A stretch of 64,000 nucleotides of DNA from Agrobacterium tumefaciens (lineage in GTDB: Bacteria > Pseudomonadota > Alphaproteobacteria > Rhizobiales > Rhizobiaceae): NCBI RefSeq assembly GCF_013337285.1, contig NZ_SUPW01000001.1, positions 434,001 through 498,000 on the forward strand. The letters are read 5' to 3'. The notes below the pieces were generated by a model. That model did not search any database. It was given only the letters and a program-made list of their open reading frames with translations, and was not told where the DNA came from. A program made the translations under genes and the position numbers. Shown piece by piece: positions 1 through 64,000 of the stretch; the stretch's first letter is position 1, and the number at the start of each line of letters is the position of its first letter.

Positions 1-262
1 TGTCGATCGACACCTGGCAACCGATGATCGGCTGCAGGCCTTCATCGCGCGCCTTTTCGGAAAATTCCAGCGCGACGAAAAGATTGTTGGTGTCGGTGAT
101 GGCGATTGCCGGCTGGCCGTCTGCGACAGCCTTGGACATGATTTTCTTGAGGGGTAATGCCCCCTCAAGCAGGGAATAAGCGGAGTGAACCCGCAAATGA
201 ACGAAACCAGGCGTCTTCAGCGTTTCGTCAGAGTTTTCTCCACGCACAACCGTATCGCCCAT
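1..262 (-). CDS. dnaE: DNA polymerase III subunit alpha, N-terminal part (cut by window edge)
   Basis: Only the first 87 codons are present. They encode the start of the PHP domain of the replicative polymerase alpha subunit: the segment FVHLRVHSAYSLLEGALPL and the later AITDTNNLFVALEF stretch are typical of DnaE1. DnaE2/ImuC, the error-prone paralogue, starts differently. The chosen ATG is at 262. The gene lies 105 bases downstream of a small SOS-controlled ORF on the same strand, so some dnaE transcription could come from that promoter. Family assignment is firm; operon membership is inference. Confidence 0.9.
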   Translation of the reverse strand, partial: MGDTVVRGENSDETLKTPGFVHLRVHSAYSLLEGALPLKKIMSKAVADGQPAIAITDTNNLFVALEFSEKARDEGLQPIIGCQVSID

Positions 263-367
263 ATCGTCGTCCTGTCATTCTGAATCGAGGGGGCGATTTT
301 CCGATTTCCGGCGCTTAAAGTCTACAGCCTTGCGGCCTCCATACAGGCTTCTGCGCCGGTGTTTCCT

Positions 368-454
368 TCACAGGGCAGTGAGGATCACCGAAAAGCTGGC
401 AACAAAGACAGCGATGGAAGCGAAAGCGGCAACGTCACGGATGAAATCAGTCAT
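368..454 (-). CDS. 28-residue single-span membrane peptide under a LexA-type promoter (SidA-like candidate)
   Basis: The ORF begins MTDFIRDVAAFASIAVF and continues to a hydrophobic C-terminus ending SVILTAL. It has a short charged head of about seven residues and then about 20 hydrophobic residues, as expected for one inner-membrane helix. A strong ribosome site (AAGGAGAG) lies seven bases before the ATG. A promoter with a perfect -35 TTGACA and tandem GTTC-N7-GTTC LexA boxes lies immediately upstream. Caulobacter SidA is a 29-residue SOS-induced membrane division inhibitor, so size, topology and control match, but I see no clear sequence identity. It lies between the lolCD terminator and dnaE. 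The function is inferred only. Confidence 0.7.
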   Translation of the reverse strand: MTDFIRDVAAFASIAVFVASFSVILTAL

Positions 455-475
455 TGGTCTCTCCTTACTCGTTAT

Positions 476-510
476 GTTCCAAATTTGTTCTCATTTTGTT
501 CGATTGTCAA
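476..510 (-). promoter_or_regulatory. SOS promoter: tandem LexA boxes overlapping a sigma70 core
   Basis: Read on the plus strand, 476-479, 487-490 and 498-501 are each GTTC, separated by exactly seven bases. This gives two overlapping copies of GTTC-N7-GTTC, the LexA operator known for Alphaproteobacteria. On the minus strand a perfect -35 TTGACA (510-505) is followed after 17 bases by CAAATT as a weak -10. The operators fill the spacer and cover the -10. The small ORF starts 22 bases downstream of the last box. Confidence 0.8.
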
Positions 511-598
511 CAGGGTTTTGCTGATATTCCCCTTGCTAACGCGGTAGAATCGAATGGGGTTCCGTTTGCGCCTGGGGCAAGCCTCTGACTCCAAAGCG

Positions 599-630
599 AA
601 AAAACCCGGAGGTTAAAACACCTCCGGGTT
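599..630 (-). terminator. Rho-independent terminator of the lolCD unit
   Basis: An 11-base inverted repeat (AACCCGGAGGT / ACCTCCGGGTT) with a six-base loop is followed on the minus strand by a run of six T. It sits about 90 bases after the lolD stop. Confidence 0.85.
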
Positions 631-721
631 CGGAAAAAATTCAATTGTGGACGAAAGAGGCGACACATGGAGGTGCCGCGACGAAGCGGCTCAACCGTGT
701 GGACGGTATTACCGGCTCAGA

Positions 722-1405
722 TCAGAAATCGACGATCTTGCCGTCTGCAAGCGTTACGCGGCGGTCCATGCGGGCAGCGAGGTCGTGGTTATGGGTGGCG
801 ATCATCGCCGCAAGGCCGGACTGGCGCACTAAGGCCTCCAGCGCATCGAAAACATAATGCGCGGTCTCGGGATCGAGGTTGCCGGTCGGCTCATCCGCAA
901 GCAGCAGAAGCGGCGCATTTGCAACCGCGCGCGCAATTGCCACACGTTGCTGTTCGCCACCGGAAAGTTCGGCCGGACGATGTTCGCCGCGATGCCCGAC
1001 GCGCATATAGTCCAGCAGGGCGCTCGCGCGCTTGCGGGCCTCGGCCTGTGTCAAGCCAGCGATGAGCTGCGGCATCATCACATTTTCCACCGCTGAAAAT
1101 TCCGGCAGGAGGTGATGGAACTGGTAGACGAAGCCGATATCGCTGCGGCGGATCGCGGTGCGGGTTTCATCCGGCAGGCCGTTGCATGGTGCGCCGTTGA
1201 TGAAGACCTCGCCGGCATCGGGGTGTTCCAGAAGCCCGGCCAGATGCAGCAGTGTGGATTTTCCGGTACCGGAGGGGGCGACGAGCGCCACCATCTCACC
1301 GCTTCTCAATTCAAAATCGGCCTTGCGCAGAATGGAAAGCGACGTTTCACCCTGACCATAGGTCCGTTCCACGCCGGTAAGCCGCAGCACTGTTTTTTTT
1401 GCCAT
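722..1405 (-). CDS. lolD: Lipoprotein-releasing system ATP-binding protein LolD
   Basis: This is the ABC ATPase that powers extraction of outer-membrane lipoproteins from the inner membrane. Walker [10 protein letters not shown] lies at residues 43-51, the signature LSGGEQQ at 147-153, Walker B LLLLADE at 166-172, and the switch histidine in ATHNH near 205. Its 227 residues are the usual length. It follows the permease gene by 15 bases on the same strand, so the two are surely co-transcribed. Related MacB/FtsE ATPases share the fold, but the LolC-type partner makes LolD the best call. Confidence 0.92.
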
Positions 1406-1420
1406 ATTTCGAAGCGGTCC

Positions 1421-2728
1421 TTATTCGTAACGCAGGGCCTGCACCGGATCGAGCTTGGACGCCCGCCATGCTGGAAAGATCGTTGCCAGGAAAGAAAGCG
1501 TCAACGCCATGATGACGACGGTGATGGTCTCGCTGATATCCATTTCGGCCGGCAGCTGGCTGAGGAAATAGAGCTGCGGATCGAACAGCACCGTGCCTGA
1601 TATCCACGAGAAGAACTGCCGGATGGATTCCACATTGAGGCAGACGATGACGCCGAGCGCCACACCGGCAAAGGTGCCGACCGTACCGATGGCCGCTCCC
1701 GTCATGAAGAAGATACGCATGACGGCGCCGGAACTGGCGCCCATGGTGCGCAGAATGGCGATATCGCTGCCCTTGTCCTTCACCAGCATGATCAGGCCGG
1801 AAATAATATTCAGCGCCGCCACCAGAACGATGAGGGTGAGGATCATGAACATCACGTTTCTTTCCACCTGCAGGGCGGAAAAGAAGGTCTGGTTCCGTTG
1901 TCTCCAGTCGGTGATATAGATCTGCCGTTCGGCCGCCTGCTCCACCAGCGGCCGGATGCCGTCGACATCATCAGGCCGGCTGACGTAGAGCTCGATGGAT
2001 TGCACGATGCCGTCGGCGTTGAAATAAAGCTGGGCTTCGGAAAGCGGCATATAGATCATCGATGCGTCATATTCCGACATGCCGATCTCGAAGACGCCTG
2101 ATATCTTGTAGGATTTGACGCGCGGGTTGACGCCCATCGGCGTCACGTCGCCTTCCGGCGAAATGAGGGTGATATCGTCGCCAGCCGTCACGCCAAGCTG
2201 CGCGGCGAGCCTCGAGCCGACCAAAACGCCATCGCCTGCCATGAAGCCGACGAGGTCGCCGGTCTTGATGTTGCTGGCAACTTCCTTGATCTTGTCGATG
2301 TCCTCCTGGCGCACACCGCGCACCAGCGCGCCGGAGCCTGCACCACCACGGCCGGAGGCCAAGGTCTGGCCTTCCACCAGCGGCAGGGCCATGGTGACGC
2401 CCGGCACGGCGGAAAACTTCTTCGCCAGCTCATCGTAATTGTTGAAGGGCTGGTCGATCGGCTGCACGATCATATGGCCGTTAATGCCGAGAATGCGCGA
2501 AATCAGCTCGGTGCGGAAGCCGTTCATGACAGCCATGACGATGATCAGCGTCGCGACACCCAACATGATGCCGACGAAGGAAAAACCGGCAATGACGGAA
2601 ATGAACGCTTCCTTGCGCCGCGACCGCAGATAGCGCCACGCCACCATGCGTTCAAAAGCGGAAAAAGGCCGGGCGGTCTTTCCCTTGGCGGAAGGAGCCG
2701 CACCCTTGTCAGCCTCGGCTTTTGCCAT
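1421..2728 (-). CDS. lolC: Lipoprotein-releasing ABC transporter permease LolC/LolE
   Basis: The 435-residue product has one membrane span near residues 50-70, a periplasmic MacB-type core of about 200 residues, and three C-terminal spans (around 290-320, 335-365 and 395-420). It ends in the family-typical segment PAWRASKLDPVQALRYE. A single LolC/E-type permease gene paired with lolD is the normal alphaproteobacterial arrangement; it probably works as a homodimer (LolF type). A good ribosome site (GGGAG) precedes the ATG at 2728. proS lies upstream in the same direction. Confidence 0.92.
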   Translation of the reverse strand: MAKAEADKGAAPSAKGKTARPFSAFERMVAWRYLRSRRKEAFISVIAGFSFVGIMLGVATLIIVMAVMNGFRTELISRILGINGHMIVQPIDQPFNNYDELAKKFSAVPGVTMALPLVEGQTLASGRGGAGSGALVRGVRQEDIDKIKEVASNIKTGDLVGFMAGDGVLVGSRLAAQLGVTAGDDITLISPEGDVTPMGVNPRVKSYKISGVFEIGMSEYDASMIYMPLSEAQLYFNADGIVQSIELYVSRPDDVDGIRPLVEQAAERQIYITDWRQRNQTFFSALQVERNVMFMILTLIVLVAALNIISGLIMLVKDKGSDIAILRTMGASSGAVMRIFFMTGAAIGTVGTFAGVALGVIVCLNVESIRQFFSWISGTVLFDPQLYFLSQLPAEMDISETITVVIMALTLSFLATIFPAWRASKLDPVQALRYE

Positions 2729-2853
2729 GTCGTCTCCCTGATCTCAAATTGCAAGATCGGTCATTTCAAAGACCGGTCCCAATCTCTGCGGCATCTGCGC
2801 ATTAAACTGGAGCGGTCTTCGGGTGAAGGCCGCTCCCATCTTTCCGTTTGCGC

Positions 2854-4176
2854 TTAGGCAAGCGCCTTGTTCATTGCCGCCTCGATTGTGACGGTTTCAC
2901 GTTCGCCGGTCTTGCGGTCCTTCACTTCGACTTCGCCATTCGCGACGGAACGTGGGCCGACGATGATCTGCATCGGTACACCAATCAGATCGGCAGTGGC
3001 GAATTTCTGGCCCGCACGGTCGTCGGTATCGTCGTAAAGAACATCCTTGCCGGCGTTGGAGAGCGAATAATACAGCTTTTCGCAGGCCGCATCACAGGCC
3101 GCATCCCCTGCCTTCATGTTGATAATGACGACATCGAAAGGAGCGACCGAGGCCGGCCAGATGATTCCGTTCTCATCATGCGATGCTTCAATGATGGCGG
3201 GAACAAGGCGTGTCGGGCCAATGCCATAGGAACCCATGTGGACAGGGTGTTCCTTGCCGTCCGCGCCCTGCACTTTCGCGCCCATCGGCTCGGAATATTT
3301 GGTGCCGAAATAGAAGATGTGGCCAACTTCGATGCCGCGCGCCGAAAGACGTTCACCGTCGGGGATGGCATCATAAGCGGCTTCGTCGTGCATCTCGGAG
3401 GTCGCGGCATAATCGGCCGTCCACTCGTCGAACACGCCCTGCAGGGCTGCAACATCATCGAAATCGGTATTTTCGGCCGGGATGGCGCGGTCGAGGAAGC
3501 TCTTGTGGCAGAAAACCTCGGATTCGCCGGTATCAGCCAGAATGATGAATTCATGGCTGTGGTTGCCGCCGATCGGACCGGTATCGGCGCGCATGGGAAT
3601 GGCGCGCAGACCAAGGCGCTCGAAGGTGCGCAGATAAGCCACGAACATCTTGTTATAGGAGTGGATCGCGTCTTCCTTGGTCAGGTCGAAGGAATAGGCA
3701 TCCTTCATCAGGAACTCACGCGAACGCATGGTGCCGAAACGCGGACGCACTTCATCGCGGAACTTCAGCTGGATATGGTAAAGGTTCAGCGGCAGGTTCT
3801 TGTAGGACTTCACATAGGACCGGAAGATGTCGGTGATCATCTCCTCATTGGTGGGGCCGTAGAGCATCTGGCGGTCCTGACGGTCCTTGATGCGCAGCAT
3901 TTCCTTGCCGTAATCGTCATAACGGCCGCTTTCCTGCCAGAGTTCGGCGGTCTGCAGCGTCGGCATCAGAAGCTCGATGGCGCCGGAGCGGTCCTGCTCC
4001 TGACGGATGATCTTGTTGACCTTGTCCAGCACGCGCTTGCCGAGCGGCAGCCAGGAATAAATGCCTGCCGATTGCTGCCGGATCATGCCCGCACGCAACA
4101 TCAGGCGATGGGAGACGATCTCCGCTTCCTTGGGATTTTCCTTCAGGATGGGCATGAAATAACGGCTGAGACGCAT
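2854..4176 (-). CDS. proS: Prolyl-tRNA synthetase, short alphaproteobacterial type
   Basis: ProRS charges tRNA-Pro. The 440 residues start with [19 protein letters not shown]; an in-frame extension upstream to 4317 exists but is not family-like, so I chose the ATG at 4176, preceded by GGAAG. Class II signatures are visible (PTNEEM with FRDE further on, and the motif 3 region GIGPTRLV). The protein lacks the roughly 180-residue INS editing insertion of E. coli ProRS, as is known for Alphaproteobacteria. It lies 125 bases upstream of lolC on the same strand, so read-through into lolCD is plausible. Confidence 0.95.
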
Positions 4177-4373
4177 GACGGCTTCCATTGATGTGGACGA
4201 CGGCGCGAAAGGCGCGGGAATCGCCCCGAATAAAGGGATATTGGCGCCGGATATAGCCGTTTCCCGCCAAGAAGAAAACCCGCCATGAAAAGAGCATTGA
4301 AGGCGAGTTCGTGGCATTTTCGAGATAGCTAATTCGCGTCAAAACGCTTTGACCGGAATATTATTCTTGATCC

Positions 4374-4391
4374 GGTGCGACAAATTGCACC
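4374..4391. repeat. Short inverted repeat upstream of proS
   Basis: GGTGC and GCACC flank an eight-base spacer in the AT-rich gap between proS and the candidate small RNA. It could be an operator for either direction; nothing further supports a function. Confidence 0.3.
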
Positions 4392-4494
4392 ATAGAGAAT
4401 TTTTTGCCGACTGTAACAAATATGCAAAAAATGAGATGACAAGCATGGGTGATTAAGCTAGCTTTAGCTTACAAAAGAGGCAGGAAGTCTAAAT

Positions 4495-4618
4495 TCTTGT
4501 CGTTTTCGCGGTCAGTCTTGGGAGGATCAGATCTTAGGCGCGCTCGTCGCTGCCCCGGCAACGGTTACAGATCACGCGAAACCTGAAAAACAAGGCTGAA
4601 ATGCCTTGTTTTTTTTTG
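4495..4618 (+). ncRNA. Candidate small RNA ending in a strong intrinsic terminator
   Basis: No coding frame explains this interval, yet it ends in a strong plus-strand terminator. A long-range stem joins GTTTTCGCG (4502-4510) with CGCGAAAC (4575-4582), enclosing about 64 bases, and the terminator hairpin follows directly. The 5' end is unknown and could lie anywhere from about 4440 to 4500. I do not recognise the Rfam family. The region lies between divergent or distant genes, and no plus-strand protein gene upstream would need this terminator. Confidence 0.45.
4588..4618 (+). terminator. Rho-independent terminator (plus strand)
   Basis: AAACAAGGC and GCCTTGTTT form a nine-base stem with a six-base loop, followed by a run of T to 4617. 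It is the 3' end of the candidate small RNA. Confidence 0.85.
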
Positions 4619-4888
4619 ATTCCATCACACCAAAACGCGTCGGCCGGTTATTCCGGTGAAATTGTGACGGTGAATCAGCCGTTCACTATGCTCATGCTGT
4701 GTGCACGACAGAGATGACATCCATATGACAGCCCCATCTTTGCCCGCGTGCGAAACGGGCAGTTTCGTCAGTGCGCTACGACATTTTCTGTCACTCCAGC
4801 CTTGAGCCAAAATCCGTTAGACATCGCATTTGCCCTCGTTGGGAACGCGGTTCTCAAAGCACGGATTTGGCAGCGTGGGGGCCGATAT
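4619..4888. other. Intergenic stretch without recognised features
   Basis: About 270 bases between the candidate RNA terminator and the DUF1467 gene. The short frames here have no ribosome site, no family resemblance and no conserved motif that I can see. Confidence 0.5.
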
Positions 4889-5158
4889 TCAGTCGTAAAC
4901 GGGGACAATCCTCGGGAGATCATCGAGGCTGAAACCGAACCACCAGGACACCCCGTACCAGACACCACAGATCAGGGCCGATATCAGAGTTGTCCACAGA
5001 ACGATGCGACCGCCTCGGAAGCGGGAGGGCGCGCTGGCGATGGTGCCGAGTGCCACATCGCCCTCTTCCGCCTGGGTGCGAAGTCCAATCGGCAACACGA
5101 CAAAAAGCACCGTCCACCAGACGATGAAATAAACGGCGAAGACCGAAAGAAGCGGCAT
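4889..5158 (-). CDS. DUF1467 family small membrane protein
   Basis: The 89-residue protein starts MPLLSVFAVYFIVWWTVLF and has two membrane helices, near residues 3-25 and 52-75, joined by a loop rich in acidic residues and glycine. The length and the PIGLRTQ-like motif after helix 1 fit the DUF1467 family, which is common in Alphaproteobacteria and has no established function. The start at 5158 is set by a strong GGAGG five bases upstream. In many relatives the gene lies near proS and the lol genes, as here. Confidence 0.85.
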   Translation of the reverse strand: MPLLSVFAVYFIVWWTVLFVVLPIGLRTQAEEGDVALGTIASAPSRFRGGRIVLWTTLISALICGVWYGVSWWFGFSLDDLPRIVPVYD

Positions 5159-5310
5159 GACGTCCTCCTGCGCAATGCGTTCCTTGTAACGCATTCATCC
5201 GTATAGCGAAATCACTTCCGTGCCAGAAGTGTAAAAAGCCGTGGAGGGAGGAACAGAACCGCGCTTTGAGCGGGCACCCTCAGATCGCTGACCAAGGAGG
5301 GCGACTTATC

Positions 5311-5428
5311 TCCGTCATTCCAGACTAGATCCGGCATCCAGCCACGGCGCATCTGCGCCGTGAGACAAGTCTTTACGCGATCAAGGACTTGATCGTGCTG
5401 GACCCCGGAATTAGTCCGGGGTGACGGA
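5311..5428. repeat. Intergenic palindromic repeat of alphaproteobacterial type
   Basis: The ends are inverted: CCGTCATTCCAGACTAGATCC at the left matches, with changes, GGAATTAGTCCGGGGTGACGG at the right. A central inverted repeat (ACGGCGCA/TGCGCCGT) lies between. Such imperfect long palindromes starting GTCATTCC and ending GGTGACG occur in many copies in rhizobial genomes. It lies just downstream of the RNase J stop and may also serve as a 3' mRNA structure. Confidence 0.65.
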
Positions 5429-5445
5429 GCGTCTTGCTTCCCCGA

Positions 5446-7113
5446 TCAGACCTTCGTCACAAAAACCGTGACGATCGGCTTCTTGCCCCAGGTCTGGTTG
5501 GCGGCGGCGCGCACGGCGCGGCGCACCGCTTCGCGCAACAGCGCCAGATCCTTGCGGCGGGCGCGGGGAATGCTTTCCACGGCGCCGAGAACGGCGTCAT
5601 ACAGCGTGTCTTCCATATCCTCGCCCTCATCATCGAATTCCGGCAGGCCGAAGGGCACGACATCGGGATCGCCGTGGAAGTCGTAACGGCTGTCCAGCAC
5701 GACATTGACGGAGACGTGACCGGCGAAGGAGAGCTTGCGGCGGTTGCTGATGCCCATCTCATCCATGTCGCCGATGAGATTGCCATCCTTGAACACGCGG
5801 CCATGCGGCGCGTCATCGATGACTTCCGCGGGTCCCGGTGCCAGACGCAGAACATTGCCGTTGCGCACCTTGGGAACCTGCGAAATACCGGCCTGCTCGG
5901 CCAGTTCTTTCTGCGCCACCAGATGCGCAGCCTCGCCATGAACGGGCACGACGATCCGCGGCTTCGTCCATTCATACATCCTCAGAAGCTCGTTACGGCG
6001 CGGATGGCCGGAAACGTGAACCAGAGCCTCGTTGTCGGTGATGATATGGACACCCTGCTCGATCAGGCCGTTCTTGATGTCGATGATGGCCTTTTCATTG
6101 CCGGGAATGGCGCGCGAAGAAAACACAACTGTATCTCCCGCAGCCAGCGCCACATTGCGCATCTCGTCACGCGAGAGCTTGGCGAGTGCGGCGCGCGGCT
6201 CGCCCTGCGAACCGGTCAGGATCAACACCACCTTGTCGCGCGGGATATAGCCATATTCGTCTTCGGCCAGAAACGGCTTGATGCCTTCCATGATGCCGAG
6301 ATCCTGCGAGACGTTGACAACGCGCTTCAGCGACGAACCGAGCAGCAGCACCTCACGGCCCGCCGCCTCCGCCGCCTGGGCGATGGAGCGGATACGCCCG
6401 ACATTGGAGGAGAAGGTGGTGACAGCCACCCGGCCCTCGGCATTTTCGATGATCTGCCGCAGACCCTCGGAAACTTCCTGTTCGGAAGGCGATACGCCTT
6501 CGCGCAACGCGTTGGTGCTGTCGCACATCAGCGCCAGCACGCCCTCTTCGCCGATGGCGCGGAAACGGGCTTCATCCGTCAACGGTCCGAGCGACGGCGC
6601 TTCGTCGATTTTCCAGTCACCGGTGTGGATGACATTGCCGAGCGGCGTGCGGATGACCAGCGACATCGGCTCGGGGATGGAGTGGTTGACGCCTACGGCT
6701 TCGATTTCGAACGGACCGACATTGATGCGATCGCCCGCCTTGAAGGGAGTGATCGGAATTTCGGCGCGGCTGCCCTCATAGGCCCGTTTGGCTTCCAGCA
6801 TGCCGGCGGTGAAACCCGAGGCATAGACCGGCACGTTGAGGCCCGGCCACAGATCGTTCAGCGCGCCGTAGTGGTCCTCATGGGCGTGGGTGATGATGAT
6901 GCCTTTGAGGTTCTTCTTCTGCTCGGCGATATAGGTGATATCGGGGAGCACCAGATCGACGCCCGGCAGATCGAGACCGGCAAAGGTCACGCCGCAATCC
7001 ACCATGATCCATTCGCGCTTGCCTGCCGGCCCGTAGCCATAAAGCGCCAGATTCATGCCGATTTCACCGACGCCGCCAAGCGGCAGGAAGACCAGTTCGT
7101 CCTGTTTAGCCAT
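5446..7113 (-). CDS. rnj: Ribonuclease J
   Basis: RNase J is a metallo-beta-lactamase/beta-CASP nuclease acting in RNA maturation and decay. The zinc motif HAHEDH is at residues 76-81, with further metal-site histidines in the MSLVIRTPLGNVIHTGDWK and VPVHGE segments. The 555 residues are the usual length. The start MAKQDELVFLPLGG at 7113 was preferred to a longer frame reaching 7185, because the family begins here. It lies 209 bases after birA on the same strand. Confidence 0.93.
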   Translation of the reverse strand: MAKQDELVFLPLGGVGEIGMNLALYGYGPAGKREWIMVDCGVTFAGLDLPGVDLVLPDITYIAEQKKNLKGIIITHAHEDHYGALNDLWPGLNVPVYASGFTAGMLEAKRAYEGSRAEIPITPFKAGDRINVGPFEIEAVGVNHSIPEPMSLVIRTPLGNVIHTGDWKIDEAPSLGPLTDEARFRAIGEEGVLALMCDSTNALREGVSPSEQEVSEGLRQIIENAEGRVAVTTFSSNVGRIRSIAQAAEAAGREVLLLGSSLKRVVNVSQDLGIMEGIKPFLAEDEYGYIPRDKVVLILTGSQGEPRAALAKLSRDEMRNVALAAGDTVVFSSRAIPGNEKAIIDIKNGLIEQGVHIITDNEALVHVSGHPRRNELLRMYEWTKPRIVVPVHGEAAHLVAQKELAEQAGISQVPKVRNGNVLRLAPGPAEVIDDAPHGRVFKDGNLIGDMDEMGISNRRKLSFAGHVSVNVVLDSRYDFHGDPDVVPFGLPEFDDEGEDMEDTLYDAVLGAVESIPRARRKDLALLREAVRRAVRAAANQTWGKKPIVTVFVTKV

Positions 7114-7322
7114 TGTTTTTCTTATCCATTCACAAGAGCGCACAGGCGACGGCGAAATGCCGCGCCCCGCGCATGTTTCCAGCATCGGACCTGTTAAACC
7201 ATCTGATCGACCGGGCCGATGCGGAGCCGGTCTACCGTCCTGCTTTTCATGAGCTGCAGGAAAACTCCAACCTTTGGGATCGGGTTCGGCGCGGCGTTTT
7301 TATAAACTCCGCACCGCGCACC
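7114..7322. other. Gap between birA and rnj, no gene seen
   Basis: No credible frame on either strand. In some other Rhizobiales a type III pantothenate kinase gene (coaX) occupies this place; nothing like it is present here. The gap may hold an rnj promoter, but no clear -35/-10 pair was found. Confidence 0.5.
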
Positions 7323-8093
7323 TCATCCGAAAAACACGTCGCCGGCGGCGATGGCGCGTCTCGCACCCTCATCCTCATCCAGCAGCAGATAACCATTATC
7401 ATCTATTCCAACGAAACGCCCGCCGATCGAGCGATCCGGAAAGTTGACGGTGATATGCTCGCCGATACCACAGGCCGCTGCACGCCAGCCGACCATGACG
7501 CCGGCAACGCCCCTGCCCTCATCCCAATCTCGCAGCACATCCGCCGTCTCGCGGAACAAATGCGCGAAAAGCTCGTCGGGCGAGCAGGACGCGCCGTGTT
7601 CGGACAGCATGGTGACGGGATAAAGCGGGTTATCCGGCTTATGGGCGATATTGATGCCGATGCCGATGACGATGGCGCGGCGTCCATCCGGCAGAAGCTC
7701 GGCCTCCATCAGGATACCGCAGGTTTTCTGGCGGCCGATCAGCACGTCGTTCGGCCATTTGATTTCAAGCGGCGCGCCGCCCGTCGGCAAAACTGCGCGA
7801 ATGGCGCGATAGACCGCAAGCGCGAAGGCAAGCGGCAGGGAGCCGATACGGTCCATCGGAGCGGGATCGATGAGGAGAAGCGAGGCGTAGAGATTGCCGG
7901 GTTCGGAGACCCACGGCCGACCGCGACGGCCGCGCCCGCCGGTCTGGCGAATGGCGGTGATCCACAGATTACCGCCATCGCCTGCCCTTGCGCGGGCGAA
8001 ACATTCGATGTTGGTCGATGGCGTCTCCGCCATCGCCTCGTGCCGGAAGTCATCAATGGACATCCGGCCCGTATGCTTATGGGTATCGCTCAA
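7323..8093 (-). CDS. birA: Biotin--[acetyl-CoA-carboxylase] ligase, no DNA-binding domain
   Basis: This enzyme activates biotin with ATP and attaches it to carboxylase carrier proteins. The biotinyl-AMP loop GRGRRGRPW lies at residues 53-61 and KWPND at 112-116. The 256 residues cover only the catalytic and C-terminal domains; the helix-turn-helix repressor domain of E. coli BirA is missing, so it is a ligase only. Its start overlaps the nuoN stop by four bases, giving translational coupling at the end of the nuo operon, a known rhizobial order. Confidence 0.93.
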
Positions 8094-9532
8094 AAGAACG
8101 TCTTTGCCGCGACCGTGACCGCATTGCCGAGCGCACCGCCGAAGACGATGAAGCCGACGACGAACAGGCCCGAAAGTGCATAAACGACCTTCAGTTCGCC
8201 GGCCGGACGCTCGAAGCTGCCCTTGGCTTCATCGAACCACATGACCTTGACGACGCGGATGTAATAATAGGCACCCACGACCGAGCCGATCACGCCGATG
8301 ACGGCGAGCGGATAGAGCTTGGCCTCGATGGCGGCGAGGAAGACGTAATACTTGCCGAAGAAGCCGGCGAGCGGCGGGATGCCGGCAAGCGAGAACATCA
8401 GGATCGTCAGAACCACCGCCATGAAGGGATTGGTGGAGGAAAGCCCGGCCAGATCCTCGACATTTTCGACATTGCCGATTTCCTTGCGGCGCATGGAGAG
8501 AATGCAGGCGAAGGTGCCGAGCGTCATGACCATATAGATGGTCATGTAGAGGATCACCCCCGAAATACCGGCTTCTGTTCCGGCCGCAAGACCGACCAGC
8601 GCATACCCCATATGGCCGATGGAGGAATAGGCCATCAGGCGCTTGATGTTCTTCTGGCCGATGGCCGCAAAGGAACCAAGCAGCATCGAGGCAATCGAGA
8701 TGAAGACGACGATCTGCTGCCAGTCGGCGAACACCGGCTGGAAAGCCTCGACGACGATACGCACGAGGATCGCCATGGCGCCGATCTTCGGTGCGGCCGA
8801 CAGGAAGGCGGTGACCGGGGTCGGCGCGCCTTCATAGACGTCCGGCGTCCACATGTGGAACGGTACGGCCGAAATTTTGAAGGCAAGGCCGGCGAGAACG
8901 AAGACCAGACCGAAGACGAGGCCGAGCGACCGGGTTTCAGATGCCAGCACCTGGGCGATTTCGGCAAAGCCGGTATTGCCGGTGAAGCCGTAAACCAGCG
9001 ACATGCCGTATAGCAGCATGCCGGAAGAGAGCGCGCCGAGAACGAAATATTTCAGGCCCGCTTCCGTGGAGCGCAGGCTTTCGCGGTTGATGGCGCAGAC
9101 GACGTAAAGCGCCAGCGACTGCAACTCCAGCGCCATATAAAGCGAGATCATGTTATTGGCGGAGATCATCAGCAAAATGCCAAGGGTCGCCAGAACCAGC
9201 AGCACCGGATATTCGAAACGGCCGATAGGCTCGAAACGACCCTGGCCGACGGAAAGGATCATGGCGGTGATCGAGCCGATCAGCGCCAGAACCTTCATGA
9301 AATTGCCGAAGGAATCGGCGATGTAAACACCGCCGAAGGCCACGCCCGATGCCGGGGCGAAGATGATCCAGAGACCGACGACGAGCAGCAGGGCAACGGC
9401 GAGGCCGGTGACCGTCGTTGTCGACTTGTCGCCCGAGAAGACGCCAATCATGAGCAGCGCCAGGGCGCCGACCGCAAGGATCAGCTCGGGCGTCGCGATG
9501 TGCAGACTGGCAAAAAGGATTTCAGCGGTCAT
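8090..9532 (-). CDS. nuoN: NADH-quinone oxidoreductase subunit N
   Basis: An antiporter-like membrane subunit of complex I, about 480 residues with around 14 predicted helices and the proton-channel segment containing [13 protein letters not shown]-type lysine. I chose the ATG at 9532 ([17 protein letters not shown]); a TTG two codons earlier is closer to an AGGA ribosome site and is an alternative. It is the last nuo subunit gene, and its stop overlaps birA. Confidence 0.95.
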
Positions 9533-9550
9533 GTCCAACGGGTCCTGTCG

Positions 9551-11062
9551 TCAATTCATAGAAAGCGCAACATTTTGCGCCGCCTGCAATGCAGCCGAAT
9601 AGTTGTTTACCAGAAGATCCACCGATGCGGCTGTCGCATCGAAGACCGGCGCCGGATAGACGCCGAAGAAGATCGTCAGCGCAACCAGCGGATAAAGGAT
9701 GATTTTTTCGCGGGTAGACAGATCGAGCATCGATTTAAGGCTTTCCTTCTCGAGCGCGCCGAAAATCACGCGGCGGTAGAGCCACAGCGCATAAGCGGCC
9801 GAGAGGATGACGCCGGTTGCCGCAAACAGGGCGACCAGCGTGTTGGCGCGGAAGATACCGATCAGCGTCAGGAATTCACCGACGAAGCCGGAGGTGCCGG
9901 GCAGACCGACATTGGCCATGGTGAAGACCATGAAGGCGACGGCATATTTCGGCATGTTGTTCACGAGACCGCCATAGGCGGAAATCTCGCGGGTATGCAG
10001 CCGGTCGTAAACGACGCCGACGCAGAGGAAGAGCGCGCCAGACACGATGCCGTGCGACAGCATCTGGAAGATTGCGCCCTGCACGCCCTGCACATTGGCG
10101 GCGAAGATGCCCATGGTCACGTAACCCATGTGGGCGACCGACGAATAGGCGATCAGCTTCTTGATGTCGTCCTGCATCATCGCCACCAGCGATGTGTAGA
10201 TGATGGCGACAACCGACAGCGTGAAGACGAAGGGTGCGAAATAATCCGACGCCAGCGGGAACATTGACAGCGAGAAACGGATGAAACCGTAACCGCCGAG
10301 CTTCAACATGACGCCGGCCAGAATGACGGAGCCTGCGGTCGGCGCCTGAACGTGGGCATCCGGCAGCCAGGTATGCACCGGCCACATCGGCATCTTCACC
10401 GAGAAGGCCGCAAAACAGGCAAGCCAGAGCCATGTCTGCATGCCGGCCGGGAAGCCGAATTTCAGAAGCTCGGTCATGTCGGTCGTGCCGGCCTGCCAGT
10501 ACATCGCCATGATGGCGAGCATGGTCAGAACCGAGCCGAGCAGCGTGTAGAGGAAGAACTTGTAGGAGGCGTAAACGCGATCCTTGCCGCCCCAGACACC
10601 GATGATGATGAACATCGGGATCAGCGTCGCTTCGAAGAAGACGTAGAAGAGAACGGTATCCAGCGCCACGAAGACGCCGACCATGACGACTTCCAGCAGC
10701 AGGAAGGCGATCATGTATTCCTTGACGCGCTTCTCGATCGAATTCCAGCTTGCCAGTACGCAGAAAGGCATGAGGAAAGTGGTGAGGATGACGAACAGCA
10801 TGGAGATGCCGTCGACACCCAGATGATAGGCGGCGATGTTGCCAAACCAGGCGTGTTTTTCCACCATCTGGAAACCCGGGTTCGAATTGTCGAACCCGAT
10901 CCAGACGAACAGCGACACCAGGAAGGTGAAAACGGTCGTCAGCAGAGAAACGTTGAGAATGTTACGGCGACCGAAGGGGCCGTTCTCATTCGTCAAAAGC
11001 AGGAGCACCACGCCGACGAGCGGCAGAAAGGTGACCGTTGAAAGAATAGGCCAATCGGTCAT
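9551..11062 (-). CDS. nuoM: NADH-quinone oxidoreductase subunit M
   Basis: The 503-residue membrane subunit is homologous to Mrp-type Na+/H+ antiporters and forms one of the proton channels of complex I. The conserved glutamate and lysine helices and the [18 protein letters not shown] signature are visible near residues 220-245. The ATG overlaps the last base of the nuoL stop (TGATG), so translation is coupled. Confidence 0.96.
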
Positions 11063-13059
11063 CAGAGGGCACTCCCGAGCATCATCCAGGTGACAAGCGC
11101 CGCGATGCCGATCAGCATCGCAAAGGCATAGTGATAAAGGTAACCGGATTGCAGGCGGACCATGCGGTTGGTCACGTCAACCACACGCGCTGCAATGCCG
11201 TTCGGTCCATAATGGTCGATGACGGCGACGTCGCCCTTCTTCCACAGGAAGCGGCCGAGCGCCTTTGCGGAACGAACGAAGAGGAAGTCGTAAAGTTCAT
11301 CGAAGTACCACTTGTTGAGAAGGAACTGGTAGAGGCCACGATGGGTCTGCGCCAAACGCTTCGGCGTCTCCGGCGACTTGATGTACATGTACCATGCGGT
11401 CACGAAACCAAGGGCCATGGCGAAGAACGGGCTCCACTTTACCCAGAGGGGCACGTGGTGGAATTCCTCGAGGATTTCGTTTTCCGGAAGCATGAACAGA
11501 GCCCCCTTCCAGAATTCGGCATATTCCTCACCGAAGAAATGGCCTTCGAACAGGACACCGGCAAAGATCGCGCCGATGGTGAGAATGAAGAGCGGGATCA
11601 GCATGACCATCGGCGATTCATGCACATGGTGCATGACGTCGGCCGAAGCGCGCGGCTTGCCGAAGAAGGTCATGAAGGCCAGACGCCAGGAATAGAAGCT
11701 GGTGAACAGCGCGGCGATGACCAGCAGCGTGAAGGCGAAACCGGACAGCACCGAATGGGATGCATAAGCGGATTCGATGATGACGTCCTTCGAGAAGAAA
11801 CCGGCAAAGCCGATCATCGTGCCCGGAATACCGACGCCGGTCAGCGCCAGCGTGCCGACAGTCATGGTCCAGAAGGTGATGGGGATATGCTTGCGCAGGC
11901 CGCCCATGTACCGCATGTCCTGCTCGCCATCGACGGCATGGATGACCGAGCCGGCGCACAAGAACAGCAGGGCCTTGAAGAAGGCGTGCGTGAAGAGGTG
12001 GAACACGGCAGCACCATAAGCGCCGACGCCGAGGGCCACGAACATGTAACCGAGCTGCGAGCAGGTCGAGTAAGCAATCACGCGCTTGATGTCGTTCTGC
12101 ACCAGACCGACGGTCGCCGCGAAGAAAGCGGTGATCGCGCCGATCAGCGTCACGACGGTCAGCGCATCCGGCGACAGTTCGAACAAAGGCGACATGCGGG
12201 CGACGAGGAAGACGCCGGCGGTGACCATGGTTGCGGCGTGGATGAGGGCGGACACCGGGGTCGGGCCTTCCATGGCGTCAGGCAGCCAGGTGTGCAGCAG
12301 GAACTGCGCCGACTTACCCATCGCGCCCATGAAGAGCAGCAGGCACACGCCCGTCATCGCATTGGCCTTGTCCAGCTGCATGCCGAACAGGTTGATGACG
12401 GTTTCGGTGGACGCGGCGCCTTCGGCCGGCAGATAGGTGCTGGCGGCGGCAAAGATCGTTTCCAGATTGATCGAGCCGAACAGCACGAACACACCGCCAA
12501 TGCCGAGGATGAAGCCGAAGTCACCGACACGGTTGACGATGAAGGCCTTCATGGCAGCGGCGGAGGCAGACGGTTTCTTGAACCAGAAGCCGATCAGCAG
12601 ATAGGATGCCAGACCCACGCCTTCCCAGCCGAAGAACATCTGCAGCAGGTTGTCGGAGGTCACCAGCATCAGCATGGCGAAGGTGAAGAGCGACAGATAG
12701 GCGAAGAAGCGCGGACGATGCGGATCGTGGTGCATGTAGCCGATCGAATAGAGGTGCACCAGCGTCGAGACCGTGTTGACCACGACGAACATGACGGCCG
12801 TCAACGTATCGATGCGGAAAGCCCATTCGACGTCGATGCCGCCGGACTGGATCCAGCGCAAAACGGTAACCTTGATCACCTCGCCCGGCTCGCCATGGGC
12901 AAGCGCCACGGTGAAGAAGACGATCCACGACAGGATGGCGACCACGATCATCAGACCGGTGGTGACATATTCCGACGCCTTGGCGCCGATCGACCGGCCG
13001 AACAGGCCGGCGATCAGGAAGCCGATCAGGGGAAGAAAGACGATAGCCTTGTAGATCAT
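11062..13059 (-). CDS. nuoL: NADH-quinone oxidoreductase subunit L
   Basis: The largest antiporter-like subunit (665 residues, about 16 helices). The [21 protein letters not shown] signature lies near residue 245, and a long lateral helix is expected after residue 520. It starts seven bases after nuoK and runs into nuoM. The length and both signature regions are normal for the family. Confidence 0.96.
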
Positions 13060-13066
13060 AGCCTTA

Positions 13067-13375
13067 TCAGCCCTTCATCATATTGACGTCTTCGACGGCG
13101 ATCGATCCGCGGTTGCGGTAGAAGACAACGAGTATTGCAAGACCGATGGCCGCTTCGGCGGCTGCGACGGTCAGAATGAACAAAGCGAAGACCTGGCCGA
13201 CGATATCGTTCAGGAACGCCGAAAACGCCACCATGTTGATGTTGACCGCAAGCAGGATAAGCTCGATCGACATGAGGATGACGATGACGTTCTTCCGGTT
13301 GAGGAAGATGCCGAACACGCCGATCGTGAAGAGAATGGCGCTGACCGTCAGGTAGTGGGAAAGACCGATTTCCAT
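13067..13375 (-). CDS. nuoK: NADH-quinone oxidoreductase subunit K
   Basis: A 102-residue subunit with three membrane helices. Conserved glutamates of the proton path lie in helix 2 ([12 protein letters not shown], near residue 38) and helix 3 ([10 protein letters not shown], near 74). It lies between nuoJ (27-base gap) and nuoL. Confidence 0.96.
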
Positions 13376-13402
13376 ATTCTGTTTCCTTGGATCCGTTCGC
13401 CT

Positions 13403-14017
13403 TCAGATGCCCTGGCCCGGCTTGACCTTGACCGTGGTAACGGCGGTCTTCGGGTCACGGCCGACCTGCGTGGAGATATCCTGCCGTTTGATGTCGGTGC
13501 GATGACGCAGGGTCAGCACGATGGCGCCGATCATGGCCACCAGCAGCACGAGACCGGCCAGCTGGAAGAAGTAGACGTAATTGGTATAGAGCACATCGCC
13601 GAGGGCAGCCGTATTGGTGCGCACGGCCGGCGACGGTATCGGCATGGTGATCGATTTTGCCGCGACCGGGTTCAGCACACTGCCGCCGACCACAACGATC
13701 AGTTCAGCCGCCAGAATGACGCCGATCAGCGCACCAACCGGGGCATATTGCAGCACGCCGGAGCGCAGCTCGGCAAAATCCACATCCAGCATCATGACGA
13801 CGAAGAGGAAGAGTACCGCGACCGCGCCGACATAAACTACCAGCAGGATCATGGCGAGGAACTCGGCCCCCGTCAGCAGGAACAGCGCGGCTGCGTTGAA
13901 GAAGGTCAAAATCAGGAAGAGCACCGAATGAACAGGGTTCTTCGATGCGATGACCATGAACGCAGACGCCACGGCGACGAAAGCGAATATATAAAAGAAT
14001 ACAGCGTGCAGACCCAT
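13403..14017 (-). CDS. nuoJ: NADH-quinone oxidoreductase subunit J
   Basis: The 204-residue membrane subunit has five predicted helices. The third, LAMILLVVYVGAVAVLFLFV, carries the conserved pi-bulge region of the family. The C-terminal tail is hydrophilic. A 136-base gap with a strong stem-loop separates it from nuoI. Confidence 0.95.
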   Translation of the reverse strand: MGLHAVFFYIFAFVAVASAFMVIASKNPVHSVLFLILTFFNAAALFLLTGAEFLAMILLVVYVGAVAVLFLFVVMMLDVDFAELRSGVLQYAPVGALIGVILAAELIVVVGGSVLNPVAAKSITMPIPSPAVRTNTAALGDVLYTNYVYFFQLAGLVLLVAMIGAIVLTLRHRTDIKRQDISTQVGRDPKTAVTTVKVKPGQGI

Positions 14018-14119
14018 CTTGGTGCCTTCTTGTCCTCATCGGGAAGAATGACGCAGCCGCCCCCTCACCCGTTTCGTCCCCGCCGGCGAAAACCGCGCAG
14101 GCATTTTACGTTGTCATCG

Positions 14120-14142
14120 CTTTCCGGGATCGCCCCGGAAAG
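14120..14142 (-). other. Stem-loop between nuoI and nuoJ
   Basis: A perfect nine-base inverted repeat (CTTTCCGGG / CCCGGAAAG) with a five-base loop lies inside the operon, just after the nuoI stop. There is no T-run, so it is more likely an mRNA stability or processing element than a terminator. Confidence 0.5.
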
Positions 14143-14153
14143 ACGGTTGCGCC

Positions 14154-14645
14154 TTAACGGTAAGGCGCATCCAGTGCGAGGTTGCGTGCGATTTCACGCT
14201 CCCAGCGATCGCCATTTTCGAGAAGCCTCTGCTTGTCGAAATAAAGCTCCTCGCGGGTTTCCGTCGCGAATTCGAAGTTCGGACCTTCGACGATGGCGTC
14301 GACCGGGCAGGCTTCCTGGCAGAAGCCGCAATAGATGCACTTCACCATGTCGATGTCGTAACGCACCGTGCGGCGGGTGCCGTCATTGCGGCGCGGGCCG
14401 GCTTCGATGGTGATCGCCTGAGCGGGACAGATCGCTTCACACAGCTTGCAGGCGATGCAGCGTTCTTCACCGTTCGGATAACGGCGCAGCGCATGTTCGC
14501 CACGGAAGCGCGGAGAGACCGGACCCTTTTCGAAAGGATAGTTTATCGTCGCCTTCTGCTTGAAGAAGTGGCGCATCGTCAGGAAGATCGCTCCGACGAA
14601 TTCCTTGAGGAACAGCGAATTGACGGCTTGGGACAGGCTTGCCAT
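14154..14645 (-). CDS. nuoI: NADH-quinone oxidoreductase subunit I
   Basis: The 163-residue peripheral-arm subunit carries clusters N6a and N6b. Two ferredoxin motifs are visible: [12 protein letters not shown] near residue 62 and [12 protein letters not shown] near residue 102. An N-terminal amphipathic stretch anchors it to the membrane arm. It starts 36 bases after nuoH. Confidence 0.97.
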
Positions 14646-14681
14646 CTCAGTCTCCAGATCTTTGAGCGAGGAGTTCAGACA

Positions 14682-15728
14682 TCAACCGGCCCACCCCGTC
14701 AACTTCAGTACGAATGCAACAATAACGACCATGGCGAGCGACAGCGGCAGGAACACCTTCCAGCCGAGGCGCATGAGCTGGTCATAGCGGTAACGCGGAA
14801 CGAAGGCCTTGGTGAGCGCGATCATGAAGAAGACCATGCAGCCCTTCAGCGCGAACCAGACAATGCCCGGAACCCAGTTCAGGAACCACACATCGACGAT
14901 CGGCAGCCAGCCGCCAAGGAAAAGGATGGTCGTCAGGCAGCAGATCAAAACGATCGCAGCATATTCGCCGAGCATGAACATCATGTAAGGCGTCGAGCCA
15001 TATTCGACCATGTGACCGGCGACCAGTTCCGATTCCGCTTCCGGAAGGTCGAAGGGCGGCCGGTTGGTTTCGGCAAGGCCCGAAATGAAGAACACGATGA
15101 ACATCGGGAACAGCGACAGCCAGTGCCAGTCGAGGAACGAGGCAGGCAAGCCCATCATGGTGCCGAGACCCGTGCGCTGTGCCAGAACGATGTCTGTCAG
15201 GTTGAGCGAGCCGACGCAGAGCAGAACGGTAACGATGACGAGACCGATCGACACTTCGTAGGACACCATCTGCGCGGCCGAACGCAGCGCGCCGAGGAAC
15301 GGATACTTCGAGTTCGAAGCCCAGCCGCCCATGATGATGCCGTACACTTCAAGCGAGGAAATCGCAAAGATGTAGAGAATGCCGACATTGATATTGGCGA
15401 CGACCCAGCCATCGGCGAAGGGAATGACCGCGTAGGTGGCAAGCGCCAGCGTCACTGCAACCAGCGGCGCCAGAAGGAAGACCGCCTTGTTGGCGCCAGC
15501 CGGAATGACGGGCTCCTTGAGGATGAACTTCAAAAGGTCGGCGAAGGACTGGAAGAGACCGAAGGGACCAACGACGTTCGGACCACGGCGCAGCTGCACG
15601 GCTGCCCAGACCTTGCGGTCAGCGAGCAGCAGGAAGGCGATGGCCACCAGAAGGCAAACGAGAAGCAGCAGGGACTGGCCGACCATGATCAGCGCGGGCC
15701 AGACGTAGCTCCAGAAAAACTGTTCCAT
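14682..15728 (-). CDS. nuoH: NADH-quinone oxidoreductase subunit H
   Basis: The 348-residue membrane subunit forms much of the quinone tunnel. Typical segments seen include [21 protein letters not shown] after helix 1 and the acidic loop [21 protein letters not shown] set the start at [11 protein letters not shown] (15728); an in-frame extension to 15815 would overlap nuoG and is not family-like. It starts 13 bases after nuoG. Confidence 0.96.
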
Positions 15729-15741
15729 AAATCCCCTACCC

Positions 15742-17823
15742 TTACTCTGCCGCAGCCTGGAAATTGTTGCGGGCCAATGCGGAACACTCGGCCATGACGG
15801 CGGATGCGCGCGCAATCGGGTTCGTCAAATAAAAGTCTTTTACCGGCGAAGCAAACGCCGACTTGTTGAGTGAGCCGGTCTTGCCAGCCAAAGCCTCGAT
15901 ATCCTGGCCATTGCCGGCGGCGATCTCGTCGGTTTCCGCCAGATGCGGATGCGCGACATAAAGCTGGCCGCGAAGCGCCGACAGCGAATCGAACGGCAGC
16001 TTCTTGCCGAGCACGTCGGAAAGCGCACGCAGGATCGCCCAGTCTTCGCGGGCTTCGCCCGGTGCGAAACCGGCGCGGTTGCCCACCTGCACGCGGCCTT
16101 CGGTGTTGACCCAGATACCGGATTTTTCGGTATAGGCCGCACCCGGAAGGATGACGTCGGCGTTCATCGCACCCTGATCGCCATGGCTGCCGATATAGAC
16201 GGTGAACTTCGCGCCCTTGTTGGACAGGTCGAGTTCATCGGCGCCCAGCAGGAAGAGAACGTCCATCGACGTTACCATTTCGGCGGCGGCAACACCGCCC
16301 TCACCCGGCACGAAGCCGATATCGAGACCGCCGACGCGCGAAGCAGCCGTGTGCAGCACCGAGAAGCCGTTCCATTCGTCGCTGATAGCACCCACCGAAG
16401 CAGCAAGCTTTGCAGCAGCAGCCAGAACGGCGGCACCGTCGGCGCGTGCCAGAGCGCCCTGACCGATGATGATCAGCGGGTTCTTCGCAGACTTCAGTTT
16501 TTCAACGAAGCTGTGCGAACCGCCGGCCAGATCGGAAAGCGTTTCGGCACCCGAGCCGAGATATTCGTAGTTATAGCGCAACTCACCGGCTTCACCGATC
16601 ACGCCGATCGGGAAACCGCCGCGACGCCAGCGCTTGCGAATGCGGGCGTTCAGCACGGCAGCTTCGTAACGCGGGTTGGAACCAATGATCAGCAGCGCGT
16701 CGGCCTGCTCGATGCCTTCAATGGTGGAATTGAAGATGTAGCTGGCGCGACCCAAGGACGGATCAAGCGCTGCGCCATCCTGACGGCAATCGACATTTGC
16801 CGAGCCGAGCGACGCCAGCAGCGACTTCAGCGCGAACATTTCTTCGACAGAAGACAGATCGCCGGCAATCGCGCCGATCTTGTTGCCGGATGTCGCGGCA
16901 ACAGCCTGCTTGATCGCACCGAAGGCTTCACCCCAGGTAGCGGCTTGCAAACGGCCGTCCTTGCGGACGTAAGGCCGGTCGAGACGCTGCGTCTTCAGGC
17001 CGTCCCAGATGAAGCGGCTCTTGTCGGAAATCCACTCTTCGTTGATCGCCTCGTTGACACGCGGCATGACGCGCATGACTTCGCGGCCACGAGTATCGAC
17101 ACGGATGGCCGAACCGAGCGCGTCCATCACGTCGATGGTTTCGGTCTTGTTCAGTTCCCACGGACGGGCGGTGAAAGCGAAAGGCTTGGAGGTGAGCGCA
17201 CCGACCGGGCAGAGGTCAACGACGTTGCCCTGCAACTCGGAGGTCATGGCCTGTTCGAGATAGGTGGTGATTTCAGCATCTTCGCCGCGGCCGATGAGGC
17301 CGAGTTCGGCAATGCCGGCAACTTCCGTGGTGAAACGGACGCAGCGCGTGCAGTGGATGCAGCGGTTCATCACCGTCTTGACGAGCGGGCCGATATATTT
17401 GTCTTCAACCGCACGCTTGTTTTCCGCATAACGCGAACCGGCGATACCGAAGGCCATGGCCTGGTCCTGCAGGTCGCATTCACCGCCCTGGTCGCAGATC
17501 GGGCAATCAAGAGGATGGTTGATGAGCAGGAATTCCATCACGCCTTCGCGGGCCTTCTTGACCATCGGCGTGTTGGTGAAAACCTCAGGCAATTCGCCAT
17601 TCGGGCCGCCGCGAACATCGCGCACGCCCATGGCGCAGGATGCGGCGGGCTTGGGCGGTCCGCCCTTCACCTCGATGAGACACATGCGGCAGTTACCCGC
17701 GACCGACAAGCGCTCATGAAAACAAAAGCGCGGAACTTCGGCACCAGCCTCCTCGCACGCCTGCAACAGCGTGAAATGATCCGGAACCTCGATCTCTTTA
17801 CCGTCAACCTTGAGCTTTGCCAT
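15742..17823 (-). CDS. nuoG: NADH-quinone oxidoreductase subunit G
   Basis: The 693-residue subunit carries clusters N1b, N4 and N5. Cys34, Cys45, Cys48 and Cys63 form the 2Fe-2S site. [14 protein letters not shown] near residue 100 precedes the HxxxC-type N5 site, and [13 protein letters not shown] near 140 is the N4 site. The rest is a degenerate molybdopterin-oxidoreductase domain. The start [13 protein letters not shown] at 17823 was preferred to a longer frame reaching 17865. A 149-base gap separates it from nuoF. Confidence 0.96.
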
Positions 17824-17935
17824 GGTTCTACTTACGTCCTGTTGCCTGTTCGTCCCATGTCTCACACGGTCCGCAACAAATCCTTAATCGCGCCCGGCAT
17901 CCGAAGGTTCGCCAGACGTTTCATGGTGTTGCGAG

Positions 17936-17951
17936 GCCGGAAATTTCCGGC
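17936..17951. other. Palindrome in the nuoF-nuoG gap
   Basis: GCCGGAAATTTCCGGC is a perfect 16-base palindrome in the 149-base space between nuoF and nuoG. It has no T-run. It could be a processing structure or a protein site; neither is shown. Confidence 0.4.
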
Positions 17952-17972
17952 TCCGCTCGAAGCCTTTGATGC

Positions 17973-19277
17973 TTATTCAGCGGCTTCCAGAACAGCGCCA
18001 TCATCCATGGCCCTGTAGGTATATTGGTCGATGCGCTTTTCGATTTCCGGACGGAAATTGCGGATCAGCGCCTGTACCGGCCATGCGGCGGCGTCGCCGA
18101 GCGCACAGATGGTATGGCCTTCGATCTGCTTCGTCACTTCGAACAGCATGTCGATTTCGCGCTTCTGCGCATTGCCCTTGACCATGCGTTCCAGCACGCG
18201 CCACATCCAGCCGGTGCCTTCGCGGCACGGCGTGCACTGGCCGCAGCTTTCATGCTTGAAGAAGGCCGCGATACGGGCAATCGCCTTGATGACATCGGTG
18301 GACTTGTCCATGACGATCATGCCGCCGGTGCCGAACGAAGACTTCACTTCGCGCATGCCGTCGAAGTCCATGATGGCGTCCTTCATGTCCTCACCGCGAA
18401 CGATGGGGCAGGATGCGCCGCCGGGGATGACGCCGAGCAGATTGTCCCAGCCGCCGCGAATGCCGCCGCAATGGGTTTCGATCAGCTCGCGGAAGGACAG
18501 GCCCAGCGCATCTTCGAAGGTGCAGGGACGCTCGACATGGCCCGACACCATGAACAGCTTGGTGCCGACATTGTTCGGACGACCGATCCCCGAGAACCAT
18601 GCCGCACCACGGCGCAGGATGGTCGGTGCAACGGCGATGGACTCAACGTTGTTGACGGTCGTCGGGCAGCCGTAAAGACCCATATTGGCCGGGAACGGGG
18701 GCTTCAGACGCGGCTGGCCCTTCTTGCCTTCAAGGCTTTCCAGCAGAGCCGTTTCTTCGCCGCAGATATAGGCGCCGGCGCCGTGATGGACGTAGATGTC
18801 GTAGTCCCAGCCGTTCTTGTTGTTCTTGCCGAGCAGGCCGGCATCGTAACATTCGTCAATAGCCGCCTGCAGCGCCTCGCGCTCACGCATATATTCGCCG
18901 CGAACGTAGATATAGGCAGTGTGAGCACCCATGGCGAAACCGGCGATCACGCAGCCTTCGATCAGCGTATGCGGATCGTTGCGCAGGATTTCGCGGTCCT
19001 TGCAGGTGCCGGGCTCGGATTCGTCGGCATTGACGACGAGGTAATGCGGACGGCCGTCATTTTCCTTCGGCATGAAGGACCATTTGAGACCCGTCGGGAA
19101 GCCTGCGCCGCCGCGACCGCGAAGGCCGGAAGCCTTCATCTCGTTGATGATCCAGTCACGGCCCTTTTCGATGATCTGCTTGGTGCCGTCCCAATGGCCG
19201 CGCGCTCTCACGCCCTTCAGGGACTTGTCCTTGAGGCCATAGAGATTGGTAAAGATGCGATCCTGATCTTTTAACAT
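17973..19277 (-). CDS. nuoF: NADH-quinone oxidoreductase subunit F
   Basis: The 434-residue subunit binds NADH and FMN and carries cluster N3. The nucleotide/FMN glycine-rich segment [16 protein letters not shown] lies near residue 53, and the iron-sulfur motif [10 protein letters not shown] near residue 350, with the fourth cysteine in HTICALGD further on. It starts 10 bases after nuoE. Confidence 0.97.
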
Positions 19278-19287
19278 GCTTCACCCT

Positions 19288-20397
19288 TTACCGCGGCTTC
19301 TTGCCGAAGACCCTGATATACTCGGCTTCGCCACCCTTGGCGAGCGCCTCGGCCTGCTTGATCCACTCGTCGCGTTCGATGCGGCCCTTGAAATTCAGAT
19401 AACCGTCAACCCAGTCGCACTCGGCCTTTTTCCAACCGGCAACCTGCGCGAAGGTGAAGATGCCAAGCTCGTGCAACGTGCCCTCGATCTTCGGACCGAC
19501 GCCGGAAATCAGCTTCAGGTCGTCGGGTGCCGCCGGACGTTCGATGCCTGCCGGACGATCGGCGGAATCAAGCGACGGCTTGGATGCTGTCGCTTCCTTG
19601 CCAGCCGATTCCTTTTCCCCGGCCTTTGCGTTTTCAGCAGCGGCTTTCGGTTCAGTAACCGGCGTCTTCAGCTTCGGATCGGTTTCCGGAGCATCGGTCT
19701 TCGGCTTGGCGGCATTGGCCGGCGGAACCGGTGCCGCATCCGCCGCCACTTCGGCCGGCTTGTCGAGGTTGGAACGATCCGGCTTGATCTCTTCCGTCAG
19801 CGTCGTCAGGCCGCCGACCGGAACCGATTCATGACGGTCGATCTGCGGGCCGGTCTTGACCGTGTCGCCCTTGCCGGCCTCGAATGTGTCGATGATCTCT
19901 TCCAGGCGCTCAGGCGTCAGGTCCTCATAGGCATCCTTGAAGATGATGACCATCGGCGCGTTGACGCAGGCGCCCTGACATTCCACTTCTTCCCAGGACA
20001 GCGTGCCGCTGTCGTTGGTGTGCAGCGGATCGTGGTGAATTTTCTTGCGGCAGACATCCATCAGCGCTTCGGAACCGCGCAGCATGCAGGGCGTGGTGCC
20101 ACACACCTGAACGTGGGCGCGCGTGCCGACCGGCTTCAGCTGGAACTGTGTATAGAAGGTCGCCACTTCCATGACGCGGATATAGGCCATATCCAGCATG
20201 TCGGCGATCTTTTCGATGGCGGCGCGGGTAACCCAGCCATCCTGCTCCTGCGCACGCATGAGCAGCGGGATAACCGCCGATTGCTGGCGTCCCTCTGGAT
20301 ATTTCAGAATCGTCTTTTCCGCCCAAGCGGTGTTATCCGCGTTGAAGGCAAACGCCACGGGCTGGAACTGATCTTCGGCTAGTCGACGAACGGACAT
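19288..20397 (-). CDS. nuoE: NADH-quinone oxidoreductase subunit E with long C-terminal extension
   Basis: Residues 1-190 are the thioredoxin-like 2Fe-2S subunit, with ligands Cys99, Cys104, Cys140 and Cys144. At 369 residues the protein is about twice the E. coli subunit. Residues 200-290 form a low-complexity linker rich in Pro, Ala, Lys and Glu. Residues 291-369 form a separate small domain beginning DDLKLISGVGPKIEG, which resembles a helix-hairpin-helix module. Rhizobial NuoE proteins are known to be long; the role of this tail is not known to me. Confidence 0.93.
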   Translation of the reverse strand: MSVRRLAEDQFQPVAFAFNADNTAWAEKTILKYPEGRQQSAVIPLLMRAQEQDGWVTRAAIEKIADMLDMAYIRVMEVATFYTQFQLKPVGTRAHVQVCGTTPCMLRGSEALMDVCRKKIHHDPLHTNDSGTLSWEEVECQGACVNAPMVIIFKDAYEDLTPERLEEIIDTFEAGKGDTVKTGPQIDRHESVPVGGLTTLTEEIKPDRSNLDKPAEVAADAAPVPPANAAKPKTDAPETDPKLKTPVTEPKAAAENAKAGEKESAGKEATASKPSLDSADRPAGIERPAAPDDLKLISGVGPKIEGTLHELGIFTFAQVAGWKKAECDWVDGYLNFKGRIERDEWIKQAEALAKGGEAEYIRVFGKKPR

Positions 20398-20413
20398 ACT
20401 TCCTCACGCCTTT

Positions 20414-20674
20414 TCAGTTTAACGTCTCACAACGCGATCTCGCCACCGTGACGAATTCGCAGGCGTAAGCCGCCTTGTCTTTTTGCATGAACACAATGAA
20501 CTTGCTGCCGTTCGGAACCGAGGCCTTGATCTCGTATCCCGACGACAGAAGCTGCTTGATGGTTGAACCGCCGCCGCTTGACAGCGACACGCCACCCTCG
20601 CCGGTCGCCGTCTGGGCGAGAACGGGGGCAGACATCGCAGCAAGAAAAGCCAATATGGCCAGCGGCAGACGCAT
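20414..20674 (-). CDS. Small exported protein embedded in the nuo operon
   Basis: The 86-residue product starts [21 protein letters not shown], a clear Sec signal peptide with cleavage expected after AQ at about residue 21. The mature part has a Gly/Ser-rich head, then GYEIKASVPNGSKFIVFMQKD and two cysteines that could form a disulfide (in YACEF and RSRCE). The ATG overlaps the nuoD stop by one base (TGATG), and nuoE follows after 16 bases, so it is co-translated with complex I genes. I do not recognise a named family. Periplasmic location is inferred. Confidence 0.8.
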   Translation of the reverse strand: MRLPLAILAFLAAMSAPVLAQTATGEGGVSLSSGGGSTIKQLLSSGYEIKASVPNGSKFIVFMQKDKAAYACEFVTVARSRCETLN

Positions 20675-21864
20675 CAGCGGTCGACCTCCCCGAACACGAT
20701 GTCGAGGGAGCCGAGCACGGCTGTAACGTCGGCAAGCTGATGGCCCTTGCACAGGAAATCCATCGCCTGCAAATGTGCGTAGCCCGGCGCGCGAATCTTG
20801 CAGCGGTAGGGCTTGTTGGAACCATCAGCAACCACATAGACCCCGAACTCGCCCTTCGGCGCTTCGACGGCGGCGTAAACTTCGCCGGCGGGAACGTGGT
20901 AACCTTCGGTGTAAAGCTTGAAGTGGTGGATCAAAGCTTCCATCGAACGCTTCATCTCGCCGCGCTTGGGCGGAACCACCTTACCGTCAAGCGAGGAAAC
21001 CGGACCGATGCGGTGCTTGCCGGACAGAAGATCGACGCACTGCTTCATGATCTTTACCGATTCACGCATTTCCTGCATGCGGATCAGGTAACGGTCGTAG
21101 CAGTCGCCGTTCTTGCCGACGGGAATGTCGAATTCCAGATCGGAATAGCACTCATAGGGCTGCGAACGGCGTAGATCCCAGGCAGCGCCGGAACCGCGAA
21201 CCATGACGCCGGTGAAACCCCAGGCGAAGGCATCTTCCAGCGAGACGACGCCGATATCGACGTTACGCTGCTTGTAGATGCGGTTATCGGTCAACAGGCC
21301 TTCAATATTGTCGAGAACGGTGAGGAACGGATCGCACCATTTGCCGATATCGTCCACCAACTCCGGCGGCAGATCCTGATGTACGCCGCCCGGACGGACA
21401 TAGGCCGAGTGCATACGGGCGCCACAGGCGCGCTCATAGAACACCATCAGCTTTTCGCGCTCTTCGAAACCCCAGACCGGCGGCGTCATCGCGCCAACGT
21501 CCATGGCCTGCGTGGTCACGTTCATGATGTGCGACAGGATGCGGCCGATTTCCGAATAAAGCACGCGGATCAGCTGACCACGCATCGGGATTTCAAGGCC
21601 GAGCAGCTTTTCGACGGCGAGCGCGAAAGCATGTTCCTGGTTCATCGGCGCGACATAGTCGAGACGATCGAAATAGGGAACGGCCTGCAGATAGGTCTTG
21701 GTTTCGATCAGCTTTTCGGTGCCGCGATGCAAGAGACCGATATGCGGATCGACGCGTTCGACGATTTCGCCGTCCAGTTCCAGAACCAGACGCAGCACAC
21801 CGTGCGCGGAGGGATGTTCCGGACCGAAGTTGATCGTGAAATTGCGGACGTTATGCTCAGTCAT
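20674..21864 (-). CDS. nuoD: NADH-quinone oxidoreductase subunit D
   Basis: The 396-residue 49-kDa-type subunit lines the quinone site. The N-terminal signature [14 protein letters not shown] near residue 13 contains the quinone-site histidine, and the C-terminal end shows the family-typical DIVFGEVDR. It starts one base after the stop of the embedded GFA gene. Confidence 0.97.
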
Positions 21865-21865
21865 T

Positions 21866-22294
21866 CTAGTGCTCCGCCGAGGTGATCATGGCGATGAATT
21901 CGGGGCCGGTCATGTTCTGCGTGGTTTCTGCGAATGAGTAGCTCGAGGGCTTTTCATCCGTGAAAATCTGCTGCGCGAACGTGAAGCTGGACGGGTTGTC
22001 GAAAGCCTGCAGCGAAACGGCAAAATGTTTGCCATCCTTGGAACGCCACATCAACGTGCTGCCGCAGGTCTTGCAGAAGCATCGCTCGCCCCACTCCGAC
22101 GAAGAATAGACGCCGAGGTTCTGCTCGTTTTCGAAGGCGATATCAGTGCATTCGACAGCCATGAACGCACCGCCGGACCAGCGGCGGCACATGGAGCAAT
22201 GGCAAACGCCGAATTCGCGGGCGCCAATGCCGGCATTGAAGCCAACGGCGCCGCAAAGACATTGTCCATGCTCTGTCGCGGGGGCTTGGCTCAT
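21866..22294 (-). CDS. GFA/CENP-V family zinc protein inserted between nuoC and nuoD
   Basis: The 142-residue protein has the complete zinc-cysteine pattern of the GFA (glutathione-dependent formaldehyde-activating-like) fold: Cys12/Cys14, CHCSMC at 31-36, and CFCKTC at 72-77. The ATG overlaps the nuoC stop by four bases (ATGA), and its stop is one base before nuoD, so it is translationally coupled on both sides. The substrate of most family members is unknown, and the formaldehyde role is doubtful for the family in general. A link to redox or thiol chemistry near complex I is only a guess. Confidence 0.88.
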
Positions 22295-22893
22295 TGCTTG
22301 GCCTTTTCGTCACCCGGGAGAACATAATCGGTTCCTTCCCAAGGGGAAAGGAAGTCGAAGTTACGGAATTCCTGCTTCAGTTCGACCGGTTCATAAAGAA
22401 CCCGTTTCAGCACGTCATCGTAACGCACTTCCACAAAGCCGGTAACCGGAAAATCCTTGCGCAGCGGATGGCCTTCGAAACCGTAATCCGTGAGGATGCG
22501 TCGCAGGTCCTTATGGCCCTCGAAAGGAATGCCATACATATCCCAGGCTTCGCGCTCGAACCATTCCGCGCCCATGTAGACGGAGGTCGATGACGGAACG
22601 CCTTCGTCTTCCGCCACCTGCAGCTTGATGCGCACCCGCAGATTCTGGCGCGGCGACAGAAGATGGTAGACGACATCGAAACGCTTTTCGCGCTGCGGCC
22701 AGTCAACGCCGCAAATATCGATGATGTTGACGAAACCGCACTGAACGTCGTCGCGCAGGAAGGTCAAAAGCGCAATCACGCTTTCAGTGGTGGTGTTCAG
22801 CGTCAGCTCGCCATAGGCGATATCGGCAGATACCACGAGAGAACCGCGCGCTTCCTTAACGTAAGCAGCCAGATCGTTGAGAGCTTCGCTCAT
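22291..22893 (-). CDS. nuoC: NADH-quinone oxidoreductase subunit C
   Basis: The 200-residue 30-kDa-type subunit of the peripheral arm. The signature ERE(A/V)WDMYGI-like stretch [16 protein letters not shown], followed by [20 protein letters not shown], lies near residues 112-146. It starts 20 bases after nuoB, and its stop overlaps the GFA gene. nuoC and nuoD are separate here, unlike the fused E. coli gene. Confidence 0.96.
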
Positions 22894-22913
22894 TATCTAT
22901 CCGTCCTTTGCCC

Positions 22914-23498
22914 TTAGCGCTCGATCGTACCGGTACGCCGGATCTTCTTCTGCAGCAGAAGCACGCCGTAAAGCAGCGCTTCGGCCGTGGGGGGACAGCC
23001 CGGAACGTAGATATCCACCGGCACGACTCGGTCGCAGCCACGCACAACGGCGTAGGAATAATGGTAATAACCGCCGCCATTGGCGCAGGAGCCCATGGAA
23101 ATGACGTAACGCGGCTCAGGCATCTGGTCATAGACCTTGCGCAGTGCCGGGGCCATCTTGTTGGTCAGCGTGCCGGCAACGATCATCACGTCCGACTGGC
23201 GCGGCGAAGCGCGCGGGGCGACACCGAAGCGCTCCATGTCATAACGCGGACCGGACGCCTGCATCAGGCCTTCAACGGCGCAGCAGGCGAGACCGAACTG
23301 CATCCACATCAGGGAGCCGGTGCGCGCCCAGGTGATCAGTTCGTCGGTCGAGGTGACGAGAAAGCCCTTGTCGGCCAGCTCGTCATTAATTTCCGTGAAG
23401 TAGGCATCGTTGCTGCCAACCGGCTTGCCGGTCGAGGGATCGATGATCCCCTTCGGTTGCTGTGCAACGAGCGTGCTGTTGTCCTGGCTCATGCCCAT
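22914..23498 (-). CDS. nuoB: NADH-quinone oxidoreductase subunit B
   Basis: Carries cluster N2 next to the quinone site. The adjacent cysteines in [20 protein letters not shown], then [14 protein letters not shown] and [11 protein letters not shown], supply the four ligands. Of two close starts I favour the ATG at 23498 (MGMSQDN), spaced seven bases from a GGGAG site; the ATG at 23492 would give an ATGA overlap with nuoA. The reading is 194 residues. Confidence 0.95.
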
Positions 23499-23854
23499 TC
23501 CAGCGCTCCCTTCTTCCACTCATAGATAAAGCCGATGGTGAGGACACCAAGGAACACCATCATCGACCAGAAACCGAACCAGCCCATATCACCGAACGAT
23601 ACCGCCCAGGGAAACAGGAAAGCAACTTCCAGATCGAAGATGATGAACAGGATCGACACCAGATAAAAGCGGATATCGAACTTCATGCGGGCGTCGTCGA
23701 AGGCGTTGAAACCGCACTCGAAAGCAGAAAGCTTTTCCGGGTCCGGCGCCTTGTAAGCGACAGCAAACGGCGCAATGAGAAGCGCCAGGCCAATGACAAG
23801 AGCGATACCGATGAATATTGCGATCGGAATGTAGGAACTGAGGAGTTCAGTCAT
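23489..23854 (-). CDS. nuoA: NADH-quinone oxidoreductase subunit A
   Basis: The 121-residue membrane subunit has three helices and the conserved loop [21 protein letters not shown], whose cysteine responds to the active/deactive state in homologues. The start [13 protein letters not shown] at 23854 follows a GGAAGAGACC region; the longer frame upstream is not family-like. It is the first gene of the nuo operon. Confidence 0.95.
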
Positions 23855-24073
23855 GGTCTCTTCCTTGCCCGGCCGGGTGCCGGACCTGCCTTTGCGACCG
23901 ATAAGTCTCAAGGCGCACAAATATGTTGCAACGCCAAAGTGGTTAGCGCAGCCGCGCCCTCTCTGCAAGAGTTTAGGCACCATTTCAAGACACCTGCCGC
24001 ATTGATTGGCAACAATATTGCCCGAATTGACGCAAATTTGGGCCACAATTCCGACCTAAGCCCCTCAAATACA

Positions 24074-24103
24074 ATAATAATCGAATGAAGGACGCAACCG
24101 CAA
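24074..24103 (-). promoter_or_regulatory. Possible nuo operon promoter
   Basis: On the minus strand TTGCGG (24103-24098) and TATTAT (24079-24074) are spaced by 18 bases, about 220 bases ahead of nuoA in an AT-rich stretch. This is a fair sigma70-like match but untested. Confidence 0.35.
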
Positions 24104-24289
24104 AAAAGTCAGGCAAATTTCACGTCGAAATAGCGGCGAAGTGACGATCTCCAGAAATCGAAACTTGACTAAAAAATGCAGGAAAAATCGCGTCCGCGCA
24201 GGCGGGAATCAGGTGGCGGAATCACCAATGCCGAGGCGCTTTGTCGGCGCATCGGCTGGATTTTCATGGAGACATTTCTTGAAAAGAAA

Positions 24290-24366
24290 TGGCGCGAGTG
24301 ACGGGGCTCGAACCCGCGACCTCCGGCGTGACAGGCCGGCACTCTAACCAACTGAGCTACACCCGC
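24290..24366 (-). tRNA. tRNA-Asp (GTC), copy 1
   Basis: A 77-base cloverleaf read on the minus strand, starting GCGGGTGTAGCTCAGTTGG and ending with an encoded CCA. The anticodon loop reads CTGTCAC, giving GTC. The sequence is identical to the second copy 42 bases upstream. Confidence 0.97.
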
Positions 24367-24408
24367 GCATGACGAACGTGACCGTTCGTTTATATTTCGA
24401 GGACAGGA

Positions 24409-24485
24409 TGGCGCGAGTGACGGGGCTCGAACCCGCGACCTCCGGCGTGACAGGCCGGCACTCTAACCAACTGAGCTACACCCGC
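24409..24485 (-). tRNA. tRNA-Asp (GTC), copy 2
   Basis: An identical 77-base tRNA-Asp with anticodon GTC and encoded CCA. The tandem pair is probably one transcript, with the 42-base spacer removed by processing. Confidence 0.97.
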
Positions 24486-24930
24486 ATCTCCTGACGGACA
24501 GGACCGTGTCCCGCCGCACGAACTAGTCTCGGCTGTTCGTTGAGCGGCTAACTACGGCGTTCGTGCGGGGGTGTCAAGCAGGTTTCACGACAAAAGAATA
24601 AGCTTCTGCATTTTGATCGGGAAAAACTTGGAGACCTTTGGCGGGCGCTGGCGCAAATGCCTTGTTCTGCGGGCTTTTCCCAACGAAAACAAAAAACTTG
24701 TCCACAGCCATAGGCGTCTCAGGCAAGATTTCCGCATGTCTCTCAAGGTCGCTGAGGATAAGTTTTTACCGGAAAGCCCACAGTTCCCGGCTTTTCGCCA
24801 CCAACCTCACATAAAGGGAAAAGCTGTCGGCAAAAAAAACAAAAAAACTTCACAAAAGCCCTTGCGGTTTTTTTCCGATCCGAATACATCACGGCCACCG
24901 ACGCGGCGGACATGATCTGCAAAACGCGAA
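24486..24930. other. Intergenic stretch between tRNA-Asp and tRNA-Val
   Basis: About 445 bases with A-rich patches. The short frames seen have no ribosome site or family resemblance. Promoters for the two divergent tRNA units must lie here, but I could not define them. Confidence 0.4.
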
Positions 24931-25006
24931 GGGCGATTAGCTCAGTTGGTAGAGCGCCTCGTTTACACCGAGGATGTCGGGAGTTCGAGTCTCTCATCGC
25001 CCACCA
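24931..25006 (+). tRNA. tRNA-Val (TAC)
   Basis: A 76-base cloverleaf starting GGGCGATTAGCTCAGTTGG, with anticodon TAC in loop TTTACAC and an encoded CCA at the 3' end. Confidence 0.97.
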
Positions 25007-25314
25007 TTTTCCAAGCCCTTTAAATTCTGATGCCTTCAACCGAATATCGTTCGGATGCGATTTCGATTTGTCGTAAATTCCTGAAATCGGGAATCACCCC
25101 TGCCCCACATCAACGAATGCCGGGCCTGTGTTTCGAGCGGATGGAATCGTTTTGCGATTTTTCCATGCCAGATCGGCACTCCTGTTTCAGATTCCGACAG
25201 CTTTGCCGAGGCCGTGTATCACCCCGCAACATACCGAAAAATAAGCAGATTCAGACTTTTTAAACAGATTTCAGGCATTGTTTTCGAGCCGTTTCATGAT
25301 GAACGGTAGAAATA

Positions 25315-25449
25315 ATGGATGAAACCATGGTCGACGCGTTTGTTACACTCGCGCTTATTGCGCTGCCTGTTTATATTTTTTTCCGTTGGGTCCAGCAGGA
25401 CTCGGAAAAAGACAGTACTCCCAAAAGCAAGAATTCCATGGGGCGATGA
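25315..25449 (+). CDS. Possible 44-residue membrane protein
   Basis: The frame starts MDETMVDAFVTLALIALPVY and has one hydrophobic span of about 18 residues, then FFRWVQQDSEKDS and a polar tail ending SMGR. This is an ordered single-span layout. The upstream ribosome site is weak, and the region to either side (25007-25314 and 25450-25600) holds nothing else that I recognise. The second ATG (25327) is an alternative start. Confidence 0.4.
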   Translation: MDETMVDAFVTLALIALPVYIFFRWVQQDSEKDSTPKSKNSMGR

Positions 25450-25600
25450 TCCTTTGTGATCGGTCTGCAGCTTTTGCCTGGTGCCCCCCCTCCGACAAAT
25501 TCTCAATGACCGATAGCGAAGCGGCAATACCGGTTTTAACGGCCTGCATTGCGAAACATCGCGCCCAATAGGCCCCCCCGCACAGGGGTCGCTTCTGCCG

Positions 25601-25626
25601 CAAAAAAAGCCGGGCTATGCCCGGCT
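25601..25626 (-). terminator. Terminator of the phytase-like gene
   Basis: AAAAGCCGGGC and GCCCGGCTTTT form a long stem with a three-base loop; on the minus strand a run of seven T follows. It lies 30 bases after the gene's stop. Confidence 0.88.
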
Positions 25627-25655
25627 TTTCTCGTTTGCGAAGCCAATCGGTACGA

Positions 25656-27854
25656 TCAGTTGATCGCCTTCATCTCGACCTTGAAGAACAGCGTCTCACC
25701 GGAAGAATCGTCCACACCGTCATTGTCGGTCACGGCATAGGCCGTTCCCGCCTTGTCGAAGGTGAAGCCTTCCAGCTTGTCGACGACATAACCGTTGGTC
25801 TGGGCCTTGAGGTCGGGCAGGAAGTCATGCGCTTCCTGCTTGGCGACCAGCGGCAGTTCGCCACCAATCTTGCCCGGCTTCAGGTCTGCGATCGCAACGC
25901 GGTAGAGCTTCTTGATCTTGGCCTTGTCGCCGATCTGGTTGTCGCGCTCGACGATATAGACATATTCGCCCTGCGCGGTGATTTCAGAAAGGCCGACCCA
26001 GCCTGCCTCGGTCTTGTCGAGCTGGTAACGCACGGCGCCCCATTCCTTGGACTTCGGGTTATAGGAGACGAGCTTGACGAAGCCCTTCTCGTCCGTGCCC
26101 CATTCGCGCTGCATGGCCATCCACAGCGTTGCATCGTCGCCCTTGCCGATCATGGTCACGCCTTCGAAACCGAAGCGGGTGTCGCCGGCAAGAAGTTCCT
26201 TCGGCAGCGCGATCTCAGCCTTGATTTCGCCCTTGGCGTTGACGTTGTAGAGAGCGTGCGGCACGAGCTTGGCGCTGTCGCCTTCCGAGGCCAGCCAGAA
26301 GCCACCCTTGCCATCGAGCGTTATGCCTTCGATGTCGAGTTTCTGGGCAGCGATGCCATCACGCTTGACGCGCAGCACGCTGGTGATGGTTGCGGGCTTC
26401 TTCGTTGCGTCGATGGTGTAGATCGACGGCTGGTTGCCATAAACCGAGTCGGAAACGGCATAAAGAATGCCGGGCTTTTCGGCATCGCCGACCAGGCCCG
26501 AAAGAGCGCCCCAGCCGATCGGCGCACCGTCGACGGTGGCGGAAACCAGCTGCGGATAGGCGGCCTCGCCTTCAGCGCGCTCATAAAGCATGACGTGCGA
26601 GCGAACGCCGCCATCCTCGATCAGATCGACTTCGTTCGCCGTGACAAGAAGATTGCGCGACGGGATGGCGACGGCCCCTTCCGGCGAAACGCCCGAAGGC
26701 AGGAGTTGCGTCAGTTCCGGCTCTTTTCCGGTGTCCTTGTAGACGGCGACGACAGAAGCGCGCTCGGCGAGCACGAAGAAATATTTCTGACCGCCGAATG
26801 TTGCCGCTTCCAGACCTTCCGGCTCGATGCCCTTGGCCTTGGAGCGCTTTTCCGGATAGTGGCCGATGGCCGCAACCGCATGCTCGAGCGAGGAGCCGGC
26901 CTCATAGAGAAGCTTGCCGGTCTTGTCGAAGATGGTGAAGCCGCGCGAACCGCCCTGCCAGTCACCTTCATTGGCGATGACGATACGGTCATTGTCCAGC
27001 CACTTCACGGCGTCAGGCTCGCGCTTGCGGCCTTCCTGCTTGTCGGTGAACTTCAGCTGGCCGTCGCTCTTGGTGTCGATGCCTTCGAGATCAACCTTGC
27101 CGGCGGAGAAATGTGACTTCACCGTGCCGGTCTTGCCGTCGAGAATGACGATATGGTTGTTTTCCTGCATCGTCAGCGCGATCTCGCCGATGGAGTTGAT
27201 CGAAACGAATTCCGGCTCCGGATCTTCCGGGGCGATTTCGGCAAGGCCGGTCAGTTCGATCTTCTTCAACGTCGCGCAGTCGGCAACGCCGTTCTTCAGA
27301 CCGACCGTTACCAGATAACCGGCAGGCATCTGCGGTAGAGCGCCTTCGTTCACGTCTTCATCGCGTTCGTTTTCGATCGCGATGGCGGCAAAGGTCTTGT
27401 CGGGAGAAACGGCAACCGAATCTGGCTGGCCGCCGAGATCGCAGCTTGCCTCGATCTTCTTGGTGGCGATGTCGACCGTGACCAGCTTGCCGGACGGCTT
27501 GGCGCGGTTTTCCGACGTGTTGACGCCGGCCAGAACCTTGACGCCGGCAACGGCAACCGAGGTCGGCTCGCCTTCGAGCAGCAACGCGCCGCCGGCCTTG
27601 GGGGCCATGGCGTCGGTGATGTCGATGAAGCCGATGCCACCGAGCGGGCTGTCCGAATAGATCAGCGTCTTGCCATCTTCGCTGGCAGTGACGATTTCAG
27701 CCGACGTGACGGACTTGGCGTCCTTGTCCGCGGGCAGATTTTTCGCCACCGGGAAAGATGCGATGCGGTTGAAAACCGGCTCGGCAGCGGCCGGGAAAGC
27801 TGCGGATGTCAGCAGCGCGGCAGTCAAAGCCATATGAGAAAATCGGAACGCCAT
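25656..27854 (-). CDS. Secreted esterase-like activity of phytase family protein
   Basis: The 732-residue product starts with a Sec signal peptide (MAFRFSHMALTAALLTSAAF, cleavage after about AAA-E near residue 25). Its N-terminal half has beta-propeller-like repeats (PDSVAVSPDKTFAAIAIE; WLDNDRIVIANEGDW). The C-terminal half matches the phytase-like esterase domain (LDIEGITLDGKGGFWLASEGD, FGFEGVTMIGKG, NGYVVDKLEGFTFD). Such proteins are exported and sometimes linked to phosphate supply; no active site or substrate can be fixed here. It is monocistronic, with its own terminator. Confidence 0.82.
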   Translation of the reverse strand: MAFRFSHMALTAALLTSAAFPAAAEPVFNRIASFPVAKNLPADKDAKSVTSAEIVTASEDGKTLIYSDSPLGGIGFIDITDAMAPKAGGALLLEGEPTSVAVAGVKVLAGVNTSENRAKPSGKLVTVDIATKKIEASCDLGGQPDSVAVSPDKTFAAIAIENERDEDVNEGALPQMPAGYLVTVGLKNGVADCATLKKIELTGLAEIAPEDPEPEFVSINSIGEIALTMQENNHIVILDGKTGTVKSHFSAGKVDLEGIDTKSDGQLKFTDKQEGRKREPDAVKWLDNDRIVIANEGDWQGGSRGFTIFDKTGKLLYEAGSSLEHAVAAIGHYPEKRSKAKGIEPEGLEAATFGGQKYFFVLAERASVVAVYKDTGKEPELTQLLPSGVSPEGAVAIPSRNLLVTANEVDLIEDGGVRSHVMLYERAEGEAAYPQLVSATVDGAPIGWGALSGLVGDAEKPGILYAVSDSVYGNQPSIYTIDATKKPATITSVLRVKRDGIAAQKLDIEGITLDGKGGFWLASEGDSAKLVPHALYNVNAKGEIKAEIALPKELLAGDTRFGFEGVTMIGKGDDATLWMAMQREWGTDEKGFVKLVSYNPKSKEWGAVRYQLDKTEAGWVGLSEITAQGEYVYIVERDNQIGDKAKIKKLYRVAIADLKPGKIGGELPLVAKQEAHDFLPDLKAQTNGYVVDKLEGFTFDKAGTAYAVTDNDGVDDSSGETLFFKVEMKAIN

Positions 27855-27939
27855 TATAATCCCCCTTGGGTCCAGAAATACCTCATGGCTTCTGCGTCAA
27901 AGACATGACAGTGGGATGACATTTCCTGTCGGGTGAATC

Positions 27940-27970
27940 AAAAAGCCCGGCCGTGAAGGCCGGGCTTTCC
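27940..27970 (-). terminator. Strong terminator in the hupB to phytase-like gene gap
   Basis: AAAGCCCGGCC and GGCCGGGCTTT make an 11-base stem with a five-base loop and a five-T run on the minus strand. It lies 240 bases beyond hupB, which already has its own terminator, so it either acts as a back-up or ends a separate short transcript. Confidence 0.85.
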
Positions 27971-28162
27971 TGTTTATGCGCACATTCCGTGTATCGAAAC
28001 GCCGTGTTTCCGGATGGAAGCTACACAGCCACGTATCGACACTTTCAATCCACACCATACTGGCCGAGAAACTGGTCTGCCCGAAAGACACTTTCGAAAG
28101 ACCGCCCTCTTCATGCCTGCTGATGGTGCGAGCGCGTCAAAACATGTTTCCTCGTGAACCTG

Positions 28163-28195
28163 AAAAACCGTATGCCCGCCGCCGGGCATCACGGT
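28163..28195 (-). terminator. hupB terminator
   Basis: On the minus strand ACCGTGATGCCCGG pairs with the following CGGGCATACGGT, and a five-T run follows. It starts 13 bases after the hupB stop. Confidence 0.8.
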
Positions 28196-28207
28196 CTTCC
28201 GGAAACC

Positions 28208-28483
28208 TTACGAGTTAACAGCGTCCTTCAGGCCCTTGCCTGCGGAAAACTTCGGTACGTTGCGAGCCGGGATATCGACTTCAGCACCCGTGGAAGGGTT
28301 ACGACCCTTGGAGGCTTCACGGCGGCTAACGGAGAAGCTGCCGAAGCCAGCGAGGCGGATGTCGCCACCGCTCTTCAGTTCGTTCTGTACGGTTTCGAAT
28401 ACGGCATCAACAGCGGAAGCAGCATCTGCCTTCGTGAGACCAGCCTTTTCGGCAACAGCAGAGACGAGCTCGTTCTTGTTCAT
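28208..28483 (-). CDS. hupB: DNA-binding protein HU
   Basis: A 91-residue histone-like nucleoid protein. It starts MNKNELVSAVAEKAGLTKAD and contains the DNA-binding arm GFGSFSVSRREASKGRNPSTG with the conserved proline at its tip region. It is highly expressed in most bacteria, and a GGGGTGG site lies just before the ATG. hupB following lon is a conserved alphaproteobacterial order. Confidence 0.96.
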   Translation of the reverse strand: MNKNELVSAVAEKAGLTKADAASAVDAVFETVQNELKSGGDIRLAGFGSFSVSRREASKGRNPSTGAEVDIPARNVPKFSAGKGLKDAVNS

Positions 28484-28611
28484 GTTTCCACCCCTTTCAA
28501 TGGTTTGAAACGACTAAAATTAAGCCGGCGCAGAATACAGTTGCATCCGCGCGCAGCAACTCAAAAGCGCTGGAATCGCCTGAAAAACAAGGGGTCTACG
28601 GGGTTTTTCAC

Positions 28612-28639
28612 AAAAAAGGCCGACATTTCTGCCGGCCTT
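28612..28639 (-). terminator. lon terminator
   Basis: On the minus strand AAGGCCGGCA and TGTCGGCCTT form the stem, followed by six T. It lies between lon and hupB, which suggests that hupB has its own promoter in 28484-28611. Confidence 0.85.
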
Positions 28640-28771
28640 CCACATATTCGTGCCAATTTGGCATCACTTGCGCGGGGCGGAACACCGCCTCTTGTCTTCC
28701 GACACCTAACACATTGATTCTATGCATCGCCTTTGCAAAAACCGATTCCGGCTTCCGCGCGGATGCATGTA

Positions 28772-31189
28772 TCAATGCGCGATCGTCTGGCCGCCGTCAT
28801 CGACGCCTTCGACCGTAGCGATCACCGGCGTTTCGATGCTGCCATCCCACTCGATGGGCTCCGGCGTGCGAAGAAGCGCGTGCGCGATGACCTCGCCCAT
28901 GCGCGAAACCGGGATGATCTCCATCTCGTTCTTCACATTGTCCGGAATCTCCGCCAGATCCTTGGCGTTTTCCTCCGGGATCAGCACCTTCTTGATGCCG
29001 CCGCGAAGCGCTGCGAGCAGCTTTTCCTTCAGGCCGCCGATGGGCAACACGCGACCACGAAGCGTGATCTCGCCCGTCATCGCCACATCCTTCGAAACCG
29101 GAATACCGGTCATGATGGAGACGATGGCGGTTGCCATGGCGACGCCGGCGGACGGACCGTCCTTCGGGGTAGCACCTTCCGGAACGTGAACGTGGATGTC
29201 GCTCTTGTCGAAGCGCGGCGGCTCGATGCCGAAGTCCACGGCGCGCGAACGGACATAGGATGCCGCTGCCGAAATGGATTCCTTCATCACTTCCTTGAGG
29301 TTGCCGGTGACCGTCATACGGCCCTTGCCCGGCATCATCACGCCTTCGATGGTGAGCAACTCACCGCCGACTTCCGTCCAGGCGAGACCGGTGACGACAC
29401 CGACCTGATCCTCGCGCTCGGCCTCACCGTGGCGGAACCGCGGAACGCCCAGATAATCCGGAACATTGGCGGCGGTGACTTCCACGGATTTGGTCTTGCC
29501 CTTGATGATCTCGGTGACGGCCTTTCTGGCAAGCTTCATCAGCTCGCGTTCGAAGCTGCGTACACCCGCCTCGCGGGTATATTGCTGGATGACGATCATC
29601 AGGGCGTCATCGCTGACCGAGAACTCTTCCGGACGCAGGGCGTGTTCCTTGATCGCCTTCGGCAACAGGTGACGCTTGGCGATTTCGCGCTTTTCGTCTT
29701 CCGTGTAACCGGCGATGCGGATCACTTCCATGCGGTCCATCAGCGGGCCTGGAATGTTCAGCGTGTTGGCGGTGGTCACGAACATCACGTCGGACAGGTC
29801 GTATTCCACTTCAAGGTAATGATCCATGAAGGTGGAGTTCTGTTCCGGATCGAGAACCTCGAGCAGTGCAGACGACGGATCGCCACGGAAATCCATGCCC
29901 ATCTTGTCGATTTCGTCGAGCAGGAACAGCGGGTTCGCCTTCTTGGCCTTCTTCATCGACTGGACGATCTTGCCCGGCATGGAGCCGATATAAGTACGGC
30001 GGTGACCGCGGATTTCCGCTTCGTCACGAACGCCACCCAGCGCCATGCGGACATATTCGCGGCCGGTCGCCTTGGCAATCGACTTGGCGAGCGAGGTCTT
30101 GCCGACGCCGGGAGGACCGACGAGGCACAGGATCGGGCCGCGGATTTTCGTCGCGCGTGCCTGCACGGCCAGATATTCGACGATGCGTTCCTTGACCTTG
30201 TCCAGACCGAAGTGATCCTGATCGAGGATCGTCTCGGCGGCATTGAGGTCGGTCTTGACCTTCGACTTCTTGCCCCAGGGCAGGCTGAGCAGCCAGTCCA
30301 GATAGTTGCGCACGACGGTGGCTTCCGCCGACATCGGGCTCATCTGGCGCAGCTTCTTCATTTCCGCTTCGGCCTTTTCCTTGGCCTCCTTGGAAAGCTT
30401 GGTCTTGGCGATGCGCTCTTCCAGTTCGGCCATCTCGTCACGGCCATCTTCGCCGTCACCGAGTTCCTTCTGGATCGCCTTCATCTGCTCGTTCAGGTAA
30501 TATTCGCGCTGGGTCTTCTCCATCTGGCGCTTGACGCGCGACCGAATTCGCTTTTCGACCTGAAGCACGGAAATTTCGCCTTCCATGAAGCCGAGCGCCT
30601 TTTCAAGCCGCTGCTTCACGCTGACGGTTTCCAGCATTTCCTGCTTTTCGGTGATCTTGATCGACAGGTGCGAAGCAACCGTATCGGCCAGCTTCGAATA
30701 ATCGTCGATCTGGCCGGCAGCGCCGACAACTTCGGGCGAAATCTTCTTGTTGAGCTTCACATAGCTCTCGAATTCCGAAACGACGGAGCGCGACAGCGCT
30801 TCGATCTCGACCGGGTCTTCGGCAGGCTCTTGCAACGGCGTCGCGGAGGCTTCGTAGAAATCCTCGCGGCCGGTGTATTCATCGATCTGCGCGCGGCCCT
30901 TGCCTTCCACAAGCACCTTCACGGTGCCGTCGGGCAGCTTCAGAAGCTGGAGGACATTGGCAACCGTGCCGACCTTGTGGATGGCGTCCGGGGTCGGATC
31001 GTCATCGCTGGCGTTGATCTGGGTGACAAGCATGATCTGCTTGTCCGAACCCATGACTTCCTCGAGCGCACGAATGGATTTTTCCCGCCCGACGAACAGG
31101 GGAACGATCATATGCGGGAAAACGACAATGTCGCGCAGGGGAAGTACCGGATAGGTACCGCCAGATGCCGCAGACGTGATGTTCGTCAT
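28772..31189 (-). CDS. lon: Endopeptidase La (Lon protease)
   Basis: An ATP-dependent cytoplasmic protease of 805 residues. The LON substrate domain occupies residues 1-200, a coiled-coil region about 200-300, and the AAA+ domain has Walker A GPPGVGKT near 355 and FLLDEIDKM near 420. The C-terminal peptidase has the catalytic serine in PKDGPSAG near 675 and the lysine in [11 protein letters not shown] near 720. I chose the ATG at 31189 because AAAGGA precedes it at good spacing; the ATG at 31204 is an alternative. Confidence 0.96.
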
Positions 31190-31205
31190 ATCATTTCCTT
31201 TCATG

Positions 31206-31249
31206 GTCCCTTTCGGGACACCTTGCCGGACATCTTGGGGGCGTCCGGC
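31206..31249 (-). promoter_or_regulatory. Two hairpins in the lon leader
   Basis: On the minus strand GCCGGAC/GTCCGGC (31249-31225, 11-base loop) is followed by GTCCC-GAAA-GGGAC (31219-31206), a tetraloop hairpin that ends 17 bases before the chosen start codon and beside its ribosome site. This is a possible translational control or mRNA-protecting element. No terminator T-run is present. Confidence 0.45.
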
Positions 31250-31547
31250 ATATTCATTTCTCGAGACTGAAAGTGGAGTTTCGAAACACCGATTTCAAGT
31301 CGCCGGAAGAGACGGCCCCGCGCACCGGCAGAACCGTGAAATTCAACAAAACCCAGCGCCGGCTATTACTCCCGACATTTCCGGTTATCCATAAGGATCA
31401 GGAACCGGGTCGCCGACGGCAATTCACATTTCCGTCACATCGCGCTGCAAATCAGTTGTAAGACTTTATCAGCAAAGCGCAATCCGCTCCAAACGCAAAA
31501 TCGGGCTCCGCCAAGTTAGGCGCAAGTTTCGCACCCGGACCCAACAG
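31250..31547. other. lon upstream region
   Basis: About 300 bases with no gene. The lon promoter should lie here. I looked for a heat-shock (RpoH) type -35/-10 and found no convincing match. Confidence 0.4.
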
Positions 31548-31574
31548 AAAAGGCCCGCACGGGTGCGGGCCTTT
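31548..31574 (-). terminator. clpX terminator
   Basis: AAGGCCCGCAC and GTGCGGGCCTT form a long stem on the minus strand, followed by TTTCTG. It lies about 30 bases after the clpX stop. Confidence 0.82.
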
Positions 31575-31602
31575 CACATTCACGATAATCCGGATCAGTC
31601 GA

Positions 31603-32880
31603 TCACGCCGAGACGTTGGTCTTTTCTTCCTGACGATCCGCATAGATGTAGAGCGGACGGGCGACACCGCTGACGACGTCATTGGAGATCACCACTTCGC
31701 GCACACCTTCCAGCGTCGGCAGTTCGAACATGGTATCCAGCAGGATCTTTTCCATGATAGAGCGAAGGCCGCGGGCGCCGGTCTTGCGGGTAATCGCCCG
31801 GCGGGCGATCTCGCGCAGCGCGTCCTCGTGGAAGGTCAGTTCCACATCTTCCATCTCGAACAGGCGCTGATACTGCTTGACCAGCGCGTTCTTCGGCTCG
31901 GACAGGATCTGGATCAGCGCATCTTCATCAAGGTCTTCCAGCGTTGCCAGAACGGGCAGACGGCCGATGAATTCCGGGATGAGGCCGAACTTCACCAAAT
32001 CTTCCGGCTCCAGTTCGCGCAGCACCTCGCCCACACGGCGATCGTCTTCCGCCTTGACGGTCGCACCGAAGCCGATCGAGGTCTTTTCACCACGGGCCGA
32101 GATGATCTTGTCGAGGCCGGCAAAAGCGCCGCCGCAGATGAACAGGATGTTGGTCGTATCCACCTGCAGGAATTCCTGCTGCGGATGCTTGCGGCCGCCC
32201 TGCGGCGGAACGGAAGCGACCGTGCCTTCCATGATCTTCAGAAGCGCCTGCTGAACGCCCTCACCCGACACGTCGCGCGTGATGGACGGGTTGTCCGACT
32301 TGCGGGAAATCTTGTCGACTTCATCGATATAGACGATGCCGCGCTGGGCGCGTTCGACGTTGTAATCCGCAGACTGCAGAAGCTTCAGGATGATGTTTTC
32401 CACATCCTCGCCGACATAACCGGCTTCGGTCAGCGTCGTTGCGTCCGCCATGGTGAAGGGAACGTCGATGATGCGGGCGAGCGTCTGCGCAAGATAGGTC
32501 TTGCCGCAACCCGTCGGACCGACGAGCATGATGTTCGACTTCGCAAGCTCGACATCGCCGTTCTTGGAGGCGTGCGCGAGGCGCTTGTAATGGTTGTGAA
32601 CGGCCACCGACAGGATTTTCTTCGCCTGTTTCTGACCGATGACATATTCGTCGAGAATCTTGATGATATCCTGCGGGGTGGGAACACCCTCGCGCGACTT
32701 CACCATAGACGTCTTGTTCTCCTCGCGGATGATGTCCATGCACAATTCGACGCATTCATCGCAGATGAATACTGTCGGCCCGGCAATGAGTTTCCGGACT
32801 TCGTGCTGGCTCTTGCCGCAGAATGAACAATAGAGTGTATTTTTAGAGTCGCCGCCGTTGCTGCCGCTGACTTTGCTCAT
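31603..32880 (-). CDS. clpX: ATP-dependent Clp protease ATP-binding subunit ClpX
   Basis: The 425-residue AAA+ unfoldase delivers substrates to ClpP. The zinc-binding domain has Cys18, Cys21, Cys40 and Cys43. Walker A GPTGCGKT lies near residue 120, Walker [11 protein letters not shown] near 182, and the ClpP-docking IGF loop appears as SIGFGA near 268. The gene stands 290 bases from clpP on the same strand, typical of the clpP-clpX-lon-hupB cluster. Confidence 0.96.
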
Positions 32881-33172
32881 ATCTCTTTCCTTCCAGCACG
32901 CCGCAGGTCCGCCAAACGGATCGCGGTCAACTTACCGCCCGCAGATACGGCTCGCCTTGGGGTGCATTGCCGTATCCACCTCGTTTCCCGGGGTACTAGC
33001 CGTGTCAGATACAGGAGCTGACAACCGGCTGCAACGAATTCCCCATCAAACCAAAGGCCACGTCATAAAAATTCAACACAGCCTTAATATATACTAATAT
33101 CGCTTTCTGTTGCGGTTGAAAGCCCCGAAATTACTTTTGCGGGATCAAACAAACGTCAAAAAGCGGCGCGCC

Positions 33173-33805
33173 TCAATTCGCGGCGGCGCCTTCCATTTCC
33201 TGGCGCGAGGTGAGGATCTTGTCGATCACACCCCAATTCTGCGCCTCGTCCGCATCCATGAAGTGGTCGCGATCAAGGGTTTTTTCAACCTCTTCGAGTG
33301 TGCGGCCGGTGTGCTTCACGTAGACTTCATTCAGGCGACGCTTCATCTTGATGATGTCGCGGGCGTGACGCTCGATGTCCGAGGCCTGGCCCTGGAAACC
33401 GCCGGAGGGCTGGTGCACCATGATGCGGGCGTTCGGGGTTGCGAAACGCATTCCCTTTTCGCCGGCGGCCAGAAGCAGCGAACCCATCGATGCGGCCTGG
33501 CCGACGCAGAGCGTCGAAACCGCAGGGCGGATGAACTGCATCGTATCGTAGATCGCCATGCCGGCGGTTACGACACCACCCGGCGAATTGATGTAGAGCG
33601 CGATTTCCTTCTTCGGGTTTTCAGCCTCGAGGAAAAGCAGCTGCGCGCAGACGAGCGAAGCCATCTGGTCTTCCACCGGGCCGGTGAGGAAAATAATGCG
33701 TTCCTTGAGAAGACGGGAAAATATGTCATAGGAGCGTTCGCCGCGATTGGTCTGCTCTACGACCATCGGCACCAGAGCCATGGCGGTATCAACTGGATTT
33801 TTCAT
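33173..33805 (-). CDS. clpP: ATP-dependent Clp protease proteolytic subunit
   Basis: The 210-residue serine peptidase has catalytic Ser106 in GQAASMGS, His131 in IMVHQPSGG, and the acid probably Asp180. The head begins [19 protein letters not shown], so a short propeptide is likely. A GGAC ribosome site lies five bases before the ATG. It forms the barrel that works with ClpX downstream. Confidence 0.96.
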
Positions 33806-34259
33806 GTCCGTCCTTTGTCAACTCTGCCCTTCGCGGGAAACCGCTCCGGAATCACTTCTAACCTTCATACTCCCTACATAGAGTGTCCCTGCCCCGTACT
33901 TCAAGACACGAAGCCGCATATCCTTAACGGCTCAACAGCGATTGCAGGCGTTTGAAGCCTCTGACGGCAACGGCTTCAAACCGGCGGGCGCATCCTGAAC
34001 TACCTGCCCTTGCCGACATTATTTTTCATCGAAGCGACCCGCAAATGCAAAAACCCGTGGCCATGCACAGATATAACTTCTTACCGGCAAGAACTCGTTA
34101 GGGATTTACTGCTGATACTGCGCGGCGAATTTCCGGTTTCCGTCAGGAGGCGGGCGCCCCATTCGGGCGAAATGGCATCTCAACAATTTCGGCGGGCATT
34201 GCGCACATCGTGCCACAAAGCCCGCTTTCACGGCATGATAGCGCAGATAGGATTTTGCA
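33806..34259. other. Divergent promoter region between clpP and the diguanylate cyclase
   Basis: About 450 bases without a gene. It must hold the promoters of clpP (minus) and the GGDEF gene (plus). No repeat, operator palindrome or small ORF with a credible ribosome site was seen. Confidence 0.4.
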
Positions 34260-35507
34260 ATGCTGGATGCAAAAACGGGCATGCTGCTTTGGGCGTCGGA
34301 GACGTTCACCCTTGCCGTCCTTTTGGGAACCCTGTGGCTGCACCGCCCTGCCCGCCAGCACAATCTCTATTTCGCCGCCGGTTTCCTTTCGACCGGCATC
34401 GGCGCCATTCTTGTCGCTCTGCGCGGCGACATTCCCAACTACCTGTCGATTGAAGTCGGCAACACGCTGGCGCTTTCAGCTTTCGGTTTCTGGCTGGCCG
34501 GCCTTCTCTCCTTCGAACAGCGCAAGCTCGCCGGCTGGATCGCCATTCCAGCGCTTTTGTGGGTCGGCGGCATGCTCATCCCGCCAGTGCGGGAAAGCAT
34601 GGCTTCGCGTATCCTGCTTTACCATGCCTGTGCCGCAGTCGCTTATTTCATGCTGGCCGGCGTCGTTCTGGCAAACAGGAGCCGGGCATCGCTCAGCCGC
34701 AAGGTTCTTGCCGCGATTTTCATTTTACAGGCCTTTTTCGGCGCCATCATCGCATTGGTCGTCATTCCCGGTGACATCACGTCCCCCAGTGCCGTCGCAC
34801 TGACGTCGCCACTCGCCTTTTCAGGCATTCTCGGCTTTACCATCATCATCATGATCAGCGCGAAGATCATCATGGAGGATTCCGAAAACCGCCTGCACCG
34901 GCTGGCGATGACTGACCACCTCACCGGCGTTCTCAACCGGCGCGGCCTGCTGGAGGAGTTCGAGCGCATCAAGAAGCGGTCACAGGCTTCCAGCCGCTAT
35001 GTGGCGCTGGTGCTGTTCGATATCGACCATTTCAAGAAGATCAACGACAAATATGGCCACCAGTCCGGCGATGCGGTGCTCGTGCATTTCTGCGACATGG
35101 CGCGGCGCGTCATCGGCGATCGTGGCCTTTTCGTCAGAATGGGCGGCGAGGAATTCGCACTGGTCGCCGAAGTCGAAAGCCCGTCCAGCACGGTGACGCT
35201 GGCGGAAGCCATTCGCAGCAATCTGCGTCTTTCCAAGATCAGTTCGCGTGGCGAAGGTATCGAAGTCACCACCAGCGTCGGCATCTCCGAAGCGATGATC
35301 AAGGATGCAGACCTGAGCGTGATGATGACGGAAGCCGACCGTGCGCTCTATGCCGCGAAAAAAGCCGGTCGCAACAGGACCGTCATCCACGTGAATTCGG
35401 CCAATGTCGTCGTCCCCTCCTCAGACCGGGACGAAAATCCGATGGACAATAATGCCGACCGGCAGGTTGCAGCGCTGAACCGGATATCGGCCATCGCCAG
35501 CCGGTGA
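34260..35507 (+). CDS. dgcA: Membrane-bound diguanylate cyclase (GGDEF), likely DgcA
   Basis: It makes cyclic-di-GMP from two GTP. Residues 1-205 hold about six membrane helices; the GGDEF domain covers about 215-375, with the active motif GGEEF at 295-299 and substrate residues in FDIDHFKKIND. No RxxD inhibitory site is visible five residues before the motif, so product feedback may be weak. A. tumefaciens DgcA is a GGDEF enzyme encoded near clpP, which is why I suggest the symbol. Its product is known to drive unipolar polysaccharide, whose genes lie 12 kb away here. Confidence 0.85.
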   Translation: MLDAKTGMLLWASETFTLAVLLGTLWLHRPARQHNLYFAAGFLSTGIGAILVALRGDIPNYLSIEVGNTLALSAFGFWLAGLLSFEQRKLAGWIAIPALLWVGGMLIPPVRESMASRILLYHACAAVAYFMLAGVVLANRSRASLSRKVLAAIFILQAFFGAIIALVVIPGDITSPSAVALTSPLAFSGILGFTIIIMISAKIIMEDSENRLHRLAMTDHLTGVLNRRGLLEEFERIKKRSQASSRYVALVLFDIDHFKKINDKYGHQSGDAVLVHFCDMARRVIGDRGLFVRMGGEEFALVAEVESPSSTVTLAEAIRSNLRLSKISSRGEGIEVTTSVGISEAMIKDADLSVMMTEADRALYAAKKAGRNRTVIHVNSANVVVPSSDRDENPMDNNADRQVAALNRISAIASR

Positions 35508-35596
35508 CATGATGCCCATGCGATGACAGGCGGAAAAACAGGCAGCGGTTTTTCCCCACCCTTTCCAAAGCACAGGACGCGGGCTAAACCTTGAGC

Positions 35597-36844
35597 ATGA
35601 CAGCGACATTTCCCTTCCTCACCATCGACCCCGCCACGCGCCGCGTTTCACTTGATGCCCGCGACCCGGCCTTCTACAATGATCCGAACCCGGTCTATGC
35701 GGCGCTTCACGCGCAATGTCCCACCTTTTACTGGGAAGAGCAGCGGCAATGGTTCTTCACCGAATATGACCATGTCAGCGCGCTTCTGCGCGACCGCCGG
35801 TTCGGGAGGCAAATCCTGCATGTGGCGAGCCGCGAGGAAATCGGCCTTGCGCAACCGCTGGAGCATGTGAAGCACTTCGATGCCGCCGAGCAGCATTCGC
35901 TGCTGGAACTGGAGCCGCCGGAACACACCCGGCTGCGCACGCTTATCAATCGCGCTTTTGTGTCCCGGCATGTCGACAAGATGAAGCCGGAAATCGAAGA
36001 ACTCGCCAACCGCCTGATCGACGCTTTCGAAGCCGATGGCACGACGGAACTGCTCTCCACCTATGCCGATATCATTCCCGTGACGATGATCGCCCGCATG
36101 ATCGGCATTCCCGAAGAGATGGGGCCGCAGCTCCTGAAATGGTCGCATGCTTATGTCGGCATGTACATGTTCAAACGCACCCCCGAGGACGAGCATCTTG
36201 CCGACAAGGCTGCGAAGGAATTTTCGGACTATGTGCGCAGCGTGATCGCCGAGCGACGGGCGGAGCCGCAAGACGATCTCTTGAGCCACATGATCCACAC
36301 GGAGCATAAGGGCCAGTACCTGACCGATGACGAACTGATTTCCACCACCATCGTGCTGCTGAACGCCGGGCACGAGGCGACCGTGCACCAGATCGGCAAT
36401 TCCGTACGCATCATTCTCGAAAGCGGCATCTCGCCCGAAACCCTGTTCCGCGACGAGACCACAACGGAACGCACGATTGAAGAGACGCTACGCATCTGCG
36501 CCCCCGTCCATATTTTCCAGCGCTGGGTTCTGGAACCGGTCGAGATCGACGGTGTGACCTTCAAACGCGGTGACAAGGTCAGCCTCATTCTGGCCGCCGC
36601 CAATCTCGATCCGGCAAAATTCTCCGATCCGCTGGCTTTCCGGCCGGACCGCAACGAAGGCGCCAACGTCTCCTTCGGCGCCGGCATCCATTTCTGCATC
36701 GGCGCACCGCTGGCAAGACTGGAGCTTAATCTTGCCCTGCCGTTGCTGTTCAAGCGCCTGCCGGGTCTCAGGATCGCCCAGCCGCCGAAGGTCAAGGACG
36801 TCTATCATTTCCATGGTCTGGAGCGGCTTGATCTGGCGTGGTGA
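35597..36844 (+). CDS. Cytochrome P450
   Basis: A soluble bacterial P450 of 415 residues. The heme-binding loop FGAGIHFCIGAPLARLE lies near residue 355-371 with the thiolate cysteine, and the K-helix ExxR is EETLR near 295. The I-helix reads NAGHEATVHQ, with Ala where many P450s have the oxygen-activating Thr; this variant is known in some bacterial families. I chose the ATG at 35597 over a TTG two codons upstream. No ferredoxin partner is adjacent, and the substrate is unknown. Confidence 0.92.
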   Translation: MTATFPFLTIDPATRRVSLDARDPAFYNDPNPVYAALHAQCPTFYWEEQRQWFFTEYDHVSALLRDRRFGRQILHVASREEIGLAQPLEHVKHFDAAEQHSLLELEPPEHTRLRTLINRAFVSRHVDKMKPEIEELANRLIDAFEADGTTELLSTYADIIPVTMIARMIGIPEEMGPQLLKWSHAYVGMYMFKRTPEDEHLADKAAKEFSDYVRSVIAERRAEPQDDLLSHMIHTEHKGQYLTDDELISTTIVLLNAGHEATVHQIGNSVRIILESGISPETLFRDETTTERTIEETLRICAPVHIFQRWVLEPVEIDGVTFKRGDKVSLILAAANLDPAKFSDPLAFRPDRNEGANVSFGAGIHFCIGAPLARLELNLALPLLFKRLPGLRIAQPPKVKDVYHFHGLERLDLAW

Positions 36845-36864
36845 ATCGGGAGGCGAGGTCGCCT

Positions 36865-37623
36865 TTATATCTGAGCCAAACCACCATCAACGGAAAGTTC
36901 CACTCCGGTGATATAGCTGGCCTTGGCTGACGCCAAAAACAGTACCGCTTCGGCAATTTCGTCGGGATGGGCCATACGGCCGATCGGCGCTGCGTCCTTG
37001 AGATAGGCCTCGAAACCGGCGATCTTTTCATCGTCCATCTTAAGACCATTTTCCATGATCGGCGTGCGGGTGACACCCGGGCTTACCGTATTGACACGGA
37101 TTCCCCGCGCCTTCAGGTCATTGGCAAAGCTGCGGGCGAACGAGCGAACCGCCGCCTTTGAAGCATTGTAAGCGCTCAATTTTTCCAAGCCCTTATTGCC
37201 GACGATCGAACCCGTCAGCACGATCGAACCGCCGTCCCGTAGCACCGGCAACAACGTCTGCACGGTATAGAACACGCCCTTTACGTTAATGTCGAAAATC
37301 CGGTCATAGAGCGCTTCGTGAGTTGCACCAAGATCGTTGTTTTCCGCGATTCCGGCATTGGCGACCAGGACATCCAATGTTCGCCCATCAGCTTCGATAC
37401 GGCTTTTGAGCTGTTCCAGCTCCGACAGATTCGCAACATCGGAAACGACGCCGATTGCACGCTCCCCAAGTCTGGCGACAGCGGCATCGAGATTGGCCGC
37501 ACTACGGCCCGTTACATAAACCGCAGCGGCACCACCTTCCAAAAACAGCTTCGCAACTGAAAAACCAATGCCCGTCGATCCGCCTGTGACGACGACGACC
37601 TGCCCGCTGAACATTCCAGACAT
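36865..37623 (-). CDS. SDR family NAD(P)-dependent oxidoreductase
   Basis: The 252-residue Rossmann-fold enzyme has the cofactor motif TGGSTGIG near residues 12-19, NAG near 86, and the catalytic Tyr/Lys in SAYNASKAAVR near 150. Downstream it has the usual VSPGVTRT segment. The start at 37623 is set by a GGAG site six bases upstream; the longer frame to 37743 would run through the operator region. It is divergent from an ArsR-type regulator 102 bases away, which probably represses it. It converges on the P450. The substrate is unknown. Confidence 0.9.
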   Translation of the reverse strand: MSGMFSGQVVVVTGGSTGIGFSVAKLFLEGGAAAVYVTGRSAANLDAAVARLGERAIGVVSDVANLSELEQLKSRIEADGRTLDVLVANAGIAENNDLGATHEALYDRIFDINVKGVFYTVQTLLPVLRDGGSIVLTGSIVGNKGLEKLSAYNASKAAVRSFARSFANDLKARGIRVNTVSPGVTRTPIMENGLKMDDEKIAGFEAYLKDAAPIGRMAHPDEIAEAVLFLASAKASYITGVELSVDGGLAQI

Positions 37624-37650
37624 TGCAATCTCCTGAAAATATCTAAATTT

Positions 37651-37669
37651 CCGAATTACCATAATTCGG
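37651..37669. promoter_or_regulatory. Candidate operator between the SDR gene and its regulator
   Basis: CCGAATTA-CCA-TAATTCGG is a perfect eight-base inverted repeat with a three-base centre, in the 102-base divergent space. It lies 28 bases upstream of the SDR start and 57 bases before the regulator start. AT-rich inverted repeats of this length are typical ArsR-family operators. Confidence 0.6.
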
Positions 37670-37725
37670 TATTTCGGTTTTATTGAAATATTGAAGCCTG
37701 TCAAGCCTTGTGCTAGAGCGGTTTT

Positions 37726-38040
37726 ATGGTTCAGTTTTTTCACCCCGCCCGCGAAGACATATCGCTCACCGCCATGCTGGCCGCACTCGGCGACCCCGCC
37801 CGCATGGGTATCGTTCGGAAATTATGGGAAGTGGAAGCCGGGCAGAATTGCGCTTGTGCAGCACCCTGCCCGGATATGCCACGCTCGACGCTTTCCAACC
37901 ACCTGCGTATCTTGCGCGAAGCAGGACTGATACGCACCCACAAACAGGGCGTCGAAAACATCAACGTCATGCGCCACGATGATCTGGAAGCACGCTTTCC
38001 AGGGCTTATACGGTCGATCATATCCTTCGACCGGCCGTAA
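37726..38040 (+). CDS. ArsR-family HTH transcriptional regulator
   Basis: The 104-residue winged-helix protein contains LTAMLAALGDPARMGIVRKLW and the recognition segment STLSNHLRILREAGLI near residues 54-69. A cysteine cluster (CACAAPC, residues 42-48) sits before the recognition helix, so metal or redox sensing is possible; related SmtB proteins and non-metal sensors exist. The gene is divergent from the SDR and probably autoregulated through the palindrome between them. Confidence 0.88.
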   Translation: MVQFFHPAREDISLTAMLAALGDPARMGIVRKLWEVEAGQNCACAAPCPDMPRSTLSNHLRILREAGLIRTHKQGVENINVMRHDDLEARFPGLIRSIISFDRP

Positions 38041-38063
38041 AGCGCGGTGGTAATACTACGCCA

Positions 38064-38405
38064 TCACAGCCGGATAACGTAATCCTTCCTTGTCGTTTCC
38101 ACGACCTCCCAGGTGCCTGTAAACCCAGGCTGCAGGACCAGCCGGTCGCCCGGCTTCAGGTGGCGCGGCGCCCCGCCATCTTCCGTCAGGATGGAATGGC
38201 CTTCGAGAATGTTGAAATATTCCCATTCGTCATAGACCACCCGCCATTTGCCCGGCGTAGATTGCCAGATGCCGGCATAGATGCCGCCCGGCGCTTCCTC
38301 CAGATTCCACGTGGTGAATCTGGGATCGCCGGAAATCAATCGTTCCGGCGCAGGCGCGCCATGCTCCGCTTCGACCGAAACATCAAATGTCAGCAAGTTC
38401 GTCAT
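38064..38405 (-). CDS. Cupin domain protein
   Basis: The 113-residue protein carries the single-domain cupin pattern of the DUF861/(S)-ureidoglycine aminohydrolase type: GIYAGIWQSTPGKWRV, then YFNILEGHSILTEDGG and the second-motif-like LKPGDRLVLQPGFTGTWEV. The metal histidines of classic cupins are mostly absent. It follows metY by 14 bases on the same strand, so co-transcription is likely. Function unknown. Confidence 0.82.
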   Translation of the reverse strand: MTNLLTFDVSVEAEHGAPAPERLISGDPRFTTWNLEEAPGGIYAGIWQSTPGKWRVVYDEWEYFNILEGHSILTEDGGAPRHLKPGDRLVLQPGFTGTWEVVETTRKDYVIRL

Positions 38406-38419
38406 GGCGAGCCGCCCTC

Positions 38420-39703
38420 TCAGATTTTCGAAAGCGACTGTTCGAGATCGGCGATGATGTCTTTCACATCTTCAATGCCGATGGACAGGCGCACCACATC
38501 CGGCCCCGCACCTGCCGCCGTCTGCTGTTCCGGCGTCAGCTGCGCGTGGGTGGTGGACGCCGGGTGGATGACGAGCGAGCGCGTATCGCCGATATTGGCG
38601 AGATGCGAGAAAAGCTGCAGCCCTTCCACCAGCGCCTTGCCGGCGGTATAACCGCCCTTGACGCCGAAGGTGAAGACGGAGCCCGCCCCTTTTGGCGAAT
38701 AATGCTGCTGGATGGCATAGTTGTCGCTGTCCTCCAGCCCGGCATAATGCACCCAGCCGACTTTTGGATGCGCCTTCAGCCATTTGGCGACAGCGAGCGC
38801 ATTGTCGGAATGGCGCTGAACGCGCAATGGCAGGGTTTCGATGCCGGTGAGGATGAGGAAGGCGTTGAAGGGCGAGATGGCCGGGCCGAGGTCACGCAGG
38901 CCAAGCACGCGGCAAGCGATGGCGAAAGCAAAATTGCCAAAGGTCTGGTGCAGCACGACGCCCGAATATTCCGGCCGGGGCTGCGACAGCGCCGGATATC
39001 TGTCGGTCGCCGACCAGTCGAAGGTTCCGCCATCGACAATGATGCCGCCCATGGAATTGCCGTGGCCGCCAAGGAATTTCGTCAGTGAATGCAGCACGAT
39101 GTCAGCGCCATGTTCCAACGGCCGCAGCAGATAGGGGCTTGCCATCGTGTTGTCGACGATCAGCGGCAGACCATGGCGGTGAGCAATCTCGGCAATTGCA
39201 GCGATATCCACGAAGGTACCGCCGGGATTGGCAAGGCTTTCAATGAAGACGGCGCGGGTGCGCTCGTCGATCTGCCGCTCGAAACTGGCCGGATCGGTCG
39301 CATCGGCCCAGCGTACCTGCCAGTCGAAACCCTTGAAGGCGTGGCCGAACTGGTTGATGGAACCGCCATAAAGCTGGCGGGCGGCAACGAAATTATCGCC
39401 GTGTTGCAGCAGCGTGTGGAAGACCAGCAATTGCGCGGCGTGGCCGGATGCGACCGCGAGCGCCGCCGTGCCGCCCTCAAGCGCTGCGACACGCTCTTCC
39501 AGAACCGCCTGGGTGGGGTTCATGATGCGGGTATAGATATTGCCGAATTCCTTCAGTCCGAACAGCGCCGCGGCATGATCGGCATCACGGAACGCGTAGG
39601 CGGTCGTCTGGTAGATGGGCGTCGCGCGCGCCCCGGTGGTCGGGTCTGGCTGTGCGCCTGCATGGACGGCCAGCGTTGAAAAACCGGGATTGCTGCTCGA
39701 CAT
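38420..39703 (-). CDS. metY: O-acetylhomoserine sulfhydrylase (PLP-dependent)
   Basis: It makes homocysteine from O-acetylhomoserine and sulfide in methionine synthesis. The 427-residue length and the start region [29 protein letters not shown] fit the MetY branch of the Cys/Met metabolism family. The PLP lysine lies in [16 protein letters not shown] near residue 213, and [20 protein letters not shown] precedes the cofactor aspartate. The leader contains two overlapping hairpins that cover the ribosome site. MetZ and cystathionine enzymes are related, but MetY fits better by length. Confidence 0.9.
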
Positions 39704-39710
39704 GATGTTT

Positions 39711-39765
39711 CCTCCAATAACAATTTTGGAGGGATCATAATGCCTTGCGGCGAAATGATAAGCCC
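39711..39765 (-). promoter_or_regulatory. Overlapping leader hairpins sequestering the metY ribosome site
   Basis: On the minus strand a first hairpin pairs GGG-ATCAT-GCC (39765-39749 region) with GGC-ATGAT-CCC around a GCAA tetraloop and reaches 39731. A second, CCTCCAA/TTGGAGG (39732-39711, eight-base loop), buries the GGAGG ribosome site seven bases before the metY ATG. The two share bases 39731-39732. It does not match the SAM-II pattern known for rhizobial met genes. Regulation is inferred. Confidence 0.5.
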
Positions 39766-39777
39766 GATCTGTACCAA

Positions 39778-40212
39778 CTATCGCACAATATTGAGACGCG
39801 GATACTCAATTGCGGGGCAACGGTCCATCACCACGTTCATGCCATAGGCCTCGGCCTTGGCGGCGGCATTGTCATCGCGCACGGATAGCTGGCCCCAGAT
39901 CACTTTAGGGCGCTGTGGCAGCAATATCGCCTCCTCCACAATCGCCGACAGATATTCCGGCGCCCTGAAGACATCGATCATGTCCACAGGTTCGGCAATA
40001 TCGGCAAGCCGGGCATAGACCTTCTGCCCCAATATCTCCTTGCCCGCCTGACCGGGATTGACCGGAAACACCCGGTAGCCCTTCGACAATAAAAAGCGCA
40101 TGACGCCATGGCTGGGGCGGTCCGGATTGGGTGAGGCGCCAAGCAGGGCGATGGTCCTGACATCGGTCAGGATTTTTCTGAGATAGTCCGGTTCGTAAGT
40201 ATCATGCTGCAT
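39778..40212 (-). CDS. CoA-binding domain protein (YccU family)
   Basis: The 144-residue Rossmann-type protein has the nucleotide motif IALLGASPNPDRPSHGVMRFL near residues 21-40 and the later segments VYARLADIAEPVDMIDVFR and VIWGQLSVRD, all typical of the succinyl-CoA synthetase-like CoA-binding family. It stands 74 bases upstream of metY on the same strand. Its biochemical role is not established. Confidence 0.88.
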   Translation of the reverse strand: MQHDTYEPDYLRKILTDVRTIALLGASPNPDRPSHGVMRFLLSKGYRVFPVNPGQAGKEILGQKVYARLADIAEPVDMIDVFRAPEYLSAIVEEAILLPQRPKVIWGQLSVRDDNAAAKAEAYGMNVVMDRCPAIEYPRLNIVR

Positions 40213-41139
40213 GTCAACTTGTCCCTTTGGCGCATTACGCAGTTTGAGAGATGCTGGCAGGCACCCCTTCCGAGAGATCAGCGCGAGTATCGCGTTTCCT
40301 GCATAAATCCGCAGCTACATTTGCACGCTACCGTCGCTTGCTTTTGTCCGTTGCTTTCATTGTCATTTAGGAAGCGTTGTGGCTTTCTTGAACCCCCTGC
40401 CCGGTTTAAAACCACGTGAACATGGCCTCGTCCTCGCTCGATATGGGGTATTTCATTCACGCAAAATGATTTCACGAAAGCACCCTGCATAAGCTGGTAT
40501 TGAGTATTTTCATCCAGTTTCCAAAACGATCCATATGCGAAAGAACGCTGGCTCAAACAACATTAGCGTGCAATTTATGCGCCATTCGTCTCCTGTTTGT
40601 TTTCATTCCGTTCACCGATGAATTAGACTTGACTAATTTTCAGAAAGTTATTTTGTAAATCAATCCATCTGTAAATCTACAACGTTGCAGTTTGTTATTT
40701 TACACGGCGGTGAAATTTATTTTCATAACAGTGAAAGAAATAGGCGCTGAAAATACTACACTCTCACGCTCCGCTAGAAACGCGAATTACGCGCGAAAAT
40801 CCGCTGAAATAACCCTGATTTTTAGAAAACGCGCAAGATTTCGGCGAGACTGGAGCTGTGCATCCGGAGCCGGCATGCCCGTCCCGCGGATGAAATCATG
40901 AGCAAAGCGATTTCGCTCGCGAAGCAGGAAGTCTCGCGACATGCACAAACCCAAAATTTGACGCATGTCATTATTGGCGGAAGGCTGAATACTCGCGCCG
41001 ATGATCAGACGAAACCGGCAATCATTTTCGAATGATCGCAAAGCGTCCACAACGCCTCCCGACCTCCATCGAAAATGGATTCCGGTATTCAAACCCATGC
41101 TATAGGTTTCGGAAAGTAGCCTGCGAGCGAGTCCCTATT
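40213..41139. other. AT-rich intergenic region of about 0.9 kb
   Basis: Base composition drops clearly between about 40560 and 40800 compared with the GC-rich surroundings. Several short frames exist, including a 45-codon plus-strand frame at 40898-41035 starting MSKAISLAKQEVSRHAQ, but none has a good ribosome site or a family I recognise. It may be decayed or foreign DNA. No insertion sequence ends were found. Confidence 0.45.
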
Positions 41140-41976
41140 GTGACAATCGACATTCTTTTTCTGGTTCTTCTGGGTGCCATCCTGCATGCCGGATGGAATG
41201 CGCTGGTCAAGTCCGGCTCCGACAAGTCACTTGACGCCTCGCTGATTGCGGCGGGCGCGGCGGCTTGCTCGTTGCCGTTTCTGCCCTTCCTGCCTTTTCC
41301 TGCTCCGGTCGCCATTCCTTTTCTGATCGCGTCTGCCTTTCTGCAATTTGCCTATTTCCGCCTTGTCGCCGCTGCCTATACGATCGGTGACATCGGCCTT
41401 GTCTATCCCGTCATGCGCGGCGTGGCCCCCCTGATCGTTGCAGCGACGAGCAGCCTTTTCCTGAGCGAGGTGCTGAGCCCGCTGGCGCTTGCCGGGATCG
41501 CCATCATTTCCGGCGGCATCCTGACACTCGCCTTCGAGGCGCGGCGTGGCGGCGGAAAGGCGATCGTCCTTGCGCTCATCAATGCCTTCGTTATCGCCTC
41601 CTACACCTTCGTGGACGGTGTCGGTGCAAGGCTTTCGGGCAATGCTATTTCCTATACGCTGTGGATGTCGCTGCTGCCGCCCGTGCTGCTTTTCAGCTTC
41701 GCCTTTTACCAACGCGGAATAAGCACCGTCGCGGCGCATGTACGGCGCAACTGGTGGCGCGGCCTGATCGGCGGCGGCGGCTCGATTCTCTCTTACGGTC
41801 TGGCGCTTTACGCCATGACCAAGGCCCCCGTCGCCGTCGTTGCGGCGCTCCGGGAAACCTCCATTCTGTTTGCGCTGGTCATCTCCGTCGTGATCCTGAA
41901 AGAGCGCGCCAGCATCTGGCGTTATCTCGCCGGCGGCATCATCGCAGCAGGCGTTCTGGTCATGAGACTGGGATAA
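41140..41976 (+). CDS. DMT/EamA family permease
   Basis: A membrane transporter of 278 residues with about ten helices in two EamA repeats; the second contains APVAVVAALRETSILFALVISVVILKE, a family hallmark. Homologues export amino acids or metabolites. The start is a GTG at 41140 (read MTIDILFLVLLGAILHAGW); the frame is open back to 41032, but that stretch does not look like this family. The gene stands alone between the AT-rich gap and rplM. Confidence 0.85.
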   Translation: MTIDILFLVLLGAILHAGWNALVKSGSDKSLDASLIAAGAAACSLPFLPFLPFPAPVAIPFLIASAFLQFAYFRLVAAAYTIGDIGLVYPVMRGVAPLIVAATSSLFLSEVLSPLALAGIAIISGGILTLAFEARRGGGKAIVLALINAFVIASYTFVDGVGARLSGNAISYTLWMSLLPPVLLFSFAFYQRGISTVAAHVRRNWWRGLIGGGGSILSYGLALYAMTKAPVAVVAALRETSILFALVISVVILKERASIWRYLAGGIIAAGVLVMRLG

Positions 41977-42229
41977 AATAGACAAATTAAATGGGGTAAA
42001 ATATTACCACATAAATAAGTTATTGTTTTTACTTAATTATTTTTGAGGCCTTCAAAAAACGTCATATTGACGCCTCTGCCAGCGCACCGTATAAGCGCGC
42101 CAGATCGGATTCCAGCCGGAATAGGGTCATTTGCGGTTACCCTCAGGGCAACCAAACCAAGCAACAAGAAACGCCCGTTTGCTCTTATTCAAAAAGAGGA
42201 TCACGGGTCCACGTTAGAAAGTGAAACCA
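41977..42229 (+). promoter_or_regulatory. rplM-rpsI leader region with possible regulatory stems
   Basis: The first 70 bases are very AT-rich and likely hold the promoter. Further on, GGTTACCC/GGGCAACC (about 42136-42154, one mismatch) and a nested stem CCCGT...ACGGG around CTCTT...AAGAG (about 42174-42210) lie just before the rplM start. Autogenous control by a ribosomal protein is possible, but no known motif was recognised. Confidence 0.35.
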
Positions 42230-42694
42230 ATGTCTACTTTCGTTCAGAAGCCTGCTGAGGTGGAGAAGAAGTGGATCATCATCGACGCCGAAGGCCTCGT
42301 TGTTGGTCGCCTCGCCACTATCGTTGCAACCCGCCTGCGCGGTAAGCACAAGGCCACCTTTACCCCCCACGTCGATGATGGCGACAATGTCATCGTTATC
42401 AACGCGGAAAAAATTGCCTTCACCGGCAACAAATACGCCGACAAGAAGTACTACTGGCACACCGGTCACCCGGGTGGCATCAAGGAGCGCACCGCTCGCC
42501 AGATCATCGAAGGCCGCTTCCCGGAGCGCGTCGTTGAAAAGGCCATCGAGCGCATGATCCCGCGCGGCCCGCTCGGCCGTCGCCAGATGAAGAACCTGCG
42601 CGTTTACGCCGGCTCGAACCATCCGCACGAAGCACAGCAGCCCACCGTTCTCGACGTGGCCGCGCTTAACAAGAAGAACGTAAGGAGCGCCTGA
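42230..42694 (+). CDS. rplM: 50S ribosomal protein L13
   Basis: The 154-residue protein starts [21 protein letters not shown]. The signature region [29 protein letters not shown] lies near residues 104-132. I chose the ATG at 42230; a GTG three codons earlier is possible. It begins the two-gene unit with rpsI, separated by two bases. Confidence 0.97.
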
Positions 42695-42696
42695 TA

Positions 42697-43164
42697 ATGG
42701 CCGATCTTTCCTCTCTGAAAGACCTCGCCCCGGCATCGGAAGCTTCGGCTCCCGTGCACGTCCGCAAGGTTGATACCCTCGGCCGCTCCTACGCGACCGG
42801 CAAGCGCAAGAACGCCGTCGCCCGCGTATGGGTGAAGGCCGGTTCTGGCAAGATCATCATCAACGGTCGCGATTTCTCTGCTTATTTCGCACGTCCGGTT
42901 CTGCAGATGATCCTCCAGCAGCCGCTGGTCGCAGCTGCCCGCGCTGGTCAGTTCGACATCATCGCAACGGTTGCAGGCGGCGGTCTTTCCGGCCAGGCCG
43001 GCGCCGTTCGTCACGGTGTTTCCAAGGCCCTCACCTACTTCGAACCGGGCCTGCGCCCTGTTCTGAAGAAGGGTGGCTTCCTGACCCGCGACAGCCGCGT
43101 TGTCGAGCGTAAGAAGTACGGTAAGGCCAAGGCCCGCCGTTCGTTCCAGTTCTCCAAGCGTTAA
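42697..43164 (+). CDS. rpsI: 30S ribosomal protein S9
   Basis: The 155-residue protein has an N-terminal extension of about 25 residues before the conserved [14 protein letters not shown]. The family signature [19 protein letters not shown] lies near residues 89-107, and the basic tail ends [17 protein letters not shown], which reaches the decoding site. It is translated right after rplM. Confidence 0.97.
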
Positions 43165-43190
43165 TCGCTTACTGGTGCAATACATTCGAA

Positions 43191-43219
43191 AGGCGGGGCT
43201 TCGGCTCCGCCTTTTTTTA
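43191..43219 (+). terminator. rplM-rpsI terminator
   Basis: AGGCGGgGC, loop TTCGG, CTCCGCCT, then seven T. It lies 27 bases after the rpsI stop. Confidence 0.88.
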
Positions 43220-43287
43220 TTGCCGTTTCCCTTGTTTTTTGGACGAGAAGACAGCACCCTCAGCGCAAACCGCAACAGGGGTGATCA

Positions 43288-44241
43288 ATGCCATCCAAAA
43301 CCATCGACCACGCCTTTACCGCCACAACGCTGACATCGGCTGCGACCGACCCGACCCATGCGGGCGTCCTCTCCTTCATGCGGCGCAAATACACAAAAAC
43401 CCTCAAGGGCGTTTCGACAGCCGTCTGGGGCATTCCCTTCGATGCCGCTACATCCAACCGGCCGGGCGCGCGCTTTGGGCCGCAGGCAATCCGCCGCGCT
43501 TCGGCGATCTTCGATAACGATCCGCAATATCCCTTCGCGCGCGATCTCTTCGCCCATATGCCGACCGTCGATTATGGCGACTGCCTGCTTGACTACGGCA
43601 ATCACTGGAAGACGCCGGAGACGATCGAAAAGGAAGCGCGCAGGATCATCTCCAAGACGGATTATCTGCTGACGCTTGGCGGCGACCATTTCATTACCTG
43701 GCCGCTGCTGAAGGCGCATGTGGCCAAGCATGGGCGGTTGGCGCTGGTGCATTTCGACGCGCATCAGGACACCTGGTTCGACGACGGCAAACGCATCGAC
43801 CACGGTTCCTTCGTGGCCCGCGCCGTGCGTGACGGGCTGATCGATCCCGACCGCTCGATCCAGATCGGCATCCGCACCCATGCGCCGGAGGATTTCGGCA
43901 TTCGTATTCTCCATGGATACGAGGTGGAGGAGATGCGGGCGGGCGACATCGCCTCGCTGATCGTCAAACATACGGCTGGTATGCCCACCTATCTGACCTT
44001 TGACATCGATTGCCTTGATCCAGCCTTTGCGCCCGGAACCGGCACGCCAGTCGCCGGAGGGCCGACCAGCGCCAAAATTCTCTCCGTTCTGCGCGGGCTT
44101 GGCCAGCTCGATATTCGCGGCTCCGATGTGGTCGAAGTCGCGCCCGCTTACGATCATGCGGATATTACCGCCATTGCCGGAGCCACTGTTGCAATGTATA
44201 TGCTTGGCCTGCGTGCCGAACGGCTGGCCAAGGCTGGCTGA
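43288..44241 (+). CDS. speB: Agmatinase/arginase-family ureohydrolase
   Basis: A two-manganese hydrolase that splits urea from a guanidino compound. The metal motifs are complete: GGDHF near residue 130, DAHQD near 153, and [12 protein letters not shown] near 236. The 317 residues and the head [22 protein letters not shown] are closest to agmatinase, but guanidinobutyrase and related specificities cannot be excluded from sequence. It has an AGGGGTG ribosome site and is followed after 70 bases by argC. Confidence 0.85.
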
Positions 44242-44311
44242 CACAAAAAACGGCACTTGCCAAACTGATTCCGATTACCCTTACAACCCTTTGAAAAGTC
44301 AGGACAAGGAC

Positions 44312-45244
44312 ATGACAGCGAAGATCTTCATCGATGGCGAACACGGCACCACGGGTCTGCAGATCCGCACGCGCCTTGCTGGTCGCCGCGATATTGAACT
44401 GCTGTCCATTCCCGAAGCAGAGCGCCGCAATGGCGCAATGCGCGAGGATATGCTCAACAACGCCGACATTTCGATCCTCTGCCTGCCTGATGATGCTTCG
44501 CGGGAAGCTGTCTCGATGGTGGCCGGCAACAACAATGTCCGCATCATCGATACCTCGACCGCTTATCGCGTCCACAAGGACTGGGCTTACGGTTTTGCCG
44601 AGATGGACAGCGAGCAGGGCGACAAGGTTCGTTCCGCCCGCTTCGTCGCCAATCCGGGCTGCTACCCGACCGGCGCAATCGGCCTCATCCGTCCCCTGCG
44701 CGCTACCGGCATCCTGCCCGATGGTTATCCGATCAGCGTCAATGCGGTTTCCGGTTATACCGGTGGCGGCAAGCAGATGATCGCGCAGATGGAAGACCAG
44801 AGCCGCGACGACGCGATCAGCGCCAATAATTTCCTCTATGGCCTGACGCTCGCCCACAAGCATGTGCCGGAAATGACCATTCACGGCCAGCTTGACCGCG
44901 CGCCGCTGTTTGCGCCTTCCGTCGGACGTTTCGCACAGGGCATGATCGTGCAGGTTCCGTTGTTTGCCGCCGACCTCAAGGAAGGTACGAGCATCGAGAC
45001 GGTGCATGCCGCGCTCACCGCCCATTATGCGGGCCAGGATATCGTCAGTGTGGTGCCGCTTGCCGAAAGCAAGGGGCTTTCCCGCATCGATGCCGAGGAA
45101 TTGGCGGGCAAGGACACGATGAAGCTGTTCGTTTTCGGCACACCGGGCGGCGAACACATCAATCTCGTGGCGCTGCTCGACAATCTCGGCAAGGGCGCAT
45201 CCGGCGCGGCTGTGCAGAACATGGAACTGATGCTGTCGGCATGA
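44312..45244 (+). CDS. argC: N-acetyl-gamma-glutamyl-phosphate reductase, short type
   Basis: The third step of arginine synthesis: NADPH reduction of N-acetylglutamyl phosphate. The 310-residue protein is the shorter type 2 form. It starts [21 protein letters not shown] with the cofactor site, and the catalytic cysteine is Cys117 in NPGCYPTG. The ATG at 44312 is preceded by AGGACAAGGAC. In many rhizobia argC follows rplM-rpsI as here. Confidence 0.95.
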
Positions 45245-45254
45245 GGCTTTTTGC

Positions 45255-46100
45255 ATGAGCCGAACCACCCCGTCTTTTCCGGCCTCGTGGAATATCGAGG
45301 CCGCAAAACAGATTGCCGACACGCCGGCCGGGGTGGTCTACGCGGTGACGCGTGGTGACGGCTCTCCAGCCGTCGCCAAAGTCCTGAAAAATAAGGTGCT
45401 GAAGGACAGTCTTCGCGGTGCGGATTTCATCACGTGGCGCGCGGGTGTCGGCTGCGTGGAACTACTCGAGCGTTCCGATGATATTCTGCTGATGGAACAT
45501 GCCGGCGCGGAGACGCTGCGCGATGTACTGTTCCGCGACGGTGACGACGATGCGGCCACGGAAATCGCCGCCGATGTTCTGCTCACATACCATCAGCCAT
45601 CGCAGCAGCCCCCGCCCTCAAGCCTGCTGACATTGCCTCTCTATTTCGAAAGCCTGTTCCGCAAGGCCGAACAGGATCGCACCGATGGCGTCGAGAGCAT
45701 CTATATCGAAGCCGCCACGCTGGCGCAGGAGCTTATCGACGGGCAACGGGATGTGAAGCCGCTGCATGGCGATCTGCATCACGAGAACATCATGCGCAGC
45801 GGGCGCGGCTGGATCATCATCGACCCGGCCGGCCTGATCGGCGATGCGGCGCTCGATGTCGCCAACATGTTCTCCAATCCACTCGACCGCTTCGACCTGA
45901 CACGCAGCGAAGCGCGCATCGCCTCCATGGCGGCGATTTTTTCGAGAGCGCTACAGCGGGATGAACGGGTGTTGCTGCAATATGCCTTCGCTTATGGCTG
46001 CCTCTCGGCCGCGTGGCACGAAGAAGACGGCAATGCGGAAGAGCGCGACAACGAACTCGCTGTTGCGGCCACCCTCAAAACGGTGTTGAAGCAGTTCTGA
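45255..46100 (+). CDS. Aminoglycoside/hydroxyurea-type phosphotransferase (APH(6)-like kinase)
   Basis: The 281-residue kinase-fold protein has the catalytic loop HGDLHHENI at residues 171-179 and the metal-binding IDP at 189-191. The IDPAGLIGDAALDVANMF segment and overall layout resemble the streptomycin 6-kinase/hydroxyurea kinase family. It starts 10 bases after argC, so it is part of that unit, which suggests a housekeeping or intrinsic role rather than acquired resistance. The substrate cannot be read from the sequence. Confidence 0.85.
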   Translation: MSRTTPSFPASWNIEAAKQIADTPAGVVYAVTRGDGSPAVAKVLKNKVLKDSLRGADFITWRAGVGCVELLERSDDILLMEHAGAETLRDVLFRDGDDDAATEIAADVLLTYHQPSQQPPPSSLLTLPLYFESLFRKAEQDRTDGVESIYIEAATLAQELIDGQRDVKPLHGDLHHENIMRSGRGWIIIDPAGLIGDAALDVANMFSNPLDRFDLTRSEARIASMAAIFSRALQRDERVLLQYAFAYGCLSAAWHEEDGNAEERDNELAVAATLKTVLKQF

Positions 46101-46106
46101 GTGCGC

Positions 46107-47225
46107 TCAGTCCCTGACTTCGACGGCGACAGGTGCCGGATATTCGCCAATGAAACCGCGCCAGTGGGCGACTGCAAAACCAAGGACGAACAGTGCCATG
46201 CCCTGATGGGCGAGCGCCACATGAATATCCACATGCATGAGAAGCGTGGTGATACCGAGCGCCGCCTGAATGGAAACGAGCACGAAGAACAGCACGGCGC
46301 GGCGTGCGTGTGGCGTATTCGGCAAGGCGCGCGCCATCGACACCATGTGCCACAGTGTGGCGGCAAACAGGGTATAGGCGCCGACACGGTGGATGAACTG
46401 CACCGTCTTCGGGTTTTCAAAGAGGTTGATCCACCAGGGCTGCTGCAGGAAGAGATCGCCCGGCACCAGTGAGCCGTCCATCAACGGCCAGGTGTTGTAG
46501 GAAAGGCCGGCGTTCAGCCCCGCCACCAGCGCGCCGAGATAAATCTGGAACAGACAGAGCACCGTCAACAGGCCGGCAAAGCCCCTGCCCGTCTTTTCAT
46601 CAGCCGCCTCAGGCGAATGATGCGACAGGCCGCGCAATATCCACATGCAGCCGGCGAAGATGAGGCAGGCAATGGTCAGATGCGTGGCAAGACGATATTG
46701 CGAGACATCCGTGCGATTGACGAGACCTGATGATACCATCCACCAGCCGATAAAGCCCTGAAAACCACCGAGCCCCAGAAGGCCGACCAAGGGCAGGCGC
46801 AAACGCTTTTCAACGCGGCCGGTCAGCCAGAAGAAGGCGAGCGGCAAAGCGAAGATGAGACCGATGGCGCGGGCCAGCAGGCGATGCGCCCATTCCCACC
46901 AGAAAATCGTCTTGAACTCGTCAAGCGACATGCCCCTGTTGATTTCCTGATATTGCGGAATGCGCTTATAGAGCTGGAATTCCTCTTCCCATTCGGCAAC
47001 CGAAAGCGGCGGGATAGCACCGTGGATGGGCTTCCATTCGGTGATCGACAGGCCGGATTCGGTGAGCCGCGTGGCGCCGCCGACCAGCACGAGACAGAAA
47101 AGCGTGAAGAGAACGACGCGCAGCCAGAGGCGCAGCAGGCGGCGGTTCTTTTCCTGCTTCTGCAGGGCAGCCTCCACCACCATTTCCGCGGAACCGTTTG
47201 CCATCGTCATGCTGCTTGAACGCAT
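46107..47225 (-). CDS. ctaA: Heme A synthase (COX15/CtaA)
   Basis: It oxidises the C8 methyl of heme O to form heme A for cytochrome c oxidase. The 372-residue protein has eight predicted helices. Conserved heme-ligand histidines lie in WWEWAHRLLAR (near residue 118), ATHLTIACL, FIHRVGAYTLF and ALAHQGMALF; the ESGLSITEWKPIHGAIPP loop is a family signature. The start at 47225 has a GGAGA site; the ATG at 47210 is an alternative. It converges with the kinase gene, six bases apart. Confidence 0.94.
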   Translation of the reverse strand: MRSSSMTMANGSAEMVVEAALQKQEKNRRLLRLWLRVVLFTLFCLVLVGGATRLTESGLSITEWKPIHGAIPPLSVAEWEEEFQLYKRIPQYQEINRGMSLDEFKTIFWWEWAHRLLARAIGLIFALPLAFFWLTGRVEKRLRLPLVGLLGLGGFQGFIGWWMVSSGLVNRTDVSQYRLATHLTIACLIFAGCMWILRGLSHHSPEAADEKTGRGFAGLLTVLCLFQIYLGALVAGLNAGLSYNTWPLMDGSLVPGDLFLQQPWWINLFENPKTVQFIHRVGAYTLFAATLWHMVSMARALPNTPHARRAVLFFVLVSIQAALGITTLLMHVDIHVALAHQGMALFVLGFAVAHWRGFIGEYPAPVAVEVRD

Positions 47226-47374
47226 CTTTTCAGGTCTCCCTCATACAGTGATGTTGATTAGCCCCAACCGGCACCACAAAACAAGGCCTCAGGGTTTGCG
47301 GCATGCGGTCGCGGCGGTATAGTCACGCCAGATATTAGATCGTCCTGCCTCTTCTTCGAATCGCCAAGACGATC

Positions 47375-47436
47375 TGATTTTTTGTTTTACGCATGTCTTT
47401 TTCCCAAAACCGATGACACTTTGGGGAGACATGCTC
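47375..47436. repeat. Rhizobial intergenic palindrome ahead of the DUF2842 gene
   Basis: GCATGTC (47391-47397) and GACATGC (47428-47434) are inverted, with TTCCC/GGGG inside and AAAACCGATGACACTTT as the centre. The pattern TTTTACGCAT...AAAACCG...CACTTT...ATGC is one I know as frequent between rhizobial genes. Here its right arm lies where a ribosome site for the next gene would be. Confidence 0.5.
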
Positions 47437-47438
47437 TC

Positions 47439-47666
47439 ATGATGGAAGATTTCATGCACCCTCGCTTCAGATCGCTTATCGGCACCGTCGTCATCATCTG
47501 CCTCGTCGTCATCTACGCCGTGGCGGCGACGGCCATCGCATCGGCGATGCTGGCGCAATCGCCCTGGTGGGTGCATCTCGCCTATTTCGTGCTGAGCGGG
47601 CTTTTGTGGATATTGCCGGCCATGCTTATCATCAAATGGATGGCCGGACCCAGAAAGCAGGGATAA
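47439..47666 (+). CDS. DUF2842 family membrane protein
   Basis: A 75-residue protein with two membrane helices (about 13-37 and 44-66). The segments RSLIGTVVIICLVVIYAVAAT and SPWWVHLAYFVLSGLLWILPA match the DUF2842 family, found mainly in Alphaproteobacteria and often near ctaA. Function unknown. The start could also be the ATG at 47454, which has a nearer GGAAGA site. Confidence 0.85.
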   Translation: MMEDFMHPRFRSLIGTVVIICLVVIYAVAATAIASAMLAQSPWWVHLAYFVLSGLLWILPAMLIIKWMAGPRKQG

Positions 47667-47763
47667 GCGCCAATGTTCGCGCAACACCCTGAGGTCGCAA
47701 TTTTATAAACCGATTGTTTGCCGCTCAGCGATATAGTCCCACCGAAACAACCGGAGAGAGTGG

Positions 47764-48996
47764 ATGGCGGCTGAGGGGCCGGTCACAATCAGCGAGAGCA
47801 AAACGTCGACCGCCATCCAAGGCGAACGGCGGGGTGCCGACCGTCTGGTGATCGATCTCGTCGATGATGCTTCCACCATCCGCGCCGACTGGGAGCAGAT
47901 GGAGAGAGATCCGCTCAACTCCCTGCATCAGGGTTTCGGCTGGTGCTCCATCTGGGCGCAGACACAAAAAAGCCCGCTGCTCATCATTCGCGGCAGACAG
48001 GTCGGAAAGACGGTTTTCCTGCTGCCGCTTGAAATCGTGCAGGAAGGCGGCATCCGCAAGGCGCGTTTTCCGGGCGGCCGTTTCAACAATATCAATACCG
48101 GGCTTTTCGATCCGTCCTTTGCCGAACAGGCAGAACATAAGACGGCGGCGGCGATTGCCCGCGAGGCGCGAAAACTGCTGCATGGCCGGGCGGATATCCT
48201 GGCCTTGCAGAACATACCGCTCACCTGGCGCGGCAGGACCAATCCGCTTTCGTATCTGGCCTCCGTCGAAAATCAGAACCCCGCCTTTCAACTGCCGCTG
48301 CTGGAGAGTTTTGAAAGCACCTTGCGGCAGGTCAACGCCAAGAGGCGGCGAAAGAAATTCCGTATCCAGAGCCGAAGGGCCGAGGAAATGGGCGGTTACA
48401 GCCATGTGATTGTCCGTTCGCCACAGGAAAAATGCGAGTTATTGCAGGCTTTCTTCCGGCAAAAGGCCACCCGCTTCGCCTCACAGGGCATCCCGGATGT
48501 TTTCCGGAGCCAATCGGTGAAGGACTTTTTCTACGATCTGGCCAACTTTCCGGAAACGGGCACGGACAGTCTTCTGGAGCTGCACGCCATTCGCCTGCAT
48601 GGAGAAAACGAAGGCGTTATTGCCGCCATATCCGGGCTTTCGCGCAAGCAGGACCACATCATCTGTCAGTTTGGATCGATCGATGAGTCGGTCTCGGAAC
48701 TCAGCCCCGGGGAGTTGCTGTTCTGGCTGATGATCGAACGGGCCTGCAAGGAGAAAGCCGCACTCTTCGATTTCGGCGTTGGCGACCAGCTTTACAAACG
48801 CAGCTGGTGTCCGCTTTCCACCGCCCAGCACGATATATTCCTGCCGGTGACATTGAAGGGGCGCGCAGCGGCCTCGGCCTATGTCGCCATCGCCAGGACG
48901 AAGAGCCTGATCAAGTCAAACCCGGCGCTCTATGCGCTGATCCAGCGTTTTCGCGCCGGGCGGCCAAGAACGGATGCCATGTCTGTTACTGACTGA
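47764..48996 (+). CDS. uppA: CelD/BcsL-type GNAT acyltransferase, likely UppA
   Basis: The 410-residue protein has the two-part BioF2-like acetyltransferase fold seen in CelD and FemAB-related proteins. WEQMERDPLNSLHQGFGWCSIW near the N-terminus and ELSPGELLFWLMIERACKEKAALFDFGVGDQLYKRSW near 315-350 are the typical segments. It probably decorates a polysaccharide or its precursor with an acyl group. It heads the surface polysaccharide locus, and the order agrees with what I recall of the A. tumefaciens uppA-F cluster. A GGAGAGAG site precedes the ATG. Confidence 0.8.
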   Translation: MAAEGPVTISESKTSTAIQGERRGADRLVIDLVDDASTIRADWEQMERDPLNSLHQGFGWCSIWAQTQKSPLLIIRGRQVGKTVFLLPLEIVQEGGIRKARFPGGRFNNINTGLFDPSFAEQAEHKTAAAIAREARKLLHGRADILALQNIPLTWRGRTNPLSYLASVENQNPAFQLPLLESFESTLRQVNAKRRRKKFRIQSRRAEEMGGYSHVIVRSPQEKCELLQAFFRQKATRFASQGIPDVFRSQSVKDFFYDLANFPETGTDSLLELHAIRLHGENEGVIAAISGLSRKQDHIICQFGSIDESVSELSPGELLFWLMIERACKEKAALFDFGVGDQLYKRSWCPLSTAQHDIFLPVTLKGRAAASAYVAIARTKSLIKSNPALYALIQRFRAGRPRTDAMSVTD

Positions 48997-49012
48997 GAGG
49001 GTTTGCCGTCCG

Positions 49013-51283
49013 TCAGGCGGCGCTGAGACGACCCGGCTTGCGCATGCCGGTCATCGGCAATGCCTGTTCGTAGCCCTGGGCCACCAGCTCACCGAGCGTC
49101 TTTTCCAGCATCTCGCCATCCTTGCCGGGCACGGAAACGATGATTTCCGCCGGCAGATTGCGTAGCATTTTTTCAAGGCTCGAAATCTGCACCGAGCCGC
49201 ATTCGACCAGAACCGTATCATAGGCGTCAGACAGGGCGCTTAGAATCATCGTCAGGCGGTCGATGGCGCGCATGGCCTCACGCGGCTGCGCATTGCCGCG
49301 CGGCACGATATGGGCGTCAGATAGCCGATCACCGTGAATGGTTTCGCCAAAGGCGGCGGCGCCGGCCAGAAGGTCCATGACACCCGGCAGCCCGGCCTCT
49401 GGCGCCATCAGACGCGTGGGACAGGCCGAAGCCGTCATATCGACAAGAACGACAGAGCGACCCATTTCAGACAGGGCGCGCGCCAGCATGACGGTGGTGG
49501 TCGAACCGCTGTCACCGGCTGGCGAGACGACGGCGGCGACGGGCTTGGCAAGGCGGGTGGCCAGAAAGGCCGCAACGGCATCGATCGAGAAATCGTCGGA
49601 GGTTTCGATCTCCTCTTTCGCCGCCTCTTCTTTCAAAGTTGCGACCTCTTTCACCGGTAAAACCGAAGCAGCAGCGACGGCGGCGACCGGTACCGGCCGC
49701 TGCTCTTCGACAACAGGTGGCTGCTGGTAGGCAGCAGCAGGCAGGGCCTGGACGGCTGGTGGTGAAGTCTCATGATGTGTGGCAACCGGCTGTTCCGGCG
49801 GATCCGTAGTCTCATCCGTATCGGCGGGCGCACGCGTCGGCGCAGGCGGATCGGACAGCGGCGGAACCTGATTTCTGCCCACCGGCTTTAAGGCGCGTCC
49901 CGTGAAGAGTTCCACCAGCATGACAACGATGCAGGAGAGCAGAAAGGCCGCCAGCGTAACGACGATGGTGATGGCTCCGGTTTTCGGGAAATAGGGTTCA
50001 CGCGGCTCCACCGCGCCTGAGATCACGCGCGCGTCGGCGGGCGTGGAATCCACCGAACCGGCGCGCGAGGTCGCCTCACGATAACGGGCAAGATAGGTTT
50101 CCAGAAGCTGGCGCTGGGCCGAGGCCTCGCGTTCCAGATCGTTCAGACCAACCTGCTGCTCACCGGCACGCACGCTTTCCGTTTTCAAGACGTTTAATTG
50201 CTGAACCAGTTGCCGTTCGCGCAGGCGGGAAACATTGGCCTCGTTTTCAAGGCTTGCCAGCACCTTGCGGGTTTCTTCCTGAATCTGCCGCTGTATGCCG
50301 TCCAGCTGGTTGCGTAGCGCCCTGATGCGTGGATGGCCTTCCAGCAGCGAGGAGGTCAGATCGGAAATCTGGCTGCGGATGCCCGTTTCGTTTTCCTTCA
50401 ACCGCTGGATCGTCGGGGAACCGACGACATCCGGAAACGTATCGAGCGGGCGGCCGCTGGAAAGCGCATTGCGCACGCCTTCCGCCCGCGCTTCCGCATT
50501 CGCACGCTCTCCACGGATACGGCCGAGTTCGGTCGAGATATCACTGAGCTGGCGGGTGGCGAGCGTTTCGCCCTGCCCGGCCGACAGGAGATCGGATGAG
50601 GCGCGGTAGTCCGCGACTTTCCTGTCCGCATCGCGCACCTTTTCGCGCAGACTGGCGATTTCCGGCTCCAGCCAGCGTGCCGCTTCCGTGCTGGTATCGA
50701 GTTTTGCACCGCTTTGCAGCGCGATATAGGCCTTCATCATCTCGTTGGGGATGGCGGCGGCGAGCTTCGGATCTTCCGAGGAGAACTCAACGGTGATGAC
50801 ACGCGAGCTTTCGACCTGATAGACCTGCAATTTCTCGCGGAATGCCTTCAGCACCCGCTCTTCGGGTTGCACCTGAAGCGGATCCTTCTTGATACCGACG
50901 GCGACCAGCAGTCCCGACAGGAGAGAAGGACGCGCCTCCGGATCGAATTCCGGCAACTCATAAAGCTTCATATTTTTCGCGACCTGCTTGATGAGGTCGA
51001 CCGATTGCAGAATCTGCACCTGGCTGGAAACAGTCAATTCATCGAGCACAGGTTCTGCCGGCGCATTCGACTGCTGCGAAGCGCCGAAGGAGGCCGCGCG
51101 GGATTCGATGAGGACACGCGCCTCGCCTTTATAGGCGGGCGACATCATGCTGGCGATCACGAAGGCGGCGCCGCCGGCCAGAAGCGTGACGGCCGCGATC
51201 CGGCCCCTGCGCCGCCATATGGCCGCGACAAGCTGCCCCAGATCGATATCCACATCCCTGTCATCAATGCGATCGCCGTTCAT
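49013..51283 (-). CDS. uppB: Wzz/BY-kinase-like polysaccharide co-polymerase with degenerate P-loop, likely UppB
   Basis: The 756-residue inner-membrane protein has a Wzz domain between spans at about residues 28-48 and 425-448, with a long periplasmic coiled coil around 195-400 and the conserved proline-rich PREPYFPKTG before span 2. A Pro/Glu/Ala-rich linker (455-565) leads to a ParA/BY-kinase-like domain. Its P-loop reads PAGDSGSTT (589-597): the catalytic lysine is replaced by serine. Walker A' reads LVDMTAS, and no tyrosine cluster is present. It therefore looks like a structural co-polymerase without kinase activity. It is transcribed opposite to its neighbours. Confidence 0.85.
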   Translation of the reverse strand: MNGDRIDDRDVDIDLGQLVAAIWRRRGRIAAVTLLAGGAAFVIASMMSPAYKGEARVLIESRAASFGASQQSNAPAEPVLDELTVSSQVQILQSVDLIKQVAKNMKLYELPEFDPEARPSLLSGLLVAVGIKKDPLQVQPEERVLKAFREKLQVYQVESSRVITVEFSSEDPKLAAAIPNEMMKAYIALQSGAKLDTSTEAARWLEPEIASLREKVRDADRKVADYRASSDLLSAGQGETLATRQLSDISTELGRIRGERANAEARAEGVRNALSSGRPLDTFPDVVGSPTIQRLKENETGIRSQISDLTSSLLEGHPRIRALRNQLDGIQRQIQEETRKVLASLENEANVSRLRERQLVQQLNVLKTESVRAGEQQVGLNDLEREASAQRQLLETYLARYREATSRAGSVDSTPADARVISGAVEPREPYFPKTGAITIVVTLAAFLLSCIVVMLVELFTGRALKPVGRNQVPPLSDPPAPTRAPADTDETTDPPEQPVATHHETSPPAVQALPAAAYQQPPVVEEQRPVPVAAVAAASVLPVKEVATLKEEAAKEEIETSDDFSIDAVAAFLATRLAKPVAAVVSPAGDSGSTTTVMLARALSEMGRSVVLVDMTASACPTRLMAPEAGLPGVMDLLAGAAAFGETIHGDRLSDAHIVPRGNAQPREAMRAIDRLTMILSALSDAYDTVLVECGSVQISSLEKMLRNLPAEIIVSVPGKDGEMLEKTLGELVAQGYEQALPMTGMRKPGRLSAA

Positions 51284-51493
51284 GTAAGCTCCGTAACCGA
51301 GACAAATCTCGGGCGCTCAAATATAGATGGCCAATTTTCGCGGATTGTAAGTCTTGGCGGTAACACAACAGTTAATCCCCGCGAATCCGACAAAATAAAT
51401 CAGATATTGCAATACTCCGGACCGACTGTTTACCGCGCATTAACCCTAACAGAACGATAAGAATGCTCATAGATCGACTCGGAGCCAGATGAG
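51284..51493. promoter_or_regulatory. Divergent promoter region between uppB and uppC
   Basis: 210 bases with an AT-rich core separate two divergent starts, each with a GGAG ribosome site. It must contain promoters for both. No palindromic operator stood out. Confidence 0.45.
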
Positions 51494-52066
51494 ATGCCGC
51501 TCGCCGGATCACGACATGTCACCGCACTGACGCTAGCCGTTCTGACGGCCCTTTCCGGTTGCGCGGCATATCAACCCGCGCCGCGCTCATTCAATGAGGC
51601 CGCCCTGCAACCCTATCATGTCGATAGCGGCGACAGGCTGCGCATCAACGTTTTCGAACAGGTGGGACTGACGAACACCTACACGGTCGATCAGGCCGGT
51701 TATGTCGCCTTCCCGCTTGTCGGTCAGGTTCCTGCCCGCGGCAAGACATTGCCGCAGCTCGAAGCCGCCATTGCCGCGAAATTGCGCCAGGGTTATCTGC
51801 GCGACCCTGATGTGACGATCGAGATCGACCGGTATCGCCCCGTTTTCATCATGGGTGAAGTTGGTCGTCCCGGCCAATATTCCTATGTGCCCGGCATGAC
51901 GGTGCAGAACGCCATTGCCATTGCCGGCGGATTTACCCCGCGCGCCAATCAGGCCGATGTCGATCTTACCCGCAAGATCAATGCCGAGGTAATGACCGGC
52001 CGGATCGGCATCACCGCACCCATTCTTGCGGGCGATACGGTCTATGTGCGTGAACGCTTCTTCTGA
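51494..52066 (+). CDS. uppC: Wza-type polysaccharide export lipoprotein, likely UppC
   Basis: The 190-residue outer-membrane auxiliary protein has a lipoprotein signal with the lipobox LSGC at about residues 19-22. The poly_export domain contains YHVDSGDRLRINVFEQ near 40 and a SLBB-like segment RPVFIMGEVGRPGQYSYVPGMT near 117-138. It is much shorter than E. coli Wza (about 380), like other rhizobial short export proteins, so it lacks the C-terminal pore helix. It forms a unit with the overlapping glycosyltransferase gene. Confidence 0.88.
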   Translation: MPLAGSRHVTALTLAVLTALSGCAAYQPAPRSFNEAALQPYHVDSGDRLRINVFEQVGLTNTYTVDQAGYVAFPLVGQVPARGKTLPQLEAAIAAKLRQGYLRDPDVTIEIDRYRPVFIMGEVGRPGQYSYVPGMTVQNAIAIAGGFTPRANQADVDLTRKINAEVMTGRIGITAPILAGDTVYVRERFF

Positions 52067-52082
52067 AAACGGAGTGGCACAC

Positions 52083-53225
52083 GTGTCGGATGACGGCCCT
52101 CCCCTGCGCATCATTCACTGTTTCCGCTCCCCCGTCGGCGGTGTCTTCCGCCATGTGCGCGACCTGATCGAAGAACATGTCAAACAGGGCCACAAGGTCG
52201 GCATCGTCTGCGACAGCTCGACCGGCGGCGCGCATGAGGAACGGCTTTTCACCCAGATAGCCCCGATGCTGGAGCTGGGACTTACCCGCCTGCCCATCAG
52301 GCGCTCCATCGGCCCAGGCGACCTGCCGGCGCTCTGGAGATCCTACAAGCAGATAAAAAGTTTGCGGCCGGACATCTTGCACGGGCATAGCGCCAAGGGT
52401 GGCGCTCTTGCCCGGCTGATCGGCTCATTGTTGCGGGCGAACAGGTATCGCGTAGCCCGCCTCTACTCGCCGCATGGCGGCAGCCTGCATTATGATCGCA
52501 AGAGCCTGAAGGGGCAGCTGTTCCTGCGGCTCGAGCGGTTTCAGGAACATTTCACCGACGCGCTCTGTTTCGTCTGCAATTTCGAACAGCGGACTTATGA
52601 AACCAAGGTCGGCAAGCCGCGCACCCGAACGGCGATGATCTATAACGGCGTGCAGGAAAGCGAGTTCGAAACCGTGCCGGTTCGCGAGGATGCCGCCCGT
52701 TTCCTCTATATCGGCATGTTGCGCGACCTCAAGGGGCCTGATGTCTTCATCAAGGCCTTCGCCAGGATGGAGCGCAGTATCGGCCACCCCATGTCCGGGG
52801 TTATCGTCGGTGATGGACCGGACAGGGACAAATATGCTGATATGATCGACAAATCAGGGCTTTCCCGGCGGATTGCCATGCACGCCGCCATGCCCGCCAG
52901 ACAGGCCTTCGAGCTGGCGGAGACAGTGGTGGTTCCCTCACGCGCCGAAGCCATGCCCTATATCGTGCTTGAGGCGCTGGCGGCGGGCAAGACGGTTATC
53001 GCCTCACATGTCGGCGGCATTCCCGAGGTTCTGGGAGAAGACAGCGAGGCGCTGGTTCCGGCCGGGGACGCCGAGGCGCTGGCGAAAATCATGGTCAGGG
53101 ACGCTGAAGACGGCGATTGGTCAAAGCGGGTGATGCCCCCACCAAACAGCTTTAAGGCGAAGTTTTCAACACCTGTCATGGCCGATGACATGATGAAGCT
53201 CTATCGCGACCTGCTTTCACGCTAA
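52083..53225 (+). CDS. uppD: GT4-family glycosyltransferase, likely UppD
   Basis: The 380-residue cytoplasmic GT-B enzyme uses a nucleotide sugar to extend a lipid-linked glycan. The N-terminal domain starts with IIHCFRSPVGGVFRHVRDLI; the C-terminal GT1/GT4 domain has GMLRDLKGPDVFIKAF and the acceptor EX7E-type segment SRAEAMPYIVLEALAAGKTVIA. I chose the GTG at 52083, spaced eight bases from GGAG; in-frame ATG at 52044 lies inside uppC and is possible. Confidence 0.85.
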   Translation: MSDDGPPLRIIHCFRSPVGGVFRHVRDLIEEHVKQGHKVGIVCDSSTGGAHEERLFTQIAPMLELGLTRLPIRRSIGPGDLPALWRSYKQIKSLRPDILHGHSAKGGALARLIGSLLRANRYRVARLYSPHGGSLHYDRKSLKGQLFLRLERFQEHFTDALCFVCNFEQRTYETKVGKPRTRTAMIYNGVQESEFETVPVREDAARFLYIGMLRDLKGPDVFIKAFARMERSIGHPMSGVIVGDGPDRDKYADMIDKSGLSRRIAMHAAMPARQAFELAETVVVPSRAEAMPYIVLEALAAGKTVIASHVGGIPEVLGEDSEALVPAGDAEALAKIMVRDAEDGDWSKRVMPPPNSFKAKFSTPVMADDMMKLYRDLLSR

Positions 53226-53394
53226 AGCGCGCCTCACGTCTAAAGACATTTTAAAAACACGATTTTTAATTGTATATTCCGCCATCCTGTAGAAAAGCAT
53301 CATAAACGTTTCTTAGCATGTTTCGGCTAGTTTCCTGCTCGTAGAGCGCGTGTGTCCGTTCGGACGCTACGCAAGGAGGCTTTACCACTTTGAA
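53226..53394 (+). promoter_or_regulatory. uppE upstream region with hairpin
   Basis: An AT-rich stretch (about 53250-53285) suits a promoter. A hairpin GTCCG-TT-CGGAC with outer GCGT/ACGC arms (about 53347-53371) follows, then AAGGAGG with no ATG at the usual spacing. This suggests that uppE is not simply read through from uppD. Confidence 0.4.
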
Positions 53395-53450
53395 GTTGCG
53401 CATCGTTCCCATCGAAAATCGATCTCGATTTTCGGGCCGATCCGCTAGAG
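53395..53450. repeat. Rhizobial palindromic repeat upstream of uppE
   Basis: CGAAAATCGA-TC-TCGATTTTCG (53413-53434) is a perfect inverted repeat inside GCGCATCG...CCGATCCGC flanks. The flanking GCGCATCGTTCC...CGGGCCGATGCGC-like frame is a common rhizobial intergenic repeat, so it is probably not a uppE-specific operator, although it lies only 16 bases before the start. Confidence 0.55.
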
Positions 53451-53465
53451 GGTGCGGACCAAGTA

Positions 53466-55019
53466 ATGACCAAGGCTGACAAGGACAGACTGCAATTCGA
53501 TCTGGCGTCGTTGCGCAAGCAAATCTCCGAGCGCGAAGCCGGTGAGCCTTCGGCGTCCGAGACCGTTGTTCTCAATCCGCTTGCTCGGCAGATCGCCAAC
53601 CAGCTGCGTGCCGGCAACCATTCACCGAATATGGTGATCGGCCAGTTGCGGCTGCTGGAATTCACGATGCTCGTGGTCATCGCCGCCATCGTCAACGGCA
53701 TCGCCGCCGACCGGGGTCTTGAAACCTTTCTCTCGGTTTTCGCGGCCGGCGTTCTGGGCGCGGCGCTCTGCGTGTTCCTGCTGCAGGCGAGCGATTGTTA
53801 CCAACTGCCGACGCTGCGCACGCCGCTGAAGATGTTTGCCCGCATTCAGGGCGCAGTGTGTCTGTCTTTCGTGGGCATCGCCTGCTTCCTTCTCGCCTTT
53901 TTTCCCGATGCGCTGCATTCCTGGCCGGCTTTCGGCATATGGTACGCGATAGGCGCGGTAGCCATTTTCACCGGACGGCTGATCCTTGGCTTCGCCATTC
54001 GCCACTGGGGCCGTAATGGCGTCATGGAACGCCGCGCCGTCATCGTCGGCGGCGGCGATGCTGCCAGAGACCTCATCCGTTCGCTCGAGCAGCAGTCGGA
54101 CAATGATATCCGCATCTGCGGGATTTTTGATGACCGGAAAAGCGAGCGCTCGCCAGAGGTTGTCGCCGGTTATCCCAAACTCGGCACCTTTGCCGAACTG
54201 GTGGAATTTGCCCGTCTGACGAAGCTCGACATGTTGATCATCGCGCTGCCGCTCAGTGCAGAGGCTCGCATTCTCCAGCTCTTGCGCAAACTCTGGGTGC
54301 TGCCGGTTGATATTCGCATCGCAGCACATGCCAATAAATTGCGGTTCCGTCCGCGCGCCTATTCGCATGTGGGCAATGTGCCGATGCTCGATGTGTTCGA
54401 CAAGCCGATCCGCGACTGGGATTCGGTGGCGAAACGGATATTCGACATCACCTTCAGCCTCCTCGGCATCGCCCTTTTCTGGCCGGTGATGCTGGGTGCC
54501 GGGATTGCCGTCAAGGCCACTTCCAAAGGCCCCGTCCTCTTCAAACAGAAGCGTCACGGCTTCAACAATGAGACGATCAATGTCTGGAAGTTCCGTTCCA
54601 TGTATACGGAACTCAGCGACCCCACCGCCAAGAAGGCCGTCACCAAGAACGACCCGCGCGTCACACCCGTCGGCCGTTTCCTGCGCAAATCGTCGATGGA
54701 CGAACTGCCGCAGCTCTTCAACGTTCTCTATGGCGATCTCTCGCTGGTCGGCCCTCGCCCGCACGCAGTGCATGCCCAGACGGGTGATCTGAAATATACC
54801 GAAGTGGTGGAGCATTATTTCGCGCGCCACAAGGTCAAGCCGGGCGTGACCGGCTGGGCGCAGATCAATGGCTGGCGCGGCGAAATCGACCATGGCGACA
54901 AGATCAAGTTCCGCACCGAATACGATCTTTATTATATCGAGAACTGGTCGCTTTTCCTCGATCTCAAGATCCTGTTCCTGACGCCGATACGGCTGCTCAA
55001 ATCGGAAAACGCCTATTGA
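53466..55019 (+). CDS. uppE: Polyprenyl-phosphate hexose-1-phosphate transferase, likely UppE
   Basis: The initiating enzyme of polysaccharide synthesis, moving sugar-1-phosphate onto undecaprenyl phosphate. The 517-residue WbaP/PHPT-type protein has a hydrophilic head, four membrane helices at about 65-180, a CoA-binding-like domain (AVIVGGGDAARDLIRSLEQ near 195), a fifth membrane region at about 330, and the catalytic domain with KFRSMYT, RKSSMDELPQL and VGPRPH. A. tumefaciens UppE is known to be needed for unipolar polysaccharide. Its stop overlaps the next gene's start. Confidence 0.92.
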   Translation: MTKADKDRLQFDLASLRKQISEREAGEPSASETVVLNPLARQIANQLRAGNHSPNMVIGQLRLLEFTMLVVIAAIVNGIAADRGLETFLSVFAAGVLGAALCVFLLQASDCYQLPTLRTPLKMFARIQGAVCLSFVGIACFLLAFFPDALHSWPAFGIWYAIGAVAIFTGRLILGFAIRHWGRNGVMERRAVIVGGGDAARDLIRSLEQQSDNDIRICGIFDDRKSERSPEVVAGYPKLGTFAELVEFARLTKLDMLIIALPLSAEARILQLLRKLWVLPVDIRIAAHANKLRFRPRAYSHVGNVPMLDVFDKPIRDWDSVAKRIFDITFSLLGIALFWPVMLGAGIAVKATSKGPVLFKQKRHGFNNETINVWKFRSMYTELSDPTAKKAVTKNDPRVTPVGRFLRKSSMDELPQLFNVLYGDLSLVGPRPHAVHAQTGDLKYTEVVEHYFARHKVKPGVTGWAQINGWRGEIDHGDKIKFRTEYDLYYIENWSLFLDLKILFLTPIRLLKSENAY

Positions 55020-56257
55020 CCCACGTCGGTTACCAGCACGCACCGGGTTTTGACGCGCCACTCGCCGCCATGCGGCTCGTCGGTTCGTTCTTCATTGCCT
55101 TCGGCGTGTTCCTCTCCGGCTTCGTCATCTCCGAACCGGCGCCCTACGAACTGATGATGGTCGGGCAAGTGGCCATCTGGTTCCTTCTGGGCCTGCGCCT
55201 TTCCCGCACCGTCGTGCTGCTGCTGTGCCTGCTGCTTGCCTTTAATGTCGGCGGTTATCTTTCGCTGACCACCATGGCCGATCTGGACGAGGGACCGCTT
55301 TACCTCGCCGTCTCGACCTTTCTGGCGCTGACCTCGGTTTTTTACGCGGCGATCATCGAGGACAAATACCAGCGGCTGCTGCTGATTTTTCGCGCCTGGC
55401 TTGCGGCGGCGCTGATCACCTCGCTGCTCGGTATCATCGGATATTTTCACGCCCTTCCCGGCTTCGAAGTCTTCACGCTTTACGATCGCGCCAAGGGTGC
55501 CTTTCAGGACCCGAACGTCTTCGGTCCCTTCCTGGTGACACCGTCGCTTTACCTGATCTATGGCCTGCTTACGGGCAAGGCGATGCATGCGCCCTGGCGT
55601 ATCCTCGGCCTGCTGATCCTGTCGCTTGGCGTGTTCCTGTCGTTTTCGCGCGCGGCATGGGGCCTGTTTTTATTCGCCGCCCTCCTGCTCGTCTTCGTCA
55701 TGCTGCTGAAGGAGCGCACAGCCGCGTTTCGCCTGAAAATTCTCGTGCTGTTTCTCGTTGCGGTCGCGCTCATGGTCGCAGCCGTCATCATCGCGCTGCA
55801 ATTCAAACAGGTCTCCGACCTGTTCTTCAGCCGCGCATCGGCGGTGCAATCCTATGATGGCGGGCATCTGGGGCGTTTTGCCCGTCACTATCTAGGTTTC
55901 CTGCTGGCGATGGAGCATCCGCTCGGCATCGGGCCGATGGTGTTCGACAATATCTTTCCCGCCGCCGAACATAATATCTGGCTGAAAAGCCTGACCACGC
56001 ATGGCTGGTTCGGCTTCGTGATCTATCTGACGCTGATCTGCTGGACGATCGCTGCCGGTTTCAGGCAGCTGCTGCGGCCGCGGCCATGGCAGCCGTTTCT
56101 GATCATTTCCTGGGTGACCTTTGTCGGCCACGTCATGATCGGCGCCGTCATCGATACCGATCACTGGCGGCATTTCTTCCTGCTGCTCGGCATATTGTGG
56201 GGCTGCATGGCACTGGAAAAACGCGAAAGCCTGCGCCGCCGCACAAGCCGCGCCTAA
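55016..56257 (+). CDS. uppF: O-antigen ligase/polymerase-like membrane protein, likely UppF
   Basis: The 413-residue protein has about 11-12 membrane helices and the long periplasmic loop of Wzy/WaaL proteins; the conserved patch GAFQDPNVFGPFLV near residue 160 and the later EHNIWLKSLTTHGWFGF near 320 are typical. It presumably polymerises repeat units. The likely start is a TTG at 55016, overlapping the uppE TGA; an ATG at 55070 (MRLVGSFFIAF) is the alternative. It closes the locus. Confidence 0.82.
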   Translation: MTHVGYQHAPGFDAPLAAMRLVGSFFIAFGVFLSGFVISEPAPYELMMVGQVAIWFLLGLRLSRTVVLLLCLLLAFNVGGYLSLTTMADLDEGPLYLAVSTFLALTSVFYAAIIEDKYQRLLLIFRAWLAAALITSLLGIIGYFHALPGFEVFTLYDRAKGAFQDPNVFGPFLVTPSLYLIYGLLTGKAMHAPWRILGLLILSLGVFLSFSRAAWGLFLFAALLLVFVMLLKERTAAFRLKILVLFLVAVALMVAAVIIALQFKQVSDLFFSRASAVQSYDGGHLGRFARHYLGFLLAMEHPLGIGPMVFDNIFPAAEHNIWLKSLTTHGWFGFVIYLTLICWTIAAGFRQLLRPRPWQPFLIISWVTFVGHVMIGAVIDTDHWRHFFLLLGILWGCMALEKRESLRRRTSRA

Positions 56258-56335
56258 AATGCTTCCCCTTACGGAACCCTGCGCGATTTCATGCGTTTAG
56301 CCCCCGATTACGATCGTCAAACGGGGAGACATCTT

Positions 56336-56485
56336 ATGACGCAGACCAATAATCTCTATCTCATCATCGGCGCACTGATGGTGGTCCTTATTGGCCTTGG
56401 AGCCTATGTCTGGCACGAGGAAAGCAAGCCGAAGGGCATCGAGATGAATATCGGCCCGAACGGCGTTTCCGTTCAGGAAAATTAA
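56336..56485 (+). CDS. 49-residue single-span membrane protein
   Basis: The product starts MTQTNNLYLIIGALMVVLIG with one clear N-terminal helix, followed by AYVWHEESKPKGIEMNIGPN. The tail resembles small rhizobial proteins with the GIEMNIGPNGVSVQ pattern. A strong GGGGAG site lies eight bases before the ATG, and a terminator follows. Function unknown. Confidence 0.8.
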   Translation: MTQTNNLYLIIGALMVVLIGLGAYVWHEESKPKGIEMNIGPNGVSVQEN

Positions 56486-56516
56486 GGCGCAAGCGTCGCG
56501 CAAACTTCCTTCATTA

Positions 56517-56567
56517 GACCGGGTGCACCCCAAGCCCAAGCGGCGCGGGACGCACCCGGTCTTCTTA
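56517..56567 (+). terminator. Terminator after the 49-residue gene
   Basis: GACCGGGTGC and GCACCCGGTC form a ten-base stem around about 30 bases, followed by TTCTT. The loop is long for an intrinsic terminator, so this is moderate support. Confidence 0.5.
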
Positions 56568-56659
56568 TGAGAGAAGACGAAAGGCGGGATCAAGGATCCG
56601 CGCCAAGCCGGTTCGGTACGAATGATGCGTATCGGGCTGATCATGGAAAAGTTACCGAG

Positions 56660-57304
56660 ATGGTTTCCTCCGTCGACCTGTCCACCCGCCTCACTGCCAC
56701 GAGATTAGCCCTCAAGGCCATCAAGGAGCAGGATGACAATTCCACCGCAACCTCATCCTCCTCGTCACGGGCAGCCCTTCTTGGCGCCTATGGCGTCGAT
56801 ACGTCTTCTTCTTCCACCAATACGAGGCTGACACAGCTTCTGGCGCAATATGCGCAGACCTCCGGCGAAGAGACGCAGACCGAGACTACACCTCAGGCGT
56901 CATCCGGCGATATCACACAGGCCGGTTTCATGAAGGATCTGAAGGCGATGCTGGAGGACCTGTCCAAGGACCCGGACAAGGGCTCGCAGGCAAAGGCGAT
57001 GCTGGAAGCACTGGCAGCCGGCACGCTCACCGTATCCGATCCATCCGAAGGCGCGCAGATCAAGGCGTGGGATGTAAAGTCCGATTCGAAAACCACTTCG
57101 AAACCGGCAACCGAGATCGCCACGACGGGCTGGAGCGATTTTCTGAAGGATCACCTCAAACGCGACGGCTCAGCCTACGCCAAGAGCGCCAGCGGCGCTT
57201 ATGTTGACAGCATCTCCGGCGCCAACGCGTTTTTCGGCAGCGTCGGCAGCCGCTACTATTATCTCACCTGGCCGCAGGCAAAACCCGGCACGCTGACCGT
57301 CTAA
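56660..57304 (+). CDS. Hypothetical protein with serine/threonine-rich linkers
   Basis: A 214-residue protein I do not recognise. It has a helical head (STRLTATRLALKAIKEQDD), a Ser/Thr-rich stretch at about residues 28-55, a helical middle (GFMKDLKAMLEDLSKDPDKG near 104), and a C-terminus with SYYYLTWPQAKPGTLTV-like aromatic residues. No signal peptide or membrane helix is visible. The frame is open upstream to 56567, but the ATG at 56660 begins the ordered part. Single gene, no operon partner. Confidence 0.65.
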   Translation: MVSSVDLSTRLTATRLALKAIKEQDDNSTATSSSSSRAALLGAYGVDTSSSSTNTRLTQLLAQYAQTSGEETQTETTPQASSGDITQAGFMKDLKAMLEDLSKDPDKGSQAKAMLEALAAGTLTVSDPSEGAQIKAWDVKSDSKTTSKPATEIATTGWSDFLKDHLKRDGSAYAKSASGAYVDSISGANAFFGSVGSRYYYLTWPQAKPGTLTV

Positions 57305-57378
57305 GCGGCTTCTTCAGGAGACTCATCTGGATAAAACGCTGCGGCATGGATCATGCCGCAGCGTTCTTCGTGTTTCCA

Positions 57379-57915
57379 CTAAGCGACGGGTGCGGCAGCC
57401 TGTGCGGTTTCACCCGACAGGGCCTTTTGCAATTGCGCCTCCTGCTCCGGGGACAGCGAGGTCTTGATGACCCGGCCGCGCAGCCCTTCCAGTTCCGCCA
57501 TAACCTTTTCCGGCTGTACCTTGCGTATCAACACAAACAGCGCCGACGAGCCATTGGGGATGGTTTCGCCAAGGGATTTGATGAAATCGTCATCGATGCC
57601 GAAATCGGTCAGTGAACCCGCCAGCGCGCCCGTGCCGGCACCAATCGCGCCGCCTATTGCGAAGCCCGCCAGCGGATTGAGGAACAGCAGGCCAACAAGA
57701 CCGCCCCATAGGCCGCCGGACAGAAAACCGGAGCTTGCACCAAGCGCCGTCAGATTGACGCTCTGCTTCAGATGCACCTTGCCGTTCTCATCACGAACGA
57801 CGACCACGGCGTCTTCCAGATCGACCAGATATTCCTTTTTCAGGCCGGCAAGCTTCAGAAGGACCCGATCAGCCTCTTCCGTTCCATCAAAACCAACAAC
57901 GACGAGTTCGGACAT
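57379..57915 (-). CDS. DUF1269 family membrane-associated protein
   Basis: The 178-residue protein begins MSELVVVGFDGTEEADRVLLKL; a glycine-rich hydrophobic segment (GLWGGLVGLLFLNPLAGFAIGG, about 70-100) forms a glycine-zipper-like region. The middle DLEDAVVVVRDENGKVHLKQ and the rest match DUF1269, of unknown function. The start at 57915 has a GGGAG site; the longer frame to 58026 is not family-like. Confidence 0.85.
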   Translation of the reverse strand: MSELVVVGFDGTEEADRVLLKLAGLKKEYLVDLEDAVVVVRDENGKVHLKQSVNLTALGASSGFLSGGLWGGLVGLLFLNPLAGFAIGGAIGAGTGALAGSLTDFGIDDDFIKSLGETIPNGSSALFVLIRKVQPEKVMAELEGLRGRVIKTSLSPEQEAQLQKALSGETAQAAAPVA

Positions 57916-58143
57916 ATTTATCTCCCTGAGTTTCAATTCCGCTGCAATTGAACGCTGAAGTTCACGGCAGGTTCCAGCCATGATGGAAAGAGGATGTGTC
58001 AGGCGTTTGACGGAAGCAACCGGCAATAAACGGAACGACAGTCTCTCCCCTGCCCGCCATCCACACCCTTTGTTCCTTTTTTTGAGAAAAGGCGATTTTC
58101 CGCTTGCGCCCTAACAGGCTTATATATAAACGGCTTTCAGGTT

Positions 58144-58220
<77 letters not shown>

Positions 58221-58234
58221 TAAAAATCAGATAG

Positions 58235-58270
58235 ATAGCCAGTTCCCCCAGAGCTGGCTATATTTGTTTT
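58235..58270 (+). terminator. tRNA-Pro terminator
   Basis: ATAGCCAG and CTGGCTAT pair around an 11-base loop, followed by ATTTGTTTT. Confidence 0.65.
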
Positions 58271-58492
58271 AGCCACATTGTAGCCAGCGGGTCCGCCCTC
58301 GCAACTGCGCGTTAGCTTTGCGTGGTGTTTGGTTCTCTCCCGCCCTGACGGCGCGCATTTGACTTGCTGGAGGCTGGTGGATTGAGCGCTAGACCAAATT
58401 TGTTCTTACCGCCATCGCCGTCTCCCTGACGGTTATCGCGTTCAAGGACACCCCCAGCACCCTGACGAAGCCTGAGCCTGAAGGACATAGAC
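58271..58492. other. Region downstream of tRNA-Pro
   Basis: About 220 bases with no ORF that has a start and ribosome site. A hydrophobic frame fragment without a start codon runs at about 58400-58490; it may be decayed coding sequence. Confidence 0.3.
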
Positions 58493-58753
58493 ATGGCGAA
58501 GAAATCAAAAATCGAACACTCCGAATTTTCAGGCGAATTCGAAGATGACGGCATCACGGTCCTCGTTGATATTTACCGATCCGCCGGCACGCAGCAGGAT
58601 TGGAAGCTTGAGGTCATAAGCGAAAATGACCTTGTCACCACCTGGGACGAGCCTTTCGCCACCGATAAAGATGCATGGGAAGAATTCCTTGCCACGTGCG
58701 AAAAGGACGGCATTCGTAGCTTTCTTGAAGACGAGGATCCCGCAGTCCACTAA
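58493..58753 (+). CDS. Small acidic hypothetical protein
   Basis: The 86-residue protein starts MAKKSKIEHSEFSGEFEDDG and is strongly acidic, with mixed beta-like and helical segments (ITVLVDIYRSAG; KDAWEEFLATCEKDGI). No known domain is recognised, but the composition and codon use look coding. It lies between tRNA-Pro and the integrase remnant, so it may be cargo of an old element. Confidence 0.65.
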   Translation: MAKKSKIEHSEFSGEFEDDGITVLVDIYRSAGTQQDWKLEVISENDLVTTWDEPFATDKDAWEEFLATCEKDGIRSFLEDEDPAVH

Positions 58754-58882
58754 GGCTTAAGCCAAACAAGCCACGTCGCGGGATATTGAGGGGCCACCAA
58801 CCGTATTCACCACACTGAGGAGAACCAAAAGCTTTCGGCGGCAGCGTCGGCGGCAATTGTTGCCTCGTCATGGAGTGGTGAC

Positions 58883-59044
58883 TTGCCCCTGAAGCCTATC
58901 AAACGCAAAGATAGCCCATCGTGGCACCAACAGGAATCCATTCGCGGCACTAGCGTTTATACCTCAACGCACAGCGATGACAGCAAGGCGGCTGAAGCGA
59001 TCAGAATGCTTTTCGAGCAGCAGTCGCTGAAACAGGTGTTTTAG
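58883..59044 (+). pseudogene. Truncated tyrosine-type phage integrase (N-terminal remnant)
   Basis: This 53-codon frame reads LKPIKRKDSPSWHQQESIR, then GTSVYTSTHSDDSKAAEAIR and an end at LKQVF. That is the start pattern of alphaproteobacterial phage integrases (a line like KRxxSxxWxxRGTVRGxSVYxSTGTDDxxxAEExR), then a stop at 59044 removes the catalytic domain. No ATG or ribosome site is present. It lies 660 bases from tRNA-Pro, a common integration target. Confidence 0.55.
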
Positions 59045-59145
59045 ATGAAGGTGCTCGTGGCCTTGCCCTGTTGCGCAAATTGCTGCCGCATCACTGGATA
59101 TTGGCCCGGGTAATCTGGGGCGTCACGAGTGTTTCCGACGGGCGT

Positions 59146-59286
59146 TTACGATCCGCTGGTTTCTTTTTCCTTCTTCGCCTGATCATGATGCCACTTGATG
59201 GCGAAGTACATGCCCGTACCCAATACGATAATCTTGAACGGGAAGAAGACTATAGGGAACAAATCCACCCAATTCCAATCCGTCAT
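59146..59286 (-). CDS. 46-residue membrane protein
   Basis: The frame starts MTDWNWVDLFPIVFFPFKII and continues VLGTGMYFAIKWHHDQAKKE to a short polar tail ending SGS. One hydrophobic span (about residues 10-32) is followed by a basic tail, the normal orientation for an inner-membrane protein. A GGAAAT lies before the ATG. Function unknown. Confidence 0.55.
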   Translation of the reverse strand: MTDWNWVDLFPIVFFPFKIIVLGTGMYFAIKWHHDQAKKEKETSGS

Positions 59287-59430
59287 TTTGAATATTTCCA
59301 GTCTATTACTTGACATAATCTCCCGCGGCTAGAGCTACGTCAAAACTGCTGTCTCAGCAACTTCATTCATGCACGCAAGCACGGTCTTTTTGACGCAGGC
59401 CCGCCCGGTTTTTTCATCTGGGCGCTTGCC

Positions 59431-59540
59431 TCATGCCCCAGCCATCCCCTGCCGTATGGCGCTCATCAGCCACCCTTCGTTCGTTTCGGTAGCGAGGAAT
59501 GCCAAGTAATCAACAGGTTGGCGATTTGCTCTTTGTTCAT
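59431..59540 (-). pseudogene. Short ORF with apparent frameshift
   Basis: An ATG at 59540 with a GGCGAG site begins MNKEQIANLL, after which the frame soon ends. Shifting frame at that point gives VDYLAFLATETNEGWLMSAI, which ends RQGMAGA at 59431. The two parts join naturally after one lost or gained base. It is either a decayed gene or a real one with recoding. Confidence 0.4.
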
Positions 59541-59585
59541 GCCACTCGCCTCTCGTCAAACAGAACGATTGCTCACATTGCTTTG

Positions 59586-59620
59586 TTGACTCTTCGCTAA
59601 AATTGGAACATTTAGTGAAC
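59586..59620 (+). promoter_or_regulatory. Second SOS-type promoter
   Basis: GAAC (59606-59609) and GAAC (59617-59620) are separated by seven bases: GAAC-N7-GAAC, the LexA consensus read on the other strand. A -35 TTGACT lies at 59586-59591, and the box covers the predicted -10 (17-base spacer). The layout copies the promoter at 476-510. Confidence 0.7.
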
Positions 59621-59638
59621 AAAAGAGAGGTCGCCGAT

Positions 59639-59842
59639 ATGTCCGATGCTGCAAAAATCACCCCTGTACGGCCTGACGACATAGCCGGATACGTCATCCA
59701 GTGTCACGATGGCGATGCAAGGGCGGCCGTCGAAACGCTGCTTGGTGAAATCGAACATCTGCAGGAACAGCTTTCCCTTGCGGTTGCCATCATGGGCAAA
59801 GGATATACGCGTGGCTGGACGCCGGATATGGCAGGCGATTGA
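59639..59842 (+). CDS. 67-residue protein of unknown function behind a LexA box
   Basis: The protein starts MSDAAKITPVRPDDIAGYVI and contains a helix-forming middle (ARAAVETLLGEIEHLQEQLS) that could form a short coiled coil, then a GKGYTRGWTPDM tail. No membrane segment is seen. AGAGG lies seven bases before the ATG. The promoter carries a perfect GAAC-N7-GAAC box, so induction by DNA damage is expected. No family recognised. Confidence 0.7.
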   Translation: MSDAAKITPVRPDDIAGYVIQCHDGDARAAVETLLGEIEHLQEQLSLAVAIMGKGYTRGWTPDMAGD

Positions 59843-60163
59843 GCTGGCTGTTTGCCGTTGGATGCGGTTTACCGGGTGAGGATACCTTAACTTTGATGGA
59901 CCATGCCTTTGATGTGAATGGAGCGCGCACCTACCAGAGTCGCCTTCGGCAAGATATCTCCGACAAGATTGTGCGTTGTTGGTAAAGCCGATTACACAGC
60001 GACTCCTGATCCGCTTTCAAACCACTCCGTCGCCATCAGGGTTTGCCAATTCACCAGACCCTGCACCGAGAATTGCGCCCAGCCGCATTGTCAATCAAGA
60101 TGGGATGCAAATCCTTATGCCGGGAAGGGTCCATGATTTACGCAGGATCAGCTCGAAACGCCC
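59843..60163. other. Intergenic stretch without recognised features
   Basis: About 320 bases; the overlapping short plus-strand frames lack ribosome sites and family resemblance. It may be part of the decayed accessory DNA that starts at tRNA-Pro. Confidence 0.4.
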
Positions 60164-60751
60164 TCAGAATTCATTTGACGCGATGGCGAAGTCGTCGGTG
60201 ATTGGCATGTGCTCCACATTTTCCCAGGTTCTATCCATGGCATAGGTTGCCGAGAGATAGGGGATGCCGATGTGGCCGTAACGCACCGAAAGCTGGCTCT
60301 CCGCCTCCTTTTCACCAAGACGCGCGACGCGGCTGAGATAGAGGGCGGTGGCGAGGCCCGTCCGGTCAGCGCCGGCCTTGCAATGAATGAGGATCGGTTT
60401 TGGCGCATCGCGCATGATCGCGACGAGCTGGTTGACCTGATCCATGTTGAGCTCCTGGCTGGCCGACATGCCGAAATCGACGTGCTTCAGCCCAAGCTCG
60501 CGCGCTGTTTCGACCTCGTCCCGGTACCAGGCCTTGGATTCGTTCGGCCCGCGCAGATTTATAACCGTCTTGATGCCGTGATCTTTGGTGTAGCGGACAA
60601 GCTCTTCGTTGCTCGGCTGGTTGGAGCGGTAAAGCTGACCGGCCACAACCTCGTGAAAGTTGCCGAGGAGCTGGATGGCGTAGAGATATCCGCCTGCCGC
60701 AAGCACAACAACGCCCATGCCCCCAAAGGAGCACTTCCAAAATCTTCGCAT
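60164..60751 (-). CDS. Membrane-anchored protein tyrosine/dual-specificity phosphatase-like protein
   Basis: The 195-residue protein has an N-terminal membrane anchor (about residues 10-28) and then a cysteine-phosphatase domain: NLRGPNESKAWYRDE near 65 and the active-site loop HCKAGADRTG at 123-132, with Cys124 as nucleophile and Arg130 for phosphate. The catalytic domain probably faces the periplasm. Members of this family act on phosphotyrosine or inositol phosphates; the substrate is unknown. Ribosome site weak. Confidence 0.85.
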   Translation of the reverse strand: MRRFWKCSFGGMGVVVLAAGGYLYAIQLLGNFHEVVAGQLYRSNQPSNEELVRYTKDHGIKTVINLRGPNESKAWYRDEVETARELGLKHVDFGMSASQELNMDQVNQLVAIMRDAPKPILIHCKAGADRTGLATALYLSRVARLGEKEAESQLSVRYGHIGIPYLSATYAMDRTWENVEHMPITDDFAIASNEF

Positions 60752-60856
60752 AATAAAACGGTTCCCTTACTCGACAAGAGAACCGATACAGATGGATTCT
60801 GACAGCAAGCTGAAAGTTATGCGACAGTATTGTAAGAGTAGAAAAATTGCGTTCGA

Positions 60857-61444
60857 TCAACGCACGAAAACGTAAACCGCATAGACCGCGATGAGCGCCG
60901 CGGCCACTGCTGCCGTGATAACACCGAGGCGTTTTTCGATGAAATGGCGCACTGAATCACCGTATCTCTGCAGCAATCCGGCAAGAATGAAAAAGCGGGC
61001 GCCACGTGTGACGACGGCCGAAAGAATGAAGAGGCCGAGGCTGATATTGGCCGCACCCGACAGGATCGTCACCACCTTGATCGGCGGCAGGTGCGCCAGC
61101 CCCGATGTCACCAGCAGGAGAACGATGGTTTCGTAGTCCACCGAGTTTTTCAGCTGTTCGAAACTGTCGAGCTTGCCGTAAAATTCAAGGATGGGCCGGG
61201 CGATGCTCTCGAAAGCATAGTGGCCGAGGAACCAGCCGGCGATGCCGCCAAGGACCGAGGCGACTGTCGCCACAAACGCATAAAACATCGCCTTTTTCGG
61301 CTTGGCCAACACCATGGGCAGGAAAAGCACATCCGCGGGCACGACGAAGACGGAGCTTTCCACAAAAGCGACGACCGCCAGCCACCATACGGCGGTTTTG
61401 CGCGCCGCAAGCGCCATCGTCCAGGCATAGATGTTTTTCAGCAT
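60857..61444 (-). CDS. YqaA/DedA (SNARE-associated) family membrane protein
   Basis: The 195-residue protein has four to five helices with the DedA-type signatures FVESSVFVVPADVLFLPMVLA near residue 28 and GHYAFESIARP near 75. The arrangement TSGLAHLPPIKVVTILSGAANISLGLF near 110-135 is typical. DedA proteins are implicated in lipid-carrier recycling and membrane homeostasis. The start MLKNIYAWTMALAAR at 61444 was chosen over a longer frame that is not family-like. Confidence 0.87.
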   Translation of the reverse strand: MLKNIYAWTMALAARKTAVWWLAVVAFVESSVFVVPADVLFLPMVLAKPKKAMFYAFVATVASVLGGIAGWFLGHYAFESIARPILEFYGKLDSFEQLKNSVDYETIVLLLVTSGLAHLPPIKVVTILSGAANISLGLFILSAVVTRGARFFILAGLLQRYGDSVRHFIEKRLGVITAAVAAALIAVYAVYVFVR

Positions 61445-61753
61445 TTCATGTCCCCGGGGAAGAGTGTGGAGCGAAGTCAAGGCGGGAGTGCCGAGGCATC
61501 TCAGCGATGGATTGAGGCGATTTAAGACGGCGCGCAGCAGACGGAGAAGAGCCAGCGCCGCAGCAGGATTAGACACAACGCAAGAGAATGGCAAATGTTG
61601 GAAGATTTATTTTTGCATCGCGAAAAATGGGAAATGCCAGCAATTCCAGTCCATACCGGCAAGCGGTTGCTGCGCTGCGAAATTTCACCCTGTAGTAGAT
61701 GAACTCGCCTTTTTGCTGTAGAATAAGAGACGTAAGAAGTGGAGGAAGTTATC
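61445..61753. other. Intergenic region, divergent promoters
   Basis: About 310 bases between the YqaA-type gene (minus) and the 33-residue ORF (plus). AT-rich tracts near 61605-61625 and 61715-61735 could be promoters; nothing else was recognised. Confidence 0.35.
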
Positions 61754-61855
61754 ATGGACTATGTAAACTTCATTACCTCGATCAATCCGGTGATACTCGC
61801 CATCCTGCTGGTGGTTCTTCTCGCCGGCGCCTATAGCCACTGGGTTTCGCACTAA
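61754..61855 (+). CDS. 33-residue hydrophobic membrane peptide
   Basis: The frame starts MDYVNFITSINPVILAILLV and ends GAYSHWVSH, with one strongly hydrophobic span at about residues 13-27. A very strong GGAGGAAG site lies five bases before the ATG. Such short single-span proteins are often missed in annotation. It precedes exoD by 110 bases, with no terminator seen between, so co-transcription is possible. Confidence 0.7.
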   Translation: MDYVNFITSINPVILAILLVVLLAGAYSHWVSH

Positions 61856-61965
61856 CAATGCGAAAGATATGACGAACCATGACGCTGCCGATTTCTTTCG
61901 GCGATAGGCATGCGGCCGGATGAATGTTATCAAACTCGGAGTTAAAACAACTTCCGGGAAGCGGC

Positions 61966-62610
61966 ATGACGAACGAATTCGCATTCACTGATACGTCTGA
62001 AAAGCTCAGCACCACGCTGGAGAAGCTTATAGGCAAGTTGCAGGGCCAGACGATCACGTTGCGCGAACTGATGGAAGCAATCGGCGAACAGGGCCTGTTG
62101 CTCATCTGCGCAATTGCGTCCCTGCCCTTTCTCATTCCGGTCTCCATTCCCGGCGTCAGCACGGTGTTCGGCGCGGCGATCATCCTCGTCAGCCTGGCGA
62201 TCACGCTGAACCGCCTGCCATGGCTGCCGGCGAAGATTCTCGACCGGCAGATGGAAACGGCAAAGCTGGTGCCGGCGCTTCAAAAAGGTGTCGCCATCGT
62301 TTCCAAACTGGATGGATTTATTCGTCCGCGTGTACCGGTGCTCACCACCGGCATCGTCGCCAACAGGATAAACGGTCTGGCGCTGATGACGGCGGGCGTG
62401 CTGCTGATGATGCCGCTCGGCTTCATTCCTTTTTCCAACACCCTGCCCGGCGTCGCCATCCTGCTTTTATCTGCGGGCATGATCCAGCGTGACGGTGTCA
62501 CCGTGCTCGGTGGCTATCTGTTTCTCGGCCTGACGGCGATTTATTTCGCAGCGCTCGCCTATGCCGCCTTCTGGGCCGGACAGGGCATCAGCAGCTCGAT
62601 CGGCGGATAA
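61966..62610 (+). CDS. exoD: ExoD family exopolysaccharide-related membrane protein
   Basis: The 214-residue protein has a helical cytoplasmic head and three to four membrane helices. The family segments GEQGLLLICAIASLPFLIPVSIPGVSTVFG near 45-75 and the repeat GVLLMMPLGFIPFSNTLPGVAILLLS are clear. In Sinorhizobium, exoD affects exopolysaccharide and alkali tolerance. I prefer the ATG at 61966 (MTNEFAF, GGGAAG site) over the ATG at 61924. Confidence 0.86.
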   Translation: MTNEFAFTDTSEKLSTTLEKLIGKLQGQTITLRELMEAIGEQGLLLICAIASLPFLIPVSIPGVSTVFGAAIILVSLAITLNRLPWLPAKILDRQMETAKLVPALQKGVAIVSKLDGFIRPRVPVLTTGIVANRINGLALMTAGVLLMMPLGFIPFSNTLPGVAILLLSAGMIQRDGVTVLGGYLFLGLTAIYFAALAYAAFWAGQGISSSIGG

Positions 62611-62615
62611 AAAGC

Positions 62616-62894
62616 CTACTGTCCCCTGTTACGACGGGCTTCGCGGCTGTTCTGTCGCGATGCCCACCAGACCGCGAGCCTTCGCCGCCTGCGGCGCACC
62701 GCCGGCAGATCGTGCGAAAGTACGACAAGACCGAGCGGAATCATCCAGAAACCGAGAACGGGCAAGAACCCCAGCGTTCCGCCAACCACCAGAGCGGAGC
62801 CGGTGGCGATCCTGCCAACCCGCGAACGCGGCATGGCAAGGCTCCATTTTCCGACATGGAGGCGACCTGTCTTGTGGTTCATTCCGAATTTCAT
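62616..62894 (-). CDS. Small membrane protein with basic C-terminus
   Basis: The 92-residue protein has a basic head and one or two helices (about 28-58: IATGSALVVGGTLGFLPVLG and FWMIPLGLVVLSHDLPAV), then a strongly basic tail (RRRRRRLAVWW). The layout resembles rhizobial putative membrane proteins related to PGPGW domains (Trp-rich segment FWMIPLGL). It converges with exoD. Confidence 0.65.
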   Translation of the reverse strand: MKFGMNHKTGRLHVGKWSLAMPRSRVGRIATGSALVVGGTLGFLPVLGFWMIPLGLVVLSHDLPAVRRRRRRLAVWWASRQNSREARRNRGQ

Positions 62895-63070
62895 TCCATC
62901 CTACCCTTCAGCGTCTGGCCTGTGGATAATTTTTTGACCGTCGATAAGCCCGGAAAATCGGGGCTTCAGAGGGATAAAACAAGAGGAATGCGTTTTTTTT
63001 GAAAAAACCGCTTGGCAAATCGGAAAAGCATTTGTATTACCCCGCTCACACCGCGCCAAGCAGCGCACGT

Positions 63071-63145
63071 TCCCTGGTAGCTCAGCGGTAGAGCATTCGA
63101 CTGTTAATCGACAGGTCGCCGGTTCGAATCCGGCCCGGGGAGCCA
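63071..63145 (+). tRNA. tRNA-Asn (GTT)
   Basis: A 75-base cloverleaf starting TCCCTGGTAGCTCAGCGG, with anticodon loop CTGTTAA giving GTT, and encoded CCA. The acceptor stem TCCCTGG/CCGGGGA pairs fully (one T-G). Confidence 0.96.
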
Positions 63146-63243
63146 TTTCTCTCAAAACATGTTTTGAAGAGCGAAGTGCCGCTGCATTCGCCCGATCCGG
63201 TTCGTGGCGTCTTTCGCCCGCCGGAATAGCGGGCTACAGGCAA

Positions 63244-63783
<540 letters not shown>

Positions 63784-63833
63784 TCATGGAGGCGGGATCG
63801 TTTGCCCGCAGAAACCCCGCAGGAGAATTATCC

Positions 63834-64000
63834 ATGAACACCCCAAAGAAGCCGAAGAACGAACCGCTCGATATTCGCGACGAAGATGTGGCGCGTTTCG
63901 AAACCGACAGCGAACTCAAATCGAAGGATGGTGAGATTTATCCGGATGAGACGATGAACCTGCGCGCCCGCCGGCAGGCTGCGCGCCAGCATGAGGACAC
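63834..64000 (+). CDS. Hypothetical protein, cut by window edge
   Basis: The ATG at 63834 follows an AGGAG site at seven-base spacing. The visible 55 codons (MNTPKKPKNEPLDIRDEDVA, then RFETDSELKSKDGEIYPDET) encode a charged, probably soluble protein; no domain is recognised. It is divergent from the DUF2934 gene, with 170 bases between. Confidence 0.6.
   Translation, partial: MNTPKKPKNEPLDIRDEDVARFETDSELKSKDGEIYPDETMNLRARRQAARQHED

Follow-up and report, generated by a model that had tools for sequence, protein, structure and literature searches.

Analysis of a 64,000-nt stretch of Agrobacterium tumefaciens DNA (the window) revealed a 28-codon gene just upstream of dnaE that probably encodes an SOS-induced homologue of the Caulobacter division inhibitor SidA, and its product would halt septation through FtsW/FtsN; both the induction and the division arrest are predictions. 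The candidate gene encodes the peptide MTDFIRDVAAFASIAVFVASFSVILTAL. The features of the locus, given in the direction of transcription, are as follows.

602–631, minus strand: terminator-like stem-loop of 12 pairs with a T-rich tail, between a lolD-like ORF and the peptide gene.
505–510, minus strand: −35 hexamer TTGACA, read from the sequence; in each of 55 loci TTGAC precedes the box by 0–6 nt.
487–501, minus strand: LexA operator GAAC-N7-GAAC inside the −35/−10 spacer; exact in 53 of 55 loci.
482–487, minus strand: putative −10 element CAAATT, assuming a 17-nt spacer; a weak consensus match found by inspection and unlisted by the promoter consensus scan.
476–490, minus strand: second GAAC-N7-GAAC, overlapping the first.
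461–466, minus strand: ribosome binding site AAGGAG, with the ATG 6 nt further on; read directly from the sequence.
368–454, minus strand: ORF for a putative single-span membrane peptide, probable SidA homologue; ORF list, matched throughout the genus genomes searched, low pN/pS.
2–262, minus strand: 5' part of dnaE, which starts 105 nt past the peptide stop.

The preliminary description of this DNA had proposed a 28-codon ORF with a strong ribosome site encoding one membrane helix. The ORF is real, with AAGGAG placed 6 nt before the ATG and a conserved coding frame, and the helix stands as a predicted span, since inspection of the 28-aa product (29 aa in SidA) showed a single hydrophobic stretch. 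Scanned against Pfam and NCBIfam, the peptide matched no family at E ≤ 10. A tblastn search against phages and plasmids gave no match, which is a weak negative because the query is short and the BLAST low-complexity filter was on. Upstream of the peptide gene and on the same strand lies an ABC-transporter ORF, named lolD by eye, while the terminator scan of the window listed no terminator-like site between the peptide gene and dnaE. The gap between these two genes (262–368, minus strand) contains short islands conserved in the genus, namely a GTGGACTTT-like island, GAAAATC and GA[TC]TCAG; the last stands immediately before the dnaE start and contains a GANTC site, the target of CcrM. These islands possibly represent a separate dnaE promoter.

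Searching relatives for the ORF and its box before dnaE confirmed the observation as a whole, with frame, operator and place all conserved. The peptide was matched in 37 of 37 genus genomes searched (E ≤ 1e-8) and, at E ≤ 1, in 217 of 394 genomes of the family, weak matches being counted among the latter. All 55 loci read (L001–L055) had dnaE following the peptide gene in the same orientation. Among the matches listed for the family (36, one of which, G276, lacked a dnaE row), the peptide stood 109–569 nt before the aligned dnaE start in 35 of 35 genomes with a dnaE position. Selection was evaluated on the 33 of 37 genus genomes with a locus, which contained 29 distinct sequences: pN/pS was 0.133 for the peptide frame and at least 1.3 for the two other forward frames, and the variable sites were distributed 10/1/24 over the three codon positions. 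These values mark 368–454 as a protein-coding gene on which purifying selection acts.

The peptide gene is very likely under LexA control, as judged from its promoter; damage induction is the corresponding prediction. Comparison of the 55 loci showed TTGAC followed by the promoter operator within one mismatch in every case, so that the TTGACA and LexA box reported ahead of the ORF are well founded. The two overlapping operators proposed earlier are both present here, sharing one GTTC (plus-strand reading, GTTC-N7-GTTC) at 11-base steps; however, the three-GAAC array is kept in only 30 of 55 loci, and the overlapping arrangement is thus partly lineage-specific. The argument that such an array would seldom arise by chance is weak when based on the pattern count, since the window contains four matches where 2.2 would be expected and as many turned up in 15 of 100 shuffles, but it becomes strong once conservation across loci is considered. 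Across the genome the pattern occurs 170 times, compared with 78 for the reversed control pattern, and its AT-rich members include one between two ORFs that we named uvrA and ssb by inspection and another 63 nt before lexA, whose product contains a LexA_DNA_bind domain (E 6.5e-17).

Elsewhere in the window, a LexA-type box, GAACATTTAGTGAAC (59606–59620), precedes a 67-aa ORF (59639–59842, plus strand) with no Pfam match at E ≤ 0.01. Relatives of this ORF were found in 18 of 19 genus genomes searched, with the box exact in 10 of 10 loci read, and a paralogue lies in the same genome (C12:253581-253736) with a GTTC-N7-GTTC nearby (C12:253840-253854). This ORF is a candidate for an SOS-controlled small protein.

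In Caulobacter, sidA is CCNA_02004 (PMC11034885). Its product is described as a protein of 29 aa that resides in the inner membrane and acts on FtsW (PMC4211646). The adjacent CCNA_02005 codes for an inosine-uridine nucleoside hydrolase (PMC3667746), and dnaE is listed as CC1926 under the alternative locus numbering (PMC1839093). Caulobacteraceae loci were fetched with PopZ as query, and 12 of the 13 genomes chosen among them had a dnaE match (11 titled Caulobacter or Phenylobacterium and one "Proteobacteria bacterium isolate CAULO1"). All 12 (L206–L217) carried a frame for a peptide of about 29 aa before dnaE. Measured from the most upstream listed start, the frame was 29 aa long in 5 of 12 and 30 to 40 aa in the other seven; when the in-frame start closest to the ribosome site was taken instead, chosen by hand, it was 29 aa in 11 of 12 and 30 aa in L215. 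A divergent nucleoside hydrolase-like ORF lay beyond the peptide in 8 of the 12 loci, and the one that was scanned matched PF01156 (E 1.4e-78). Because the locus neighbours (CCNA_02004/02005) and the length agree, the Caulobacter ORF before dnaE is with high probability SidA, an identity drawn from those two properties and not from the published SidA letters. The window peptide gene occupies the same locus, upstream of dnaE.

Profile comparison of the window peptide group with these Caulobacteraceae peptides using hhalign gave a probability of 80 and a P value of 1.3e-5 over 19 gapless columns beginning at Met1, with 37% identity; only these first 19 columns of the two groups align, and the remainder does not. 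The residues in common between the window peptide and the sidA-locus peptides are R6, D/E7, A10, S13, A15, F17 and V18. Over the full length, identity to three Caulobacteraceae peptides is 25–32%. With a profile built from 54 Rhizobiaceae 28-mers, 10 of 10 distinct Caulobacteraceae peptides scored above scrambles that preserved hydrophobicity (p ≤ 0.012). At p ≤ 0.05 the same held for 25 of 31 candidates from the order and class; the remaining six (L250, L072, L090, L095, L113 and L125) were not above scrambles at that threshold. The ten peptides represent 10 of 12 Caulobacteraceae rows, L208 and L210 being omitted for having the same cores as L206 and L209. For several peptides we picked by inspection the in-frame start codon closest to the aligned position. 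The test was run without L115 (missed by the box-plus-ORF test described below), L296 (probably a chance hit of that box-plus-ORF test) and the second overlapping ORFs of L090, L222, L281 and L311. The sequence relationship to SidA is one to the locus peptides, as distinct from the published SidA letters. These results overturn the earlier statement that no sequence identity to SidA exists, and a SidA-type candidate remains the best reading, on evidence from locus, operator and alignment that is stronger than was first supposed.

A LexA-controlled single-span peptide would also suit the class of SOS-induced TisB/DinQ-type membrane toxins, which depolarise the membrane and slow growth and are no divisome inhibitors; DinQ is described as a toxic peptide with a single transmembrane segment and under SOS regulation (PMC3567139). 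The aligned homology and the locus in common with the sidA-locus peptides speak against a toxin of this type, which we regard as improbable.

Slightly less probable still is the reading that the ORF is a leader (uORF), translated in order to control dnaE, with a peptide that is itself without function. The gene immediately precedes dnaE, no terminator-like site was listed in the gap, and Sinorhizobium meliloti translates an sORF, sORF25, in the dnaE1 5'-UTR; the authors of that study suggested that such sORFs could be uORFs (PMC10117765). Against this, the amino acid sequence is conserved beyond the frame itself, as shown by the pN/pS value and by F17, which occurs in at least 90% of 37 diverse rows. 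Moreover, the gap from the peptide stop to the aligned dnaE start varies from less than 30 to approximately 410 nt (up to 569 nt when measured from the match), unlike the arrangement of a coupled leader. sORF25 is probably the orthologue of the window peptide gene. If the two are the same ORF, its translation suggests some basal expression of the peptide, and its position in the dnaE1 5'-UTR would mean that part of dnaE transcription passes through the peptide gene.

The preliminary description had left open an independent or a strongly diverged example of SidA. The second option held, in the form of a diverged homologue at sidA's own locus. An independent analogue with a separate origin in Rhizobiaceae is very unlikely: short hydrophobic peptides converge easily and the full-length identity is low, but the dnaE locus, the operator type and the start of the alignment at Met1 are common to both groups, and intermediates at the dnaE locus in other families form a partly continuous series. 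One of these (L366, G492:C1:465848-465913; MARWVREMLSLASCGGFVWMAWQAALLAY), with two exact LexA boxes ahead and dnaE after it, resembles the Caulobacteraceae peptides closely and makes a good intermediate. We thus rejected an independent origin.

The distribution was surveyed with a box-plus-ORF test, which asked for a LexA box (one mismatch allowed) upstream of dnaE and, after it, a membrane ORF of 22–45 aa passing a hydropathy cut-off. The 172 dnaE-upstream regions came from 60 class, 12 Caulobacteraceae, 40 order and 60 family genomes; apart from Caulobacteraceae, they were taken from 141 class and 109 family genomes with a dnaE match and from 51 order genomes, and the 60 class genomes represent fewer families. 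Box and small membrane ORF were present in 78 of 172 regions (class, 11/60; Caulobacteraceae, 12/12; order, 20/40; family, 35/60), a total that gives no class frequency because the Caulobacteraceae are a directed sample. Two positive members of the class sample (L066 and L067) belong to the window's own order; outside that order 9 of 58 class genomes were positive, and the other 49 had no candidate by this test, which is strict and missed the profile-positive L115. A TTGAC-like −35 word preceded the box in 47 of the 78 positives. The antisense control yielded 0 of 172 regions, and 20 rounds of dinucleotide shuffling yielded a mean of 0.65 and a maximum of 2; with exact boxes only, the figures were 69 of 172 against 0. 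Likewise, none of 740 genomic tiles contained a box with a membrane ORF, these being a partial control from PopZ and FtsW-family loci that were mostly from Caulobacterales and mostly coding. A chance ORF beside chance GTTC repeats, which the near-expected pattern count in the window would allow, is refuted by the conservation in 37 of 37 genus genomes, the selection on the frame and these controls, and its probability is negligible.

When 143 whole genomes were searched with the profile, irrespective of position, 15 matches were obtained, spread over 13 genomes. Eleven of the 15, among them every one of the nine with E < 1e-3, lay 48–267 nt upstream of dnaE. An exact LexA box was found at each of the six dnaE-upstream matches from loci outside the training alignment and at none of the four matches away from dnaE. 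Of these six, G554 duplicates, over its matched segment, a training row from the genus to which it belongs, and a single genus accounts for both G551 and G448, leaving G551/G448, G492, G559 and G587 as the fully new cases. The 130 genomes without a match in this search indicate that the family is patchy or has diverged past detection. Rhizobiaceae, the family named in the earlier proposal, are nevertheless too narrow a limit, as box and membrane ORF also stand before dnaE in Caulobacteraceae and in other class and order genomes. From the shared place, operator and sequence, the gene has probably been kept just upstream of dnaE since before the split between Rhizobiaceae and Caulobacteraceae.

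As a SidA homologue, the peptide would act as follows. DNA damage would activate RecA and lead to LexA self-cleavage, vacating the operator between −35 and −10. The 28-residue peptide would then be made and inserted in the inner membrane as one helix, where it may bind the FtsW/FtsI/FtsN septal peptidoglycan synthase and keep it in an inactive state, as reported for SidA in Caulobacter. Septation would be delayed until repair is complete. In Caulobacter, filamentation is reported to be lost or reduced in a lexA sidA double mutant (PMC12700426), and a prediction for SidA places it at TM7 of FtsW, though not with high confidence (PMC13396833).

Suppressor positions for SidA in FtsW are A31, F145 and A246 (PMC4211646). 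Two Caulobacter FtsW sequences carry A, F and A at 31, 145 and 246, as in the published wild type, and the FtsW of the window's genome has identical letters. A31 is weak evidence because one of the four Caulobacteraceae FtsW sequences compared has G in that column; for L354 and L355, whose FtsW start codons are uncertain, the A31 column was read off the alignment by inspection. The window's genome has a single FtsW/RodA family match (PF01098, C12:527931-528956), and each of four Caulobacteraceae genomes searched has two or three.

If the gene belongs to an old dnaE-linked family, it would be a candidate for the SOS division checkpoint gene in many Alphaproteobacteria, including plant-associated Rhizobiaceae, that Pfam and NCBIfam do not recognise, and dozens of natural variants would be available to map the way in which a helix of 28 residues blocks FtsW. 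This arrangement also raises the question of why a division brake should stand beside the gene for the replicative polymerase. We tentatively offer, as a possibility that we consider less than even, that SidA is an ancestral alphaproteobacterial checkpoint peptide and that the sidA-dnaE unit was kept because its LexA-controlled promoter serves the replicative polymerase as well. A single SOS switch would in that case raise both the division brake and the DnaE supply, tying septation arrest to the completion of replication.

SidA itself is already known; as far as our literature search goes, its spread across the class, its fixed place before dnaE and its kept operator are undescribed, and the search found no report of SidA outside Caulobacter. 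In the literature sidA has been listed among inhibitors that are unrelated to one another (PMC4211646). SulA of E. coli is likewise an SOS-induced division inhibitor, but it disrupts FtsZ polymerisation and is described as not widely conserved beyond the gamma-proteobacteria (PMC4211646). The Gram-positive and mycobacterial inhibitors YneA, SosA and ChiZ are damage-induced membrane proteins that affect late division steps or FtsW (PMC13396833), like the product proposed here; yneA and chiZ have been called unrelated genes (PMC4211646), and we set them apart by description. DidA, the DriD-induced inhibitor of Caulobacter, is also a small transmembrane inhibitor of the FtsW/I/N complex, but its induction is SOS-independent (PMC4211646); it is set beside the window peptide by description. 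S. meliloti sORF25 shares the position as a translated sORF in the dnaE1 5'-UTR (PMC10117765), and the main text of that study mentions neither SOS nor LexA and does not tie sORF25 to SidA. The closest counterpart is SidA of Caulobacter crescentus (CCNA_02004). The two differ past column 19, where the Caulobacter WMMCxVAQLVA does not align, and in the charge before the helix (D3 here and R3 in Caulobacter), whereas they agree in length (28 and 29 aa), single span, LexA-type direct-repeat operator and position upstream of dnaE, and the sidA-locus peptides share the gapless N-terminal match R6-[DE]7-A10-S13-A15-F17-V18.
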